Assembly: GCF_008831285.2 (NCBI RefSeq) | Contig: NC_045145.1 | Span: forward strand, 20,148,802-20,212,801 | Origin: Nymphaea colorata | Lineage: Eukaryota > Streptophyta > Magnoliopsida > Nymphaeales > Nymphaeaceae | Direction of reading: 5' to 3' | DNA length: 64,000 nucleotides | In this document: in pieces, positions 1 to 64,000 of the stretch | Layout: each line of letters opens with the position of its first letter | Position numbering within the stretch: the stretch's first letter is position 1 | The notes under the pieces: model-generated | The model's database searches: none | Seen by the model: only the letters and a program-made list of their open reading frames with translations | Told to the model about the DNA's origin: nothing | Made by a program: the position numbers and the translations under genes

Positions 1-662
1 AACAACCAGTCCTTGGAGTGTGATGGATGTCCCAGCCACATGTGCCAGATTTCGGATAGGTTTTGTTGAAGACTCAAGCGATAGGACTAAGATTATTGAA
101 ATAGAACAAACCATTCTTAAGTTCACCCAGACCAGTCATTGTCCTGGAGGTCTGGCCTTGTAACAAGCATCCATCAGAAGAGGAGGTTAGACAACAATCA
201 TTTTTAGAGATCAGTCTACTTACCGAGATCAAGTTGTATCTAAAATTTGGTAAGTAGTAAACCCGTCAAAGTCGGAGAAAGAATAACCTCACCACCATGT
301 GATGCATGAATTGTTCTGCTATCTGGCAATCTAATAGGAAACATGTAGGTTAACTTGGACACATTGGTCATAAGAGCAAGAGAGGAAGACAAGTGGTCAG
401 TGGCACCACTGTCTATGATCCAGGTGTCAACATGAACTTGGGACATACCTGCAAAGTTTGCCACTGAGATGGTTCTACTTTTAGTAGTTGTTTCAATTGA
501 GTATAGCCATCCATAGTCAAGCACAACACATAATCTTTGTTGGAGGCTTGAGGCAGCTAAAAATACAGCTTTTGATGACTTATTTTCACGTTCCACAGCA
601 TTCACCACCGCTGGCCTTTTAGATTTTGCTTTTCCTTCTCCTTTAAAATTTTGAGGGTAACC
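1..662 (-). mobile_element. Ty1/copia retrotransposon fragment (protease and start of pre-integrase region), cut by the left edge
   Basis: Minus-strand reading from about 660 down to 240 gives a gag tail followed by the aspartic protease core WIIDSGATDHLSSS, with the D-S-G-A catalytic signature of copia proteases. Just past the stop near 240, one base out of frame, the reading resumes as YNLISVSRL and later LGELKNGLFYFN, the conserved segment between protease and the GAG pre-integrase domain of plant copia elements. The frame break and a further in-frame stop show that it is decayed. The integrase and reverse transcriptase would lie to the left of the window. I see no LTR. Assignment to copia is firm; the family within copia is not determined. 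Confidence 0.9.
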
Positions 663-2293
663 ATTTATGTCACCAAGATGCGGGGTGCCAACGCGGCATA
701 TCTCAATAAATTTAGGTGCGGCGGTGCAGTGAGAGTATTTATTGTTATTATTAATTTATTATTATAATATATTAATAATATCAAATTTATTATAAAAAAC
801 CTAAAAAATAAACTGAAATGAACGTGGTGCAGTTTGGGTTCGAATCTAGGTCGCACCCGCATCGCATCGATGCGTTTGCCCTATTGCTGGCACAAGGGCG
901 AATTGGTCCACTGTTGGAAGACGCCCAAAGGTCACCGGAAATAAGGCCAAGGTGACTGGAATTTGCAGGTTTTCCGGCAAGCTTAATTCAGGCTCAAATC
1001 TTGCTCAAAGCACGCCAGAATTGCACGGATTTCTTTCTCTTTTTCTTTTTTTTTTGCGGGCGATTCTTTTCTATCTTTTCTTTTTCTTCTCTGCCCTTTT
1101 CACTGAATTTTCTTCTTTCTTTTTTAACCAATTGAAAGCAAGCTTCAAGGAATAGTTCAGGAAACCTAAGAAATCCCTTGTGACTTGTAGGAACTAGTTT
1201 AGGGAAAGCTTCCACCGTGAAATTGGTCTGAGACTCTCGGCTGTGACTCGAGGGAATCAGGCCACTCCTTTGGTTGAATCTTAACCCAAAATAGTCCAAC
1301 GGCATTGCGCAGGTTCAATTCTAAAATCTCACGCACTAACCTTTAGATTGCTGACATGGACATATGCTGCCCACCAAGGGAAGTTGCAGCCTTCCCGAAA
1401 GCAATGCAGGCCTCTATTCTCCTTTGGTGTTCAAGGGAGAATGCACCTTTGAATGCTGGATTTGGGGTGGGGAAACCGTGAGCTGTTGAAAATGCAAGGG
1501 CCGATGCACACTTTGGATTCTTCAGCCACCAAGCCGCCGGTCGAGGGGTTGAGGAAAAGAACAAGAAACTAAGGAGAGGAAGAAGATTGACCGCCGGTTA
1601 TGGAGAGGCTTGCGTGAGGGAAGTAGCCAGCCAAGGCTGACACTTGAGGGAGGTGAAGGTGAAGAAGGGGCACACGAGAGAGAGAGAGGGGAAGAGGGAC
1701 GTGAGGAGAAAGAGAGGTGAGGGGAGAGGGGCGTGAAGAGAGAGAGAGAAACTTGGCAAATGAAATTCAATTCTAATGATTGCATGTGAAATCCAAATTA
1801 CACAAAGTTTAAATACTAACCTAAGTGACTCGGTTCACAGATGGATCGAACCGGTTCACTTAAACTCAAAACAAATGATTAGAGATACAAACCATCTCGG
1901 CCCACACAACTTGAAGTAAAATGCATAAGCAAATGAATATGGAATTGGGCGTATTGCCCCTATCTACCTAGGTTCATTCTAGACCACCGCTAAGGACTTG
2001 GATCAAGACCGACACTAGGATGGGCTAGACCTAAATCGGAGCTGAGACTTTCAATTTGACCTTCCTTGGTTGAATCTGCTCCCAACTGCTGGTCATCCCT
2101 GGATGTTTTCGGACCTAGAGCCTTTGCATCTCCGCCCTCGCCACCCTCTGCTCGTGCACTAAGTCCTGGTTTAGCCTCCCTGGCTGTCACAATGCCCTGC
2201 TCATCTTGTAGTTCCAGTCCTTCAGCCCTGGCTCGACTACTCTCGCCGTGTTCATGCATGCTCCTATGATGAGGCCTAGGTAGACCCTGATCA
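663..2293. other. No recognised gene; low-complexity sequence left of the MYB array
   Basis: The stretch contains T-rich and GA-rich low-complexity runs (about 1030-1130 and 1670-1750) and a G+C-richer block at about 1990-2270. Open frames on both strands are short and have no recognisable domain. It probably includes retrotransposon flank, because it adjoins the copia fragment and has no copy in the other array units. That origin is inference. Confidence 0.4.
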
Positions 2294-2297
2294 CTAC

Positions 2298-2365
2298 TTA
2301 ACTGATATTGAATATCTGAGATGAATATGTACTTAACTGATATTGAATATCTGATATGAATATGT
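2298..2365. repeat. Short tandem duplication at the unit 1 start
   Basis: The stretch acttaactgatattgaat is present twice about 36 bp apart. Unit 2 has one copy at 20119. Confidence 0.7.
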
Positions 2366-2747
2366 GTTAGTTTAATAAAAAAAAAGAAGTAGGGGTATTT
2401 TGGTGATTTGAAAAAAAATCTTACTTTTTATTTTTTCACTATTTTTTTTTTCAACTCAATGGATCTCTCTTTTGACTGGTTAGGAATATTTTGATCATTA
2501 TACAGCCCGATGTACAATTTGTTTATGTAGTGCATACAACCAACTTAGGAGAGGGAATGATCACCAGGAGAATTTAATAGGTGGTAGCATAGGTTACGGG
2601 AGATCTAGTTGCGTCCATAACCCTCAACACAAAGCAAATATACACCTCCAAAATAGGAGAGAGGTTGAGGGTATTTAGAAATTTATTATGATGAAATGTA
2701 CCTTTTTTTTTTTACTTTTTTACAATCTCATTTTTGTCCTTTTTAAA

Positions 2748-3590
2748 TAGGGCTGGGTATCGGGCCGGAGCGGGCCAGCCCGATAAAAATATAAAATCAA
2801 AGCCTGGTATTGAAAACAGGCCTGCCCGAGGCCTGGTCTATTTCTAAACGGTCCGGGCCCATGCAATATCGGGTCTCTGGCTTTGATTTATGCCCGAGGC
2901 CCGGCCCGATTATTAACGGGTCGAGCCGGGCTTTTTCGGGCCGAGTCACACCTGTTCCCTTTCTCCCCTGACTTTCTAGCTTACCCTGCTGCCGTGAAGG
3001 GCCGAGCAAGCAGGTGCCCTTTCTGTGGATCTTGTGTGAGCAGGACTGGCTGGTGAAGGAGGATTTCGGCGGCAAGGGCCTGGTGGTGCCCTGGTGCGGG
3101 CGAATGAATGTCATCTCTCATCCCTCCGTTGGCGGCTTCTTCACCCACTGCAGCCAAAACTCCACCTTTGAGGGCATATCTGTCGACGTGTCCTTCCTCA
3201 CTTTCTCCATTGCGGTAGACCAAAGTTGCAACAACAAGATGATATGAAGATGGGAGGGAGGGAGAAAATAGCAGCGATCGTGAGGAAAGTGATGGATTTA
3301 GAAAGGAAGAACAACAAGGAAATGAGAAGAAAATTCAAAGGCAGCGCGAAGTAGTCGTGAATGAAGAACAACGAATAACCCTAACATAAATTTATTTTTG
3401 AAAAAAAAAATTAATTTATTATCGGGCTGCCCGGGCCCCCGACCATTACAGTCGCAGGCCCGAGCCCGACCCGTTAGTTACCGGGCCCGATAATATTAGC
3501 CCGATAAGCAAATTTTCAAGGCCCGAGCCTGGGCCCGAGTCGGGCCTGGTATCGGGTACCCGGGGGCGGCCTGGCCCGACACAAGGCTTA
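2748..3590 (+). mobile_element. hAT-like non-autonomous transposon carrying a captured UDP-glycosyltransferase fragment
   Basis: This 843-bp insertion begins TAGGGCTGGGTATCGGGCC and its other end, read on the minus strand, begins TAAGCCTTGTGTCGGGCC, giving imperfect terminal inverted repeats. It is flanked by tttttaaa (2740-2747) and ttttcaaa (3591-3598), an 8-bp target duplication with one change. Unit 2 has the unoccupied site as a single ttttcaaa at 20634-20641. Subterminal regions are full of GGCCCG/CGGGCC motifs, as in many plant hAT elements. No transposase is encoded. The interior holds part of a UGT gene (see 2985-3354), so it is a gene-capturing element. The hAT assignment rests on the TSD length and terminal composition. 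Confidence 0.8.
2985..3354 (+). pseudogene. Captured C-terminal fragment of a plant UDP-glycosyltransferase (UGT)
   Basis: Plant UGTs transfer sugars from UDP-sugars to small molecules through a C-terminal PSPG box. Here the plus-strand frame reads VPFLWIL, then GLVVPWC, then HPSVGGFFTHC, NSTFEGIS and AVDQ, in the correct order for a PSPG box. It resembles the UGT87-type sequence most closely by eye. The key HCGWNS is changed to HCSQNS and the later G-V-P to D-V-S, so donor binding should be lost. A stop follows at 3247. The next UGT segment, IVRKVMDLE ending in FKGSAK and a stop at 3352-3354, is in another frame after a deletion. The whole piece lies inside the hAT-like element, with no upstream acceptor-binding half. 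It is a transduplicated fragment, not a working gene. Confidence 0.85.
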
Positions 3591-3598
3591 TTTTCAAA

Positions 3599-5442
3599 GC
3601 CTTCTCTTTTTCACTTTGTAAGGGGTATTTCGGTCGTTATACATCTCTTGCATGTTAGTGTGCACATCTTCGAGTGGGAATTCTACTTAAGCTTGGGCTC
3701 AGGCCGGCCCGACACCCGAAACTCAAGTCGGGGCTCGACCCAATTAAGTTATAAAATATATTTTAAATATAAAATAATATATAATTGTAATTAATTATAA
3801 TAAAATATTATATATATATATAAATTAATAAAATTAATATTAAAAAAATTTATCAAACCCACTGGACTTATCGGGTCTACCAGGGCTGGCGATAACCTCC
3901 CGATGTCCTTTTTTCATGCCCAGGTTGCTTTAGGTGGACAAGATACCAGATACCTAAAAGCAGCCCGGCCAGGTGCCTAAACTTAATGCTATTGACAAAT
4001 GACCTATAAAAGGAGCTGAATCACCCACCACATTAGCTTCTCTACGATTGGACTGCAAGTGACTCTACGATTGGACTGCAAGTGACTTCAGGAGAACTAA
4101 AAATTAAACATTTTGAACTGGACCAATGTATTCAACATGGTTTCCAAGACATTAAGTTCCACTTGGCTCCTTTTTAGGGACTATGATCGTTGTAGTAAGC
4201 AGAGAATGAATGGATGATGGAGAAGAAAAGCGATGTATCTATTTATTGCTTGTCCTTTCGTGAATTCAAATGATTCGTGATCTGCCGAAGCGGCTGTGCT
4301 GCCGAGCTCCAGCAAAATGAACCATATGCCGGTCGGATGATCATTGTCAATATGAGTAGAGACAGCTACCATGTTCAATAAGTAGAGCTAGATCTCGAAC
4401 TCTCTTGGTTAAACAGGACTTGAGCTCGACTCTTTTTAATGAACCAGCAGAGAATTTGAGATAAAAAGTAGGCTCGTTTAAAAGCTAGAATTTGACACGT
4501 ACAATGAGGAAGTTTTATAGTCGACTTAGTTTGTAGAACCAAACTGTCCTTACTTTTTGGTTTCAGTAGTTCTGTTCTGATGAAGGAAAAAAAAAGGGAA
4601 CAAAAGGAAAGTTAATCATGTGTTCGGTTGGTTAATTAAGAAAGAAAAAAATGAAGAAATAAAAGAACAATTTTAATTACCAAAAAAAGTAAATGAATGG
4701 AATGGATAACTCAATGTTAATTCAATCATGTAGGTGAACATATGGACAGTGGATATAACATAGATTCAAACCCAAACAATTTATGCAGAGAAAAATCGAT
4801 AGAGTCTCGACGCTCAAAATAATTCTTAATAATAAACTTAACAAAACTTACTTAAGAAATACTTAATTACCAAACTAATAGTTCACAAAATGATGTCAAC
4901 AAACGATGACTTAAATACACCAAGTACATTTAAATAATATACTTACATTATTTGTCATAATAAAACTTACAAAACTTACAAAAATGAAGTATAAGAACTC
5001 AGCTCAACAAGCTCATTTAGTGAACCATCACCCACGCACGCAACGTCCTTGCCCTTGAGCACACAATTAAACTCTCACACTTCAGCTCAGGAAAGTAAGC
5101 ATACAAACTCACTAAATTCTTGCACAAGACACTCGCCACTCTCTTCATGCTAGACAGAAATTGAGAAGGTCCGTTGTGAAAGTTCCACTAGTTTTTAATT
5201 ATTATTTTTTTTATTCTTTTTTACATCATTAATTTCCGACTTACAAAAAGAAGCTTACGGTTTGTCGAAAAGTTGCTGTCTTTGGTGATGATGACTCTTT
5301 ACAAATCCATCCAAAATTAAAGTGATTGAAATGAAAAAGAAAATGGTTGTTGCTTGACTCCAAGATGTCTCCTCCTTCAATGTCTAATGAGTTCCAAAAT
5401 TCCATAGCGATAAGTTTTCCCACTCAACTTCAATCAAAATTC
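3599..5442. other. Array spacer downstream of B1, with a probable second insertion at about 3688-4010
   Basis: At about 3688 the sequence leaves homology with unit 2 (which continues at 20712) and returns near 4010 at gaatcacccaccacatta. The extra roughly 320 bp has GGCCGGCCCGACACCC near its left end and an A+T-rich middle, suggesting another hAT-like element, but I could not define TIRs or a TSD. From 4010 to 5442 the sequence is colinear with 20740-22030 and 37560-38740 and has no convincing coding frame. Confidence 0.5.
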
Positions 5443-5853
5443 CTAATGAAGAGGGAATTCTTTGTCATCTGCCTCAAGCAATATTTCAGGAAGCAATGAC
5501 GATTCTTGTCCAGTTTCATGAGGTGCATCGAGTTCTCCTCCTCCTCCTCTTCCAACTCCTCCTTCTCCTCCTTGAGTGCCCTTCAGGTCGAACCAGCTGG
5601 AGAAGCAGAAGTGTTCATCTCGAAAATTGCTTGAAGGTGAAGGGGGTTCTGCCGTCTGAACCTTGGCCTTGAAGCAGTGGGATGCTTTCACAGTTAGCCG
5701 GTGAACTTGTGCTTTCACGACGGCAAAGGAAGGGACTGGGGCCTCTTCCTTTGGCGGTTGAAGGCCACCATTTTTTTGTGTAAGTGAGAGTTCCACCGAT
5801 TCTTTATATCATTGGCTGTCCTCCCAACAATCCTCCCAGCAATTAGCGACCAT

Positions 5854-7018
5854 CTTATTGATCATCACAAGCATGCAATTAGAAGATGTCAAAAAGAACA
5901 TATTCTTTCTTTTCAAAGAACTAATAAGGAACGAGAAGCTCAGGTTTGAATTTTAATTTGAATTTAGGACACCAATTAAGCACAACAATCAAAGAAATTA
6001 AATGATAAATACTTTGAATTTGAGCGTCCTTAATCGCATCAATTTTCACTGTGGGATCTTCACTTCAATGTCATCAAGCTTCGTAGGCATACGAAATTAA
6101 TTCTCTGTATATTTTTCTTTTACGATGAAAAAAACTGTAGTCAAACCTGAAAATTGTGCAATGTAAAGGTTTCAAACTTTTTTAAAAAATTATACGGGTG
6201 AACCTATGCCTTTCAATTAAGAAAACAGGCAAAGGAAAGATATGTTTAACATGGCATGCACATGGAACTGGTCTCAAGTTTCACTATTGGAGATTATGTT
6301 ACACGTGTGCGTGGTGCGGCTGCGACTGTAAGGCCTGACAAATTATGAAGAAATTAGCTATAATAAAAAAATCCCAACGGCTATGAAATTAACAAACAAA
6401 GTTTTAGGTTGTAATGTGACGTTAATTAGCAAAAAGGAGAGAAGAGATCATATTCTATACACAATACTAAAAGTTACATTATTGAGCCCTAAGTTAGCTC
6501 GACGTTGCAAACGATTAAATTAAGAAGAGCCTTTTCTTCCCACTAACTAATTATAATGCTTGACCAGCGGCGTTACTTACTGTCATTAAATAACCTGATC
6601 GCTTTTGCTGCTTCCTAAATTCGGCATGAACTTTCTACAAGCCGTTCCAATCGGGTCGTAACCTTTCCCGAACGCGTTCTAGAGTTGCATGAATTATTTT
6701 CTTGACGCACAAGTAGTTGTCGTTCTTTCGCATATGGTGAATTTTACATATCCAAACTGAGGAAAGTGCATCTGTGTTTGCTTGCAATCCTTTAAATTCC
6801 AAAACCGATTTGGTTTATAATCATCAATCCAAGAAAAGTCCTGCAAGCTTCGCTCTTTTCGTGTAAAAAAGAAGCTGTGGTCGATCCACCGGTGGTGGCT
6901 GAAGAGTCTCACCGGCCCCTCTTGCGGCTCCACCATGTGCTGCCTTGGACGGTCGTGGCCGTGTTCCGCCCAGAAGAAGGGGACTGCTCGGTCGATCGGG
7001 TGGAGGGGTTGTCATCGG
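5854..7018. other. B1 'intron 2', left part; includes sequence resembling the A-gene upstream region
   Basis: No gene is recognised. At about 6520-6585 the stretch around gcttgaccagcggcgtt matches the region upstream of A1 near 17215-17270 and of A2 near 33665-33725. The same block recurs in B3 near 39825-39880. Part of it is missing in B2 near 22955. Confidence 0.5.
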
Positions 7019-8158
7019 TAGAGGTGAACAACGAGCCGAGCAATTCGGCTCCGCTCATTAAAGCTCGGCTCGTGGTCGAGCTCAAGTAGGCTATTTTCAT
7101 ATTCGAGCCGAGCTCGAGCTGATTTTTCAACTCGTTTGTTTAGTCGAGCCGAGTTCGAACTCGAATTTTAAACTCGAATTTTTAAGCTTGACTCAGCTCG
7201 ATTCAACAAAAAATGAATAATAACTTGAGTGTATTTATTTCGTTTCTTCAGGTTTACTCCTCATTTCATCGCGCTCGTTCTCTCTTTTCACTTTCTTGGT
7301 CTTTTACATCTAAATGGGAGGTATCGACCTTTGCTACTTTCTCCATTCTTGCATTGTTGCAGAGCCAAGGTACCTCTCTCTCTCTCTCTCTTTCTGAAAC
7401 TCTAAAAGGAACTCGCTCAGCAAGAGTTTTGAAACCCGAGTGGGGGTTTCATCCATCGCTTGCTGGAGCAAAGGAACCCTCGCTCGCTCCCTCACTCCAG
7501 GGAGCGAGAACCCTCACTACTGCTGGAGAGAGGGTTTCAAAGCCCTCTTTCTCCAGTGAGCAAGAGCGAGGTTTCAGGTTCTAAAATCCTCACTTAATGG
7601 AGAGTCAGTGTTTCAGCAGATGAATGAAGGAGAGAAGGTTTTGAATCATTCAAAGGTGCGAGGGGTTTCAAAACCTTCCTTCGATCAGTGAGGGTTTAAA
7701 TAAATGACGATAAATGAATCATTCAAAGGTTTAGGAAAACCCTTGCTCCGGTGTGAGGGTTTCAAAACATTTGAATGACTCGTTCAAAATAATTTCTCAG
7801 ATCAAACCCTTGCTCAGGTGCGAGGGTTTCAAAACCTTCGTTCGTTGAGCGAGGGTTTCAAATGAAATTCAAATTTATCAGATAAAATTTCAGATTTCTC
7901 ATTTGGGATTTCATGATTTCAAATTTCTCATTTCTCATGAAGTGATTCATCTTCATTTCCATAACAATCGCCCTTCCCCACCACTGCAGCAATAAGCACA
8001 CTGCAATGTTCTTTTGTTACCGCACTATAGCATGGATAAATGAGTTGATCAAGCTCGAGCTCTGACATGCTTCATCGAGCCGAGTTCGAGCTGTGCAAAA
8101 TAGAAGTCGAGCTCGAACTGACCAAGCTCGGGCTGGACTCGGCTCGTGTTCACCCCTA
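7019..8158. mobile_element. Non-autonomous hAT transposon, 1140 bp, inside pseudogene B1
   Basis: The left end starts TAGAGGTGAACAACGAGCC and the right end, read inward on the minus strand, starts TAGGGGTGAACACGAGCC, giving clear terminal inverted repeats. The flanks are perfect 8-bp direct repeats, gtcatcgg at 7011-7018 and 8159-8166. The corresponding site in B3 has gtcatcgg once (40396-40403) with no insertion. Subterminal regions are rich in GAGCTCG/CGAGCTC motifs. The interior contains degenerate repeats of gagggtttcaaaacctt and no transposase-like frame. Confidence 0.92.
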
Positions 8159-8166
8159 GTCATCGG

Positions 8167-9118
8167 TGGAGTAGAACAAGACGAAAACGAGGTGGGAGGG
8201 GGCTACCACGAATACGATCGGTCATCATTTTCTGTGTTCCAATTTTGATTTTGATTTTTATTTATGAACAAGGTGTCTCTAAGGGATACCCTACTGTTCT
8301 CCTTCCCTTATTGTGACTACAATGTTCTCCAGAGTACCCACGTAGGTCTGCTAGCGTAAATATCACACTATTAATGTAAATAATTAAATGAAAAAAAACC
8401 TACGCTCAACAATATTACCGCTGATCTTTTTATAAACATTAAACAGCTAGTCATCTTTTTCGACCATTTCACCGATAACCTCTTTATTAAAAAAACACTA
8501 AATTAATAGTTCAAATGACCAATTTATTTATATAATTAAGTTAAAAAAATGAATACTGACTTCTTTCCCTGCTACTTTTTTTTCTGTAAATAATCTTCAT
8601 AAATCTTAAGTTACTGAACACACAATATTTTGCCAAAAACAGGAACAAAATGACTAGCCAATTATGGATTTAACTAGCTAGGTCATACAGATGGCTTGCT
8701 TCGCGCTGGTGTAGCTGATTATTCATATGAAGCAAAGGTTCAATGGATGGCCGCAGAAATCTATTTTGTTCGTGTGTTATATCTATAGCACAGAGTGAAT
8801 GATGACAAATGCCCGTTAGAAAATATTCTAGCAGAAAATATTCTTCCCTAGGCATTACTGAAGACCCGTCCTTAATCAAATGAATTTTCTGTGCAAAAGT
8901 ACTTCTGCCCACCTCTTACCGTTTTCGAAACTGGTTTTAAAAATTGTGCACAGTTAGTGAATCTGGAACCGAACGCCATGTCCATCTTATGAGAGGCAAA
9001 TTTAGGATGCTTAGGAAGTAAAATGGAAACACAGAGAAGGTGATGGGAAATGAGAAGTTAAAGACGTGCAACAGACAGAGACTGGGGAAAAAGGAGAACT
9101 GGTTGTGTAAGTGGACAC
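8167..9118. other. B1 'intron 2', right part
   Basis: This stretch is colinear with 23500-24387 in unit 2. Its last roughly 300 bp, before exon 2, also match the intron 2 sequences of A1 and A2. An 80-codon minus-strand frame at 8670-8912 with a relative at 23972-24184 does not keep its frame in the A copies and is treated as intron. Confidence 0.5.
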
Positions 9119-10129
9119 CTGTTCCCGAAAAGCCTTTGCATTCTGATTATGAGATCATCCTCATCCGGTGCGAAAGGGCCACGGTTGATGTTAGGGCTAA
9201 GATAGTTTAACCACCTCAACCTGCAGCTCTTACGGCATATGTTCAGCCCTGATCAACATTAATATCATTGAGTCAATATGCAGCAATTCCTTACTTTGAT
9301 CTTTTCTGTATTTCATACTTAATTTACTTCTGTGTTGCTGCACATCATAGGGGGCGGAAGGCGTTGGCCACAATTTGACTCGTAACAGTGGTGAAGACAT
9401 GATTTTTTTGGTTGAGGGAAACTTAACGAGATGATCTGTTGTTGGCACCGTAGGGGGCTGGATAAGTGTTCAGTTTAGTTGCAGAGAAATTTTTGACGGA
9501 TTGGTGTGTACAATGGCTCAAACCCGCCCACACAGGTCAGCCTCCCCTTCTCTGTGACCACAAAGCTTACTCTGAATAAAAGATAAGAAATCGACGAAAT
9601 CGTCCTCGGCAACAGCGATCCGTACAAGTCTGAAAGCGAGGGACGTCCCCACCTTGGCGTCCAAAGTTGATGATGATGATGATCAGGCGAAAAGATTTGT
9701 AAAAGGCGACCGCTCGCCGGATTAATTTCATGACGTAAAGGGCAAGAGTTCTCTCAGAAGACGATTCGAGAATCATTTTCAACTGAGCGTCCCCCCTCAC
9801 CTCTTTTTCCAAGGCATAATGAGAAGATGAGTTCTGAGAATATCCTCATGGGACGTGGATCGACCTCGGCGCCCGAATGATCAATACGAAAGAGATGCAC
9901 TTTAATCTTTTTTTGTCTTTTCCGGAAATTAAAGGATTGAGCAATCGAAGGCGGTGGCGCTAGTGTCCAAGAAAAAGTAAATTGAGTTTCAGGCAATCAT
10001 TGCTTTCTTCCGACTCGTAGTTTTGAGCTCACCTAACTTGAATTATAAGGTGGAATGCTCTTTCCCATTTTTCATTTTTCACTTTCAGTTTTGAGCTCAC
10101 CTAAATATTTTTTCTTAACATAATGGAAT

Positions 10130-10560
10130 CAATGGCAGTTTCTTCTGTTAAGTGCTACTGGAATACAAATTCGAAAGCAAACCAGCGGAAACATGCAAGA
10201 GCAATATGACATATACATATAGCAACCAAAGCATTAGAGATGCTTTGGTTCTTGAACTAATTTGACAGCAACGATCATCTAGAAATTAGCTTATGTTATA
10301 ACACGGAAAATTCCAGTGTTTCGCTCAAGTCCTAGTTCATACTACCCATGTAAGAATTTTACAATCAATGCAAAAAAAACCTACGCAAGTTTTCTATTTA
10401 CATCGTCTGGATAATTTTCATTGTTTATTCACCAGTCTGTTCCAGTTATATTTCTTAATATCGTGATTTTTAACTTGCAAAGATATCATGTATTGAACCA
10501 ATCAGCAATGAGCAAGTATTATGTATTGATAATTTGTTCTGTATCAGGCCGAACCAGTCA
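10130..10560. repeat. Dispersed array repeat with a conserved short hairpin
   Basis: The segment contains aaccagcggaaacatgcaag and, at 10225-10249, an inverted repeat ACCAAAGCAT-TAGAG-ATGCTTTGGT with perfect 10-bp arms. Relatives lie at about 12440-12830, 19370-19730, 25520-26100, 28430-28790 and 35940-36290. The function is unknown. Confidence 0.65.
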
Positions 10561-11689
10561 GTGCAGTCTACGAGCTACTCTTTTATAATAGAATAGATAC
10601 TGTCATGCTCTGCATTAACTAATTATGTTTCTGCATATTGCTACGACCTTGGTATTAAGCGTTTGATGACGAGAAGGAATAGGTGACGTTTTAGTTATAC
10701 CACCTTTGGTCAAATCGCCAACAAAATGACAGCAGATTTTGGTATGTTTTTTGCGCTCATGAAATATGTTATCTACTGCAATATGCAGAGCTGTTTGCTG
10801 TCACAGTAAAACTTCTTACTTCGCACATGAAGAATGTAGAAATTGTAAATATGTTCGTAAGGCCTTCAATTGAATGCACACGAAGAAAAAGCCAAAATTC
10901 TTCTTCCTTCCCTCATCCTTAGGCATCAGATGCGCCAGAAATTTTGGCTACATGGGCACTAATTCAATATCTTCCCTTCTTTTTAAGGAGCACTATATAT
11001 ATATATATATATTATTTATTTATTTATTGACAACCAAATATATCAAAAGCATTAACATAAAATAAAACAAGCTTTGTGAAGCTCACACCAGCTACCATGT
11101 GGCTGTGCCACTTCCTTCGATGTCTAGAGCTACGTTGGTGTTAGAGGTATACAACAGCACTACTCTTTAAATTGTGGGCTGCTATCCACCCCCAGTTTCC
11201 AGCCGCCTACTGTCCAGTCCTTAGCAAGGATGAGGTTTTAAGTAGTGTAGAACCTTGACAGCAGCATTGTAGTTAATCGTAGTGGGTGTTTGCACACTAC
11301 AAAAGACTCAAAACAACGACAAAAACAAAAGATACATCTGGATGATAATCTACTATAAGAAACCATTTGCAGAATGTTAACCGCCCGCAAATCATGTCGA
11401 TCTGAGAATAAATTGAAAAATGATATTGTTATTTGATGAACATACTGAAGTCCGTAAGGATGCAAAAGTTAACTTTCTGAAATTTTCTAGTTTACAAAGC
11501 TTTACTTATCATTTAGTTGTGACCAGAGGCAACAAATTCTTTCCCTTACAAGCACCTTTTGTTAGCTTGTATAAGAGAGCAAGTTCTATATGCCACTCTT
11601 TGTATATAACGAGCATATACCAAACGTGGACTCTACTATCAATATGCATACTTACTTTTATGCCGAAACATTACATGTGCATGTGCATA

Positions 11690-11970
11690 TGCATGTGATA
11701 CAAATATGTACGAAATAACAAACAAGTATGAGATAGTGTGTATGAGATAACAAAAGACTTGTGAGATCATGAGATAACGAATAGATGTATGAGACAATGT
11801 TTATTAGATAACAAAAAATTTATGAGAAAATGAGATAACGGACGAATGTATGAGTTAATAAAATGTTTATGAAGTAATAGAATATTTATGAGATAATGAG
11901 ACAGCACTAAACATAAATAAATATGGGATATTGTTTATGAGATAATAAAATATTAATGAAATAGTGAGAT
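11690..11970. repeat. Degenerate tandem repeat of tatgagataa-type motifs
   Basis: Motifs such as gagataacaaaagattt and tatgagataatgaga recur about every 20-60 bp. Unit 2 has the matching stretch at 27290-27590. Confidence 0.7.
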
Positions 11971-13283
11971 AACGGTATGAGGGTACAAAAAAACGGTTTT
12001 TCGCTGCCAGTGATGTGGCTGTATAATATCGGGTGCCCATGCGGTGACGCTTGGCGCTAACCTACTTCTTTTTGGACATGTAAGAAATTTTAAATTAATT
12101 TTATTTTGACGAAATAGACAAACAAACTTTTTATATTGATATGTACAGTGTCGCTGTTGCACTTTTTTATATAACCAATCTGATAATAATGTCTAAGGAT
12201 TGTGACCGTTTGATTGCTCGGAAGGGTAAGTAACCAAAAATTATGAAGTGATTATAAAGAAACAACATTTTCAAGATTAACAATAGAAAAATGACATTTT
12301 GCCTATCTGGTAATCAATAAGTCAAGCAACCAAAAGAAAAAAACTTCATCAATAGTGAGTACTCCGAAATAAAAAATCTGCTCCTGCATGAATTTACCTT
12401 ACGTTGAATCTCTATTTTCAAAGTTAATGGGAATCAATGGTACACCAAAAGGTAATATTTGAAAACAAGCCAGCGGAAACAAGGAAGATCGATATCACGT
12501 GTATATACAGCAACCAAAGAGTTTATTTATACCTTGGTTCTTCGAACTAAGTTGAATGTAAGCTGTAAATCGATCGGTTAGAAATGAGCTGCCATTACAC
12601 GTCAATTCCTTCCTTCGAGGAAAGTCTTACGGTTCATGCTACATAAGTTAGCATCTGCAAATAATGCAAGAATACTACGAAAGTTTCATGTTTTGTTATG
12701 ATCTTCTGGATAATGTTTATTACGTTTTCTCTTGAAAATCATACCAGTCCGTTCCAGATGAGATTTGGAACATGCAGATATATGTTCGTATCTAAATAGG
12801 GAGTAAATCAAACGAGAAAGAGACACATAGTGGTACTTTCGCATAAATCTAGGCTGTTTGGGCTAGCTGGACCATGTACAACAAATTTCTTTCTTTTCTT
12901 TGTCTTTTTCACGATCCTTTTACCAAAAGGAGATCTGATGTACTTTAGGAAAAGTTAATTTTCTTCAGCTTCAAAAGAACTTTAACTACTTGAATTAAAG
13001 AACTATTCAACACGTATCGCTTTTTTTTCATATTTGATCAACTTAAAAATGAAGATAATTAATTACATTTGGCGGTCTCATTAAATTAATGTCTTATTTC
13101 AAGAATCATTATGCCATTAAATATAAAATACGAAGTGGCAGGGCCTTTCATATTGGGATTATCCTTTTACGCAGCTATATATTTGAAGAATATTGTGTTT
13201 AAGGTTCATTCTCTTTTCTCAAATAAATAATATTTTCAAGATATTGCTTTTATATATGAAGTAACTAAACTGTGTTTTCAACA

Positions 13284-13317
<34 letters not shown>

Positions 13318-13345
13318 CCGAGAAAGAAAGAGAGAGAGAGAACAT
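13284..13345. repeat. Compound microsatellite (AT)n(GT)n followed by (GA)n
   Basis: A run of about 12 AT pairs is followed by GT pairs and a GA-rich run. The unit 2 counterpart has expanded greatly (29319-29505). Confidence 0.85.
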
Positions 13346-14052
13346 AAGGGAAAGAGGAAAGAGGGAGGGACAAAAACCGGTTTACTTAGCCTCGAGAATG
13401 ACACACTTAATCTAAAAATCAACATTCCTCAATACAATTATGATAGCTCCTTGAGTACCTTACTATAGCACGTCACCCAACACAAACGGTTGCGCTAACA
13501 CAAAGGGAGAGACAGAGAGAGAGATTGAGTGCTTTCTTGATCCCACAAAAATGGTACCAAATGACATTATATAACTAGCATCATACTATGTTCAGTATAC
13601 CAAACGCAGGTCTGTACTCCATGCAATGCTATTCCTACCCAAACAAAAAAAGTGGGGATAACTTTTCTCCGTCTTCTCATGAATTTTCCACATCAGAAGT
13701 GCGTGGAGTCTGCCCTTGATGAACAATCATTCTCCATCGTTTAAATAAAGGGCGTGCAGTTTCGTTCCAAATGCACAACATTGTCAACGTTACCTGGACA
13801 CGAAAAGGAACAAGACAAAAGGCAATCGGGAACAGGGAACTAAATCGACATGCTTAGGTTTTGATTAGTGGTGAAGCTAGAAATTCGAGTCACCGGAGCA
13901 CACATATATAAACATTTAATTTGAGGGGTTTCAGGACTGTCGTCCAAGGAGCTTCAAAGCTCTAGATCTGACAATAAACTTTGTCATTGAAGTGTAAAAA
14001 GAATGAAAGTAAAGAATAAAGAGTTAAAGGTGGGTGCAATAATTCCTAGTCC

Positions 14053-14298
14053 ATGGAAAGCCTCCATCCGTCGATCTTAACTGATAGCAGGACACCCATT
14101 CAATGTTTTTATGCTATTAACTTGGTCCTTAGAATGGTTGCAAAATTACTATTACTAGCATTAAATCTGCATCTGATTATGGTAGATGGTTTTATCAATT
14201 TCCTTTGTGATTGCAAAATTATTATCGAGATTATCTTCGCAATCTCCTTATTCATCGTGATCTTCTTTGCATCATTTTTCTTAAGAATTGCAACATAA
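14053..14298 (+). CDS. Possible small hydrophobic ORF in the 3' flank of A1 (uncertain)
   Basis: The plus-strand frame encodes 81 residues with a strongly hydrophobic C-terminal half, including an Ile/Phe-rich stretch that could span a membrane and a final FFASFF. The copy in unit 2 (30005-30325) keeps the same frame from TPIQC to the stop. The two differ by a 6-bp, frame-preserving indel and several replacements. The amino ends differ by a frame shift, so a common start is not supported. It lies antisense to the MYB 3' region, about 180 bp beyond the stop codon. I do not recognise the product. It may simply be the complement of a MYB 3' UTR. Confidence 0.2.
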   Translation: MESLHPSILTDSRTPIQCFYAINLVLRMVAKLLLLALNLHLIMVDGFINFLCDCKIIIEIIFAISLFIVIFFASFFLRIAT

Positions 14299-14473
14299 CG
14301 ACTTGTCTTAATGATGCATGACTATCATTTTCATCATTCCTCAAACCGGACGTCAATGCAAAGAGTCCAAGATTGTTGTAGAGATTTCTAAAAGTGAATT
14401 GGGTTATTGCTTCGATGAAGGCAACAAACACTTGGTCGAGCCCCTGTTCTTTTTCAACAAGCGGCTTTGTTCT

Positions 14474-16779
14474 TCATATCGCAGGTTCATCATCATCTTT
14501 TGGCAAGTCAGAAGGGGCCTCTGCACCTGTGGTTCCACCACTAATGTCGAAAGTGCTCCAAAACTCCGGATCTGACAATAACTTCTCCCATTCAAGTTCC
14601 CCCTGATCTGTAGGACCAGTTGTCGCTTGATGAGGCAACTCTCTCCCATCTAAGTCGAGCAATATTTCGGGAAGCCATTCAAGTTCGGCTGGAGTAGGAG
14701 CTGTTGTTGCTTGAAGAGGGAATTCTTTGCCATCTAAGTCGAACAATATTTCAGGAAGCAATAATGCTTCTTCTCCAGTTTGATGAGGTGCCTCGAGTTC
14801 TCCTCCTCCTCCTCTTCCAATTTCTACCCCTCTTCCTTGAATGCTGAATGGGTCGAACCAGCTAGAGAAGCAGAACTGTTCTTCTGTAAAGTAATCTGCA
14901 GGCTCTTCTGTTGTGGGCACCTGCTGCGTCTTGAACCAGTGCGGTGCTTTCACGGTAGGCCTGTAAGCTTGCGGCTTCACGACGACAACGGAAGGGATTG
15001 GCGGCGCTTCCTTTGGCCGTTGATAGGTCACCATTTTCTTACACAAGTGAGAGTTCCATCGATTTTTTATGTCGTTGGCCGTCCTTCCCAGCATTCTCCC
15101 AGCAATCAACGACCATCTTATTCATCACACACTCGTAAGAAAATGTCAGTAGAATAGTATATTCTTAGCTTTGGTTGAGTAAGCTCGTCTTTAATTAAAT
15201 AAAATGAGACGCAAGACAAAAAATGATAACTTTATTTAACTTTTATGAATTTGAGTGCACTTTAATTTTGTCTAATAGTCAGGCGCATCTTCCCCCCACT
15301 GGTAAGTTTTGAAGAGGAAATAGGTAAACGAATTTGATACTCAGGCTTCAATTCTTCCCTTGGCATTACTATAGTCCCGTCCTTAATTGAATGAATGTTC
15401 TGTGCAAAAGTACTCATGCCCACCTCTTAACTTTTTCAAAACTGATTTTAGAAATTGTGCACAGTGAGTAAAGCAGGAACCGAATGCCATGTCCATGTTA
15501 TGAGAGGCAAATTTAGGATGCTTAGGAAGTAAAATAGAAACACAGAGAAGGTGAAGGGAAATGAGAGGTTAAAGACGTGCAACAGACAAAGAATGGGGGA
15601 AAAGGAGAACTGGTTGTGTAAGTGGACACCTGTTCCCGAGAAGCCTTTGGATTCTGATTATGAGATCATCCTCATCCGGTGCAAAAGGGCCACGGTTGAT
15701 GTTGGGGCTAAGATAGTTTAACCACCTCAATCTGCAGCTCTTACGGCATCTGTTCAGCCCTGATCAACATTAATATAATTGAGTCAATATGCAGCAATTC
15801 GGTACTTTGATCTTTTCAGTATTTCATGCTTAATTTACTTCTGTGTTGCATGTTCAATGCATGCATATTGCTCGGAATGCAGTACTGCCATGTGATGTGG
15901 CTTGTGTACCCTTCTTTTCTTGACTTTTAATACTGTTAAAAATTGCATGCTTCCGTTTCTTTATTATTAGAAAGAGAAAAGAAAGAAAGGAGATGGAACG
16001 TCCAGATCATGTGCATGGAATCGTCTGAATCGCGAGGAAGTGACTACGAACTAGCGGACATCTCATTGAATTAAGCACTTATATACTCAAGTACTCGACC
16101 CACGAGGTCTATGTAAAGTATGTTCGTGATGCTGAATTCCAGTACATCACAGGCATATTGCTGAGTCTGGCCAGTTGGAGAACGGGGTCAGATATAGTGG
16201 TCAAGAGGAACTAGGTATAAACTTTCCAAATTGTAAGGAACGACAATATGACAATAGTAAGACTTTTTTTGTTTGGGTTTGTATGGAAATTTGGTGCAAT
16301 GCCTCTGCCCCGAGTCGTGTATTGTCACCTACTGAAGTGCATCAGTTCGTGCCGAAAACCATAGTCGGATAACTAAATCAACACGCTTGAAGAAGACGCA
16401 GGAAGAAAGACGCACAGAGATCTATAGATAGGAGAAAGAAGATGTGGCGCAAGTTCCAACGTGAGTGGGAATCTGTAGCAAAGCATATTGATGGGTTTGG
16501 CAGAAGCCACAACCGTCCGAGCAAATATCGACGATGCATGCAAATAATGTTCATGGGCTTTTCCCAAAAAATGCAAGCAGGGAAGAGTTATCATTAGGTA
16601 TCCCAATAGAGAGTTGAATATCATTATGTATCCCTGCCTGCTCTTGAAGGAACAAGGTGCCAATTCCCTTCACCGTACTTCTTGATGCATCTACGCAGCA
16701 GCACGTCCTCTTGCTCGCTCCAAGCTCCCCTTCGGATGCCTGCAGGATTAATGCAATGGCTGCTCGAGCTGCTGGCCAT
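14474..16779 (-). CDS. R2R3-MYB transcription factor A1 (anthocyanin/proanthocyanidin-type, bHLH-partnered), intact
   Basis: Three exons on the minus strand: exon 1 16638-16779, exon 2 15630-15759 (130 bp), exon 3 14474-15116; 304 aa. R2 (about residues 15-66) starts [11 protein letters not shown] and continues [14 protein letters not shown] and [14 protein letters not shown]3 (about 67-118) includes [17 protein letters not shown] and [15 protein letters not shown]. Residues 79-98 match the bHLH-binding signature [DE]Lx2[RK]x3Lx6Lx3R exactly. ANDI at 104-107 is a variant of the ANDV seen in anthocyanin MYBs, and [10 protein letters not shown] at 138-147 resembles the subgroup 6 KPRPR motif. 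The C-terminus is acidic, with a duplicated 28-29-residue module (211-238 and 239-267, each LPEIL.DLDG...LEW). Intron 1 has a GC donor and an AG acceptor; intron 2 is GT-AG in phase 2. The expected role is activation of flavonoid pigment genes with bHLH/WD40 partners in the nucleus; that role is inferred from the family. Confidence 0.9.
15630..15759 (-). other. Exon 2 of MYB A1 (reference for the other copies)
   Basis: The exon is flanked by AG (15760-15761 in complement) and GT (15628-15629 in complement). It begins with two bases of a Gly codon and ends with two bases of an Arg codon, the phases usual for R2R3-MYB genes. The 130-bp length and frame are identical in B1 (9119-9248), B2 (24388-24517) and A2 (32014-32143). 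Confidence 0.93.
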
Positions 16780-16845
16780 CTTCTTTTCACGCTTTGCCTA
16801 CAGACTTCACCAGTGCAGTGCAAGGCTTCCTGGTGTGCGCCTTGG

Positions 16846-16853
16846 TTTTATAT
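16846..16853 (-). promoter_or_regulatory. TATA box of MYB A1
   Basis: The minus strand reads ccATATAAAAcc 67 bp upstream of the ATG at 16779, implying a leader of about 35-40 bases. The same motif lies at the same distance in A2. Confidence 0.65.
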
Positions 16854-19800
16854 GGGCATATCGACGACGGGGAGGAAGGCATTTCCAAACCCATTCCACT
16901 TGTTTGGAATCATCTGGTGAAGTAAATGAAGAGGGCGACGTGCCATGGCGGTAACTAGGTGAGCGGACGACGCCATAACTTCCAATTTTTTGGCGTTAAT
17001 TTGATCAGTGCGAGCCTTGACGTTAATCACTTGCTGTCGTTCCACGCCATCTTAATTTGGCCTTCTGTGACATCAGTGGATATCTGATTCTCATGTGACG
17101 TGAAAGAAAATCTCTCTTTGCGTTTTGTATGGTGCACCATGCTTCTCTGTTAGCCAACAATAGACATGCTTAAACAAGCTGTCTGTCGGTAATCTCTTCT
17201 TCGATCCCAATTACCAAGCGTCTTTTCTTCCTACCGACTTAATTGTAAAGCTTGACCAGCGGTGTCATCCATCGTTCTTGCAGTGTTCTACAGTTTTTAG
17301 TAACCAGGTTGCTGTTGCGCCAATTGAGTATTCGTTTATTTTTCAAAAAGAAATTTTCATTTCATTTTTGCCGTCATGGAAAGAGAGTCTTCTTTGTGAA
17401 GTGAAGGGGTACTTTGATCATTTTGAGTGTAGAACATGCAACGAGCATGATGTTAGCCATTGTGTAGCTTTCTCCGGTTTATGGAGCACAATGACTTCCG
17501 TTTATGACAAAGGGGCGACTGATGGGATCACGTTTCCCTCGAGTGGATCTCATTAAGTGCATGTAACAGGCTGGATGTAGATTGCTGATGTGTTAGAATT
17601 TAAATCTTCTTACTCTGTGCGCTGCATGCTCAACCAGCGGTCCGCTTCGATCGGCTGTTCCAGTTGGATAAAATGGTGGTGCAACATTGTAGTTGATGTG
17701 GGCAATTGTTTTCACTAACCTACAAAATTTACTTCATTAAAATATAGAAACTTCACAAGTTTTCAGTTTTTGACATATGAATGCTATTTAAAAGATTGAA
17801 ATTTAAATTTAGAGTGCCCTTCAACCAAAAATTTCTGGCTAGAGCCATGTGTTGGACATATAGAGATAACAATGAGTCGTTGTTAAACAACATTTTTCCA
17901 GCTTTAACAAAAAATTGTTAAGGGATCTGGGTGAGCAGCTGCTCAAATGTTGATCCATTCTTCATCTCCGATCGTCACATGTCAAAGTTGGCAGCTTTCT
18001 ATTAAGTTTTTTTTTGGAACTTCCATTAAAATGTTGACTTTAAGAGTTATTTGACAGCAATAACAAGTTGTTACTGTTTTATCTTATGACCCTACTCTAA
18101 AAATTGAAGTAGATAGATTCATATAAGGCATGTTGATAGAATAATAATAACTTGTTAGTATTGCCAAACGGATCTTAAAAGATGAATTGTGTGTTATGGG
18201 TTGATGGGGGAGGATGTGAAGGTAGGCGTCTCCTCATTTCCAAGCTGCACATCATATTGACTAGCAAAAGTGGTGAAGCCATGATTTTTTTTTTTTGGCA
18301 GGTCACATCCCCTTCTGTGTCACACGGTAGTATGGTTGGAAGCTAAAATGCATCACTCTAAATAAATAATCTATAGGAAGTGGACAAAATCCTCCTCTGC
18401 AACAGCGATCCATGCAAGTCGAAAGCGAGAGATCGACGGTCCTCCTAAATTAATTTGACGGGCGAGAGATGTTGGGTGGGGAACGTCTATCAAAGGCGGA
18501 GACGGAGGCTTGGGTCCATAGTTGACGATGATGAGATCAGCCGAAAAGATGCGCAACATGCGACCGCTCGCCGGAGTAATTTCCTGACGTATAAGTGCTC
18601 TCAGAAGACGATTCTCGAGAACCAGAGCGTCCCCCTCACTTCTTTTTCCAAGGCATAATGGGAAGATAAGTTCGGAGAATATCCACATGGGACGTGGATC
18701 GACCTCCGCGCCCGAATGATCAATACGAAAGAGATGCACTTTAATCTTTTTTTTGTCTTTTCCGGAAATTAAAGGATTGAGCGATCGAAGGCGGTGGCGC
18801 TAGTGTCCAAGAAAAAGTAAATTGAGTTTCAGGCAATCATTGCTTTCTTCCGACTTGTAGTTTTGAGCTCACCTAACTTGAATTATAAGGTGGAATGCTC
18901 TTTCCCATTTTTCATTTTTCACTTTCATTCCTGACACATTCCCCGAAAAAATCAAATCTGTTCTGCCAGTTGTGTTCATCGTTTTGTATATTCTGGTATT
19001 TTTTATCCTTCATCTTATAGGCATAGTTGTGAACTGTATAATGGCTGCTTTGATCTTGATCTTACTTCCATTTGGACAAGTAAATTTTTTTAAATAAGTC
19101 TTTATTTAGCGACATTGGTAAGAAAATATCTTATATTATAGTATCATTGTCATACTTTTTTCATATAAGGGTGAGTACACAAAAAGGAGAGATTATAAAC
19201 AAAGAATTTTCAAGGTCAACGGACCCAAAAACTGTATTTTGCATGTCTGGTAATCAATGAAGGAACGAAAAGAACTTAGTACACCAGTAATAATTAAGTC
19301 AGATTAAGTCAGAAATAAAAAGTTTGCTCCTGATCAAATATCTTATGCTAAATATTTTCTCGTAACAAAATGGAATCAATGACAGTTTCTTCTGTTAAGT
19401 GCTACTGGAATACAATTCTAAAGCAAACCAGCGGAAACATTCAAGAGCAATATCACATGTACATATAGCAACCGAAGCATTTGGTTCTTCGAACTAATTT
19501 GACTGCAACGATCAGCTAGAAATTAGCTTATATTATAACACGGAAAATTCCAGTGTTTGGATCAAGTCCTAGTCGTACTACCCATGTTAGAATTTTACAA
19601 TCAATGCAAAAACATCTACGCAAGTTTTCTATTTATATCATCTGGACAATTTTCATTTTTTATTCACCAGTCTGTTCCAGGTATATTTCTTAATATGGAG
19701 ATTTTGAACATGCAGATATCTGTAGCAAGGGCTTAAATCAAATGGGAAAGCGAGAAGCCTTCGAGAGGGTTGGTGCAACTGTTTGGAGTGGGGGCTCGTT

Positions 19801-20114
19801 GACGGTCGGTCTTCATTTCGAGTCTCAAGGGCATTGACATTTTTACTATAAAAGAGGTGCCACTAATGTGAAATTTGAAGTGGGGACAACATTCTCAGGC
19901 ACTGAAATGAAGCCCTATACCTAAAGAAAACAAGAGGTTAGGTGAGAGTTTTGCCTCTTTGCTCAGCGATGGGTCCCTTTCGTCACCCAAAAAGAATTTG
20001 GATCAAAGCATGTTTGTTTATTAATGAATATTGTCCCCCCAAGATAAGATTTTTTGTTTCCCAAGACGTAAGACAAAGGAGAACAGAAACTATTTCACTT
20101 ATTACAAATTGATC
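16854..20114. other. Upstream region of A1 up to the unit 2 boundary
   Basis: This is colinear with the A2 upstream region (33295-37150). It holds a conserved 92-codon plus-strand frame (17278-17556, relative at 33735-33995), a ttttttttttggc-type dispersed repeat (18280-18370), the conserved block at 18370-18900 and one aaccagcggaaaca repeat (19370-19730). None has a recognisable protein domain. Distal regulatory elements of A1 would lie here, but none can be named with confidence. Confidence 0.45.
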
Positions 20115-20919
20115 GCACTACTTAACTGGTATTGAATATCTGAGATGGATTAGTTGTAGTTTAATAACAAAAAGAAGTAAGGTTATTTTGGAGATTTTTC
20201 AAAAATTAAATGTTTTTTTACTTTTTACTTTTTCAGTCTTTTTCGACTCAATGAGGCTCTCTTTTTACTCACCAGGCATATTCTGATCATTATACAAGAG
20301 CTGGCATTTTCTGATCATTATACAACTGAACTCTCATTTTACTGACTAGAGATATTCTGATCATTAGACAGCCAAATGATGTACAATTTTTTGTGTGGTG
20401 CATATAACCAACTTAAGAGAGCGAGTGATCACCATCATAATTTAATAGGTGGCATGAGGTGCGCTACTATCGCGTAGGCGACCAGAAATCTAGTTCCATC
20501 CACAGCCCTCAACACACAGTCAATATACACCTCCAAGATACGAGAGAGGTTGAGGGTATTTTAGAAATTTTTGATGATGAAGTGCACCTTTTATTTTTTA
20601 TTTTTTTACTTTTTTACAATCTCATTTTTGTCCTTTTCAAACTTCATAAGATGTATTTTGCTCATTATACACCTCTCATGCATGTAACCATCTTCGAGTG
20701 GGAATGCTACCGGCAAAAATTGGCTGATGGGAGAGAGAGGAGCCGAATCACCCACCACATTAACTTCTCTACGATTGGACTACAAGTGATTTCAGGAGAA
20801 GTAAAAATTAACCATTTTGAACTGGATCGACGTATTTCATATATATAGATATGGTTTCCAAGAGTTTGACATGTTCCACTTGGCTCGCTTTTCGACGATG
20901 ATCGTTGTAGTAATATGAA

Positions 20920-20940
20920 TGAATGAATGAATGAATGAAT
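20920..20940. repeat. Short (GAAT)n run
   Basis: About five copies of gaat/atga in a row. The same place in units 1 and 3 has only one or two. Confidence 0.8.
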
Positions 20941-21773
20941 GGAGAAGAAAAACGATGTATCTATTTATTGCTTGTCCTTTCGTGAATATAAATGATTCGT
21001 GATCTGCCGAAGCGGTTGTGCCGCTGAGTTCCAGCAAAATGAACCATATGCGGGTCGGATGATCAATGTCAATATGAGTAGAGACAGCTACAATGTTCAA
21101 TAAGTACGAGCTAGATCTCAAACTCTCTTGGTTAAACAGGACTTGAGCTCAACTCGTTTACTGAACCAGCAGAATTTGAGTTAACAAGTAAACTCGTTTA
21201 AAAGCTAGGAATTTGACACGTACAATGAGAAATTTTATGGTCGACTTAGTTTGGAGAACCAAACTGTCCTTACTTTTTGGTTTCAGTAGCATTTGCAATT
21301 TGTTCGAATGGAAGGAAAAAAAATGAAAGGAAAGAAAAGAAAATCAATCATGTGTTTGATTGATTAATTAAGAAAGAAGGAAATGAATAAATAAACGTTT
21401 TTAGTTACCAAAAAATGCAAATCAATGGAAGGGATAACTCAACGTAAATTCAATCATGTAGGCAAAAATATGGGTCTTATATATAACTTATATCCAAACC
21501 CAAACAATTTATGCAATGTTCAAAATAAATCTTAATAATAAACTAGGCAAAACTTACTCAATAAAAACTTAATTACCAAATTAACACAGTTCACAAAATG
21601 ATCTCAATAAACGATGACATAAATACACCAAATACACTTAAATAATATACTTGCATTATTTGTCAAAATAAAACTTACAAAAATGAGGTACAAACTTAGT
21701 GAACTACCATCCAAGCACGCAACGTCCTTGCACTTGAGCACACACTTAAACTCTCACACTCCAGCCCAAGAAA

Positions 21774-21855
21774 GTGAGCACACAAACTCACTAAATTCTT
21801 GCTCAAGACACAGTGAGCACACAAACTCACTAAATTCTTGCTCAAGGCACTCACC
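21774..21855. repeat. Local 41-bp tandem duplication
   Basis: The segment gagcacacaaactcactaaa is present twice, 41 bp apart. Units 1 and 3 have one copy. Confidence 0.75.
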
Positions 21856-22490
21856 ACTCTGAAGGTTTCACTACTTGAGGCTCATGGTTTTTTTTTTAGA
21901 AAGTTGGTGTCTTGGTGATACTCTTTACAAATCCCTCCAAAATTGAAGGGATTGAAACGAATGAGAAAATGGTTGTTGGCTCCAAGATGCCTCCTCAGTT
22001 GATGTCCAATTCCAAAATTCCATATCAAGCGATTAGTTTTCCCATTCAAGTTCGGACTCTGTAGGACCCGTCTCATGGCCGCTCTTCGCCATCTGACTAA
22101 AGCAATATTTCAGGAAGCAATGACGATTCTTGTCCAGTTTCATGAGGTGCATCGACTTCTCCTCCTCCTCTTCTTCCAACTCCTCCTCCTCCTCCTTGAG
22201 TGCCCTTCGGGTCGAACCAGCTGGAGAAGCATAAGTGCTCTTCTCGAAAATTGCCTGATGGTGAAGGAGGTTCTGCCGTCGAACCTTGGCCTTGAACCAG
22301 TGGGATGATTTCACAGTTAGCCGGTGAGCTTGTGGTTTCACGACGGCAACGGAAGGGACTGGGGGCTCTTCCTTTGGCGGTTGAAGGGCCACCATTCTTT
22401 TGTGTAAGTGAGAGTTTCACCGATTTTTATGTCATTGGCTGTACAATCCTCCCAGCCATTAGTTACCGTCCTATTGATCATCACAAGCAT

Positions 22491-22572
22491 GCAATTAGAA
22501 AATGTCAAAAAGAATATATTCTTTCTTTCATGCAATTAGAAAATGTCAAAAAGAATATATTCTTTCTTTTCG
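22491..22572. repeat. Local 40-bp tandem duplication in B2 intron 2
   Basis: catgcaattagaaaatgtca is present twice, 40 bp apart, next to the exon 3 acceptor. B1 and B3 have it once. Confidence 0.8.
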
Positions 22573-24387
22573 AAGAATTAATAAGGAACGAGAAGCTCAG
22601 GTTTGAATTTTAATTTGAATTTAGGACACAAATTAAGCTCAACAATCGCAGAAATTAAATGACAAATACTTTGAATTTGAGCGTCCTTAATCGCATCAAT
22701 TTTCACCGTGGGATCTTCACTTCCACGTCATTAAACTTCGTAGGCATACGAAATTAATTCTCTTATACATTTTTCTTTTGCGATGAAAAAATCTATAGTC
22801 AAACTTGAAAATTGTGCAATGTAATGGTTTCAAACTTTTTTAAAAAATTATACGGGTGAAACCTATGCCTTTCAATTAAGAAAACAGGCAAAGGAAAGAT
22901 AAGTTTAACATGGCATGCACATGGAACTGGTCTCAAGTTTCACTATTGGAGATTATAAAGCTTGACCATCGGCGTCTTACGGGCATTAAATATCCTGATC
23001 GCTTTTGCTGTTTCCTAAATTCGGTATGAACTTTCTACAAGCGGTTCCAATCGGGTGGTAACCTTTCATCAACGCGTGCTAGACTTGCATTGCATGAATT
23101 CTTTTCTAATGCACAAGTAGTTGTCGTTCCTTCGCATATGGTGAATTTTACATAGCCAAATTGAGGAAAGTGCATCTGTGTTTGCTTGCAATCCTTTAAA
23201 ATTCAAAACCGATTTGGTTTATAATCATCAATCCAAGAAAAGTCCTGCAAGCTTCGCCCTTTTCGTGTAAAAAAGAAGCTGGGGTCGATCCGCTGGTGGT
23301 GGCTGAAGAGTCTCACCGGCCCCTCTTGCGGCTCCGCCATGTGCTCCCTCGGACGGTCGTGGCCGTGTTCCGGCTGAAAGAAGGGGACTGCTTGGTCGAT
23401 CGGGTGGTCAGTGCTCTACCATTATCTGCAGCGGACAAGTATTTCGTCTTTCAGTTGTTCTTGGCACATGATCGGTCGTCCTTCCTCGAATTAAGGCTTT
23501 CCACTTTACGTTTTCTGTGTTCCGATTTTGATTTTGATTTTGATTTTTGTTTATGAATGAGGTGTCTCTAACCTACTGTTCTTCTTCCTTTATTGTGACT
23601 ACAATGTTCTCCAGAGTACCACCTAGGACTGCTAGCGTAAATATTACAATATTAATGAAAATAATTCAACAAAAAAACCCACGCTCAACAATTACCGCTC
23701 ATCTTTTTATAAACATTAAACAGCTAGTCATCTTTTTCCACCATTTCTCCGATAACCGCTCTTTATTTAAAAAAAACACACTAAATTAATAGTTCAAATG
23801 ACCAATTTATCTATATAATTACGTTAAAAAAATAATGAATACTGACTTCTTTTCCTGCTACTTTTGTTTTCTGTTAACAATCTTCATAAATTTTAAGTTA
23901 CAGAACACACAATATTTCGGGAAAGACAGGAACAAAATGACAAGCCAATTATGGATTTAACTAGCTAGGTCTTATAGATGGCTTGCTTCGCTCTGGTGTA
24001 GCTGATTATTCATATTAATCAAAGGTTCAATGGATGGCCGCAGAAATCTATTTTGTGTAGCACAGAATGAATGATGACAAATGCCCGTTAGAAAATATTC
24101 TAGCAGAAAATATTCTTCCCTTGGCATTACTAAAGACCCGTCCTTAATCAAATGAATTTTCTGTGCAAAAGTACTCACGCCCACCTCTTACCGTTTTCAA
24201 AACTGGATTTAGAAATTGTGCACAGTTAGTGAATCAGGAACAGAACGCCATGTCCATCTTATGAGAGGCAAATTTGGGATGCTTAGGAAGCAAAATAGAA
24301 ACACAGAGAAGGTGATGGGAAATGGGAAGTTAAAGACGTGCAACAGACAGAGAATGGGGAAAAAGAACTGGTTGTGTAAGTGGACAC
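22573..24387. other. B2 'intron 2'
   Basis: Colinear with B1 5920-9118, but without the 1140-bp hAT element and without about 230 bp present in B1 (around 6300-6540) and B3. No coding frame is recognised. Confidence 0.5.
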
Positions 24388-25836
24388 CTGTTCCCGATAA
24401 GCCTTTGCATTTTGATTATGAGATCATCCTCATCCGCTGCAAAAGGGCCACGGTTGATGTTGAGGCTAAGATAGTTTAACCACCTCAATCTGCAGCTCTT
24501 ACGGCATATGTTCTGCCCTGATCAACATTAATATAATTGAGTCAATATGCAGTAATTCGGTACTTTGTTCTTTTCAGTGTTTCATGCTTAATTTACTTCT
24601 GTGTTGCTGCACATCATAGGGGGCGGAAGGCGTTGACCACAAGTTGGCTCGTAACAATTGTGAAGCCATGATTTTTTTGGTTGAGGGGTACTTAACGAGA
24701 TGATCTGTTGTTGGCACCGTCCGGGGCTGGACAAGTGTCCAGTTTAGTTGCCTATAAATTTTGCATGGAGTCAGCCTCCCCTTCTCTGTGACCACACCAT
24801 GAAATGGTTGGAAGCTAACTCTGAATAAAAGATAGGAAGTCGACAATCGTCCTCTGCAACAGCGATCCGTACAGGTCTAAAAGCGAGAGACGTCCCCGCC
24901 TTGGCGTCCACAGTTAACCGGTGATGATGATCAGCCGAAAAGATGTGTAAAAGGCGAACGCTCGCCGGATTAATCTCATGACGTAAGGGCGCGCGTTCTC
25001 CCAGAGGACGATTCGAGAACCATTTTTCAACTGAGCGTTCCCCCTCCCTTCTTTTTCGAAGGCATAATGAGAAGATAAGTTCTGAGAATATCCACATGGG
25101 ACGTGGATCGACCTCCGCACCCGAATGATCAATACGAAAGAGATGCACTTTAATCTTTTTTTGTCTTTTCCGGAAATTAAAGGATTGAGCAATCGAAGGC
25201 GGTGGCGCTAGTGTCCAAGAAAAGTAAATTGAGTTTCAGGCAATCAATGATTTCTTCCGACTACTAGTTTTGAGCTCACAGAACTTGAATTATAAGGTGG
25301 AATGCTCTTCCTTTTCTCAGATTCATTCCTGACATATTCCCCGAGAAAATAAAATCTATAATGCTGGTTGTGTTCATCGTTTCTGTATATTAAGTTATTC
25401 AGTACCCTTCATCTTATAAGTATAGTTGTAAAGAACTTAGTACACCAGTAATAATTAAGTCGGAAATAAAAAATTTGCTCCAATCAAATACTTTATGTTA
25501 AAAAATTTTCCTTAACATAATGGAATCAATGGCAGTTTCTTATGTTAAGTGCTACTGGAATACAAATTCGAAAGCAAACCAGCGCAAAGCCGGAAACATG
25601 CAAGAGCAATATCACATATACATATAGCAACCAAAGCATTAGAGATGCTTTGGTTCTTCGAACTAATTTCACTGCAACGATCATCTAGAAATTAGCTTAT
25701 ATTATAACACGGAAAGTTCCAGTGTTTCGCTCCAGTCCTAGTTCTACTACCCATGTAAGAATTTTACAATCAATGCAAAAAAACCTGCGCAAGTTTTCTA
25801 TTTATATCCTCTGGATAATTTTCATTTTTTATTCAA

Positions 25837-25990
25837 CAGTCTGTTCAGGTATATTTCTTAATATCGAGATTTTGAACATGCAGAGATATCATGTATTGAA
25901 CCAATCAGCAATGCAGTCTGTTCAGGTATATTTCTTAATATCCAGATTTTGAACATGCAGAGATATCATGTATTGAACCAATCAGCAATG
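25837..25990. repeat. 77-bp tandem duplication
   Basis: cagtctgttcaggtatattt and the rest of the 77-bp segment occur twice in a row with a single visible difference. Unit 1 has one copy near 10435. Confidence 0.85.
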
Positions 25991-27289
25991 AGCAAGTATG
26001 ATGTACTGATAATTTGTTCTGTATCAGGTCGAACCAATCAGTGCAGTCTACGAGCTACACTTTTATAATAGAATAGATACTGTCATGATCTGCATTAGCT
26101 AATTATTTCCATGCTGATTTACTTTGAATTGCCAACTCTCAAATTGAAAAGTACAGCTCTCGTTCGCTCAGTTTGGTGAACAGGCCAGGTTGGCCGTTTG
26201 ATGACGAGAAGGAATAGGTGACGCTTTAGTCATACCACCTTTGGTAAAATTGCCAAAAAAAAAAAAAAAGACAGCAGGTTTTGATATGTTTTGTGCGTTC
26301 ATAAAATATGGTATCCGCTAAAATATGCAGAGCTGTTTGCTGTCACAGTAAAACTTCGATTTACTTCGCAGCTGAAGAATGTAGCACTTGTAAATATGTT
26401 CGTAAGCCCTTCCATTGGACGCTTTATTCATTTTTTCCAGGTAAGTGAGGCTAATCCCACCACCAAGAAAAAACCAAAATTCTTCCTCCTTCCTTCATCC
26501 GTAGGCAACAGAAGAGTCAGAAATTTTGGCTACATGGGCACTAATTCAATATGTTTCTTCCTTTTTAGGAGCACTATATATATATATTAACAACCAAATA
26601 TATCTAAGCATTAACATAAAATTAAACAAATTGATTTGTGAAGCTCACACCAGTTTAATCGATTTGTGAAGCTCACACCAGCCACCATGTGGCTCCGCCA
26701 CTTCCCTGGAGGTCTAAAGATAGATCGGTGTTAGAGATATACACCAGCACTACACTTCATATTGTGCGCAGCTATCCACCCCCAGTTTCCAGCCGCCTAC
26801 TGTCCAGCCCTTAACAAGGATGACGTTTCAAGTAGTGTAGAACCTTGAGAGCAGCCTTGTAGTTAATCGTAGTGGGTGTTTGCACACTACCAAAACACTC
26901 AAATCATGGACAAAAACAAAAGATACATCTGGATGATAAACTACAAGAAACCATTTGCAGAAAGTTAACCGCCCGCAAACCATGTCGACCTGAGAATAAG
27001 TTGACAAATGATAATGTTATTTGATGAACATACCGAAGTCCGTAAGGATGCAAAAGTTAACTTTCTGAACTTTTCTTTGTAAACTTACAAAGCTTTACTT
27101 ATCATTTAGTTGTGACCAGAGGCAACAAATTCTTTCCGTTACTAACCAAGTCAACTTACATGTACCTTATGTTAGCTTGTACAGGAGAGCAAGTTTTATG
27201 TGCCGCTCGTTGTATATAACGAGCATATACTAAACGTGGACTCTACTATCAATACATATACTTACTTTCATGCCCAAACATGCATGTAC

Positions 27290-27590
27290 ATATGCATGAG
27301 ATAAAAATATGTATGAAATAACAAATAAGTATGAGACAATGTGTATGAGATAACAAAAGATTTATGAGATCATAAGATAACAGATGGATGTATGAGAATG
27401 TTTATTAGATAACAAAAGATTTATGAGAAAATGAGATAACAGACGAATGTATAAGATAATGTTTATGAGATAATAAAATGTTTATGAAATAATAAAATAT
27501 TTATAAGATAATGAGATAACACTAAACATAAATATAAGATATCGTTAATGAGATAATAAAATATTTATGAGATAATGAGACAACACTATG
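27290..27590. repeat. Degenerate tandem repeat of tatgagataa-type motifs (unit 2 copy)
   Basis: Matches 11690-11970 with changed numbers of motifs, so the array expands or contracts between units. Confidence 0.7.
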
Positions 27591-29313
27591 AACGAGACAA
27601 GAAATGAAAACCTCTTTTTTACTGCTTGGAGGGGTATATTGGTCATAACATATGCACATACGAACACACAATTTTTACCTTTATCGAATATTCAAATCTT
27701 TTTTTTACAATTTTCTTTTTGTATTAATCATGTGTATTTTTTGTCATTATTAAGCATAATTTTTCACACTAAAGACAGCATATTTAACCATTTCGCTTGT
27801 ACAGTGGTTAATTATTTAACACAAGAACTAATGTCTTTGAAGGGTGAGTCTAAGATATTTGAAAAGCAAATTGATGAATAAAATCATAATTAATTGTCGT
27901 AACACGACATTCAAAGTTCTTTTTTTTGCTGCCTGGTCGTGAAAAAGAACTTCTGTCTACCTTTTTTGTTTGCTTTTGTTCAATTGGTATAACATAGGTC
28001 ATCAATATTCCATATCAGTTCTTGTAAAGTTTAAACAAAAGCGAAGAATTAGAAACCAATTTTACTTTCGGCCAAGGTGCTGCCAGTGATGTGACTGTCT
28101 AATATCGGGTGCCCGTGTGGTCACGCTTGGCGCTAACCTACTTCTTTTTGGGCATGTATGAAATTTTAAATTAGTCTTTATTTTGATGAAATAGACAAAC
28201 GAACTTTTTATATTGATATGTTTAGTGTCGCTGTTGCATTTTTTTATATAACTAATCAGATAATAATGTCTAAGGATTGTGACAGTTTGATTGCTCAGAA
28301 GGGTAAGAAACCAATAATTAAGCAAAAAAAAAAAAACTTCATCAATAGTGACTACTCCGAAATAAAAACATCTGCTATTGCAAGAATTTTTCTTACGTTG
28401 AATCTCTATCTTCAAAGTTAATGGGAATCAATGGTGGACCAAAGGGCAATATTTGAAAACAAGCCAGAGGAAACAAGGAAGATCAATATCACGTGTATAT
28501 ACAGCAACCAAAGAGTTTATTGATACTTTGGTTCTTCGAACTAAGTTGTATGTAAACTGTCAATCGTTCGGTTAGAAATGAGCTGCCATTACACGTCAGT
28601 TCCTTCCTTCGAGGAAAGTCTTACAGTTCATGCTACATATGTTAGCATCTGCAAATAATGCACAAATACAACGAAAGTTTCATGTTTTGTTATGATCTTC
28701 TAGATAATGTTTATTATGTTTTCTCTTGAAAATCATACCAGTCCGTTCCAGATGAGATTTGGAACATGCAGATATATGTTCGTATATAAATAGGGAGTAA
28801 ATCAAACGAGAAAGAGACACACATTGGTACTTCCGCATAAATGTAGGCTGTTTGGGATAACTGAACCATGTACAAGAAATTTCTTTCTTTTCTTTTTCTT
28901 TTTCGTTTTCGGAGATCTGATGTATTTTAGGAAAAGTTAATTTTCTTCAGCTCCATCGCCTCTCCAGTTGGAAGCCGAACCATAAGAACTTTAACTACTT
29001 GAATTAAAGAACTATTCAATACCTGTCGCTTTTTTTGCATATTTGATCAACTTAAAAATGAAGATAATTAATTGCGTTTGACGGTCTCATTAAATTAATG
29101 TCTTATTTCAAGAATCATTATGCCATGAAATAAAAAATACGAAGTGGCAGGGTCACCAAAGCCTTCCCATATGTTAAATTTCTTATTGGGAGCTTCCTTT
29201 TACGCAGCTATATATTTGAAGAATATTGTGTTTAAGGTTCATACTTTTTTCACAAATAAATAATATTTTCAAGATATTGCTTGCATGTATGAAGTAGCTA
29301 AACTATGTGTTTT

Positions 29314-29505
<192 letters not shown>

Positions 29506-30636
29506 ATATAGGGAAAAGAGGAAGGGACAAAAACCGGTTTACTTCGTCTTCATAATGACATTCTTAATCTAAAAATCAACATTATCAATACTATTATGAT
29601 AGCATCCTTCCTGAAAACCTTACTATAGCACGTCACCCAACAAGAGAGAGAGAGAGAGAGAGATTGAATGCTTTCTTGATCCCACAAAAATGGTACCATG
29701 GAATGCTATTTCTACCCAAACACAAAAAGTGGGGATAACTTTTCTCCGTCTTGTCATGAATTTTCCATATCAGAAGTGTGTGGAGTCTGCCTTTGATGAA
29801 TAACCATTCTCCATCGTTTAAATAAAATATGCAGTTTCGTTCCAAATGCATAACATTGTCAAAGTTACCTGGACACGAAAAGGAACAAGACAAAAGACGA
29901 TCGGGAAAAGGGGAACTAAATCGACATGCTTTGGTTCCTTAAGTTTGAGGGGTTTCAGCACTGTTGTCCAAGGAGCTCCAAAGCTCTAGATCTGACAATA
30001 AACTTTGTCATTGAAGTGTAAAACAATGAAAGTAAAGAATAAGGAGTTTAACGTGGCTGGAATAAATCCTAGTCCATGGAAACCCTCCATCCGTAGATCT
30101 TCCGATAGTGAGACACCCATTCAATGTTTATATGCTATTGACTTGGTCCTTAGAATGGTTGCAAAATCATTATTACTGGCAATAAATCTGCATCTGATTA
30201 TGGTAGACAGTTTTATCAATTTCCTTCGTGATTGCAGCATTAATGTTATTATCGATATTATCTTCGTAATCTCCTTATTGATCGTGATCTTCTTTGCGTC
30301 ATTTTTCTTAAGAACTGCAACATAATGACTGGCCTTAGTGATGCATGACCATCATTTTCATTGTTCCTCAAACCGGACGTCAATGCAAAGAGTCCAAGTT
30401 TGTTGTAGAGATTTCTAAAAGTGGATTGGGTCATTGCTTTGATGAAGGCAACAAACACCTGGTCGAGCCCCTGTTCTTTTTCAACAAGCGTTTTTGTTCT
30501 TCATATCGCAGGACCATCATCATCTTTTGGCAAGTCAGAAGGGGCCTGTGCACCTGTGGTTCCACCACTAATGTCGAAAGTGCTCCAAAACTCTGGATCC
30601 GACAATAACTTCTCCCATTCAAGTTCCGCCTGATCT

Positions 30637-33220
30637 TTAGGAGCAGTTGTCGCTTGATGAGGCAATTCTCTCCCATCCAAGTCGATCAATATCTCCGGAA
30701 GCCGAGCAAGTTCGGCTGGTGTAGGAGCAGTTGTTGCTTGAAGAGGGGATTCTTTGCCATCTAAGTCGAACAATAAGCAATAACGCATCTTCTCCTGTTT
30801 GATGAGGTGCCTCGAGTTCTCTTCCTCCTCCTCTTCCAACTTCTACCCCTCTTCCTTGAATGCTGAATGGGTCGAACCAGCTAGAGAAGCAGAACTGTTC
30901 TTCTGTAAAGTTGCCTGCTGGCTCTTCTGCTGTGGGCACCTGCTGCGTCTTGAACCAGTGGGATGCTTTCACAGTAGGCCTGTAAGCTTGTGGCTTCACG
31001 ACGACAACGGAAGGGATTGGCGGCACTTCCCTTGGCCGTTGATGGGCCACCATTTTCTTGCACAAGTGAGAGTTCCATCGATTTTTTATGTCGTTGGCCG
31101 TCCTTCCCAGCATTCTCCCAGCAATCAGCGACCACCTTATTCGTCACACGCTTGTAATAAAATGTCAGCAGAATAGTATATTCTTACCTTTGATTGAGTA
31201 TGGTCGTGTTTAATTAAATACAATGAGATGCAAGACAAAAAAAAAGTCAAAACTTTATATCATTGTCACAAAAAATAGGGACAGGTATTAAACGGCAAGG
31301 AAAAAAACGGGTATAATACGGTAAAGTTTTATATATCAAAAATAAAACGGGAAAAGTTGGGCAATTTTTTTTTTAAAATTAAACATTTAATATATCATAA
31401 ACATTATAAAAAATAATAATTAATAAAAAATGGCAAAAAATAGAAAAATAATGGCAAAAACGAGAAAATAACGTATAATACGGGTATTATACAAGTATTA
31501 TACGGTTATTATATACGTTTTTTGTTTTTTAACGTTTTTTTTAAACGAGAATAATACAGGTATTATACGGTAGAACCGTTTTTGGCGTTAAATACACGTT
31601 TTTTTTCAAAAAAACGGCGTTTCTTTTTTACAATGCTTTATATAACTTTTTTGAATTTGAGTGTCTAATAGTCAGGCTCATCTTCCCCCCACTGGTAAGT
31701 TTTGAAGAGGAAGTAGGTAAAAGAATTTGATAGTCAGGCTTCAATTCTTCCCTAAAGACCCGTCCTTAATTAAATGAATGTTCTGTCCAAAAGTACTCAT
31801 GCCCACCTCTTAACTTTTTCAAAACTGGTTTTAGAAATTGTGGAGAGTGAGTAAAGCAGGAACCGAATGCCATGTCCATGTTATGAGATGCAAATTTAGG
31901 ATGCTTTGGAAGTAAAAATAGAAACACAGAGAAGGTGATGGGAAATGAGAGGTTAAACACGTGCAACAGACAGAGAATGGGGAAAAAGGAGAACTGGTTG
32001 TGTAGGTGGACACCTGTTCCCGAGAAGCCTTTGCATTCTGATTATGAGATCATCCTCATCCGGTGCAAAAGGGCCACGGTTGATGTTAGGGCTAAGATAG
32101 TTTAACCACCTCAACCTGCAGCTCTTACGGCATCTGTTCAGCCCTGATCAACATTAATATCATTGAGTCAATATGCAGCAATTCGGTACTTTGATCTTTT
32201 CAGCATTTCATGCTTAATGTACTTCTGTGTTGCATGTTCAATGCATGCATATTGCTCGGAAGGCAGTATTGCCATGTGATGTGGCTCGTGTACCCCTCTT
32301 TTCTTGACTGTTAGTATTGTTAAAAATTGCATGCTTCCGTTTCTTTATTATTAGAAAAGAAAGAAAGAATGAGACGAAACGTCCAGATCATGTGCATGGA
32401 ATCGTCCGAATCTCGAGGAAGTGGCTACGTACCAGCGGACATCTCATTGAATTAAGCACTTGTGTACTCGAGAACTCGATCCACAGAGTGTATGTAAAGT
32501 AGGTTCGAGATGCCGAATTTCACAGGCATATCGCTGAGTCTCGCCAGCTGGAGAACGGTGTCATATACGGGGGTGATGAGGAACTAGGTATAAACTTTCA
32601 AAATTAACTTGCAAAATTGTATGGAACGACAATATGACAATATAAAAATAAGATTTTTTTTTTTTTTGGTTCGTATGGACAGTTGGAACAATGCCTCTGC
32701 CCCGAGTCGTGTATTGTCTCCTACTGAGGTGCATCAGTTCGGGCCGAAACTCATAGTCGGATAACTAAAATCAACACACTTGAAGAAGACGGGAGAAGAA
32801 AGACGCACAGAGATCTAGAGAACCTAGAAAGAAGATGGAAGAAAATTATTGGCTGCGTTGGAGATCACGCGATCTTGAAGGAGAGTGGCGCAAGTTCCAA
32901 CGTGAGTGGGAATCTGTAGCAAAGCATATTGATGGGTTTGGCAGAAGCCACAACCGTCCCAGCAAATATCGACGTTGCATGCAAATAATGTATATGGGCT
33001 TTTACCAAAAAATGCAAGCAGGGAAGAGTTATCATTAGGTATCCCAATAGAGAGTTGAATATCATTATGTATCCCTGCCTGCTCTTGAAGGAACAAGGTG
33101 CCAATTCCCTTCACCGTACTCCTTGATGCATCTACGCAGCAGCACGTCCTCTTGCTCGCTCCAAGCTCCCCTTCGGATGCCTGCAGGATTAATGCAATGG
33201 CTGCTCGAGCTGCTGGCCAT
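30637..33220 (-). CDS. R2R3-MYB transcription factor A2, C-terminally frameshifted (256 aa predicted)
   Basis: Exons: 33079-33220, 32014-32143 and 30637-31135. The start, the R2 and R3 repeats and the exact bHLH-binding signature match A1; in exon 1 one residue differs (CIKEYGEG against CIKKYGEG in A1). Exon 3 keeps [27 protein letters not shown] and [10 protein letters not shown]. An 8-bp deletion at about 30774-30775, relative to A1, shifts the frame after DALLL. The protein then ends in an unrelated Ser-rich tail at 30637 and loses both acidic LPEIL.DLDG modules. The original frame remains open as far as the A1-type stop at 30501. The DNA-binding domain and bHLH surface are intact, so the product could bind DNA with weaker activation. 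Intron 2 is enlarged by a 375-bp MITE. A pseudogene is the alternative reading. Confidence 0.82.
31261..31635. mobile_element. 375-bp MITE with 8-bp target duplication in A2 intron 2
   Basis: The ends are CATTGTCACAAAAA and, on the minus strand, CATTGTAAAAAAG. The flanks are perfect 8-bp repeats ctttatat (31253-31260 and 31636-31643). A1 intron 2 shows the unoccupied site near 15222-15240. The interior repeats motifs of the type gtattatacgg. TSD length fits the hAT superfamily. Confidence 0.88.
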
Positions 33221-33286
33221 CTTCTTTTCACGCTTTGCCTACAGACTTCACCAGTGCAATGCGAGGCTTCCTGGTGGGCGCCTTGG

Positions 33287-33294
33287 TTTTATAT
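33287..33294 (-). promoter_or_regulatory. TATA box of MYB A2
   Basis: ccATATAAAAcc on the minus strand, 67 bp upstream of the ATG at 33220, exactly as in A1. Confidence 0.65.
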
Positions 33295-36200
33295 GGGCAT
33301 ACCGACGTCGGGAAGGAAGGCATTTCCAAACCCATTCCACATGTTTGGACGGCCATGGCGGCAACCAGGTGAGCGGACGAGGCCATAACTTCCAATGTTG
33401 GCGTTAATTTGATCAGAGTACCAGCCTTGATGTTGACTACCTGCTGTCGTTCCACACCATCTTAATTTGGCCTGCCGTCAGTCGATATCTGGTTGTCATG
33501 TGATGTGAAAGAAAATCTCTCTCTCTCTCTCTCTCTCCCAACCTCTCTCTCTTTTCGTTTTGTATGCTGGTACTTCTCTGCCATTACCGCGGAAGCGGGA
33601 AAGAAGAGAATGCGTGGGTCCTAGCTAGCAATAGATATATGCTCTGTAATCTCTTCTTCGATCCCAATTAATAAGCGTCTTTTCTTACTACCGACTTAAT
33701 TGTAAAGCTTGACAAGCGGTGTTATCCATCGTTCTTGCAGTGTTCTACAGTTTTTAGTAACCAGGTTGCTGTTGCGCCGATTGAGAATTCGTTTATTTTT
33801 CAAAAAGAAATTTTCATTTCATTTTTGCCGTCATGGAAAGAGAGTCTTCTTTGTGAAGTGAAGGGGTATTTTGATCATTTTAGGCGTAGAACATGCAACT
33901 GGCGTGATCTTTGCCAATGTGTAACTTTCTCAGCTTTATGGAGCACAAGGACTTCCATTTATGACCAAGGTGGGTGGCTGATGGGATCTCATTAAGTGCA
34001 TGTGATACATTGCTGATGTGTTAGAATTTAAATCTTCGTACTCTATGCTCTCCTTGCTCAACCAGCTTCGATCGGCTGCTTCAGTTGGATACAGCAATGG
34101 CGGAACAAAATTGTAGTTGATGTGGGCAATTGTCTACACTAACCTACCAAATTTACTTTATTGAAATATTGAAACTTCACTAAGTTTCAGTTTTTGTCAC
34201 ATCAGTGTTCTATAAAAGATTAAACTTAGGGCGCCCTTCAACCAAAAATTTTTGGTTGGACGTATAGATGCAACATTGGGTCGTCATTAAACCTGCACTT
34301 TCTCCAGCTCTAACAAGCAATTGTCAGGGGGCCTGAGTGGGCAGCTGCTCAAACATCGATCCATTCATCATGTTTGATTTGTCACATGTCAAAGTTCGCA
34401 TCTCTTTATTAATTTTTTATGGGATTCTTGTCAAAATGTTAATTTTAAGAATAGTTCGGTAATTATAACAAGTTATTACCTTTTCATAAATCTATTCTAT
34501 TCTAAAAAGTAAAGTAAATTCATATAATACCTTTCTTTTTTTTTTGTTGAGGGACACTTAAATGTCTCATAAATCTATTCTAAAAAGTAAAGTTGTTACT
34601 GTTTCATAAATTTATTCTATTCTAAAAAGTAAAGTAAATTCATATAATACCTTTTCTTTTTTGTTGTTGAGGGACACTTAAACAGATGATCGGTTGTTGG
34701 CATCATTCGGGGCTGGACAAGTGTTCAATTTGGTTGCAAAGAAATTTTTGGTGGATTGGTTCCAAGGTAAAGTGCATTACTCTAAATTCAATATATCGAT
34801 AGGAAGTGAAATTAGTCCACGAAATTTAGTGCTTAATGTGGTTAATGATATATGGGTAAAGACAAAAATACTCAAAATTTTAATTAAAATAAAAAATAAA
34901 ATTACTAAAAAAACCATCCATGTCCTCGGGGCCCACTACTATGGGCGGACGAAACCTTCACTAAAATTTGTTGGGCGAGAGATGTTGGGTGGGGAACGTC
35001 TATGAAAGGCGGAGACGGAGGCTTGGGGTCCATAGTTGACGATGATGATAAATCAGCCGAAGAGACGAGTAAAAAGCGACCGCCCGCCGGATTAATTTCA
35101 TGACGTAAAGGGCACGAGTGTCCTCAGAAGACGACTCTAGAACCATTTTCAACTGAGCGTCCCGTTCTCTTCTTTTTCCAAGGCATAATGAGAAGATGTG
35201 TTCTGAGAATATCCACATGGGACCTCGTCGCCGCAATGATCAACACGAAAGCGATGTACTTTTTTTTTTTGTCTCTTCCGGAAATTAAAGGATTCAGAGA
35301 TCGATGGCGGTGGTGCTAGTGCCAAAGAAAAGTAGATTGAGTTTCAGGCAATCAATGATTTCTTCCGGCTAGTAGTTTTGTGCTCACCTAACTTGATTAT
35401 AAGGTGGAATGCTCTTCCTTTTTCAGATTCATTCCTGACATATTCTTTCTCTGAGAAAATGAAATCTATTCTGCCATCTGTGTTCATCGTTTCTGCATAG
35501 ACTGGTATAGTGGCATTCTGTACCCTTCTTCTTATAAGTATTCTTGTGAACAATGTAATTGGCGGCGCGTGGTTGTTGTTTGGTTCTGATCTTACTTCTT
35601 TTTGGACATAAAAAATTTTAAATAGGACTTTATTTGGCCAAATTGGTAAACAAATATCTTATATTATAGTATCATTGTCATACTTTTTTCATATAACTAA
35701 TTTATAAACAAATTCTGATAGTGATCTGATTAATGCTGATAAGAAGGGTGAGCACACAAAAAGGGGAGATTATAAAGAAAGAATTTTCAAGGTCACCGGA
35801 CCCAAAAACTGTATTTTGCATGTCTGATAATCAATGAAGGAACAAAAGAAACTTAGTATACCAGTAATAATTAAATCAGAAATAAAAAATTTGCTCCTGA
35901 TCAAATACTTTATGCTGAATATTTTTTTTCGTAACAATAATGGAATCAATGGCAGTTTCTTCTGTTAGGTGCTACTGGAATACAGATTCGAAAGCAAACC
36001 AGCGGAAACATGCAAGAGCAATGTCACATATACATATAGCAACCGAAACATGCAAGAGCAATATCACATATACATATAGCAACCAAAACATGCAAGAGCA
36101 ACGATCAGCTAGAAGTTAGCTAATATTATAACATGGAAAATTCCAGTGTTTCGATCAAGTCCTAGTTCATACTACCCATGTTAGAATTTTACAAGCAATG

Positions 36201-37150
36201 CAAAAATATCTACGCAAGTTTTCTAGTTATATCCTTTGGATAATTTTCCTTTGTTATTCACCTGTCTGTTCCTAATTGCTACCTACCACGGTCCATCGAC
36301 GTCTTTCCATGTTTATATTTAATGACGGCGAGGCTCAAGGGGTTATTCTATGTGGTAAAAGTTAAGGGGAGAAGAAGCAGACCCAGTTGCATGCAACACA
36401 CAACACCCATGCACCACAGACATTTTAGATATTTTCTATGAAAATGAATAATTTGGAGACTTTTAACTTTTCTACTCTTCAGGGGCACTTTTTCCCTGAC
36501 GAACTAAAGGCACTTTGACCATTTTGCACCAAGTGCATTAGGGTGGCAGTGGCAATAGAGGTGGTTGTCTGCATCAAGGTGCACCATGCACAGCTCCCAA
36601 TGCATGACATTAATCTTCAAAAATATCAGTACCTGTCATGCTCATACACCCAAGAATGGTGGATTGGTGCAAGGCTGTACAAGTTATTCATTATCTTAAT
36701 CGCATTTTCTGTTCCTAGCAGTAAATCTGGATCAAGAAAACAGGGAGTAAACAGTTCAATCAACTGCTTCATCCGTCCATAAATTTTTGACAAAGAAAGT
36801 TCGTTCTATGTTGAGTGCTCAAACCAAAGGTTGAGCTGAGCTGCCCATGTGGACAAATGTGGTATGGTTCCCAGCAGAATGCACATGCTGCACTCTCAAA
36901 AGTAAATGAGTTATTCTTCACCAATACAAAACAGGGCGGATGCATAGAGACAATGGCAGAGCCACGATTTTTTGATTGAGGGGCGCTCATGTCACCAGCC
37001 GAGATTTAGTGTGGGTAACTTTGAATAAGTATAGCACAATTGCAAGTGTTTAAAATAAATTTTTGATTGGCTGGTGTGGGCAGTGGCCCTCACAAGCCCC
37101 CATGCATCTCTGCCACTACAATAAGAGAAGGAGCTATAGAGTGAGTTGCA
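33295..37150. other. Upstream region of A2 and spacer to unit 3
   Basis: It matches 16854-20114 up to about 36290 and then has sequence I cannot match elsewhere (about 36290-36940). It includes a CT run at 33521-33537, the frame at 33735-33995, a near-tandem duplication at 34487-34680, the conserved block at 35000-35400 and two or three partial aaccagcggaaaca/catatagcaacc copies at 35940-36110. No gene is recognised. Confidence 0.45.
34487..34680. repeat. Imperfect tandem duplication, about 118 bp period
   Basis: ctattctattctaaaaagta and gttgagggacacttaaa each occur twice in order. A1 upstream has one partial copy. Confidence 0.75.
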
Positions 37151-38744
37151 TGCAGCAACGAAGATTTTTAGAAAATAAATGTTTCCTTACTTTTACTTGT
37201 TCACTACTTTTTTTCTTTTTTGTCCATTCAATGGAGCTCTCTTTACTGTACAATTTTTTGTGTGGTGCATATAACCAATTTAGGAGAGGGAGTGACCACC
37301 ATCAAAATTTAATGGGTGACATGAGTATGGGCTTTCCTAAGGGCCCGTTTGATTGTCGGGTGAAACTTAATGTCATGGTAATTTTTTTTGAAAAAATTTA
37401 TAGGATGAAATTTCTCCATCTTTCAATCTGAAGCCATGTTTGATGCACAGGAACAATTTAACGTGGTAAATTTAACTTTGTTTGAAAAAAGAGAATGAGT
37501 TGCGTCCACAACAAATATATACTTCCACAATATGAGAGAGGTTGAAGATATTTTAAAAAGTTTTGAACTGCTGTTCCACAAATATAAATATGGTTTCCAT
37601 GACTTTGAGAAGTTCCACTTGGCTCGTTTTTCAGGACAATGATCGTTGTAGTAATGTGAAGGAATGAATGATGGAGAAGAAGAGCGATGTATCTATTTAT
37701 TGCTTGTCCTTTCGTGAATTTAAATGATTCGTGGTCTCCCGAAGCGGTTGTGCTGCTGAGTTCCAGCAAAATGAACCATATGCCGGTCGGATGATCATTG
37801 TCTCTATGAGTAGACAGTTAAAATGTTCAATAAGTAGAGCTAGATCTCCAACTCTCTTGTTAAACAGGATTTGACCTCGACAATGAACCACCAGAATTTG
37901 AGTTGAAAAGTAGACTCGTTTAAAAGCTAGGAATTCGACACGTACATTGGGAATGTTTTCTAGCTGATTAACAGTTTATAGTCGACGATTTAGTTTGAAG
38001 AACCAAACTGTCCTTACTTTTTGGTTCCAGTAGCATTTACAGTCTGTCCGGATGAAAAAAAAAAAAAAAGGAAAGAAAGGGTAATCAATCATATAATTGG
38101 TTGGTTAATTAAGAAAGAGGGAAATGAATAAATAAAAGAATATATTTAGTTAAAATAACATATTCAATCCTGTATGTCAAAATGTGGGCTCTAAATATAA
38201 CTTAAATCCAAACACAAACAATTTATACAAGAAAAAACCGACATGGTCTCGATGTCCAAAATCATTCTTAACAAAAAACTAGACAAAGCTTAATTACCAA
38301 ACTAACAAAGTTCACAAAATGATCTCAACAAAAGATGAAGTAAATGAACCAAGTTATAAAAATCACCTCAACAAGCTCACCTACAAGCACCCAACGTCTT
38401 TGCACTTGACTAGACACTTGAAACTCTCACACTCCAGCTCACGAAGTGACCACACAAACTAATTTAGTTTAAGACACTCATCATTCTCTTGATCCTAGAC
38501 AGAAATTGAGAAGGTCTGTGGTGAAGGTTCCACCACTTTTTAATTATTATTTTTTATATTTTTCTTTGCATCATTACTCACCGACCTACAAAAGGAGGCT
38601 CACGGAGAATTGGAGATGATTCTTTACAAATCCCTCAAAAATTAAAGGGATTGAAATAGAAAAGAATTTGCTTGGCTCCAATATGCTTCCTCCATTAATG
38701 TCTAATGAGTTCCAAAATTCCATATCAAGCGATAAGTTTTCCTA

Positions 38745-39132
38745 TTCAAGTTCGGCCTCTGTAGGACCTGTTGTTGCTTGAAGAGGGAATTCTTTGTCAT
38801 CTGCCTCAAGCAATATTTCAGGAAGCAATAACAATTCTAGTCCAGTTTCATGAGGTGCATCGACTTCTCCTCCTCCTTGAGTGCCCTTTCCGGTCGAACC
38901 AGCTGGTGAAGTAGAAGTGTTCTTTTGGAAAATTGCCTGATGGTGAAGGGGGTGCTGCCGTCTGAACCTTGGCCTTGAACCGGTGGGGTGTTTTCACAGT
39001 TAGCCAAAGGAAGGGACTGGGGACTCTTCCTTTGGCGGTTGAAGGGCCACTCTTTTTTGTAAGTGAGAGTTCCACCGATTCTTTATATCATTGGCTGTCC
39101 TCCCAACAATCCTCCCAGCAATTAGCGACCAT
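38745..39132 (-). pseudogene. R2R3-MYB pseudogene B3 (exon 3 only)
   Basis: After a correct AG acceptor the frame reads [27 protein letters not shown] and [16 protein letters not shown], then stops, because the segment encoding the KPQAHR-like motif is deleted and the frame is lost. Later pieces ([10 protein letters not shown], and LPEILLEADD with [17 protein letters not shown]) persist in other frames. Exons 1 and 2 were removed by the large deletion at 41210. It keeps the single acidic module that is doubled in A1. Confidence 0.88.
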
Positions 39133-40384
39133 CTTATTGATCATCACAAGCATGCAATTAGAAAATGTCAAAAAGAATATATTCTTTATTTTCAAAGAAT
39201 TAATAAGGAATGAGAAGCTCAGGTTTGTCTTTAATTTGAATTTATGACACAAGTTAAGCACAATAATCGCAGAAATTAAATGATAAATACTTTGAATTTG
39301 AGCGTCCTTAATCACATCAATTTTTGCTGTGGGATCATCACTTCTATGTCATGAAGCTTCGTAGGCATACGAAATTAATTCTCTATATATTTTTCTTTTG
39401 CAATGAAAAATGCTATTGTCAAAACTGAAAATTGTGCAATTTAATGATTTCAAACTTTTTTAAAAAATTATACAGGTGAAACCTATAGGCTATGGCTTTC
39501 AATTAAGAAAAGAAGCGATGGAAAGAAATGTTTAACATGGCATGCAAAACATTAGTGGAGCTCGTCACAAGTTTCACTATTGGAGATTATCTCACGCGTG
39601 TGCGTGGTGCGGCTGCGATCGTAAGGCCTGACAAATCATGAACAAATTAAATATAATCTTAAAAAAATCCCAACTGTTATGAAATCAACAAACAAAGATT
39701 TAGGTTGTATTGTGACATTAATTAGCAAAAAGGAGAGAAGAGATCATATTCTATATACAATACTAAAAATTACGTTAATGAGCCCTAAGGTAGCTCGACG
39801 TTGCAAACGATTAAATTAATAAGACTTTTCTTCCTACTAACTAATTATAATGCTTGACCAGCGGCGTTACTTACGGACATTAAATATCCTGATCGCTTTT
39901 GCTGCTTCCTAAATTCGGCTTGAACTTTCTACAAGCCCTTCCAATGGGGTCGTAACCTGTCACCAACGCGTGCTAGACTTGCATGAATTATTTTCTTGAC
40001 GCACAAGTAGTTGTCGTTCTTTCGCATATGGTGAATTTTACATATCCAAATTGAGGAAAGTGCATCGGTGTTTGCTTGCAATCCTTTAAAATCCAAAACC
40101 GATTTGGTTTATAATCTTCAATCCAAGAAAAATCCTGGAAGCTTAGCTCTTTCCGTGTAAAAAAGAAGCTGGTGACGAACCACCGGCGGTGGCTGAAGAG
40201 TCTCACGGGCCCCTCATGCGGCTCTGCCATGTGCTCCCTCGGACGGTCGTGGCCGTGTTTCGGCTGGAAGAAGGGGACTGCCCGGCCGATCGGGTGGTCA
40301 GTGCTCGACCATCATATGCAGCGAACAAGTTTTTCGTCTTTCAGTTGTTCTTGGCACATGATTGGTTCCAAAGGGTTGGTCCCA
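39133..40384. other. B3 'intron 2' remnant
   Basis: Colinear with 5854-7010 and 22470-23400. It includes the gcttgaccagcggcgtt block near 39850. No gene is recognised. Confidence 0.5.
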
Positions 40385-40851
40385 CCTGCCGCTCTGTCAT
40401 CGGTGGAGCGGAACAAGACGCGAACCAGGTGGGTGGGTCTACTATGAATGATCGGTGGTTCGACCTGCCGCTCTCTCATCGGTGGAGCGGAACAAGACGC
40501 GAACGAGGTGGGTGGGTCTATTAGGAATGATCGGTGGTTCGACCTGCCGCTCTGTCATCGGTGGAGCGAAACAAGACGCGAACCAGGTGGGTGGGTCTAC
40601 TAGGAATGATCGGTGGTCTGACCTGCAGCTCTGTCAACGATGGAGCGGAACAAGACGCGAACGAGGTGGGTGGGTCTACTAGGAATGATTGGTGGTTCGA
40701 CCTACCGCTCTGTCATCGGTGGAGCGGAACAAGACGCAAACGAGGTGGGTGGATCTACTAGGAATGATCGGTGATCCGACCTGTCACTCTGTTATCGGTG
40801 GAGCGGAACAAGATACTAACGAGGTGAGTGGGTCTCCTAGGAATGATCGGT
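40385..40851. repeat. 79-bp minisatellite, about six copies
   Basis: Landmark cggtggagcggaacaagacg recurs every 79 bp (about 40401, 40480, 40559, 40638, 40717 and 40796). B1 has a single copy, interrupted by the hAT element at 7019-8158; B2 has none. Several overlapping open frames cross the array, but the period is not a multiple of three, so they are not taken as genes. Confidence 0.93.
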
Positions 40852-41212
40852 CGTCCTTTTAAGACTGTGTTTCGATTTTGATCTTTTTCTTATATGAATA
40901 AGTATCTCTAAAGGATATTTTATTTTTTTTTTTCTTTATTGCTTGGAATCAATACCAAAATTTGAGGACACAAGAAACCCCCTATTTACAATGTTCTCCA
41001 GAGTACCCACCTAGACATGCTACACTGTTAACATAAATATCACACTATTAATCTAAATAATTAAATGAAAAAAAACCCACGCTCAACAATATTACCTCTC
41101 TTCTTTTTATAAACATCAAACGGGTAGTCTTGCCCCGATAACTGCTCTTTATTTAAAAAAAAAACACTAAATTAATAGTTCAAATGACCAATTTATCTTT
41201 ATAATTAAACAC

Positions 41213-41705
41213 TAGTACCATTCTGGTTTTACATGGGCATACCGACGTCGGGAAGGACAATTCCACTTGTTTGGAATCGTCTGGTGAAGTAAATGAAGAA
41301 GGCGACGTGCCATGGCGGCAACCAGATGAGAGGACGACGCCATAACTTCCAATTTTGCCGTTGATCTGATCAGGGTGCCAGCCTTGACGTTGATCACCTG
41401 CTGTCGTTCCACGCCATCTTAATTTGGCATGCTCTGACGGCAGTCGACGTCTGATTCTCATGTGACGTGAAAGAAAATCTCTCTCTCTCTCTCTCTCTCT
41501 CTTCGTTTTGTATGCTGCACCATGCTTCTCTGTTAGCCAGCAATAGATATGCTTAAACAAGTTGTCTGTCTGTAATCTCTTCTTCGATCCCAATTAATAA
41601 TTGTCTTTTCTTACTACCGACTTGATTGTAAAGCTTGACCAGCGGTGTCATCCATCGTTCTTGCAGTGTTCTACAGTTTTTAGTAACCAGGTTGCTGTTG
41701 CTCCA
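41213..41705 (-). other. Orphan copy of the A-type MYB promoter region
   Basis: It matches A1 16845-17310. The TATA box is altered, with ATGTAAAA at 41227-41234 where the A genes have ATATAAAA. No MYB coding sequence follows on its downstream side. A CT run lies at about 41480-41502. Confidence 0.7.
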
Positions 41706-44700
41706 TCCTGCTCCTTGCATCAATTATTCAAAGTAAGAAAACTGCGGAACAAATACGTCGCTTGCCCACTTGACATCAAACATGACAACAAGCATCTCTC
41801 GAACCATTTGCTTAACCATGAAAACAACTGGGGTCGTGTCAACAATATAAAAAACACCTCAAGTGCCTTTCTTTATTATTGACAGAAGTACATTGACTAA
41901 CCTTTCCCATCTTTTGGCCTTTTAAATTAATAAGAAAATACAGGGGCAATTGACATTAAATTTATATCGACAACTAGTACAAGGAATTATGTTTTCTTTT
42001 TCTTCTGTACTCTGGTAAGTCAGAGAAACACTGACAAGTAAGAGTAAAACAATCCAAGTAATTACTTGAATTTTCTCCAAATCAGTGGGAAACATTAACC
42101 CATGCGGTGTGATTTTTATGGACGCGACGATTTCCAGTTGAAGTAGGAAGTACTACCTAGAAATCGTTAGGCTGTAGGGGCCAATCAAACTCTTGAAGTC
42201 ATGGAGATGGGATGCTGATCTGCAGTCATATATTTGATTCTGTACTTTTCCATCTGATTAATTTTACTTTACTGTATTTGCTTGCCTTCAGCCCTTTAAA
42301 TCCAATATGCAATTGGTTTCTCTTAAATCCAATTCCAAGTGGTGCTTCTGCTGCTCTGCATGCTCTGCTCTTTTCATGTGAAGAAAGCCAAGGTTAGAGG
42401 GCCACCCCCAACAATTTCGAAGTCCTCTTCTCTTCGCCACCTTCTTCCTGAGAAGAGTCGAGAGATATGGTGCCTGGTGATTCATCATCTCCTCTTGTAA
42501 CACTGCCATGAGTGAAGTGCTGGCAGCAATTACAGTGAGGGTGACTTCGAAGGCGACTCCTCGATCGTCTACTTAATTTAGTACGTTCTTGGCAATTAAT
42601 ATGCAGTGGACATCTCCTCCTCGTTAGGTTCTTGACATTACATTCATTTCCCTTCACCCACCGCTCCCACAACCTTACGTCTGTAATTTCTTCTCACTTG
42701 GGTCGTTTTACAGCTTGAATGGATGATGGAGAAGAAGAGTGATGTATTTACTTCTTGTTTGTCGCTTCCTGAATTTGAATGATCTCCTGACGGTTGAGTT
42801 CCAGCAAAATTATTTTTGTGCAGTAGTCCTTTTCAACTCGCCTGACACGGAATCTTATGGTCGAATGATCTTCCTCACTTTCTTCCCCTTTGGTTCTTCG
42901 TTCAAAGAAGAAAAAAGAGAGAGAGAGAAAAAAAAGAAAAGAAAAAAAGACGTGCTGCCAATTGTCTTTAGCCTTTCTGTTCAAGAAAACCCAAATACAG
43001 TGACGGCGTTCCTCGGCCCACCGTCGGAGCTGCGGGAACACTGACGAGTCACTGCCTCTCCGCCGTTGCCTCCATAGCGTTCTCGAACGTCGATGAAGCC
43101 CGTCATCGTTCATCTGGTAGCTCCGACACTGCCCTTGGTCCCGTTGATGTCGAGCGATCTATTTCTCCCCAGCGAGAGCTTGTTTTTCAGAATACAAGAA
43201 GAGACCTGATTTCAAGAGACAGAGCTACTTATGGACGACATTGGACTGACATGGACTTCGCTGCTTGGAGCTGCTGATGCGGTGCCTCTTCTGCTGTCGG
43301 CCTATTTTTACAGGTGCCTTTCTTCAACATCTTCTTTATGCTTCTTCTCCCTTCTTCACTCGTCCCTGCTCTGGTTACAGGGGAGTGTCCTTCAACATCG
43401 TCAAAAGTGAGAGTCTCACAGGTTCTCTCTCTCTCGACAACGGAGATATTTCTCTCATTCTCTCTGATTGCTCTAAAACCGTGAGGTGATTCTTCAGTAA
43501 ACTTAACCTTGATTGAGAAGTGGGTTGGATATGGATGTGTTCATACACACCGCGAATGGTTCATGTGTACTGCAGATCTGGTATGATCTCTTCTGCGCGT
43601 TAAGTATTTGATACGATACCTGAGAGAAGTTTTTCTTGGAGTGCGTCAAGTTTTTGGAAGTTCTCAAGTTTTTGGTCTTCATGCTGATCTGACCAAAAAA
43701 TCTTGCAGGTCATTTCTTCAAGCGATTATAACATTGATAAATATGCAAAGAAGTTTCGCATCAATGACTCTGATGGACAAAAAATTGATCTGTGTGGTAT
43801 TTCTTGTGACCTTTTCTTCTTTCTATTTGCTGATTTGAGTTAAGCAGAAATACTACACTTATGTTAAGATGTTACTAGTCCGGAAACAAAGGCTACACTT
43901 GAATAGCAGAAAATTCATCTCTCTAGTTGAAGAGGATTATGGAATCAGATGCTGCAATATGAAAGGATCTAGTTGCTTGTAACATTGTACCATTGAATCT
44001 CCATCTTTAACAAGTATGGTTGCTTTACTTCAAGAGGCAAGATTGTGGAAGCTTGAATCTTTGTTTAGGGATCTTATTTTGATGGCTTCTTTATGTCTAT
44101 TGTCAGGTTAAAGTCGTTCTTTCACACCCAGATACTACTTGGATTACCAAAGCTCCCTAATACCTTCTTTGTGCCAGCAACAAGGACTGCAGATATTTTG
44201 CACTATGTATTCGGGTTTCAGGTTGGTCTTTGATGAGATTACAATAATTTCAGTTTATTTCGTTACAAGATTTAGTTTCTACCAAATTTTCTCTTAGAGA
44301 TTGGTGCAGTAACGAAACTGGCTGACATTTTTTGCAAGTATCACAGCATCAGCATGAAGTTGGCTTCAATATTATTGACAACAAAAAAAGAATGGTTACT
44401 ACATAGATATTGTGATATTATTTGTGCATGTCTTTGTGCTATGTGTGTGTGTATGTTACTTCAAACTAATATTGCAAACTTATATTGCTACTATAGTTAC
44501 TTGAAGCTATTCTCCACCTTTCGCATGAGTGTATGTGTATCTGTAGAATAAGTTCCAAACATAATTTCAGCAGAAAATTTGGCAAAAATTTGTTTCTTTA
44601 AAAAAGAAAGAGATGAGGGCTAGAGACAGAGAGAGCTAGCTAGTGCAACCTTGGGTTAGGTGGTTGTGCAAAAGATTTCTTCACATTGATATCCTCATTT

Positions 44701-47602
44701 GCCAAATGCAAACAGTTAAACTTTGGTCTTCATTTCCATGAGGGGAAAACTGATAGTTTTATCAGTCAAAACCACTCTAAAACCCTTCAAATAAAGCAGT
44801 GGTTTGTGACGTACTTAAAGAGATCCTATTTGTAGAATCTGTAAGACATGCAGTCTTCAGAAATTCGGTCAAGAGTTGGGCTGGTGAATACCATCAAATT
44901 TTCCTTTTTCTTTTTTACATGAGCTGTTCAAAATTTTGATTCTTTATGCTTTTTCAAGAATAACACCGTGGATCAATTTCCTGGTTTCTTCTTTACTCAG
45001 TTATATGTTGGCGAATGCACTGACAAATTCTGAATATGGATCTCATTTTAATGTATGACTCTTGAAACTTTAGTCGGTGAATTTTAGGACCCTTGTTGGT
45101 TTCTGCAGCGAGAGATGTCAACAAATGTGTTATGGATGTTAAGTTGTATTCAACATTGAATGTTCAGTTCGTCAAATTGAGAATCATGGAAGTTTAACAG
45201 TCACGCTTTAAACTTTCAAGAAACATTTCAAGGTTCTATGAAACTGTTCAACGTGGTTGTTATTTAGCTTGGATTTTCTGGTTGGTTTGTTGCTTTTATG
45301 ATTCCTAATATCTTTCATAGTTAAAGTTCTCTGTTCTTAATTATTGTCAGTAACTAATACCCATGTTCACAGATTGTCTTCAAAATGTTTTGAGGAGAAG
45401 AACAAACATAAAATTATCAAAATACATGAATCAAAATACGATATCGTGATACATATAGTCTTCAGATAAAAGAACAAACATAAAATTATCAAAATACAAA
45501 AAATACCTAATTTATTGAAAATGTCTGCTCTAATACCGTATGGAAGAAAAATAAAATTTTGATAAAATAAAAAAGAGACAAGATACAGATGGCTTGGCTC
45601 AAACAGCTTATAAGCATTTTTATGGACAAGATTCATTTTCTCCTTTGGTATGAATATTTTCTATATGTTCAAGATGTCTATATTGGGAAATATGTCTACT
45701 ACAAACTGATAGTCTGATAACCTTCTTAATTGAGGATAAAAGGAACATATTATCCATCCAAAACATTGTAGAGAATCTTTTCTTTTTATAATTCCATGAA
45801 TCATATGTACTAGTACTTGCTCCGAAAGTAGGAATTTGAGATGTCCCTTGTGGAAGTTTTCAAGCTGATTAACAGTTTACAGTCAACTTAGTTTGAAGAA
45901 TTAACTGTCTTTCCTTTTCGGTTGCTGCAAGCATGGAATTGGTTTTGCTTCCTCTGGTTTGCTTTCAGATTTGTGATCCACTAGCATTTAGTGAAAATCT
46001 GTTTACAGAACAAGTCAGTGAAGCTGCCAATTGGGTGAATTGGCTAAGCCAGTAAATCAGTAAAAGAAAAAAAGGAAGTAGTTCAAAATCATTGAAATAT
46101 TAAAAAGTAGTTCAAAATGCCACCTAACTGAATCAGTTTGCACTAATTTGGTTTGAATGAGCTGATTCAGGTCAATCCTGTTAATGTTGCTTTATAACAT
46201 ACCAAAACTGAGGTTGATTTCTATTATCTATATGCTCGAAAATAGTGGCTTAACATGGACTATCTTCAGCCGCTAGCCAGAAATTTATTATGTTGGACTT
46301 CTTATGGATGTAGTTCTTTTGAATATTCTTCACGATTCCATGTTCTCATCACTCAAGAGAAAGATGACAGCAAACATGCATTTCAACATTTGGCTTTTAA
46401 TTTTGGGTCTACTTAACAATCTTTCTTAAGCTACTCATTTTTAGTCATAGCATCTGATATTTTGTAGGTTAAAGGTTTTGAATTTGATTTTTTTTTACTA
46501 TTCCACTTTCTTAGTTCTTGTACCATGACAAGCCAACTAATTTGGGGAATTTGGTAAGATGGGTAAAAAAAAATTAAGACAATATTTTGATGTACAAGAA
46601 TTTCTTTTTCTTTCCACTATAGGTTGCTTCTTGATATAAAAATAGAACGCTTTCTTCGACTTAGAAAAGTGTAACTTCTAGCTGCAAACAACTTTTTGAC
46701 GATGAGGGTGAACCTCAACCACCAAACCTCAAACCAAGATAGCCACATGGAAATGCTCAAGGCAACAAAATTTGCGAGAGAGAGAGAGAGAGAGATTTCT
46801 GAGGATAACCACATGGTAAAAGTTAAAAATGTCCCTTGTTCTTAACAACTTAAGACATTATCTTAACTTTCCTTGACCATGAATGTTTCCGTAAGAAGAA
46901 GACGGGAAGGTTGTGGTTTGAGCTTTGAAATGTCCAACTCAAGCCTAGCTTGAACCTGAGTCGTGCTCCACTTCACTAACTCATGATTGGCTTGACCGGG
47001 CTTAATTTAACTTGAGCTTGAGCTTAGGCTTACCTAAGTACCATGACTGAAAAATGTTTTTTCTTAACTTGTAAAAGAATTCTAGCAGTGATGCCATTGA
47101 AGTCTGAAACATGAAGACTGATTCGAAAGCAAACAAAACGAGGTCAACAAATTTTTAACAAAGTAGTCTTAAAGATTTCTTAAACGTGTTTTTAGACAGG
47201 CGTAATGAAGCTGAAGCGAGCCATCCTCGTGACCGGACTCCAGCTTCAATTGTTTAACTAAATGAGTTTACTTGAGCAAGCTCAAGTGGAGGCGCGGTTG
47301 ACGTTGGTGGGAAAGTCATTTGGGAAATCGACTTACCTCAATTCAGTTTGACATTCCAATATGAACCACAATCCAGTGGAATTTCAATGTGGAAGACTCC
47401 AATCCAAACCATTGAAAACCGGGAGGCCGAGCTAAACGAAAAATTAGGGCTTTCAAATGCTCGTTTCTCTGTGCGAAGGTGGGTGAGGCACCGATCCCCT
47501 TCTCCCTTTCTCCATTCACTCCGGCCATGGTGCCGCCCGATGCTAACTATCGCTGTTACCGATGCTAACTATCGCTGTTACCCTTCGAGTACTACTGGCG
47601 GA
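41706..47602. other. Region right of the array; no gene recognised; two scraps of array sequence
   Basis: Segments at 42716-42800 (gatgatggagaagaagag, gagttccagcaaaat) and 45826-45960 (agctgattaacagttta) match the start of the B units (37660-37790 and 37960-38050). They suggest a fourth unit broken up by about 3 kb of other sequence. Between and around them no frame longer than about 120 codons shows a known domain. Minor items are a GA run at 46776-46795, A+T-rich spacers and a 22-bp duplication (gatgctaactatcgctgtta) at about 47536-47580. Confidence 0.4.
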
Positions 47603-48050
47603 TTCTCAATACCATGTTAAGAACAAAACACAATAAACTCTCATCTCGCACTCTCAAGAGAGGGTTAGAAGCAACAAGGAAGAAGACAACGATTTACGTG
47701 GTTCGGAGCAATAATCTCCTACATCCACGATCGCACAGATCTCTTGTATTCTCTCTTTTAGATGAACACACAGTACAGACACTCACCAGCGACCGGCACG
47801 CCCTGCCTTCTTTTACTCTCTTTCCCATCGACGGCCCTACGTTTCTCCCTTACTCTGGCTGTCAGACGGAGCAAGGGAGGGCTTGACACCCATCCCTGCC
47901 ACTGATCAGTCTGCGTGGAGGGTCTGCGGCCCTCCCTTTACTGCACTTCCACATAAACAGGAAAATGCACATGCTTCACGGATTGGACTCTGGACGCATG
48001 TATATATCAAAGCAATGTATGCATGGCACTGTAAGTGATATTTAACCAAC
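47603..48050 (-). mobile_element. LTR-retrotransposon long terminal repeat with primer-binding site (right limit approximate)
   Basis: On the minus strand an LTR ends ...TTCTTAACA and is followed at once by TGGTATTGAG, a near match to the initiator-Met tRNA primer-binding site used by copia elements. The LTR begins at 47615 on the plus strand and contains atttacgtggttcgg, a motif familiar from plant LTRs. I could not fix the far end. No gag or pol frame follows, so only the LTR end is supported. Confidence 0.6.
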
Positions 48051-48990
48051 ACCCATGTAATTTGATTGAACACATTTACTAAGTCATTCCAAACTGATGA
48101 TAAATTCGATCTTGGACATGACCTGAGCTGCTAGGTCTGTGTAGCGAACATCCTGACAAATTTCAGAAGATTTATTACCAGATTTCACTGCCCCATATAT
48201 CCTCTTATGAGAAGATGGAGGACCCGGGTCTTCAATCTTCAACGAGTAGCCTCATTCAAACTTAGCAGGCGCACACATTTCATCCTCTAGAAAATGGTTC
48301 GAACCCTTGGCAAGAAAACTTTATGTTAGAGACGGTGACACCTTCAAGGAGTGTCTTCACTTCGTCCTTCTCCGCTGCATAACCAGGAAGATCCAAACGG
48401 ACAGGGCTTTTAACCTCGTGAAGCTGCTGATGAACAGAGTTTTCGCTCCGCTGCTCTTTGCCACGGTGATACGAACGGGTTTGCAGGTGATAAATGGGTT
48501 CTCTTGGACCCGCTGCTCTTTGCCTAATAGTTTAACTTTGGAACTTTTATGGACACCTATACATAAATAAGTAAAACTTACAAGGTATTAATACGTAAAT
48601 ATAACTTTTATATGGGCTGTTAGGCAAATGTTACACGCCAGCCCAAAAGTGGCTCCGCCACTCATAAGAGCTATGTCTATTTCTCAAGAGCATGTGCATT
48701 TAAATTTTCTTGTGCCATTATGGTTAAAAGACTAAAAGGGCATCGCTTTTTAAATAATTTTTAAAATATCCCCTCTTCTTTTTTTTTTTTTTTCTTTTTT
48801 GGAGGATATGTGTTGCATGCACTGAACCGAGCGGGCACGCAGCTCATTCTCAATTTGGCAGCCTCACGAGATTGCAGTACAACCCTTGCTCACAAGATGA
48901 CATGTACATTGTTCGATTCATACGAATCTACTTCCACTAGATATATTTTCTCCCTCTAACCCTTATCTTCATGGGTTGAGAGGTTACTTT
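48051..48990. other. No recognised gene
   Basis: An 87-codon plus-strand frame at 48307-48570 has no domain that I recognise. A ggctccgccact motif at 48651 resembles the ends of small transposons, but no matching second end was found. A T run lies at 48779-48800. Confidence 0.3.
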
Positions 48991-49537
48991 ATATAAATGA
49001 TCAATACATTTGAGAGATTTACATTCTACATTTTTGGCCTTGATCAAAGGATTTGGTTGAGCCTCATGATTTTACCAGATTTATCAACTCTGTAGATTCG
49101 GTTTGCAAGAAGATGTATCCTGAGGTTCCTTTATAAATGATCAATACATTTGAGGGATTTACATTCTATATTTTTGGCCTTGATCAAAGGATTTGGTTGA
49201 GCCTCATGATTTTACCAGATTTATCAACTCTGTAGATTAGGTTTGCAAGAAGATGTATCTTGAGGTTCCTTTATAAATGATCAATACATTTGAGGGATTT
49301 ACATTCTATATTTTTGGCCTTGATCAAAGGATTTGGTTGAGCCTCATGATTTTACCAGATTTACCAACTCTGTAGATTCGGTTTGCAAGAAGATGTATCT
49401 TGAGGTTCCTTTGTAAATGATCAATACATTTGAGGGATTTACATTCTATATTTTTGGCCTTGATCAAAGGATTTGGTTGAGCCTCATGATTTACCAGATT
49501 TACCAACTCTGTAGATTCGGTTTGCAAGAAGATGTAT
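48991..49537. repeat. 140-bp tandem repeat, four copies, abutting the MYB D exon
   Basis: Landmark tcaatacatttgag occurs at 49001, 49141, 49281 and 49421, exactly 140 bp apart. Copies differ at only a few positions, so the array is young. The last copy ends at 49537, where MYB D 3' sequence begins. Confidence 0.95.
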
Positions 49538-49993
49538 TTTCATGCCTTTCCATGTCTTGGCATCAGCATAATTCGGAACTGTCCTGTTTTCTTTCTTCAT
49601 CTCTTTCTTTCTCAACTTATAAAATTGGTCGAGTTCAGCATCGAGGAAGCAATCTCCTCCTTCGAGGGCAAAGTCCTCTAGACCATGGCAGATTGGAGCT
49701 TGATAGCGCTGGAACAAGGAATTGGTCTGCCATTTTGGCTCTGTCCGGTGGTTGCAAATAGCTGGAGGGTCGAGACTTCCTTCCCATGGTGAATCCATCT
49801 GGCGCAGCAACTCGCGCGTTCCATGGAGACTCTGTGAGCTTGCGGCCTGTAGACAACTGCCTGAGATAGAGGGGCTGCTGGAACCTTCCTTGTAGCTGCC
49901 TTGGCTGACAACCTTTTGTTCAAGTGAGAGTTCCAGTAATTCTTCACGTCGTTGGCTGTCCTCCCAAGCATTCTTCCCGCAATCAGCAGCCAA
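49538..49993 (-). pseudogene. Diverged R2R3-MYB exon 3 fragment D
   Basis: After an acceptor ending tttcag the minus-strand frame reads [17 protein letters not shown] and [11 protein letters not shown], then [12 protein letters not shown], the equivalent of the KPQAYR motif in A1. ANDV and NYWNSHL are closer to typical anthocyanin MYBs than the ANDI/NRWNSHL of A and B. That frame stops at 49678. A second frame (down to 49484) carries [20 protein letters not shown], which looks like the acidic MYB C-terminus, so a frame shift has probably occurred in between. No exon 1 or 2 was found up to the right edge. It is a pseudogene or exon-only fragment of a related MYB. Confidence 0.78.
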
Positions 49994-53088
<3,095 letters not shown>

Positions 53089-53187
53089 CATAAGAGCATA
53101 ATGCCTACAACAATTGAATTAGCAACACATATGATTGTACCTATATAACTTGTGCACAATGTGCATGTCAAGTATCATTAAAAGTAT

Positions 53188-53600
53188 AACAACCCGACCC
53201 ACTTTTGGGCTCGGGCTCTTGGTTCGACGGATCCCAACCCGCCTCTTAGCAGTTTCAGCTCCAACTTCAAAAAGGCTAGAAATCAGGACAATCATTTATG
53301 GTAATGACCCATTTTATAAACCCTTGAAGATTCCTCATAATCTTCAATACGAGATTAAACATTTGGGGCGTTACAATCCACCCCCCTTCAAGCACACGCT
53401 TCCGCATGTGTGGGACCCCTAGGTATGAGTGTTGAACCGGCTCTGATACCACTATAACAACTTGACTCACTTCTGGGCTCAGACTCTTGGTTTAGCGGAT
53501 CTCAACTGGTTTCGGCTCCATCTTCAAAAATGTTAAAAACCAGGACAATCATTTATAGTAATGACCACTTTTATAAACTCTTGAAAATTTCTCAACCCAA
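53188..53600. repeat. Imperfect direct duplication of about 260 bp
   Basis: Paired landmarks are tataacaac (about 53188 and 53453), ctcttggtt (53217 and 53485), caggacaatcattta (53284 and 53541) and taatgacc. The first copy includes ccggctctgataccact, which resembles the complement of a tRNA-Met primer-binding site, so this may be retrotransposon LTR debris. Confidence 0.6.
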
Positions 53601-56538
53601 TACAAGTAGACAAAGGATACACTTACCCTTTCTTTGGAAAGTGGAAATTCCACATCATCTTAAAATGAAGTGTGTTTGATGAACTAAAAGAAGTTTAAGT
53701 AGAGAAATTTTTTGGTGTTTGATGTCTACGTGAGGGAATGGGTGAAACGATTGTAAATAATCAGCCATGACAACATTTTAATTTTTTTAATTTGTTTTAC
53801 AATAATCACACGATTTTTGCTTTATTAACCTTTAAATGAAATAAAAAATTGAAAACAATAAGCTTCAACTTTATTCTCCAATGCAAGAATCATACGAAAA
53901 TTATGAGTACTAATAGCAATAACGAACGCATCAAATAACTAATGCATCAAATAATATATGACCGTATTGCACAAAGTGAATATCGTAATTCAAACGATAA
54001 ACCAATGTCTTACTGTTCACACACAAAGCATATAGCAAAGCTCTTACTGTTCACACACATTGAATATAACATGACCATAAACCAAAGAAATCTAAACTTC
54101 TTCATGATTTTTTGACCGTCATATGATCATCATCTTATTCTGAATATACATATCAAGCCGACAAAACCTAGTTCCTCCCAAGTGAAAATTTGCTGGTAGT
54201 GTTCCAAGGTACAGAAAATAAGTCTTTCTTCTCTTAACTCTCTTATTAACCTTGGCAATGGAAGTCTTTCTAGTCTATCTTCTTCATGGCTTTCAACCAC
54301 AGCCCAATATGACAGCACTTAATGAGAAATTGAAGCTGGAAGGTCGGATGTTCCATCCCTTTCGCCATCTTGTTCTCCTCTCAGTCCTCGGTAAGTCCAT
54401 CCCTTCCTGGGTTTTCGTTGATTTCGCGCCCTGTCCACATCTTTTCCTTGCTTGAGCGACCTAAGCGCCTGCCCACCTGATACAGAAGGCCCTTGCCCTT
54501 GGCTTACTTTCTTTTGGTTTTAACCCGCAAAACTATTTTTGCTGTCCTTTTTTACACCCCTTTCATCTGCACTTTTATTGAAACTTTGAACTTCAAACCA
54601 GGTGCTGGCATGTAATGTTGTTATATGTAACCCTGTATCTTTATCTAAGTGCATTGCCTTTCCGTAGTTCAATTTGATTCTCTATATCGTTTGATTAAGA
54701 TGGTTAGAAACTTGGAATGTTTTAGAGAAATGTCTGAATATACGAATTGGGCAAAGAACATAAGAATAGAATCTACAACTTTTAACGAGGAACACCATGG
54801 CTTAGAGTTTTTATGCCTCCGGACCAGATCCCGTTTTCATTCTGATGAAATAAAACAACAGAATTTGAGGTTCTTTGGGTGGAAGGTTGTTTCTTCTGAC
54901 TATTGATATTAGTGTCATGCTTTCTTCTAAATATACAGATGGTAGTTGAAGTTTTTGAATGACCTGCACATGCAGATGTAAAAAAGTTTTCCACATAATC
55001 AATCATTTCTCAATCTGATGCATATATGATGGGCACAAGAAAGGTTCAGTCAGCAAGAAAAAATTAGAAAAAAAAAAATGGCCAGAAAACAATTGCCTAG
55101 CAGCTAATTTTGCAAGTGAAAACTATTATAGTTTGAAAAATGTGAATGCGGCATATAGACAAGGTTTTCAAGTATATATTTCGAATGTTGGCAGCACGAA
55201 TCATGTGCTCTCCTGTCTTTTTATACCAAAAGGAAAATGTCTAAAGTTAGGCCCCCACAAAGTCAAAAGATCAATCCCACCGTGAGATCTCAGAGCAGTG
55301 ACGCCAGACGTTTGATGGCAGACGTGGAGCCAGAAATTTCTGGCCTAAGGAGCACCAGTAAGAAATTTAAAATGTTTAAGAGGCATCAACATGTAGATGA
55401 GAAAAATTGCTCTGAGGTCTCCATATAAAAATAAGTTCTTTGTTTGAGTCCTATGGATAATTGCCCACACAATGCCCACACTTATCTCCAACCCTGTTTA
55501 AGGGTGGAAATGACTGTTGGTCAAGCGATGGCAAAAAGAGGCTGCTGTTAAGGCAGATGCAAATGCACTGGAGATGCTTGACGCCCTAACAACCAGGACA
55601 AGTTTTCCTGGGTAAATTTCTCAGCATTTGATAGATGAATGGAAATCCGTATCATGTTCCCTCCTCTACAGTATTTCACCAGGTGATGAAACGCCACCTA
55701 AATCATGGAAAAAAAAAAAAGATTGAAATCCGAACAGAATGAATTCCGATTGAGGGTTGGAACATGGCATCACGTCAGATTCATTGAATATCTAATTATT
55801 TTGGTATGTCCAAGTGCAAAAGGAGGGGCTTACGTTCAACTCGAGTTCAGTTACAGATATACGATAATTTGTCATCCCAAGTTGAATTTTGGATGGGATT
55901 TGATTGTGGTTTTAAGATCTTAGGCGGGCTTGGGCCTCTGTAAGCTGTCTAAAATTACACGAAAAACACGGGGTTTCACTCATTTCTGGAATTTAGGACA
56001 TGGATTCTCTGCTTTCAGGTGGAGAGATTAGTAGGGTAGTCGTTCCCCGCAGCTCCGGATGACCTAATGTGATGAGCAAATTAAGAGCATATTTAAAACA
56101 GCTAAACAGTCTATGTGCATCAAGTGATTGTATTTTCGTATTTATATTTGAAACATTCTAAATCATAAATTTCTAAATTTTTCCCATAAGATGACTTTTG
56201 AGAGAACAGGAGGACGTACTAATTCCATATCTCGTAAAAATATACAAGCTAACTTGCCTAGAAGAAAGAGAAATATATCGAGAAATTCTCTTTGCTTATA
56301 AAATTGGATTTTCAGATTTTGCTTTACTTATTGCTCCACATTGTTTTCTCGAATCCCATCAATCATGCTAATGTCATATTCTTCAAAACTACAACTTGTT
56401 TTGCATGCTTCTGCTTCACATATTACCTCCCTCATCCACTCTTCTTGTTGGCAACTGAGAAATTAAAAGAACCGGGTACGCCAAAACTGCAACGTGGAAA
56501 AAAAAATCATATTTTAACGTGTTTGCATACCATGGGGC
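53601..56538. other. No recognised gene
   Basis: Short frames only. A 67-codon frame at 54252-54455 is followed by GTAAGT-like sequence but has no recognisable domain. A ggagccagaaatttctggcc motif at 55326 resembles a transposon end. Confidence 0.3.
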
Positions 56539-56749
56539 CAGGGGCGGAGGGAGGGGGGGCTAGGCCATGGCCCCACCATCGCCAATGAAAAAAAAATTAC
56601 ATTAAAAAAAATAAAATTTTTTAATTGCGTCATGTATTTTTTGGATTGGAATTCAGTTGGCCCTACTCGGATTTAGAAGTTAGACTGTCGGCCCGCCCCT
56701 AAAGAAAATCCTGTCTTCACCCCTGAAGAAAATCCTGGCTCCACCCCTG
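56539..56749. mobile_element. 211-bp MITE with perfect 8-bp target duplication
   Basis: Ends are CAGGGGCGGAGGGAGG and, on the minus strand, CAGGGGTGGAGCCAGG. The flanks are catggggc at 56531-56538 and 56750-56757. No coding capacity. The end motif and TSD length suggest a hAT-superfamily MITE. Confidence 0.88.
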
Positions 56750-56879
56750 CATGGGGCCATTGCTTCTGCTAAACCTTATGCTTATTAGATAGGCTGATCT
56801 CATGTCAGTAAGACTTTTGAGTTAAATATTGGCAGTAGACTGCATTGCAATATTTTAGTGTCCATTTTTTTTTGCTGCA

Positions 56880-59800
56880 CCAAACCTTGAGGAATCTTCA
56901 TAATACTTCTTCTTGGAGACCACCTTGAAGAAAAGCATTCTTAACGTCAAGTTGAAAATTTTTTCACCCAAAGTTGCAAGCAATAGATTTATAGCTCTCA
57001 GAATAGTCATTTTCGCAACCAAAGTGAAAGTTTCAAAGTAATTTATCCCCTTAGTTTAAGAGAATTCACACGCCACTGGCCTTGTGTCTTTCAATCCAGC
57101 AATTGTTGTGAAATTTATCTTTAAATATCCATTTACAAGTCATTGGCTTTTGTTTGAAGGAAGAGGAACAAGATCCCAAGTCCCATTTTTTTAATGCATC
57201 GAATTATTTCCTTATAGCTTTTCTCCAACTAGACTCCCGATAGGCTTCTTCAAACATTTTTTGTTCTACCACACTATCTAATTTCACAAACAAAGCAATT
57301 TATTGTAGTTTACTGGAACTTCAATAGCATATTTGACTAGACTACACATAATAAAATCTCTAAACCTTGTAGGGGTTGATGGGCTCTTTCAAATCAATGC
57401 GAGGTGGTGACCTCTTCCACGGGTTGATTACTCTCATTTGAAGTCAAGTTCTCTGGTTGAGATGGTGATGGCTAATGGTTGAAGTAGAGAGTTAGGTTGA
57501 AGGTTTTTCATCTTTCCCTAAAATTGATTATTGAAATAGGCTTGTGACTCATCAATTTTCACATCTCAAGAAACAAACATTCTTTCTTATATAGAGTCAA
57601 AACACCAAAACCCCTTTTTTGTATAAGAATAATCCATAAAGGTAGATTTAATGGCACAAGTTTGAAGTTTATTTCAATGTTTAGGAGACTTTCAAACATA
57701 GACAACATAGCCAAAGTTTTTTAAGTTTTCAATACAATGCTTTCGACCCTTGGGAACTTCAATAGAAGCCTTATTTTTATGATTGCGTCTTGGCAATCGA
57801 TTCATAATATAGTTTTTCAATAAAAAGAGCCTTGCTCCAAAAATGATCAGAGACATGGTTTTGAAATAGCAAAGTGTGTGTGATTTCAAGATGTCTATTC
57901 TCCTTTCCAAAACTCCATTATGTTGTGAGTTTCTCTACACATCATTTGGTGTTTCATTGTAAATTGATTTGAAAATGATTTAAAATTATGATTTACATAC
58001 TCGGTTCTATTGTCATTGTAAAGGATTTTAATTTTAGTTGCAAATTGAGTAGAGACCATATTGTAAAAAGTTTAGAACTTTGAAAACACTTCATCCTTGG
58101 ACTGTAGAAAATAAATCCAACACACTCCAAAAAAATCGTCAATGAATGAAAGATAATATTTGAAACCATTATATGAGTCAATCAAGGCTGGCCCTCAAAT
58201 GTTGGAATGAACTAATTGGAACATACTGTTAGAACAACTATCAAAAGAAGGAAATAGTGGTCTGGTAAGTTTTGCATACTGGCACACCTCACAAGAGTTG
58301 CAATCAAACTTTATTTCGAGCTTTAATATACCCATCACATAACTAGATGGGTGACCTAACCTGGAGTGCCAACACTCCCCTTCATTGCAGCAAGAGCCTT
58401 ATTCATGCAATTTAAATAATAGAGCCCACAAAATTTAGTTCCTTCACGAATCGTCATCCCCATAGTATCCTGAAATACAACCTTTGAAGGCAAGAAGATC
58501 AAGTTGCAATTATAGGTTTTTGTAATTTTGGTCATGGACATAAAATTAGAGGCTAAATTTGGCGTGTATAAATCATCAATGGAACTTTTCTTCCCAAAAA
58601 CTTGAATTTTTCCTTTGCCAAAAACCTTAGTTTGGCCACAGTTAGTAATAGTGGCTAGTCTAATGTCAAAACTATCTTTAATCTTAGATAGCACATTTTT
58701 AAAGCCAATCATAATTTATCAGAAGCACTAGAATCTGTTATCCAAGAGTTGTCATTTAAATATGATAGAAAACTGCATGTACCTGGTCGTCGTTAGTGTC
58801 ATGAGTGGCAAGAGTGGCAGCATTTTGCTTGATGAAACCTTGTAGGAGTTGTGACAGTTTCTCCATTGTCACAGGAGTTTCAGATTGCTCATCATGAAAG
58901 GCCTGTACAACTTTGTTTTTCCCTTCAATACCTGGTTTTTTGTTAAGCTTCCAACACTTCTCCCAAGTGTGATTGTCCTTCTTGCAATAAGTACTGAACA
59001 ATTTTTCTTCCTTTGAAATATGAGTTAGATGGCACACCACTATCTTTTTGTTTAGAAACCATAGCAGCTTGGGAGTCATTAGCGTCATCATTTTTTATAA
59101 ATGGATTCATAACTTACTGACGGCATTCCTCACACATGATTATAGAACATATAATATTTAACTTAGGGAGGTCATTTTGTCATAAGTACCTGGCTGCATA
59201 GTTGTACATGTTTTGGCCTAAGACCAGTCAACATTTGAAAGATTTTATCATTTTTTATGTTCTTTGCAAGAGTAGTTGTAGGTGTATAAGATTCTCATTC
59301 ATCCCAAAGCGCACTTAACTGCCCAAGATATTTAGTATAAGCTATGTCTTCCTGCATTAAATTATTAATCTCCTGAGCAATTTGGTATTGGCAACATTGA
59401 CTAAAAAGATCGCGAGCATATTCCCAAACCTCCTTTGCGGTTTCTAGAAAATAAAAGCTTTGGACGATTTTTTTATCCATAAAATTTAGAAGCCATGACA
59501 TAACAGTATGGTCTTTGGATTCTCATTCTTCTAGCATCAGATCTCCTTCTGGTGGCTTTGGTTTACTACCTGTTACATGACCAAGTTTTGCCTTTCCACT
59601 GAGAAATAATTTTGTAAACTTGGCCCATGTGAGGTAGTTGAACCCGTTCATGTGAGGTAGTTGAACCCGTTCAGAGATTCAATGGTAATTTTCAGTGCTG
59701 GATTAACACTGTCAAGTAGAGAGAAAGCCAGGTGTTTTGGGCATGCCGTGCATAGTAAAGGAGAGAAGAATATTTTGGTAATTTATTAAAAATGTCCTCC

Positions 59801-60154
59801 ATATTCTTCTTACTTTTTTCATTTCTAATTTTGTCTTTACAACAAATTTTCTTTTTCAGTAAACTAAGGATATTTTAGTTATTAACCATACTGGTGCACC
59901 AGAAATCATACACAATATGGTGCATATCACCAGGTTCTTGTCAAGCATGCTATTCTGCTGATGATGGTCTGAGTATTGCCTCCCCAAGTTCCTCCTCAAG
60001 CCTTGGGTATGAAAACTGCTCCGATACCATAAAGAAATCAAAAGTGCACGTAAGAGTTCTCACGACAACAATAGACATTGTTCGGCATTCAAGTGCCTCC
60101 ACTCGTTACATGATCATCCACCAACCATTTTTTATAGTGTGTATACAATGGTAA
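56880..60154 (-). mobile_element. Decayed Ty1/copia retrotransposon (LTR part, gag, pre-integrase, integrase, start of RT)
   Basis: Read on the minus strand from right to left. A TATA-like ctataaaaaa and a primer-binding-site-like TGGTATCGGAGCAG (60016-60029) come first. Then a gag frame (59295-59501) with ETAKEVWEYARDLF, and a zinc-knuckle-like segment (58756-59091), YCKKDNHTWEKCWK, whose first Cys is Ser. The pre-integrase segment at 58356-58712 ends near RLGHPS in another frame. Integrase fragments follow at about 58000-58330 (FIDDFF, YNDNRTEY). Reverse transcriptase begins at about 56900-57130 (GIDYFETFTLVAKM). Multiple stops and frame shifts break every domain. RT and RNase H are incomplete and no left LTR was found. 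Confidence 0.88.
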
Positions 60155-63100
60155 CAAATAATGAATTTTGGCAAGCAACTAAAATGGAAAATATCAAGCG
60201 AGGTGATCTGTTCTTATTAAAAGTTGGGACATACTCGCCTGAGGCACCCCAAAGCTTGGTTAAATCAAATCCACCTACCAGTGATTCTCGGACCTTTTTA
60301 TATTCATTTATCTCCAGGGTACTCTCCACATCCCTTCATCCAAACTAATCTTGTCCGTGTTCTTACGAACTTAATTACTTTCGATTCCCCTTTGAAATTC
60401 AGGCATCGCTTGAGGAATATGACCCTGCCTTGCTGTAGTAATCAACAAAAAATGTATTCCTAACAGTTTGCACTTTTTGTAATCAGATTAATTATCACGC
60501 ATGGTTACGTAATTAGCAAACCGATCAGTTTCTGGCATTGAAATTACTCATTCATGAACACTCCCGTTGGGGATTTCTCCGTTCATTAATGGGAGAGATC
60601 ATTTGTAAATGCACAATTACGTCCAAGAAGCACAAACGCGGCAGAACTGCGCGTCCAACTCATGAATATTACCCAGTTTAAACCATTCAATATCATTCCT
60701 TTCTCCTTTCAAATTACGATTCACGAGAACACGTTGCGTGTTGGGGGGGATGAAATTCGGAAAGGCAGATGGCCGCATAGGTGCGTATACCCTGCACTAC
60801 TGCTGGGAGAAAAATTGGGACACTTCTCAGTTGAAATGTCCTGAATTCTGGTTTAGTTTCATGCCTCAGTTCAAAAACACGCTTAGTTTTTGTAATACGG
60901 TGTGCGCTTGGCTTCAGGATCAGGAGGTCTATTTGTTATTTGAAGGATGACAAGTAGAGAAAACTTGTTGTTATGATTGGTGGCGAAAGGTTCGATCGGT
61001 GCATGAGGAAAGGTAGTTGGAAGAGATGGGTTTGGCTCATGGATTTCTACCCTAAAGCCAACTGGTTCGTTTATATTGCTTCTCATGAAAGGTTACCAAC
61101 AATAGATAGGCTTCAATTAAAGGAGAGAGTATAGGTATTTCTCTTGCAAGAAGAAGGAAGAGAACGTGGTATATAGATTTAAATGGAGGAGAATGTCAAT
61201 AAGTATATAATGACTAAAATGTCTTCATAAAAAAACTTTTTGAAAGGATAAAATGAAAATTATGAAAATATTAAAAGACTAAAATGTACATAGTTAAAAA
61301 AAACTTCTAAAATGCCACTACCTCCTTATTTCTTTTTGTTGGTGTATCTTTGTTGTGCACCTTTGTGAATGTTTGTTGTGCACGCAACACAGTCCCGGAC
61401 AACTCGGGTTCTAACCCATGCCCTAAATTGGGCATCAGTTCAATCCGATGAATTATTGGGACAGATTGGGCTAGTCTACTCAGTCCATAACTTATTTATA
61501 GTATTATTTTATGTAAAAATATGTTTTTATTTATTATATTTATATATTATATTATTTTGTATTGCAATCAGCCTCGGCCCGGCCAGTTATTGACAGCAAC
61601 CTTTGTCTCATCTTCATGAGCAGCCACCTGCCTCGCCCTCGAAGCCTAGTCCTACTTTTACTTGGCTATATGGAGTTCATGTTCATGGACTACCAGGAAC
61701 AGGGTCATGTTTGTAAAAGCTTCGGCGAAAATGAGATCAGAAGTAGAGGCCATTTGGAAAGGGCGTGAGGAATGTTACTGCTTTCTTTTCCGTAACAATC
61801 CTGATCATCTTGTGGAGTAAAAGATATGGTGATTCGGTTTCTTTCCCTGAAGGATGGAGTGAAACTGTGGATGGAGAAGTCAGCTTGCAGATTGTTTCAG
61901 TGAAAATTTCACAACAGAAGGAATGTTCTATATGCATCTGGAATGTGATTCTTTGCTGTAGTTTATTTCTAATCCTGCGCTTATCAAAAATTATATTCAG
62001 TAATTATATCTTGGAGATGGTTTTTTAGAAGGTTAGCAAATGCCAAGTGAGAGTTATTAAACTGGTTCTGTCAGCGAAATTGGCTATCGTGGATGAATGA
62101 TTAAACTTGCACAGAAGGGCGTAGGACGCAATGTGAGCTAGATTTCAGAGGGAAATATTCTCATGTCATCTCTCTGTTTTGTTTTCTGTTTTGTAAAGCA
62201 GATGTGCTCTATCCTTTTTTTGTTGTCATTGTTTGATTATTTGATTAACTTTTTTACTTTTCAGCAATAAAGGGATGGAAGCCTATCCTCCAGTAGGTTG
62301 GTGGTGGGTAGCGCGTTCAGCGTTTGGGCCCTTAATTCCTTGCTCAAAATGACACCAATTTACTCTTTATCATATATATATATATATATATATTTTTTTT
62401 GCCTAATTTGGTAAAATCATGGACTGCTTGTCATCCAATTTTACACCCTTCCGGTCATTATATATTCCCTAATATAAAAAAAATATGAGAAAAAAAAAGT
62501 TTTGCTATCTTAACTTACAAGCAAAGGGGCAAGAGCAAATTTTTTGGCCTTTGCAAGTCCTCGTTTGTTGGTAACGGTGCATTTTAAATTCGGACTAGGG
62601 AACCACTTGGTCCAGAATTTGGTCTATTACTAGGGTCCTCTTAGAGCCACCTAATCAAGCAACTTGTACTTGGAATTCCGAACATGCACGTGAACTGGGA
62701 GTAACAAAAACCGGACGGATTTAGTGGAAAATTAAGGCCAACGGATCACTGAAGAAGTTCACCGGAGCGTAGTTCTCCGGTATGGAAGCGATTGCAAGTA
62801 AGAAGGGCGGCCAGTGGGCAGCTAGAAAGAAGAGAAAGGAATTTGCCACGGCCACAAGAAAGCCATAAAACTAATGCATTATCTCTCTTTTACAATCAAT
62901 TTCCATTTACTTTTCTGAAGTGCATATGGCACAGGAAAAAGGGGAAAAGAGTAAGCAAGTCCAAATCCAAGCAAAAAATGGGAATTTGAAAAGCTTTTAT
63001 AGGCTTTTTTTTTGGCTTCACATGGACTGCACTCAATTCATAGAGTAGAATCACAAGGAAAACACGTCTGTTTCCCGAAAAAGGGTCACATGCAGTTCTA

Positions 63101-64000
63101 GAGCCACGTGTTTGCCTGGTTTTCCGTTCATCTAACAAGATCCTTTGGCCCCGCCCCAAAGCTTGACCATGGGAAAGGACTCCTTATGTACTTTTCACCA
63201 CTGGTAGAGTCTGAACACCTCAGTCCAAGTTTAACCATATGTACCACTGTGTGAATGAAGGAGCCTAGCTCATGAATAAGATCACGCGCATCACATATGT
63301 GAGACCCTTCTTCAAAGAAAATGAAATAAGAACCGGCGTGAGTGTGCGTCTACTTTGTAGACTTAATTGGTTAAACATGTGATTCACTTAGAGTTTATAT
63401 ACATTTCACTCAACTCATTATCTTATCGAGTACAGGATCTATTTTTTGTGCTTGAAAATGTTGCCCCCCCATACTTCAACTTGTGTATTACTGTCGTTGA
63501 TTTCTCTTTTCAAAGTATAATAAGATGATGTCCCAATGATCCGAAACCGGAAGTGAACCCTAAACATTGCGAAAACTCCTGGAGAACGACATACCGTCCA
63601 TTCATGAGATGAAAGTTACCAAACAAATCTCTGATAGAGAGAGGAAAAAAAAGGCAAGTGGGTCCTGAAAAAGAGGAAAAATTAAACAAAGAGGGCCCCG
63701 TCAGGTCCTGAGTCTTCTTTCTTTAACCAATTATGGATCTGTGGTATCCCGCCGTTACATAGAGACAGGAGGAGGCAGAGAGATTTTCCTTGTGACAATT
63801 CAGTGTTCAGAGAAAAGGAAAAGAGATGGAGTTGAAGAAAAACAATGAGGGCCCATGACGATCTCGCAACCTACACCTCCTTTTGCTAATTATTTATATG
63901 CGTGGCATTCCCCCTGAGCTCTATTGCTTCCGTCGACAGAGGGAGATGATAAAAGACCAGCCATGTGCTTGGAGGCCACACTAAGGACAAGAGACCACGA
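60155..64000. other. No recognised intact gene to the right edge
   Basis: A plus-strand frame ending near 61820 reads SEVEAIWKGREECYCF and then NNPDHLVE before a stop. It looks exon-like, but I cannot assign it. A short (AT)n run lies at 62371-62391. The remainder is A+T-rich with short frames only. Confidence 0.35.

Follow-up and report, generated by a model that had tools for sequence, protein, structure and literature searches.

A probable Pack-hAT element carrying a UDP-glycosyltransferase exon fragment, present in at least 14 places in the Nymphaea colorata genome

The element and its insertion site

The window analysed here is a stretch of 64,000 nucleotides on contig 8 of the Nymphaea colorata genome (20148802-20212801). 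It contains diverged tandem units, and unit 1 carries a short element with a fragment of a UDP-glycosyltransferase (UGT) gene in its interior. The features (window positions) are as follows, TIR standing for terminal inverted repeat and TSD for target-site duplication.

2740-2747, no strand: left TSD, TTTTTAAA, agreeing with the right copy at 7 of 8 positions
2748-3590, plus strand: non-autonomous element of 843 bp, a probable Pack-hAT
2748-2768, plus strand: left TIR, TAGGGCTGGGTATCGGGCCGG; family form TARGGCTGGGCATCGGGCCGG
2769-2932, plus strand: left subterminal region, rich in GGCCCG, also present in non-UGT members of the family
2947-2999, plus strand: spacer of about 53 bp, approximate limits
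3000-3333, plus strand: captured piece of UGT exon 2 (donor frame GLRASG to MRRRGRE), approximate limits
3357-3569, plus strand: right subterminal region, in common with the F1 subfamily
3570-3590, minus strand: right TIR; family form TAAGCCTGGGCACCGGGCCGG on the minus strand
3591-3598, no strand: right TSD, TTTTCAAA
20634-20641, no strand: paralogous empty site in tandem unit 2, with a single TTTTCAAA

The element starts with the T at 2748, where it opens with TAGGGCTGGGTATCGGGCC, and ends with the A at 3590, its right end reading TAAGCCTTGTGTCGGGCC on the minus strand. An earlier note on this DNA, made from the letters alone, had placed the limits at 2748-3590, and these were confirmed to the base; the imperfect TIRs (about 21 bp long) and the 8-bp TSD that it described, with flanking 8-mers agreeing at 7 of 8 positions, were likewise borne out. 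The element leaves no room for a transposase, its 843 bp comparing with open reading frames (ORFs) of 440 and 240 aa in the longer relative described below, and its single ORF that was scanned matched only UDPGT in Pfam. A search with 2938-3003 for a source of the spacer other than the UGT copies found none, all 10 of the 10 scored candidates being UGT-carrying loci. As a side observation, a second GGCCCG-rich stretch, noted by eye, lies just to the right of the element (3690-3930) and is possibly a decayed hAT relic.

Unit 2 provided a direct view of the site before insertion. The right TSD copy is identical to the 8-mer of the unit 2 empty site, and the joined flanks of the element aligned across the junction to 20328-20710 (74.6%), the left flank matching unit 2 at 78% over 315 columns and the right part at 86% over 359 columns. 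Since the flanks align through the junction with one copy of TTTTCAAA, the insertion is confined to unit 1, and the claim that unit 2 keeps the empty site held; nor does the donor UGT lie at this position in the tandem paralogue, the only place compared. The simplest order would be that units 1 and 2 were duplicated first and the element was inserted afterwards; a precise loss of the element from unit 2 is a less simple possibility.

The captured UGT fragment

The cargo is a fragment of about 335 bp of a UGT second exon, covering what we take to be the PSPG region and sequence beyond it, and the open stretch 2972-3244 matched the Pfam UDPGT profile with an E value of 1.2e-6. The fragment had previously been described as the PSPG region plus the C-terminal tail of a UGT: the first part stood, with the UDPGT match, while the second did not, as the last 39 or so codons of the donor are missing from the cargo. 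In addition, the cargo has lost about 58 bp internally and contains an in-frame TGA; the window copy reads HCSQNS where the donor-type genes read HCGWNS, and its TGA follows NKMI.

The genome searched comprised 407,766,735 bases in 783 contigs. The donor search that the earlier note had suggested was run as DNA and profile searches, and led to a pair of donor-type UGT genes on contig 5. Specifically, when the genome was searched with 2965-3390, the 16 candidates, all of which were scored, corresponded to 13 elements, two contig 5 genes and one contig 10 fragment. The two genes, denoted here as D1 and D2, lie in tandem about 8 kb apart (at 26.897 Mb and 26.905 Mb) and are 87% and 86% identical to the window copy over 243 bp. 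Each has two long open stretches, in keeping with a UGT of two exons, and both are apparently full-length and intact. Their second exons matched UDPGT (8.7e-21 and 5.4e-19), the top-ranking solved relatives of the first being glycosyltransferases. Thus, as in Pack-TYPE elements, a host gene fragment lies between TIRs and a related gene is found elsewhere in the genome.

All 13 copies are closer to D1 than to D2 and, at the sites where the two genes differ, the majority of the copies has the D1 state at 21 and the D2 state at 8. A tree of the 13 copies and the two genes, which, being unrooted, gives no order for the capture and the divergence of D1 and D2, had weak internal support and grouped the two genes at 1.00. 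In this tree, the D1 branch is shorter than the D2 branch, so the nearness of the copies to D1 is no proof of descent from it. Moreover, D1 and the copies' majority disagree at 23 of 347 sites and, therefore, a paralogue since lost, instead of D1 or D2, could have been the direct donor.

One cargo in many places

The earlier note had proposed a genome search for other copies carrying the same gene piece, and 12 further elements plus a truncated one came to light. UGT-carrying places thus number 14 (13 elements and one truncated copy), on ten large contigs (C1, C2, C4-C10 and C14). The contig 10 piece is the fourteenth copy: it has an intact left TIR and a cargo with a further deletion, and its right end is missing. 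A gap of 42+16 bp relative to D1 is common to all 13 elements, and the TGA after KMI is present in 12 of them, L004 having TGG instead. Because the deletion of about 58 bp is the same in every one of the 13 elements, the simplest reading of these sequences would be that the piece was captured once and then amplified.

Both ends could be placed in 9 of the 13 UGT copies, and in 7 of these 9 the flanks form a TSD matching at 6 or more of 8 positions (8, 8, 7, 7, 7, 6 and 6), while in a control with mis-paired left and right flanks only 1 of 72 combinations reached 6 of 8. The other two showed no TSD (L008, 3/8; L055, 1/8). The left end is unclear in L005, L007 and L059, and the right end in L056, which runs into another GGCCCG-rich stretch. 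Separately, L055 (C2:9888000-9896000) is interrupted by some 4.4 kb of other DNA, and the query segments on the two sides of the break overlap by 7 bases. The common cargo deletion, the TSDs in seven of nine copies and the paralogous empty site together indicate transposition with the cargo on board.

These data bear on the alternative that a local UGT gene has decayed into the fragment and that the GGCCCG repeats beside it are unrelated neighbours. The fragment is clearly of UGT origin and the genome does contain tandem UGT genes; however, a gene decaying in place does not account for 13 copies with the same deletion and the same kind of ends in different places, nor for the clean empty site in unit 2. 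The common deletion and the empty site refute a local degraded gene, and the probability left to it is practically nil.

The carrier family and a possible source of transposase

The 21-base TIR pattern, allowing up to 2 mismatches, had 2864 matches in the genome (1465 and 1399 by strand), as against 1 and 0 for a reversed control. Among the matches listed there were at least 14 facing pairs. All 13 of the pairs that were fetched have a TSD matching at 6 or more of 8 positions (8/8 in ten, 7/8 in two and 6/8 in one), the fourteenth pair, outside those fetched, being the UGT copy L004 (6/8). This agrees with the expectation of the earlier note that the ends should occur elsewhere with 8-bp TSDs. 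One locus, L062, shows an additional inner, unmatched TIR pairing. For another 24 loci with element-like ends, a pairing rule that itself demanded a TSD of at least 6 yielded a pair in 12 and none in the remaining 12. In the whole-element search, which returned many matches to positions 1-185 of the query, 40 of 334 candidates were scored, so that the counts of relatives sharing only the ends are lower bounds. Among the 12 loci with a pair under that rule, the F1 elements L032, L034 and L041 have an identical TSD (GATACCAT, with GATAGCAT in one copy) and, consequently, they likely lie inside a larger duplicated repeat.

The short members have common ends and differing interiors, which define the groups F1, F2, F3 and the UGT type. 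The UGT type is closest to F1: the left sides are 96% identical over 101 columns, and the F1 match on the right extends inward to about 25-60 bp from the cargo. Gene content in the interiors of the other subfamilies was looked for in six ORFs (four from one F1 member and two from one F2 member), for which the Pfam scan was empty, and when the genome was searched with the interior of one F1 member (40 of the 49 candidates being scored), no donor gene was recognised. This search returned further family members, together with a second repeat set matching positions 47-156 and 284-430 of that interior. Members of this second set (C12:44900, C12:67852, C8:144951, C8:24638983 and others) are about 69-90% identical to both parts of the F1 interior, and several lie within 0.5 Mb of a contig end.

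Evidence on the class of the carrier came from L060, a relative 4,976 bp in length, whose TIRs are exactly those of the family and whose TSD (ATTTAACC) matches at 8/8. Its ORFs of 440 and 240 aa encode hAT transposase domains (Dimer_Tnp_hAT, 5.2e-31; hAT-like_RNase-H, 1.4e-26; zf-BED, 7.4e-7). The carrier, called hAT-like in the earlier note, can therefore be upgraded: to judge from its 8-bp TSD, its TIRs and the linked transposase, it is a hAT, the class of the transposase between the family TIRs being read from the Pfam scan of the two L060 ORFs and the TIRs being judged by their length of about 21 bp and their number in the genome. Mobilisation in trans by an L060-type transposase would be the natural inference. 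At their ends, the UGT element and L060 are about 76-77% identical; the mobiliser need not, therefore, be L060 itself, and a closer one may exist or have existed. The profile Dimer_Tnp_hAT (PF05699) had at least 150 matches in the genome, all 150 of those scored among 1113 candidates.

A carrier of the MULE or Helitron type was also considered, these being the best-known capturers of genes, and Pack-MULEs, though of a different superfamily, resemble the present element in being TIR elements with captured gene fragments. MULEs, however, make 9-bp TSDs and Helitrons none, whereas the duplications here are of 8 bp, and the relative with the same TIRs encodes, by the Pfam scan of two L060 ORFs, transposase domains of the hAT superfamily. 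Pack-MULE identity was rejected on these two counts, and a carrier of either type is extremely improbable.

Sequence drift and the question of function

The mean pairwise K2P distance between cargoes was 0.131 (78 pairs, range 0.088-0.198). Taking the copies' majority as the founder, changes away from it amounted to 187 non-synonymous and 104 synonymous, compared with 187.0 and 103.6 expected from the mutation spectrum, that is, an observed/expected N/S of 1.00; 18 changes created stop codons. The cargo is evolving like non-coding DNA, by neutral drift in the donor frame, and with N/S equal to expectation selection on the captured frame was rejected. With a frame-breaking deletion in all 13 elements, the stop in 12 of them and an N/S as in the absence of selection, the cargo no longer looks like a working gene. 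Plant neutral rates lie at 5e-9 to 1.3e-8 per site per year, at which half of K2P 0.131 would correspond to some 5 to 13 million years, as an order of magnitude only. To the right of the cargo the mean K2P was 0.248 (78 pairs), a seemingly higher divergence than in the cargo, for which methylation or a poor alignment of the GC-rich repeats may be responsible.

A cargo retained for some function, as a regulator (for instance a source of small RNAs targeting UGT genes) or as a coding exon, is improbable. It could appeal to the multicopy state of the cargo, to the similarity of the window copy to the two apparently intact contig 5 genes, and to the report that some Pack-TYPE elements supply exons in maize and rice (PMC8903248). 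Drift without selection and the 18 stop-creating changes count against a coding role, but not against a small-RNA role. Indeed, a narrower form, that the UGT cargo of the 14-copy lineage yields transcripts or small RNAs damping both donor-type UGT genes in trans, survives the sequence evidence because such regulation needs similarity and not an open frame. It is more doubtful still than functional retention in general; if true, a transposon burst would have created a new regulatory link.

A proposed history and its relation to published elements

These observations can be integrated by assuming a Pack-hAT with a captured UGT exon piece that was spread by transposition, an explanation to which we assign a probability of about 0.95. 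In this model, a small non-autonomous hAT element nearest to F1 would have taken up about 400 bp from exon 2 of a UGT related to today's tandem pair on contig 5. The cargo would have lost about 58 bp, and with them its reading frame, prior to the spread. With transposase supplied in trans by full-length hAT relatives with the same ends, the element would then have reached at least 14 places, one of them near MYB unit 1 after the duplication of units 1 and 2. The capture step itself is what we infer from the outcome; repair with template switching is one published capture model (PMC8277862).

Gene capture by hAT elements is already in print for maize, rice, grapevine and animals (PMC2528002, PMC8903248, PMC8277862). 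The Pack-hATs annotated in maize and rice (PMC8903248, PLoS Genet 2022) are described as non-autonomous, with hAT TIRs, 8-nt TSDs and host coding fragments within, as here; the present case differs in consisting of one UGT capture with a traced donor-type pair and at least 14 copies. The word Nymphaea is absent from the main text of that paper. In grapevine, Hatvine-6 (PMC2528002, PLoS One 2008) is also a hAT family with a variable interior that carries host gene pieces. Its members have a common transposase coding sequence and a variable part that is often unique or found in few members, unlike the present element, which at 843 bp is too short for a transposase and has had one interior amplified. 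In animals, PMC8277862 (Nat Commun 2021) gives hAT as 208 of 370 Pack-TIRs, only four being multicopy. Among them, Pack-hAT-N8_XT of the western clawed frog is alike in that one host piece was amplified by hAT transposition with distinct TSDs, and unlike in carrying a 5'-UTR piece on three chromosomes of an animal, as against a coding-exon piece in 14 places in a plant.

No earlier account of the present element was found in the Pack-TYPE and Pack-hAT papers or in the part of the Nymphaea transposon literature that was covered. What is probably new here is a well-anchored Pack-hAT with at least 14 copies in a host that is probably early-diverging. It is a cleanly documented case, with exact ends, a TSD, an empty site, donor-type genes, a transposase-bearing relative and measurable divergence between copies, and it shows that hAT transposition can spread a gene piece to a dozen sites or more while no selection on the coding frame of the piece is detectable. 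It may also help annotators not to mislabel such pieces as UGT genes.

The MYB neighbourhood and other features of the window

The nearest ORF of the MYB units (5443-5808, minus strand) lies about 1.85 kb from the element and had no Pfam match at E 0.1; the repeat-equivalent ORFs 14474-15121 and 30637-31143 matched Myb_DNA-binding. A functional tie to the MYB cluster is not supported, given this distance and the lack of a Pfam match. The earlier note had allowed that the adjacency may be chance, and we treat it as such because the other 13 copies lie elsewhere in the genome; the neighbourhood looks incidental.

Some further features of the window were recorded. The ORFs 240-755 and 58356-59094, both on the minus strand, resemble by eye pieces of copia-type retrotransposons (for example, DTWIIDSGATDHLSSS in the first). 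Two arrays of copies spaced at 8 bp (29313-29540 and 52908-53135), 23 kb apart, match each other in both direct and inverted orientation, and tandem repeats with spacings of 79 bp and 140 bp occupy 40298-40929 and 48992-49492, respectively.
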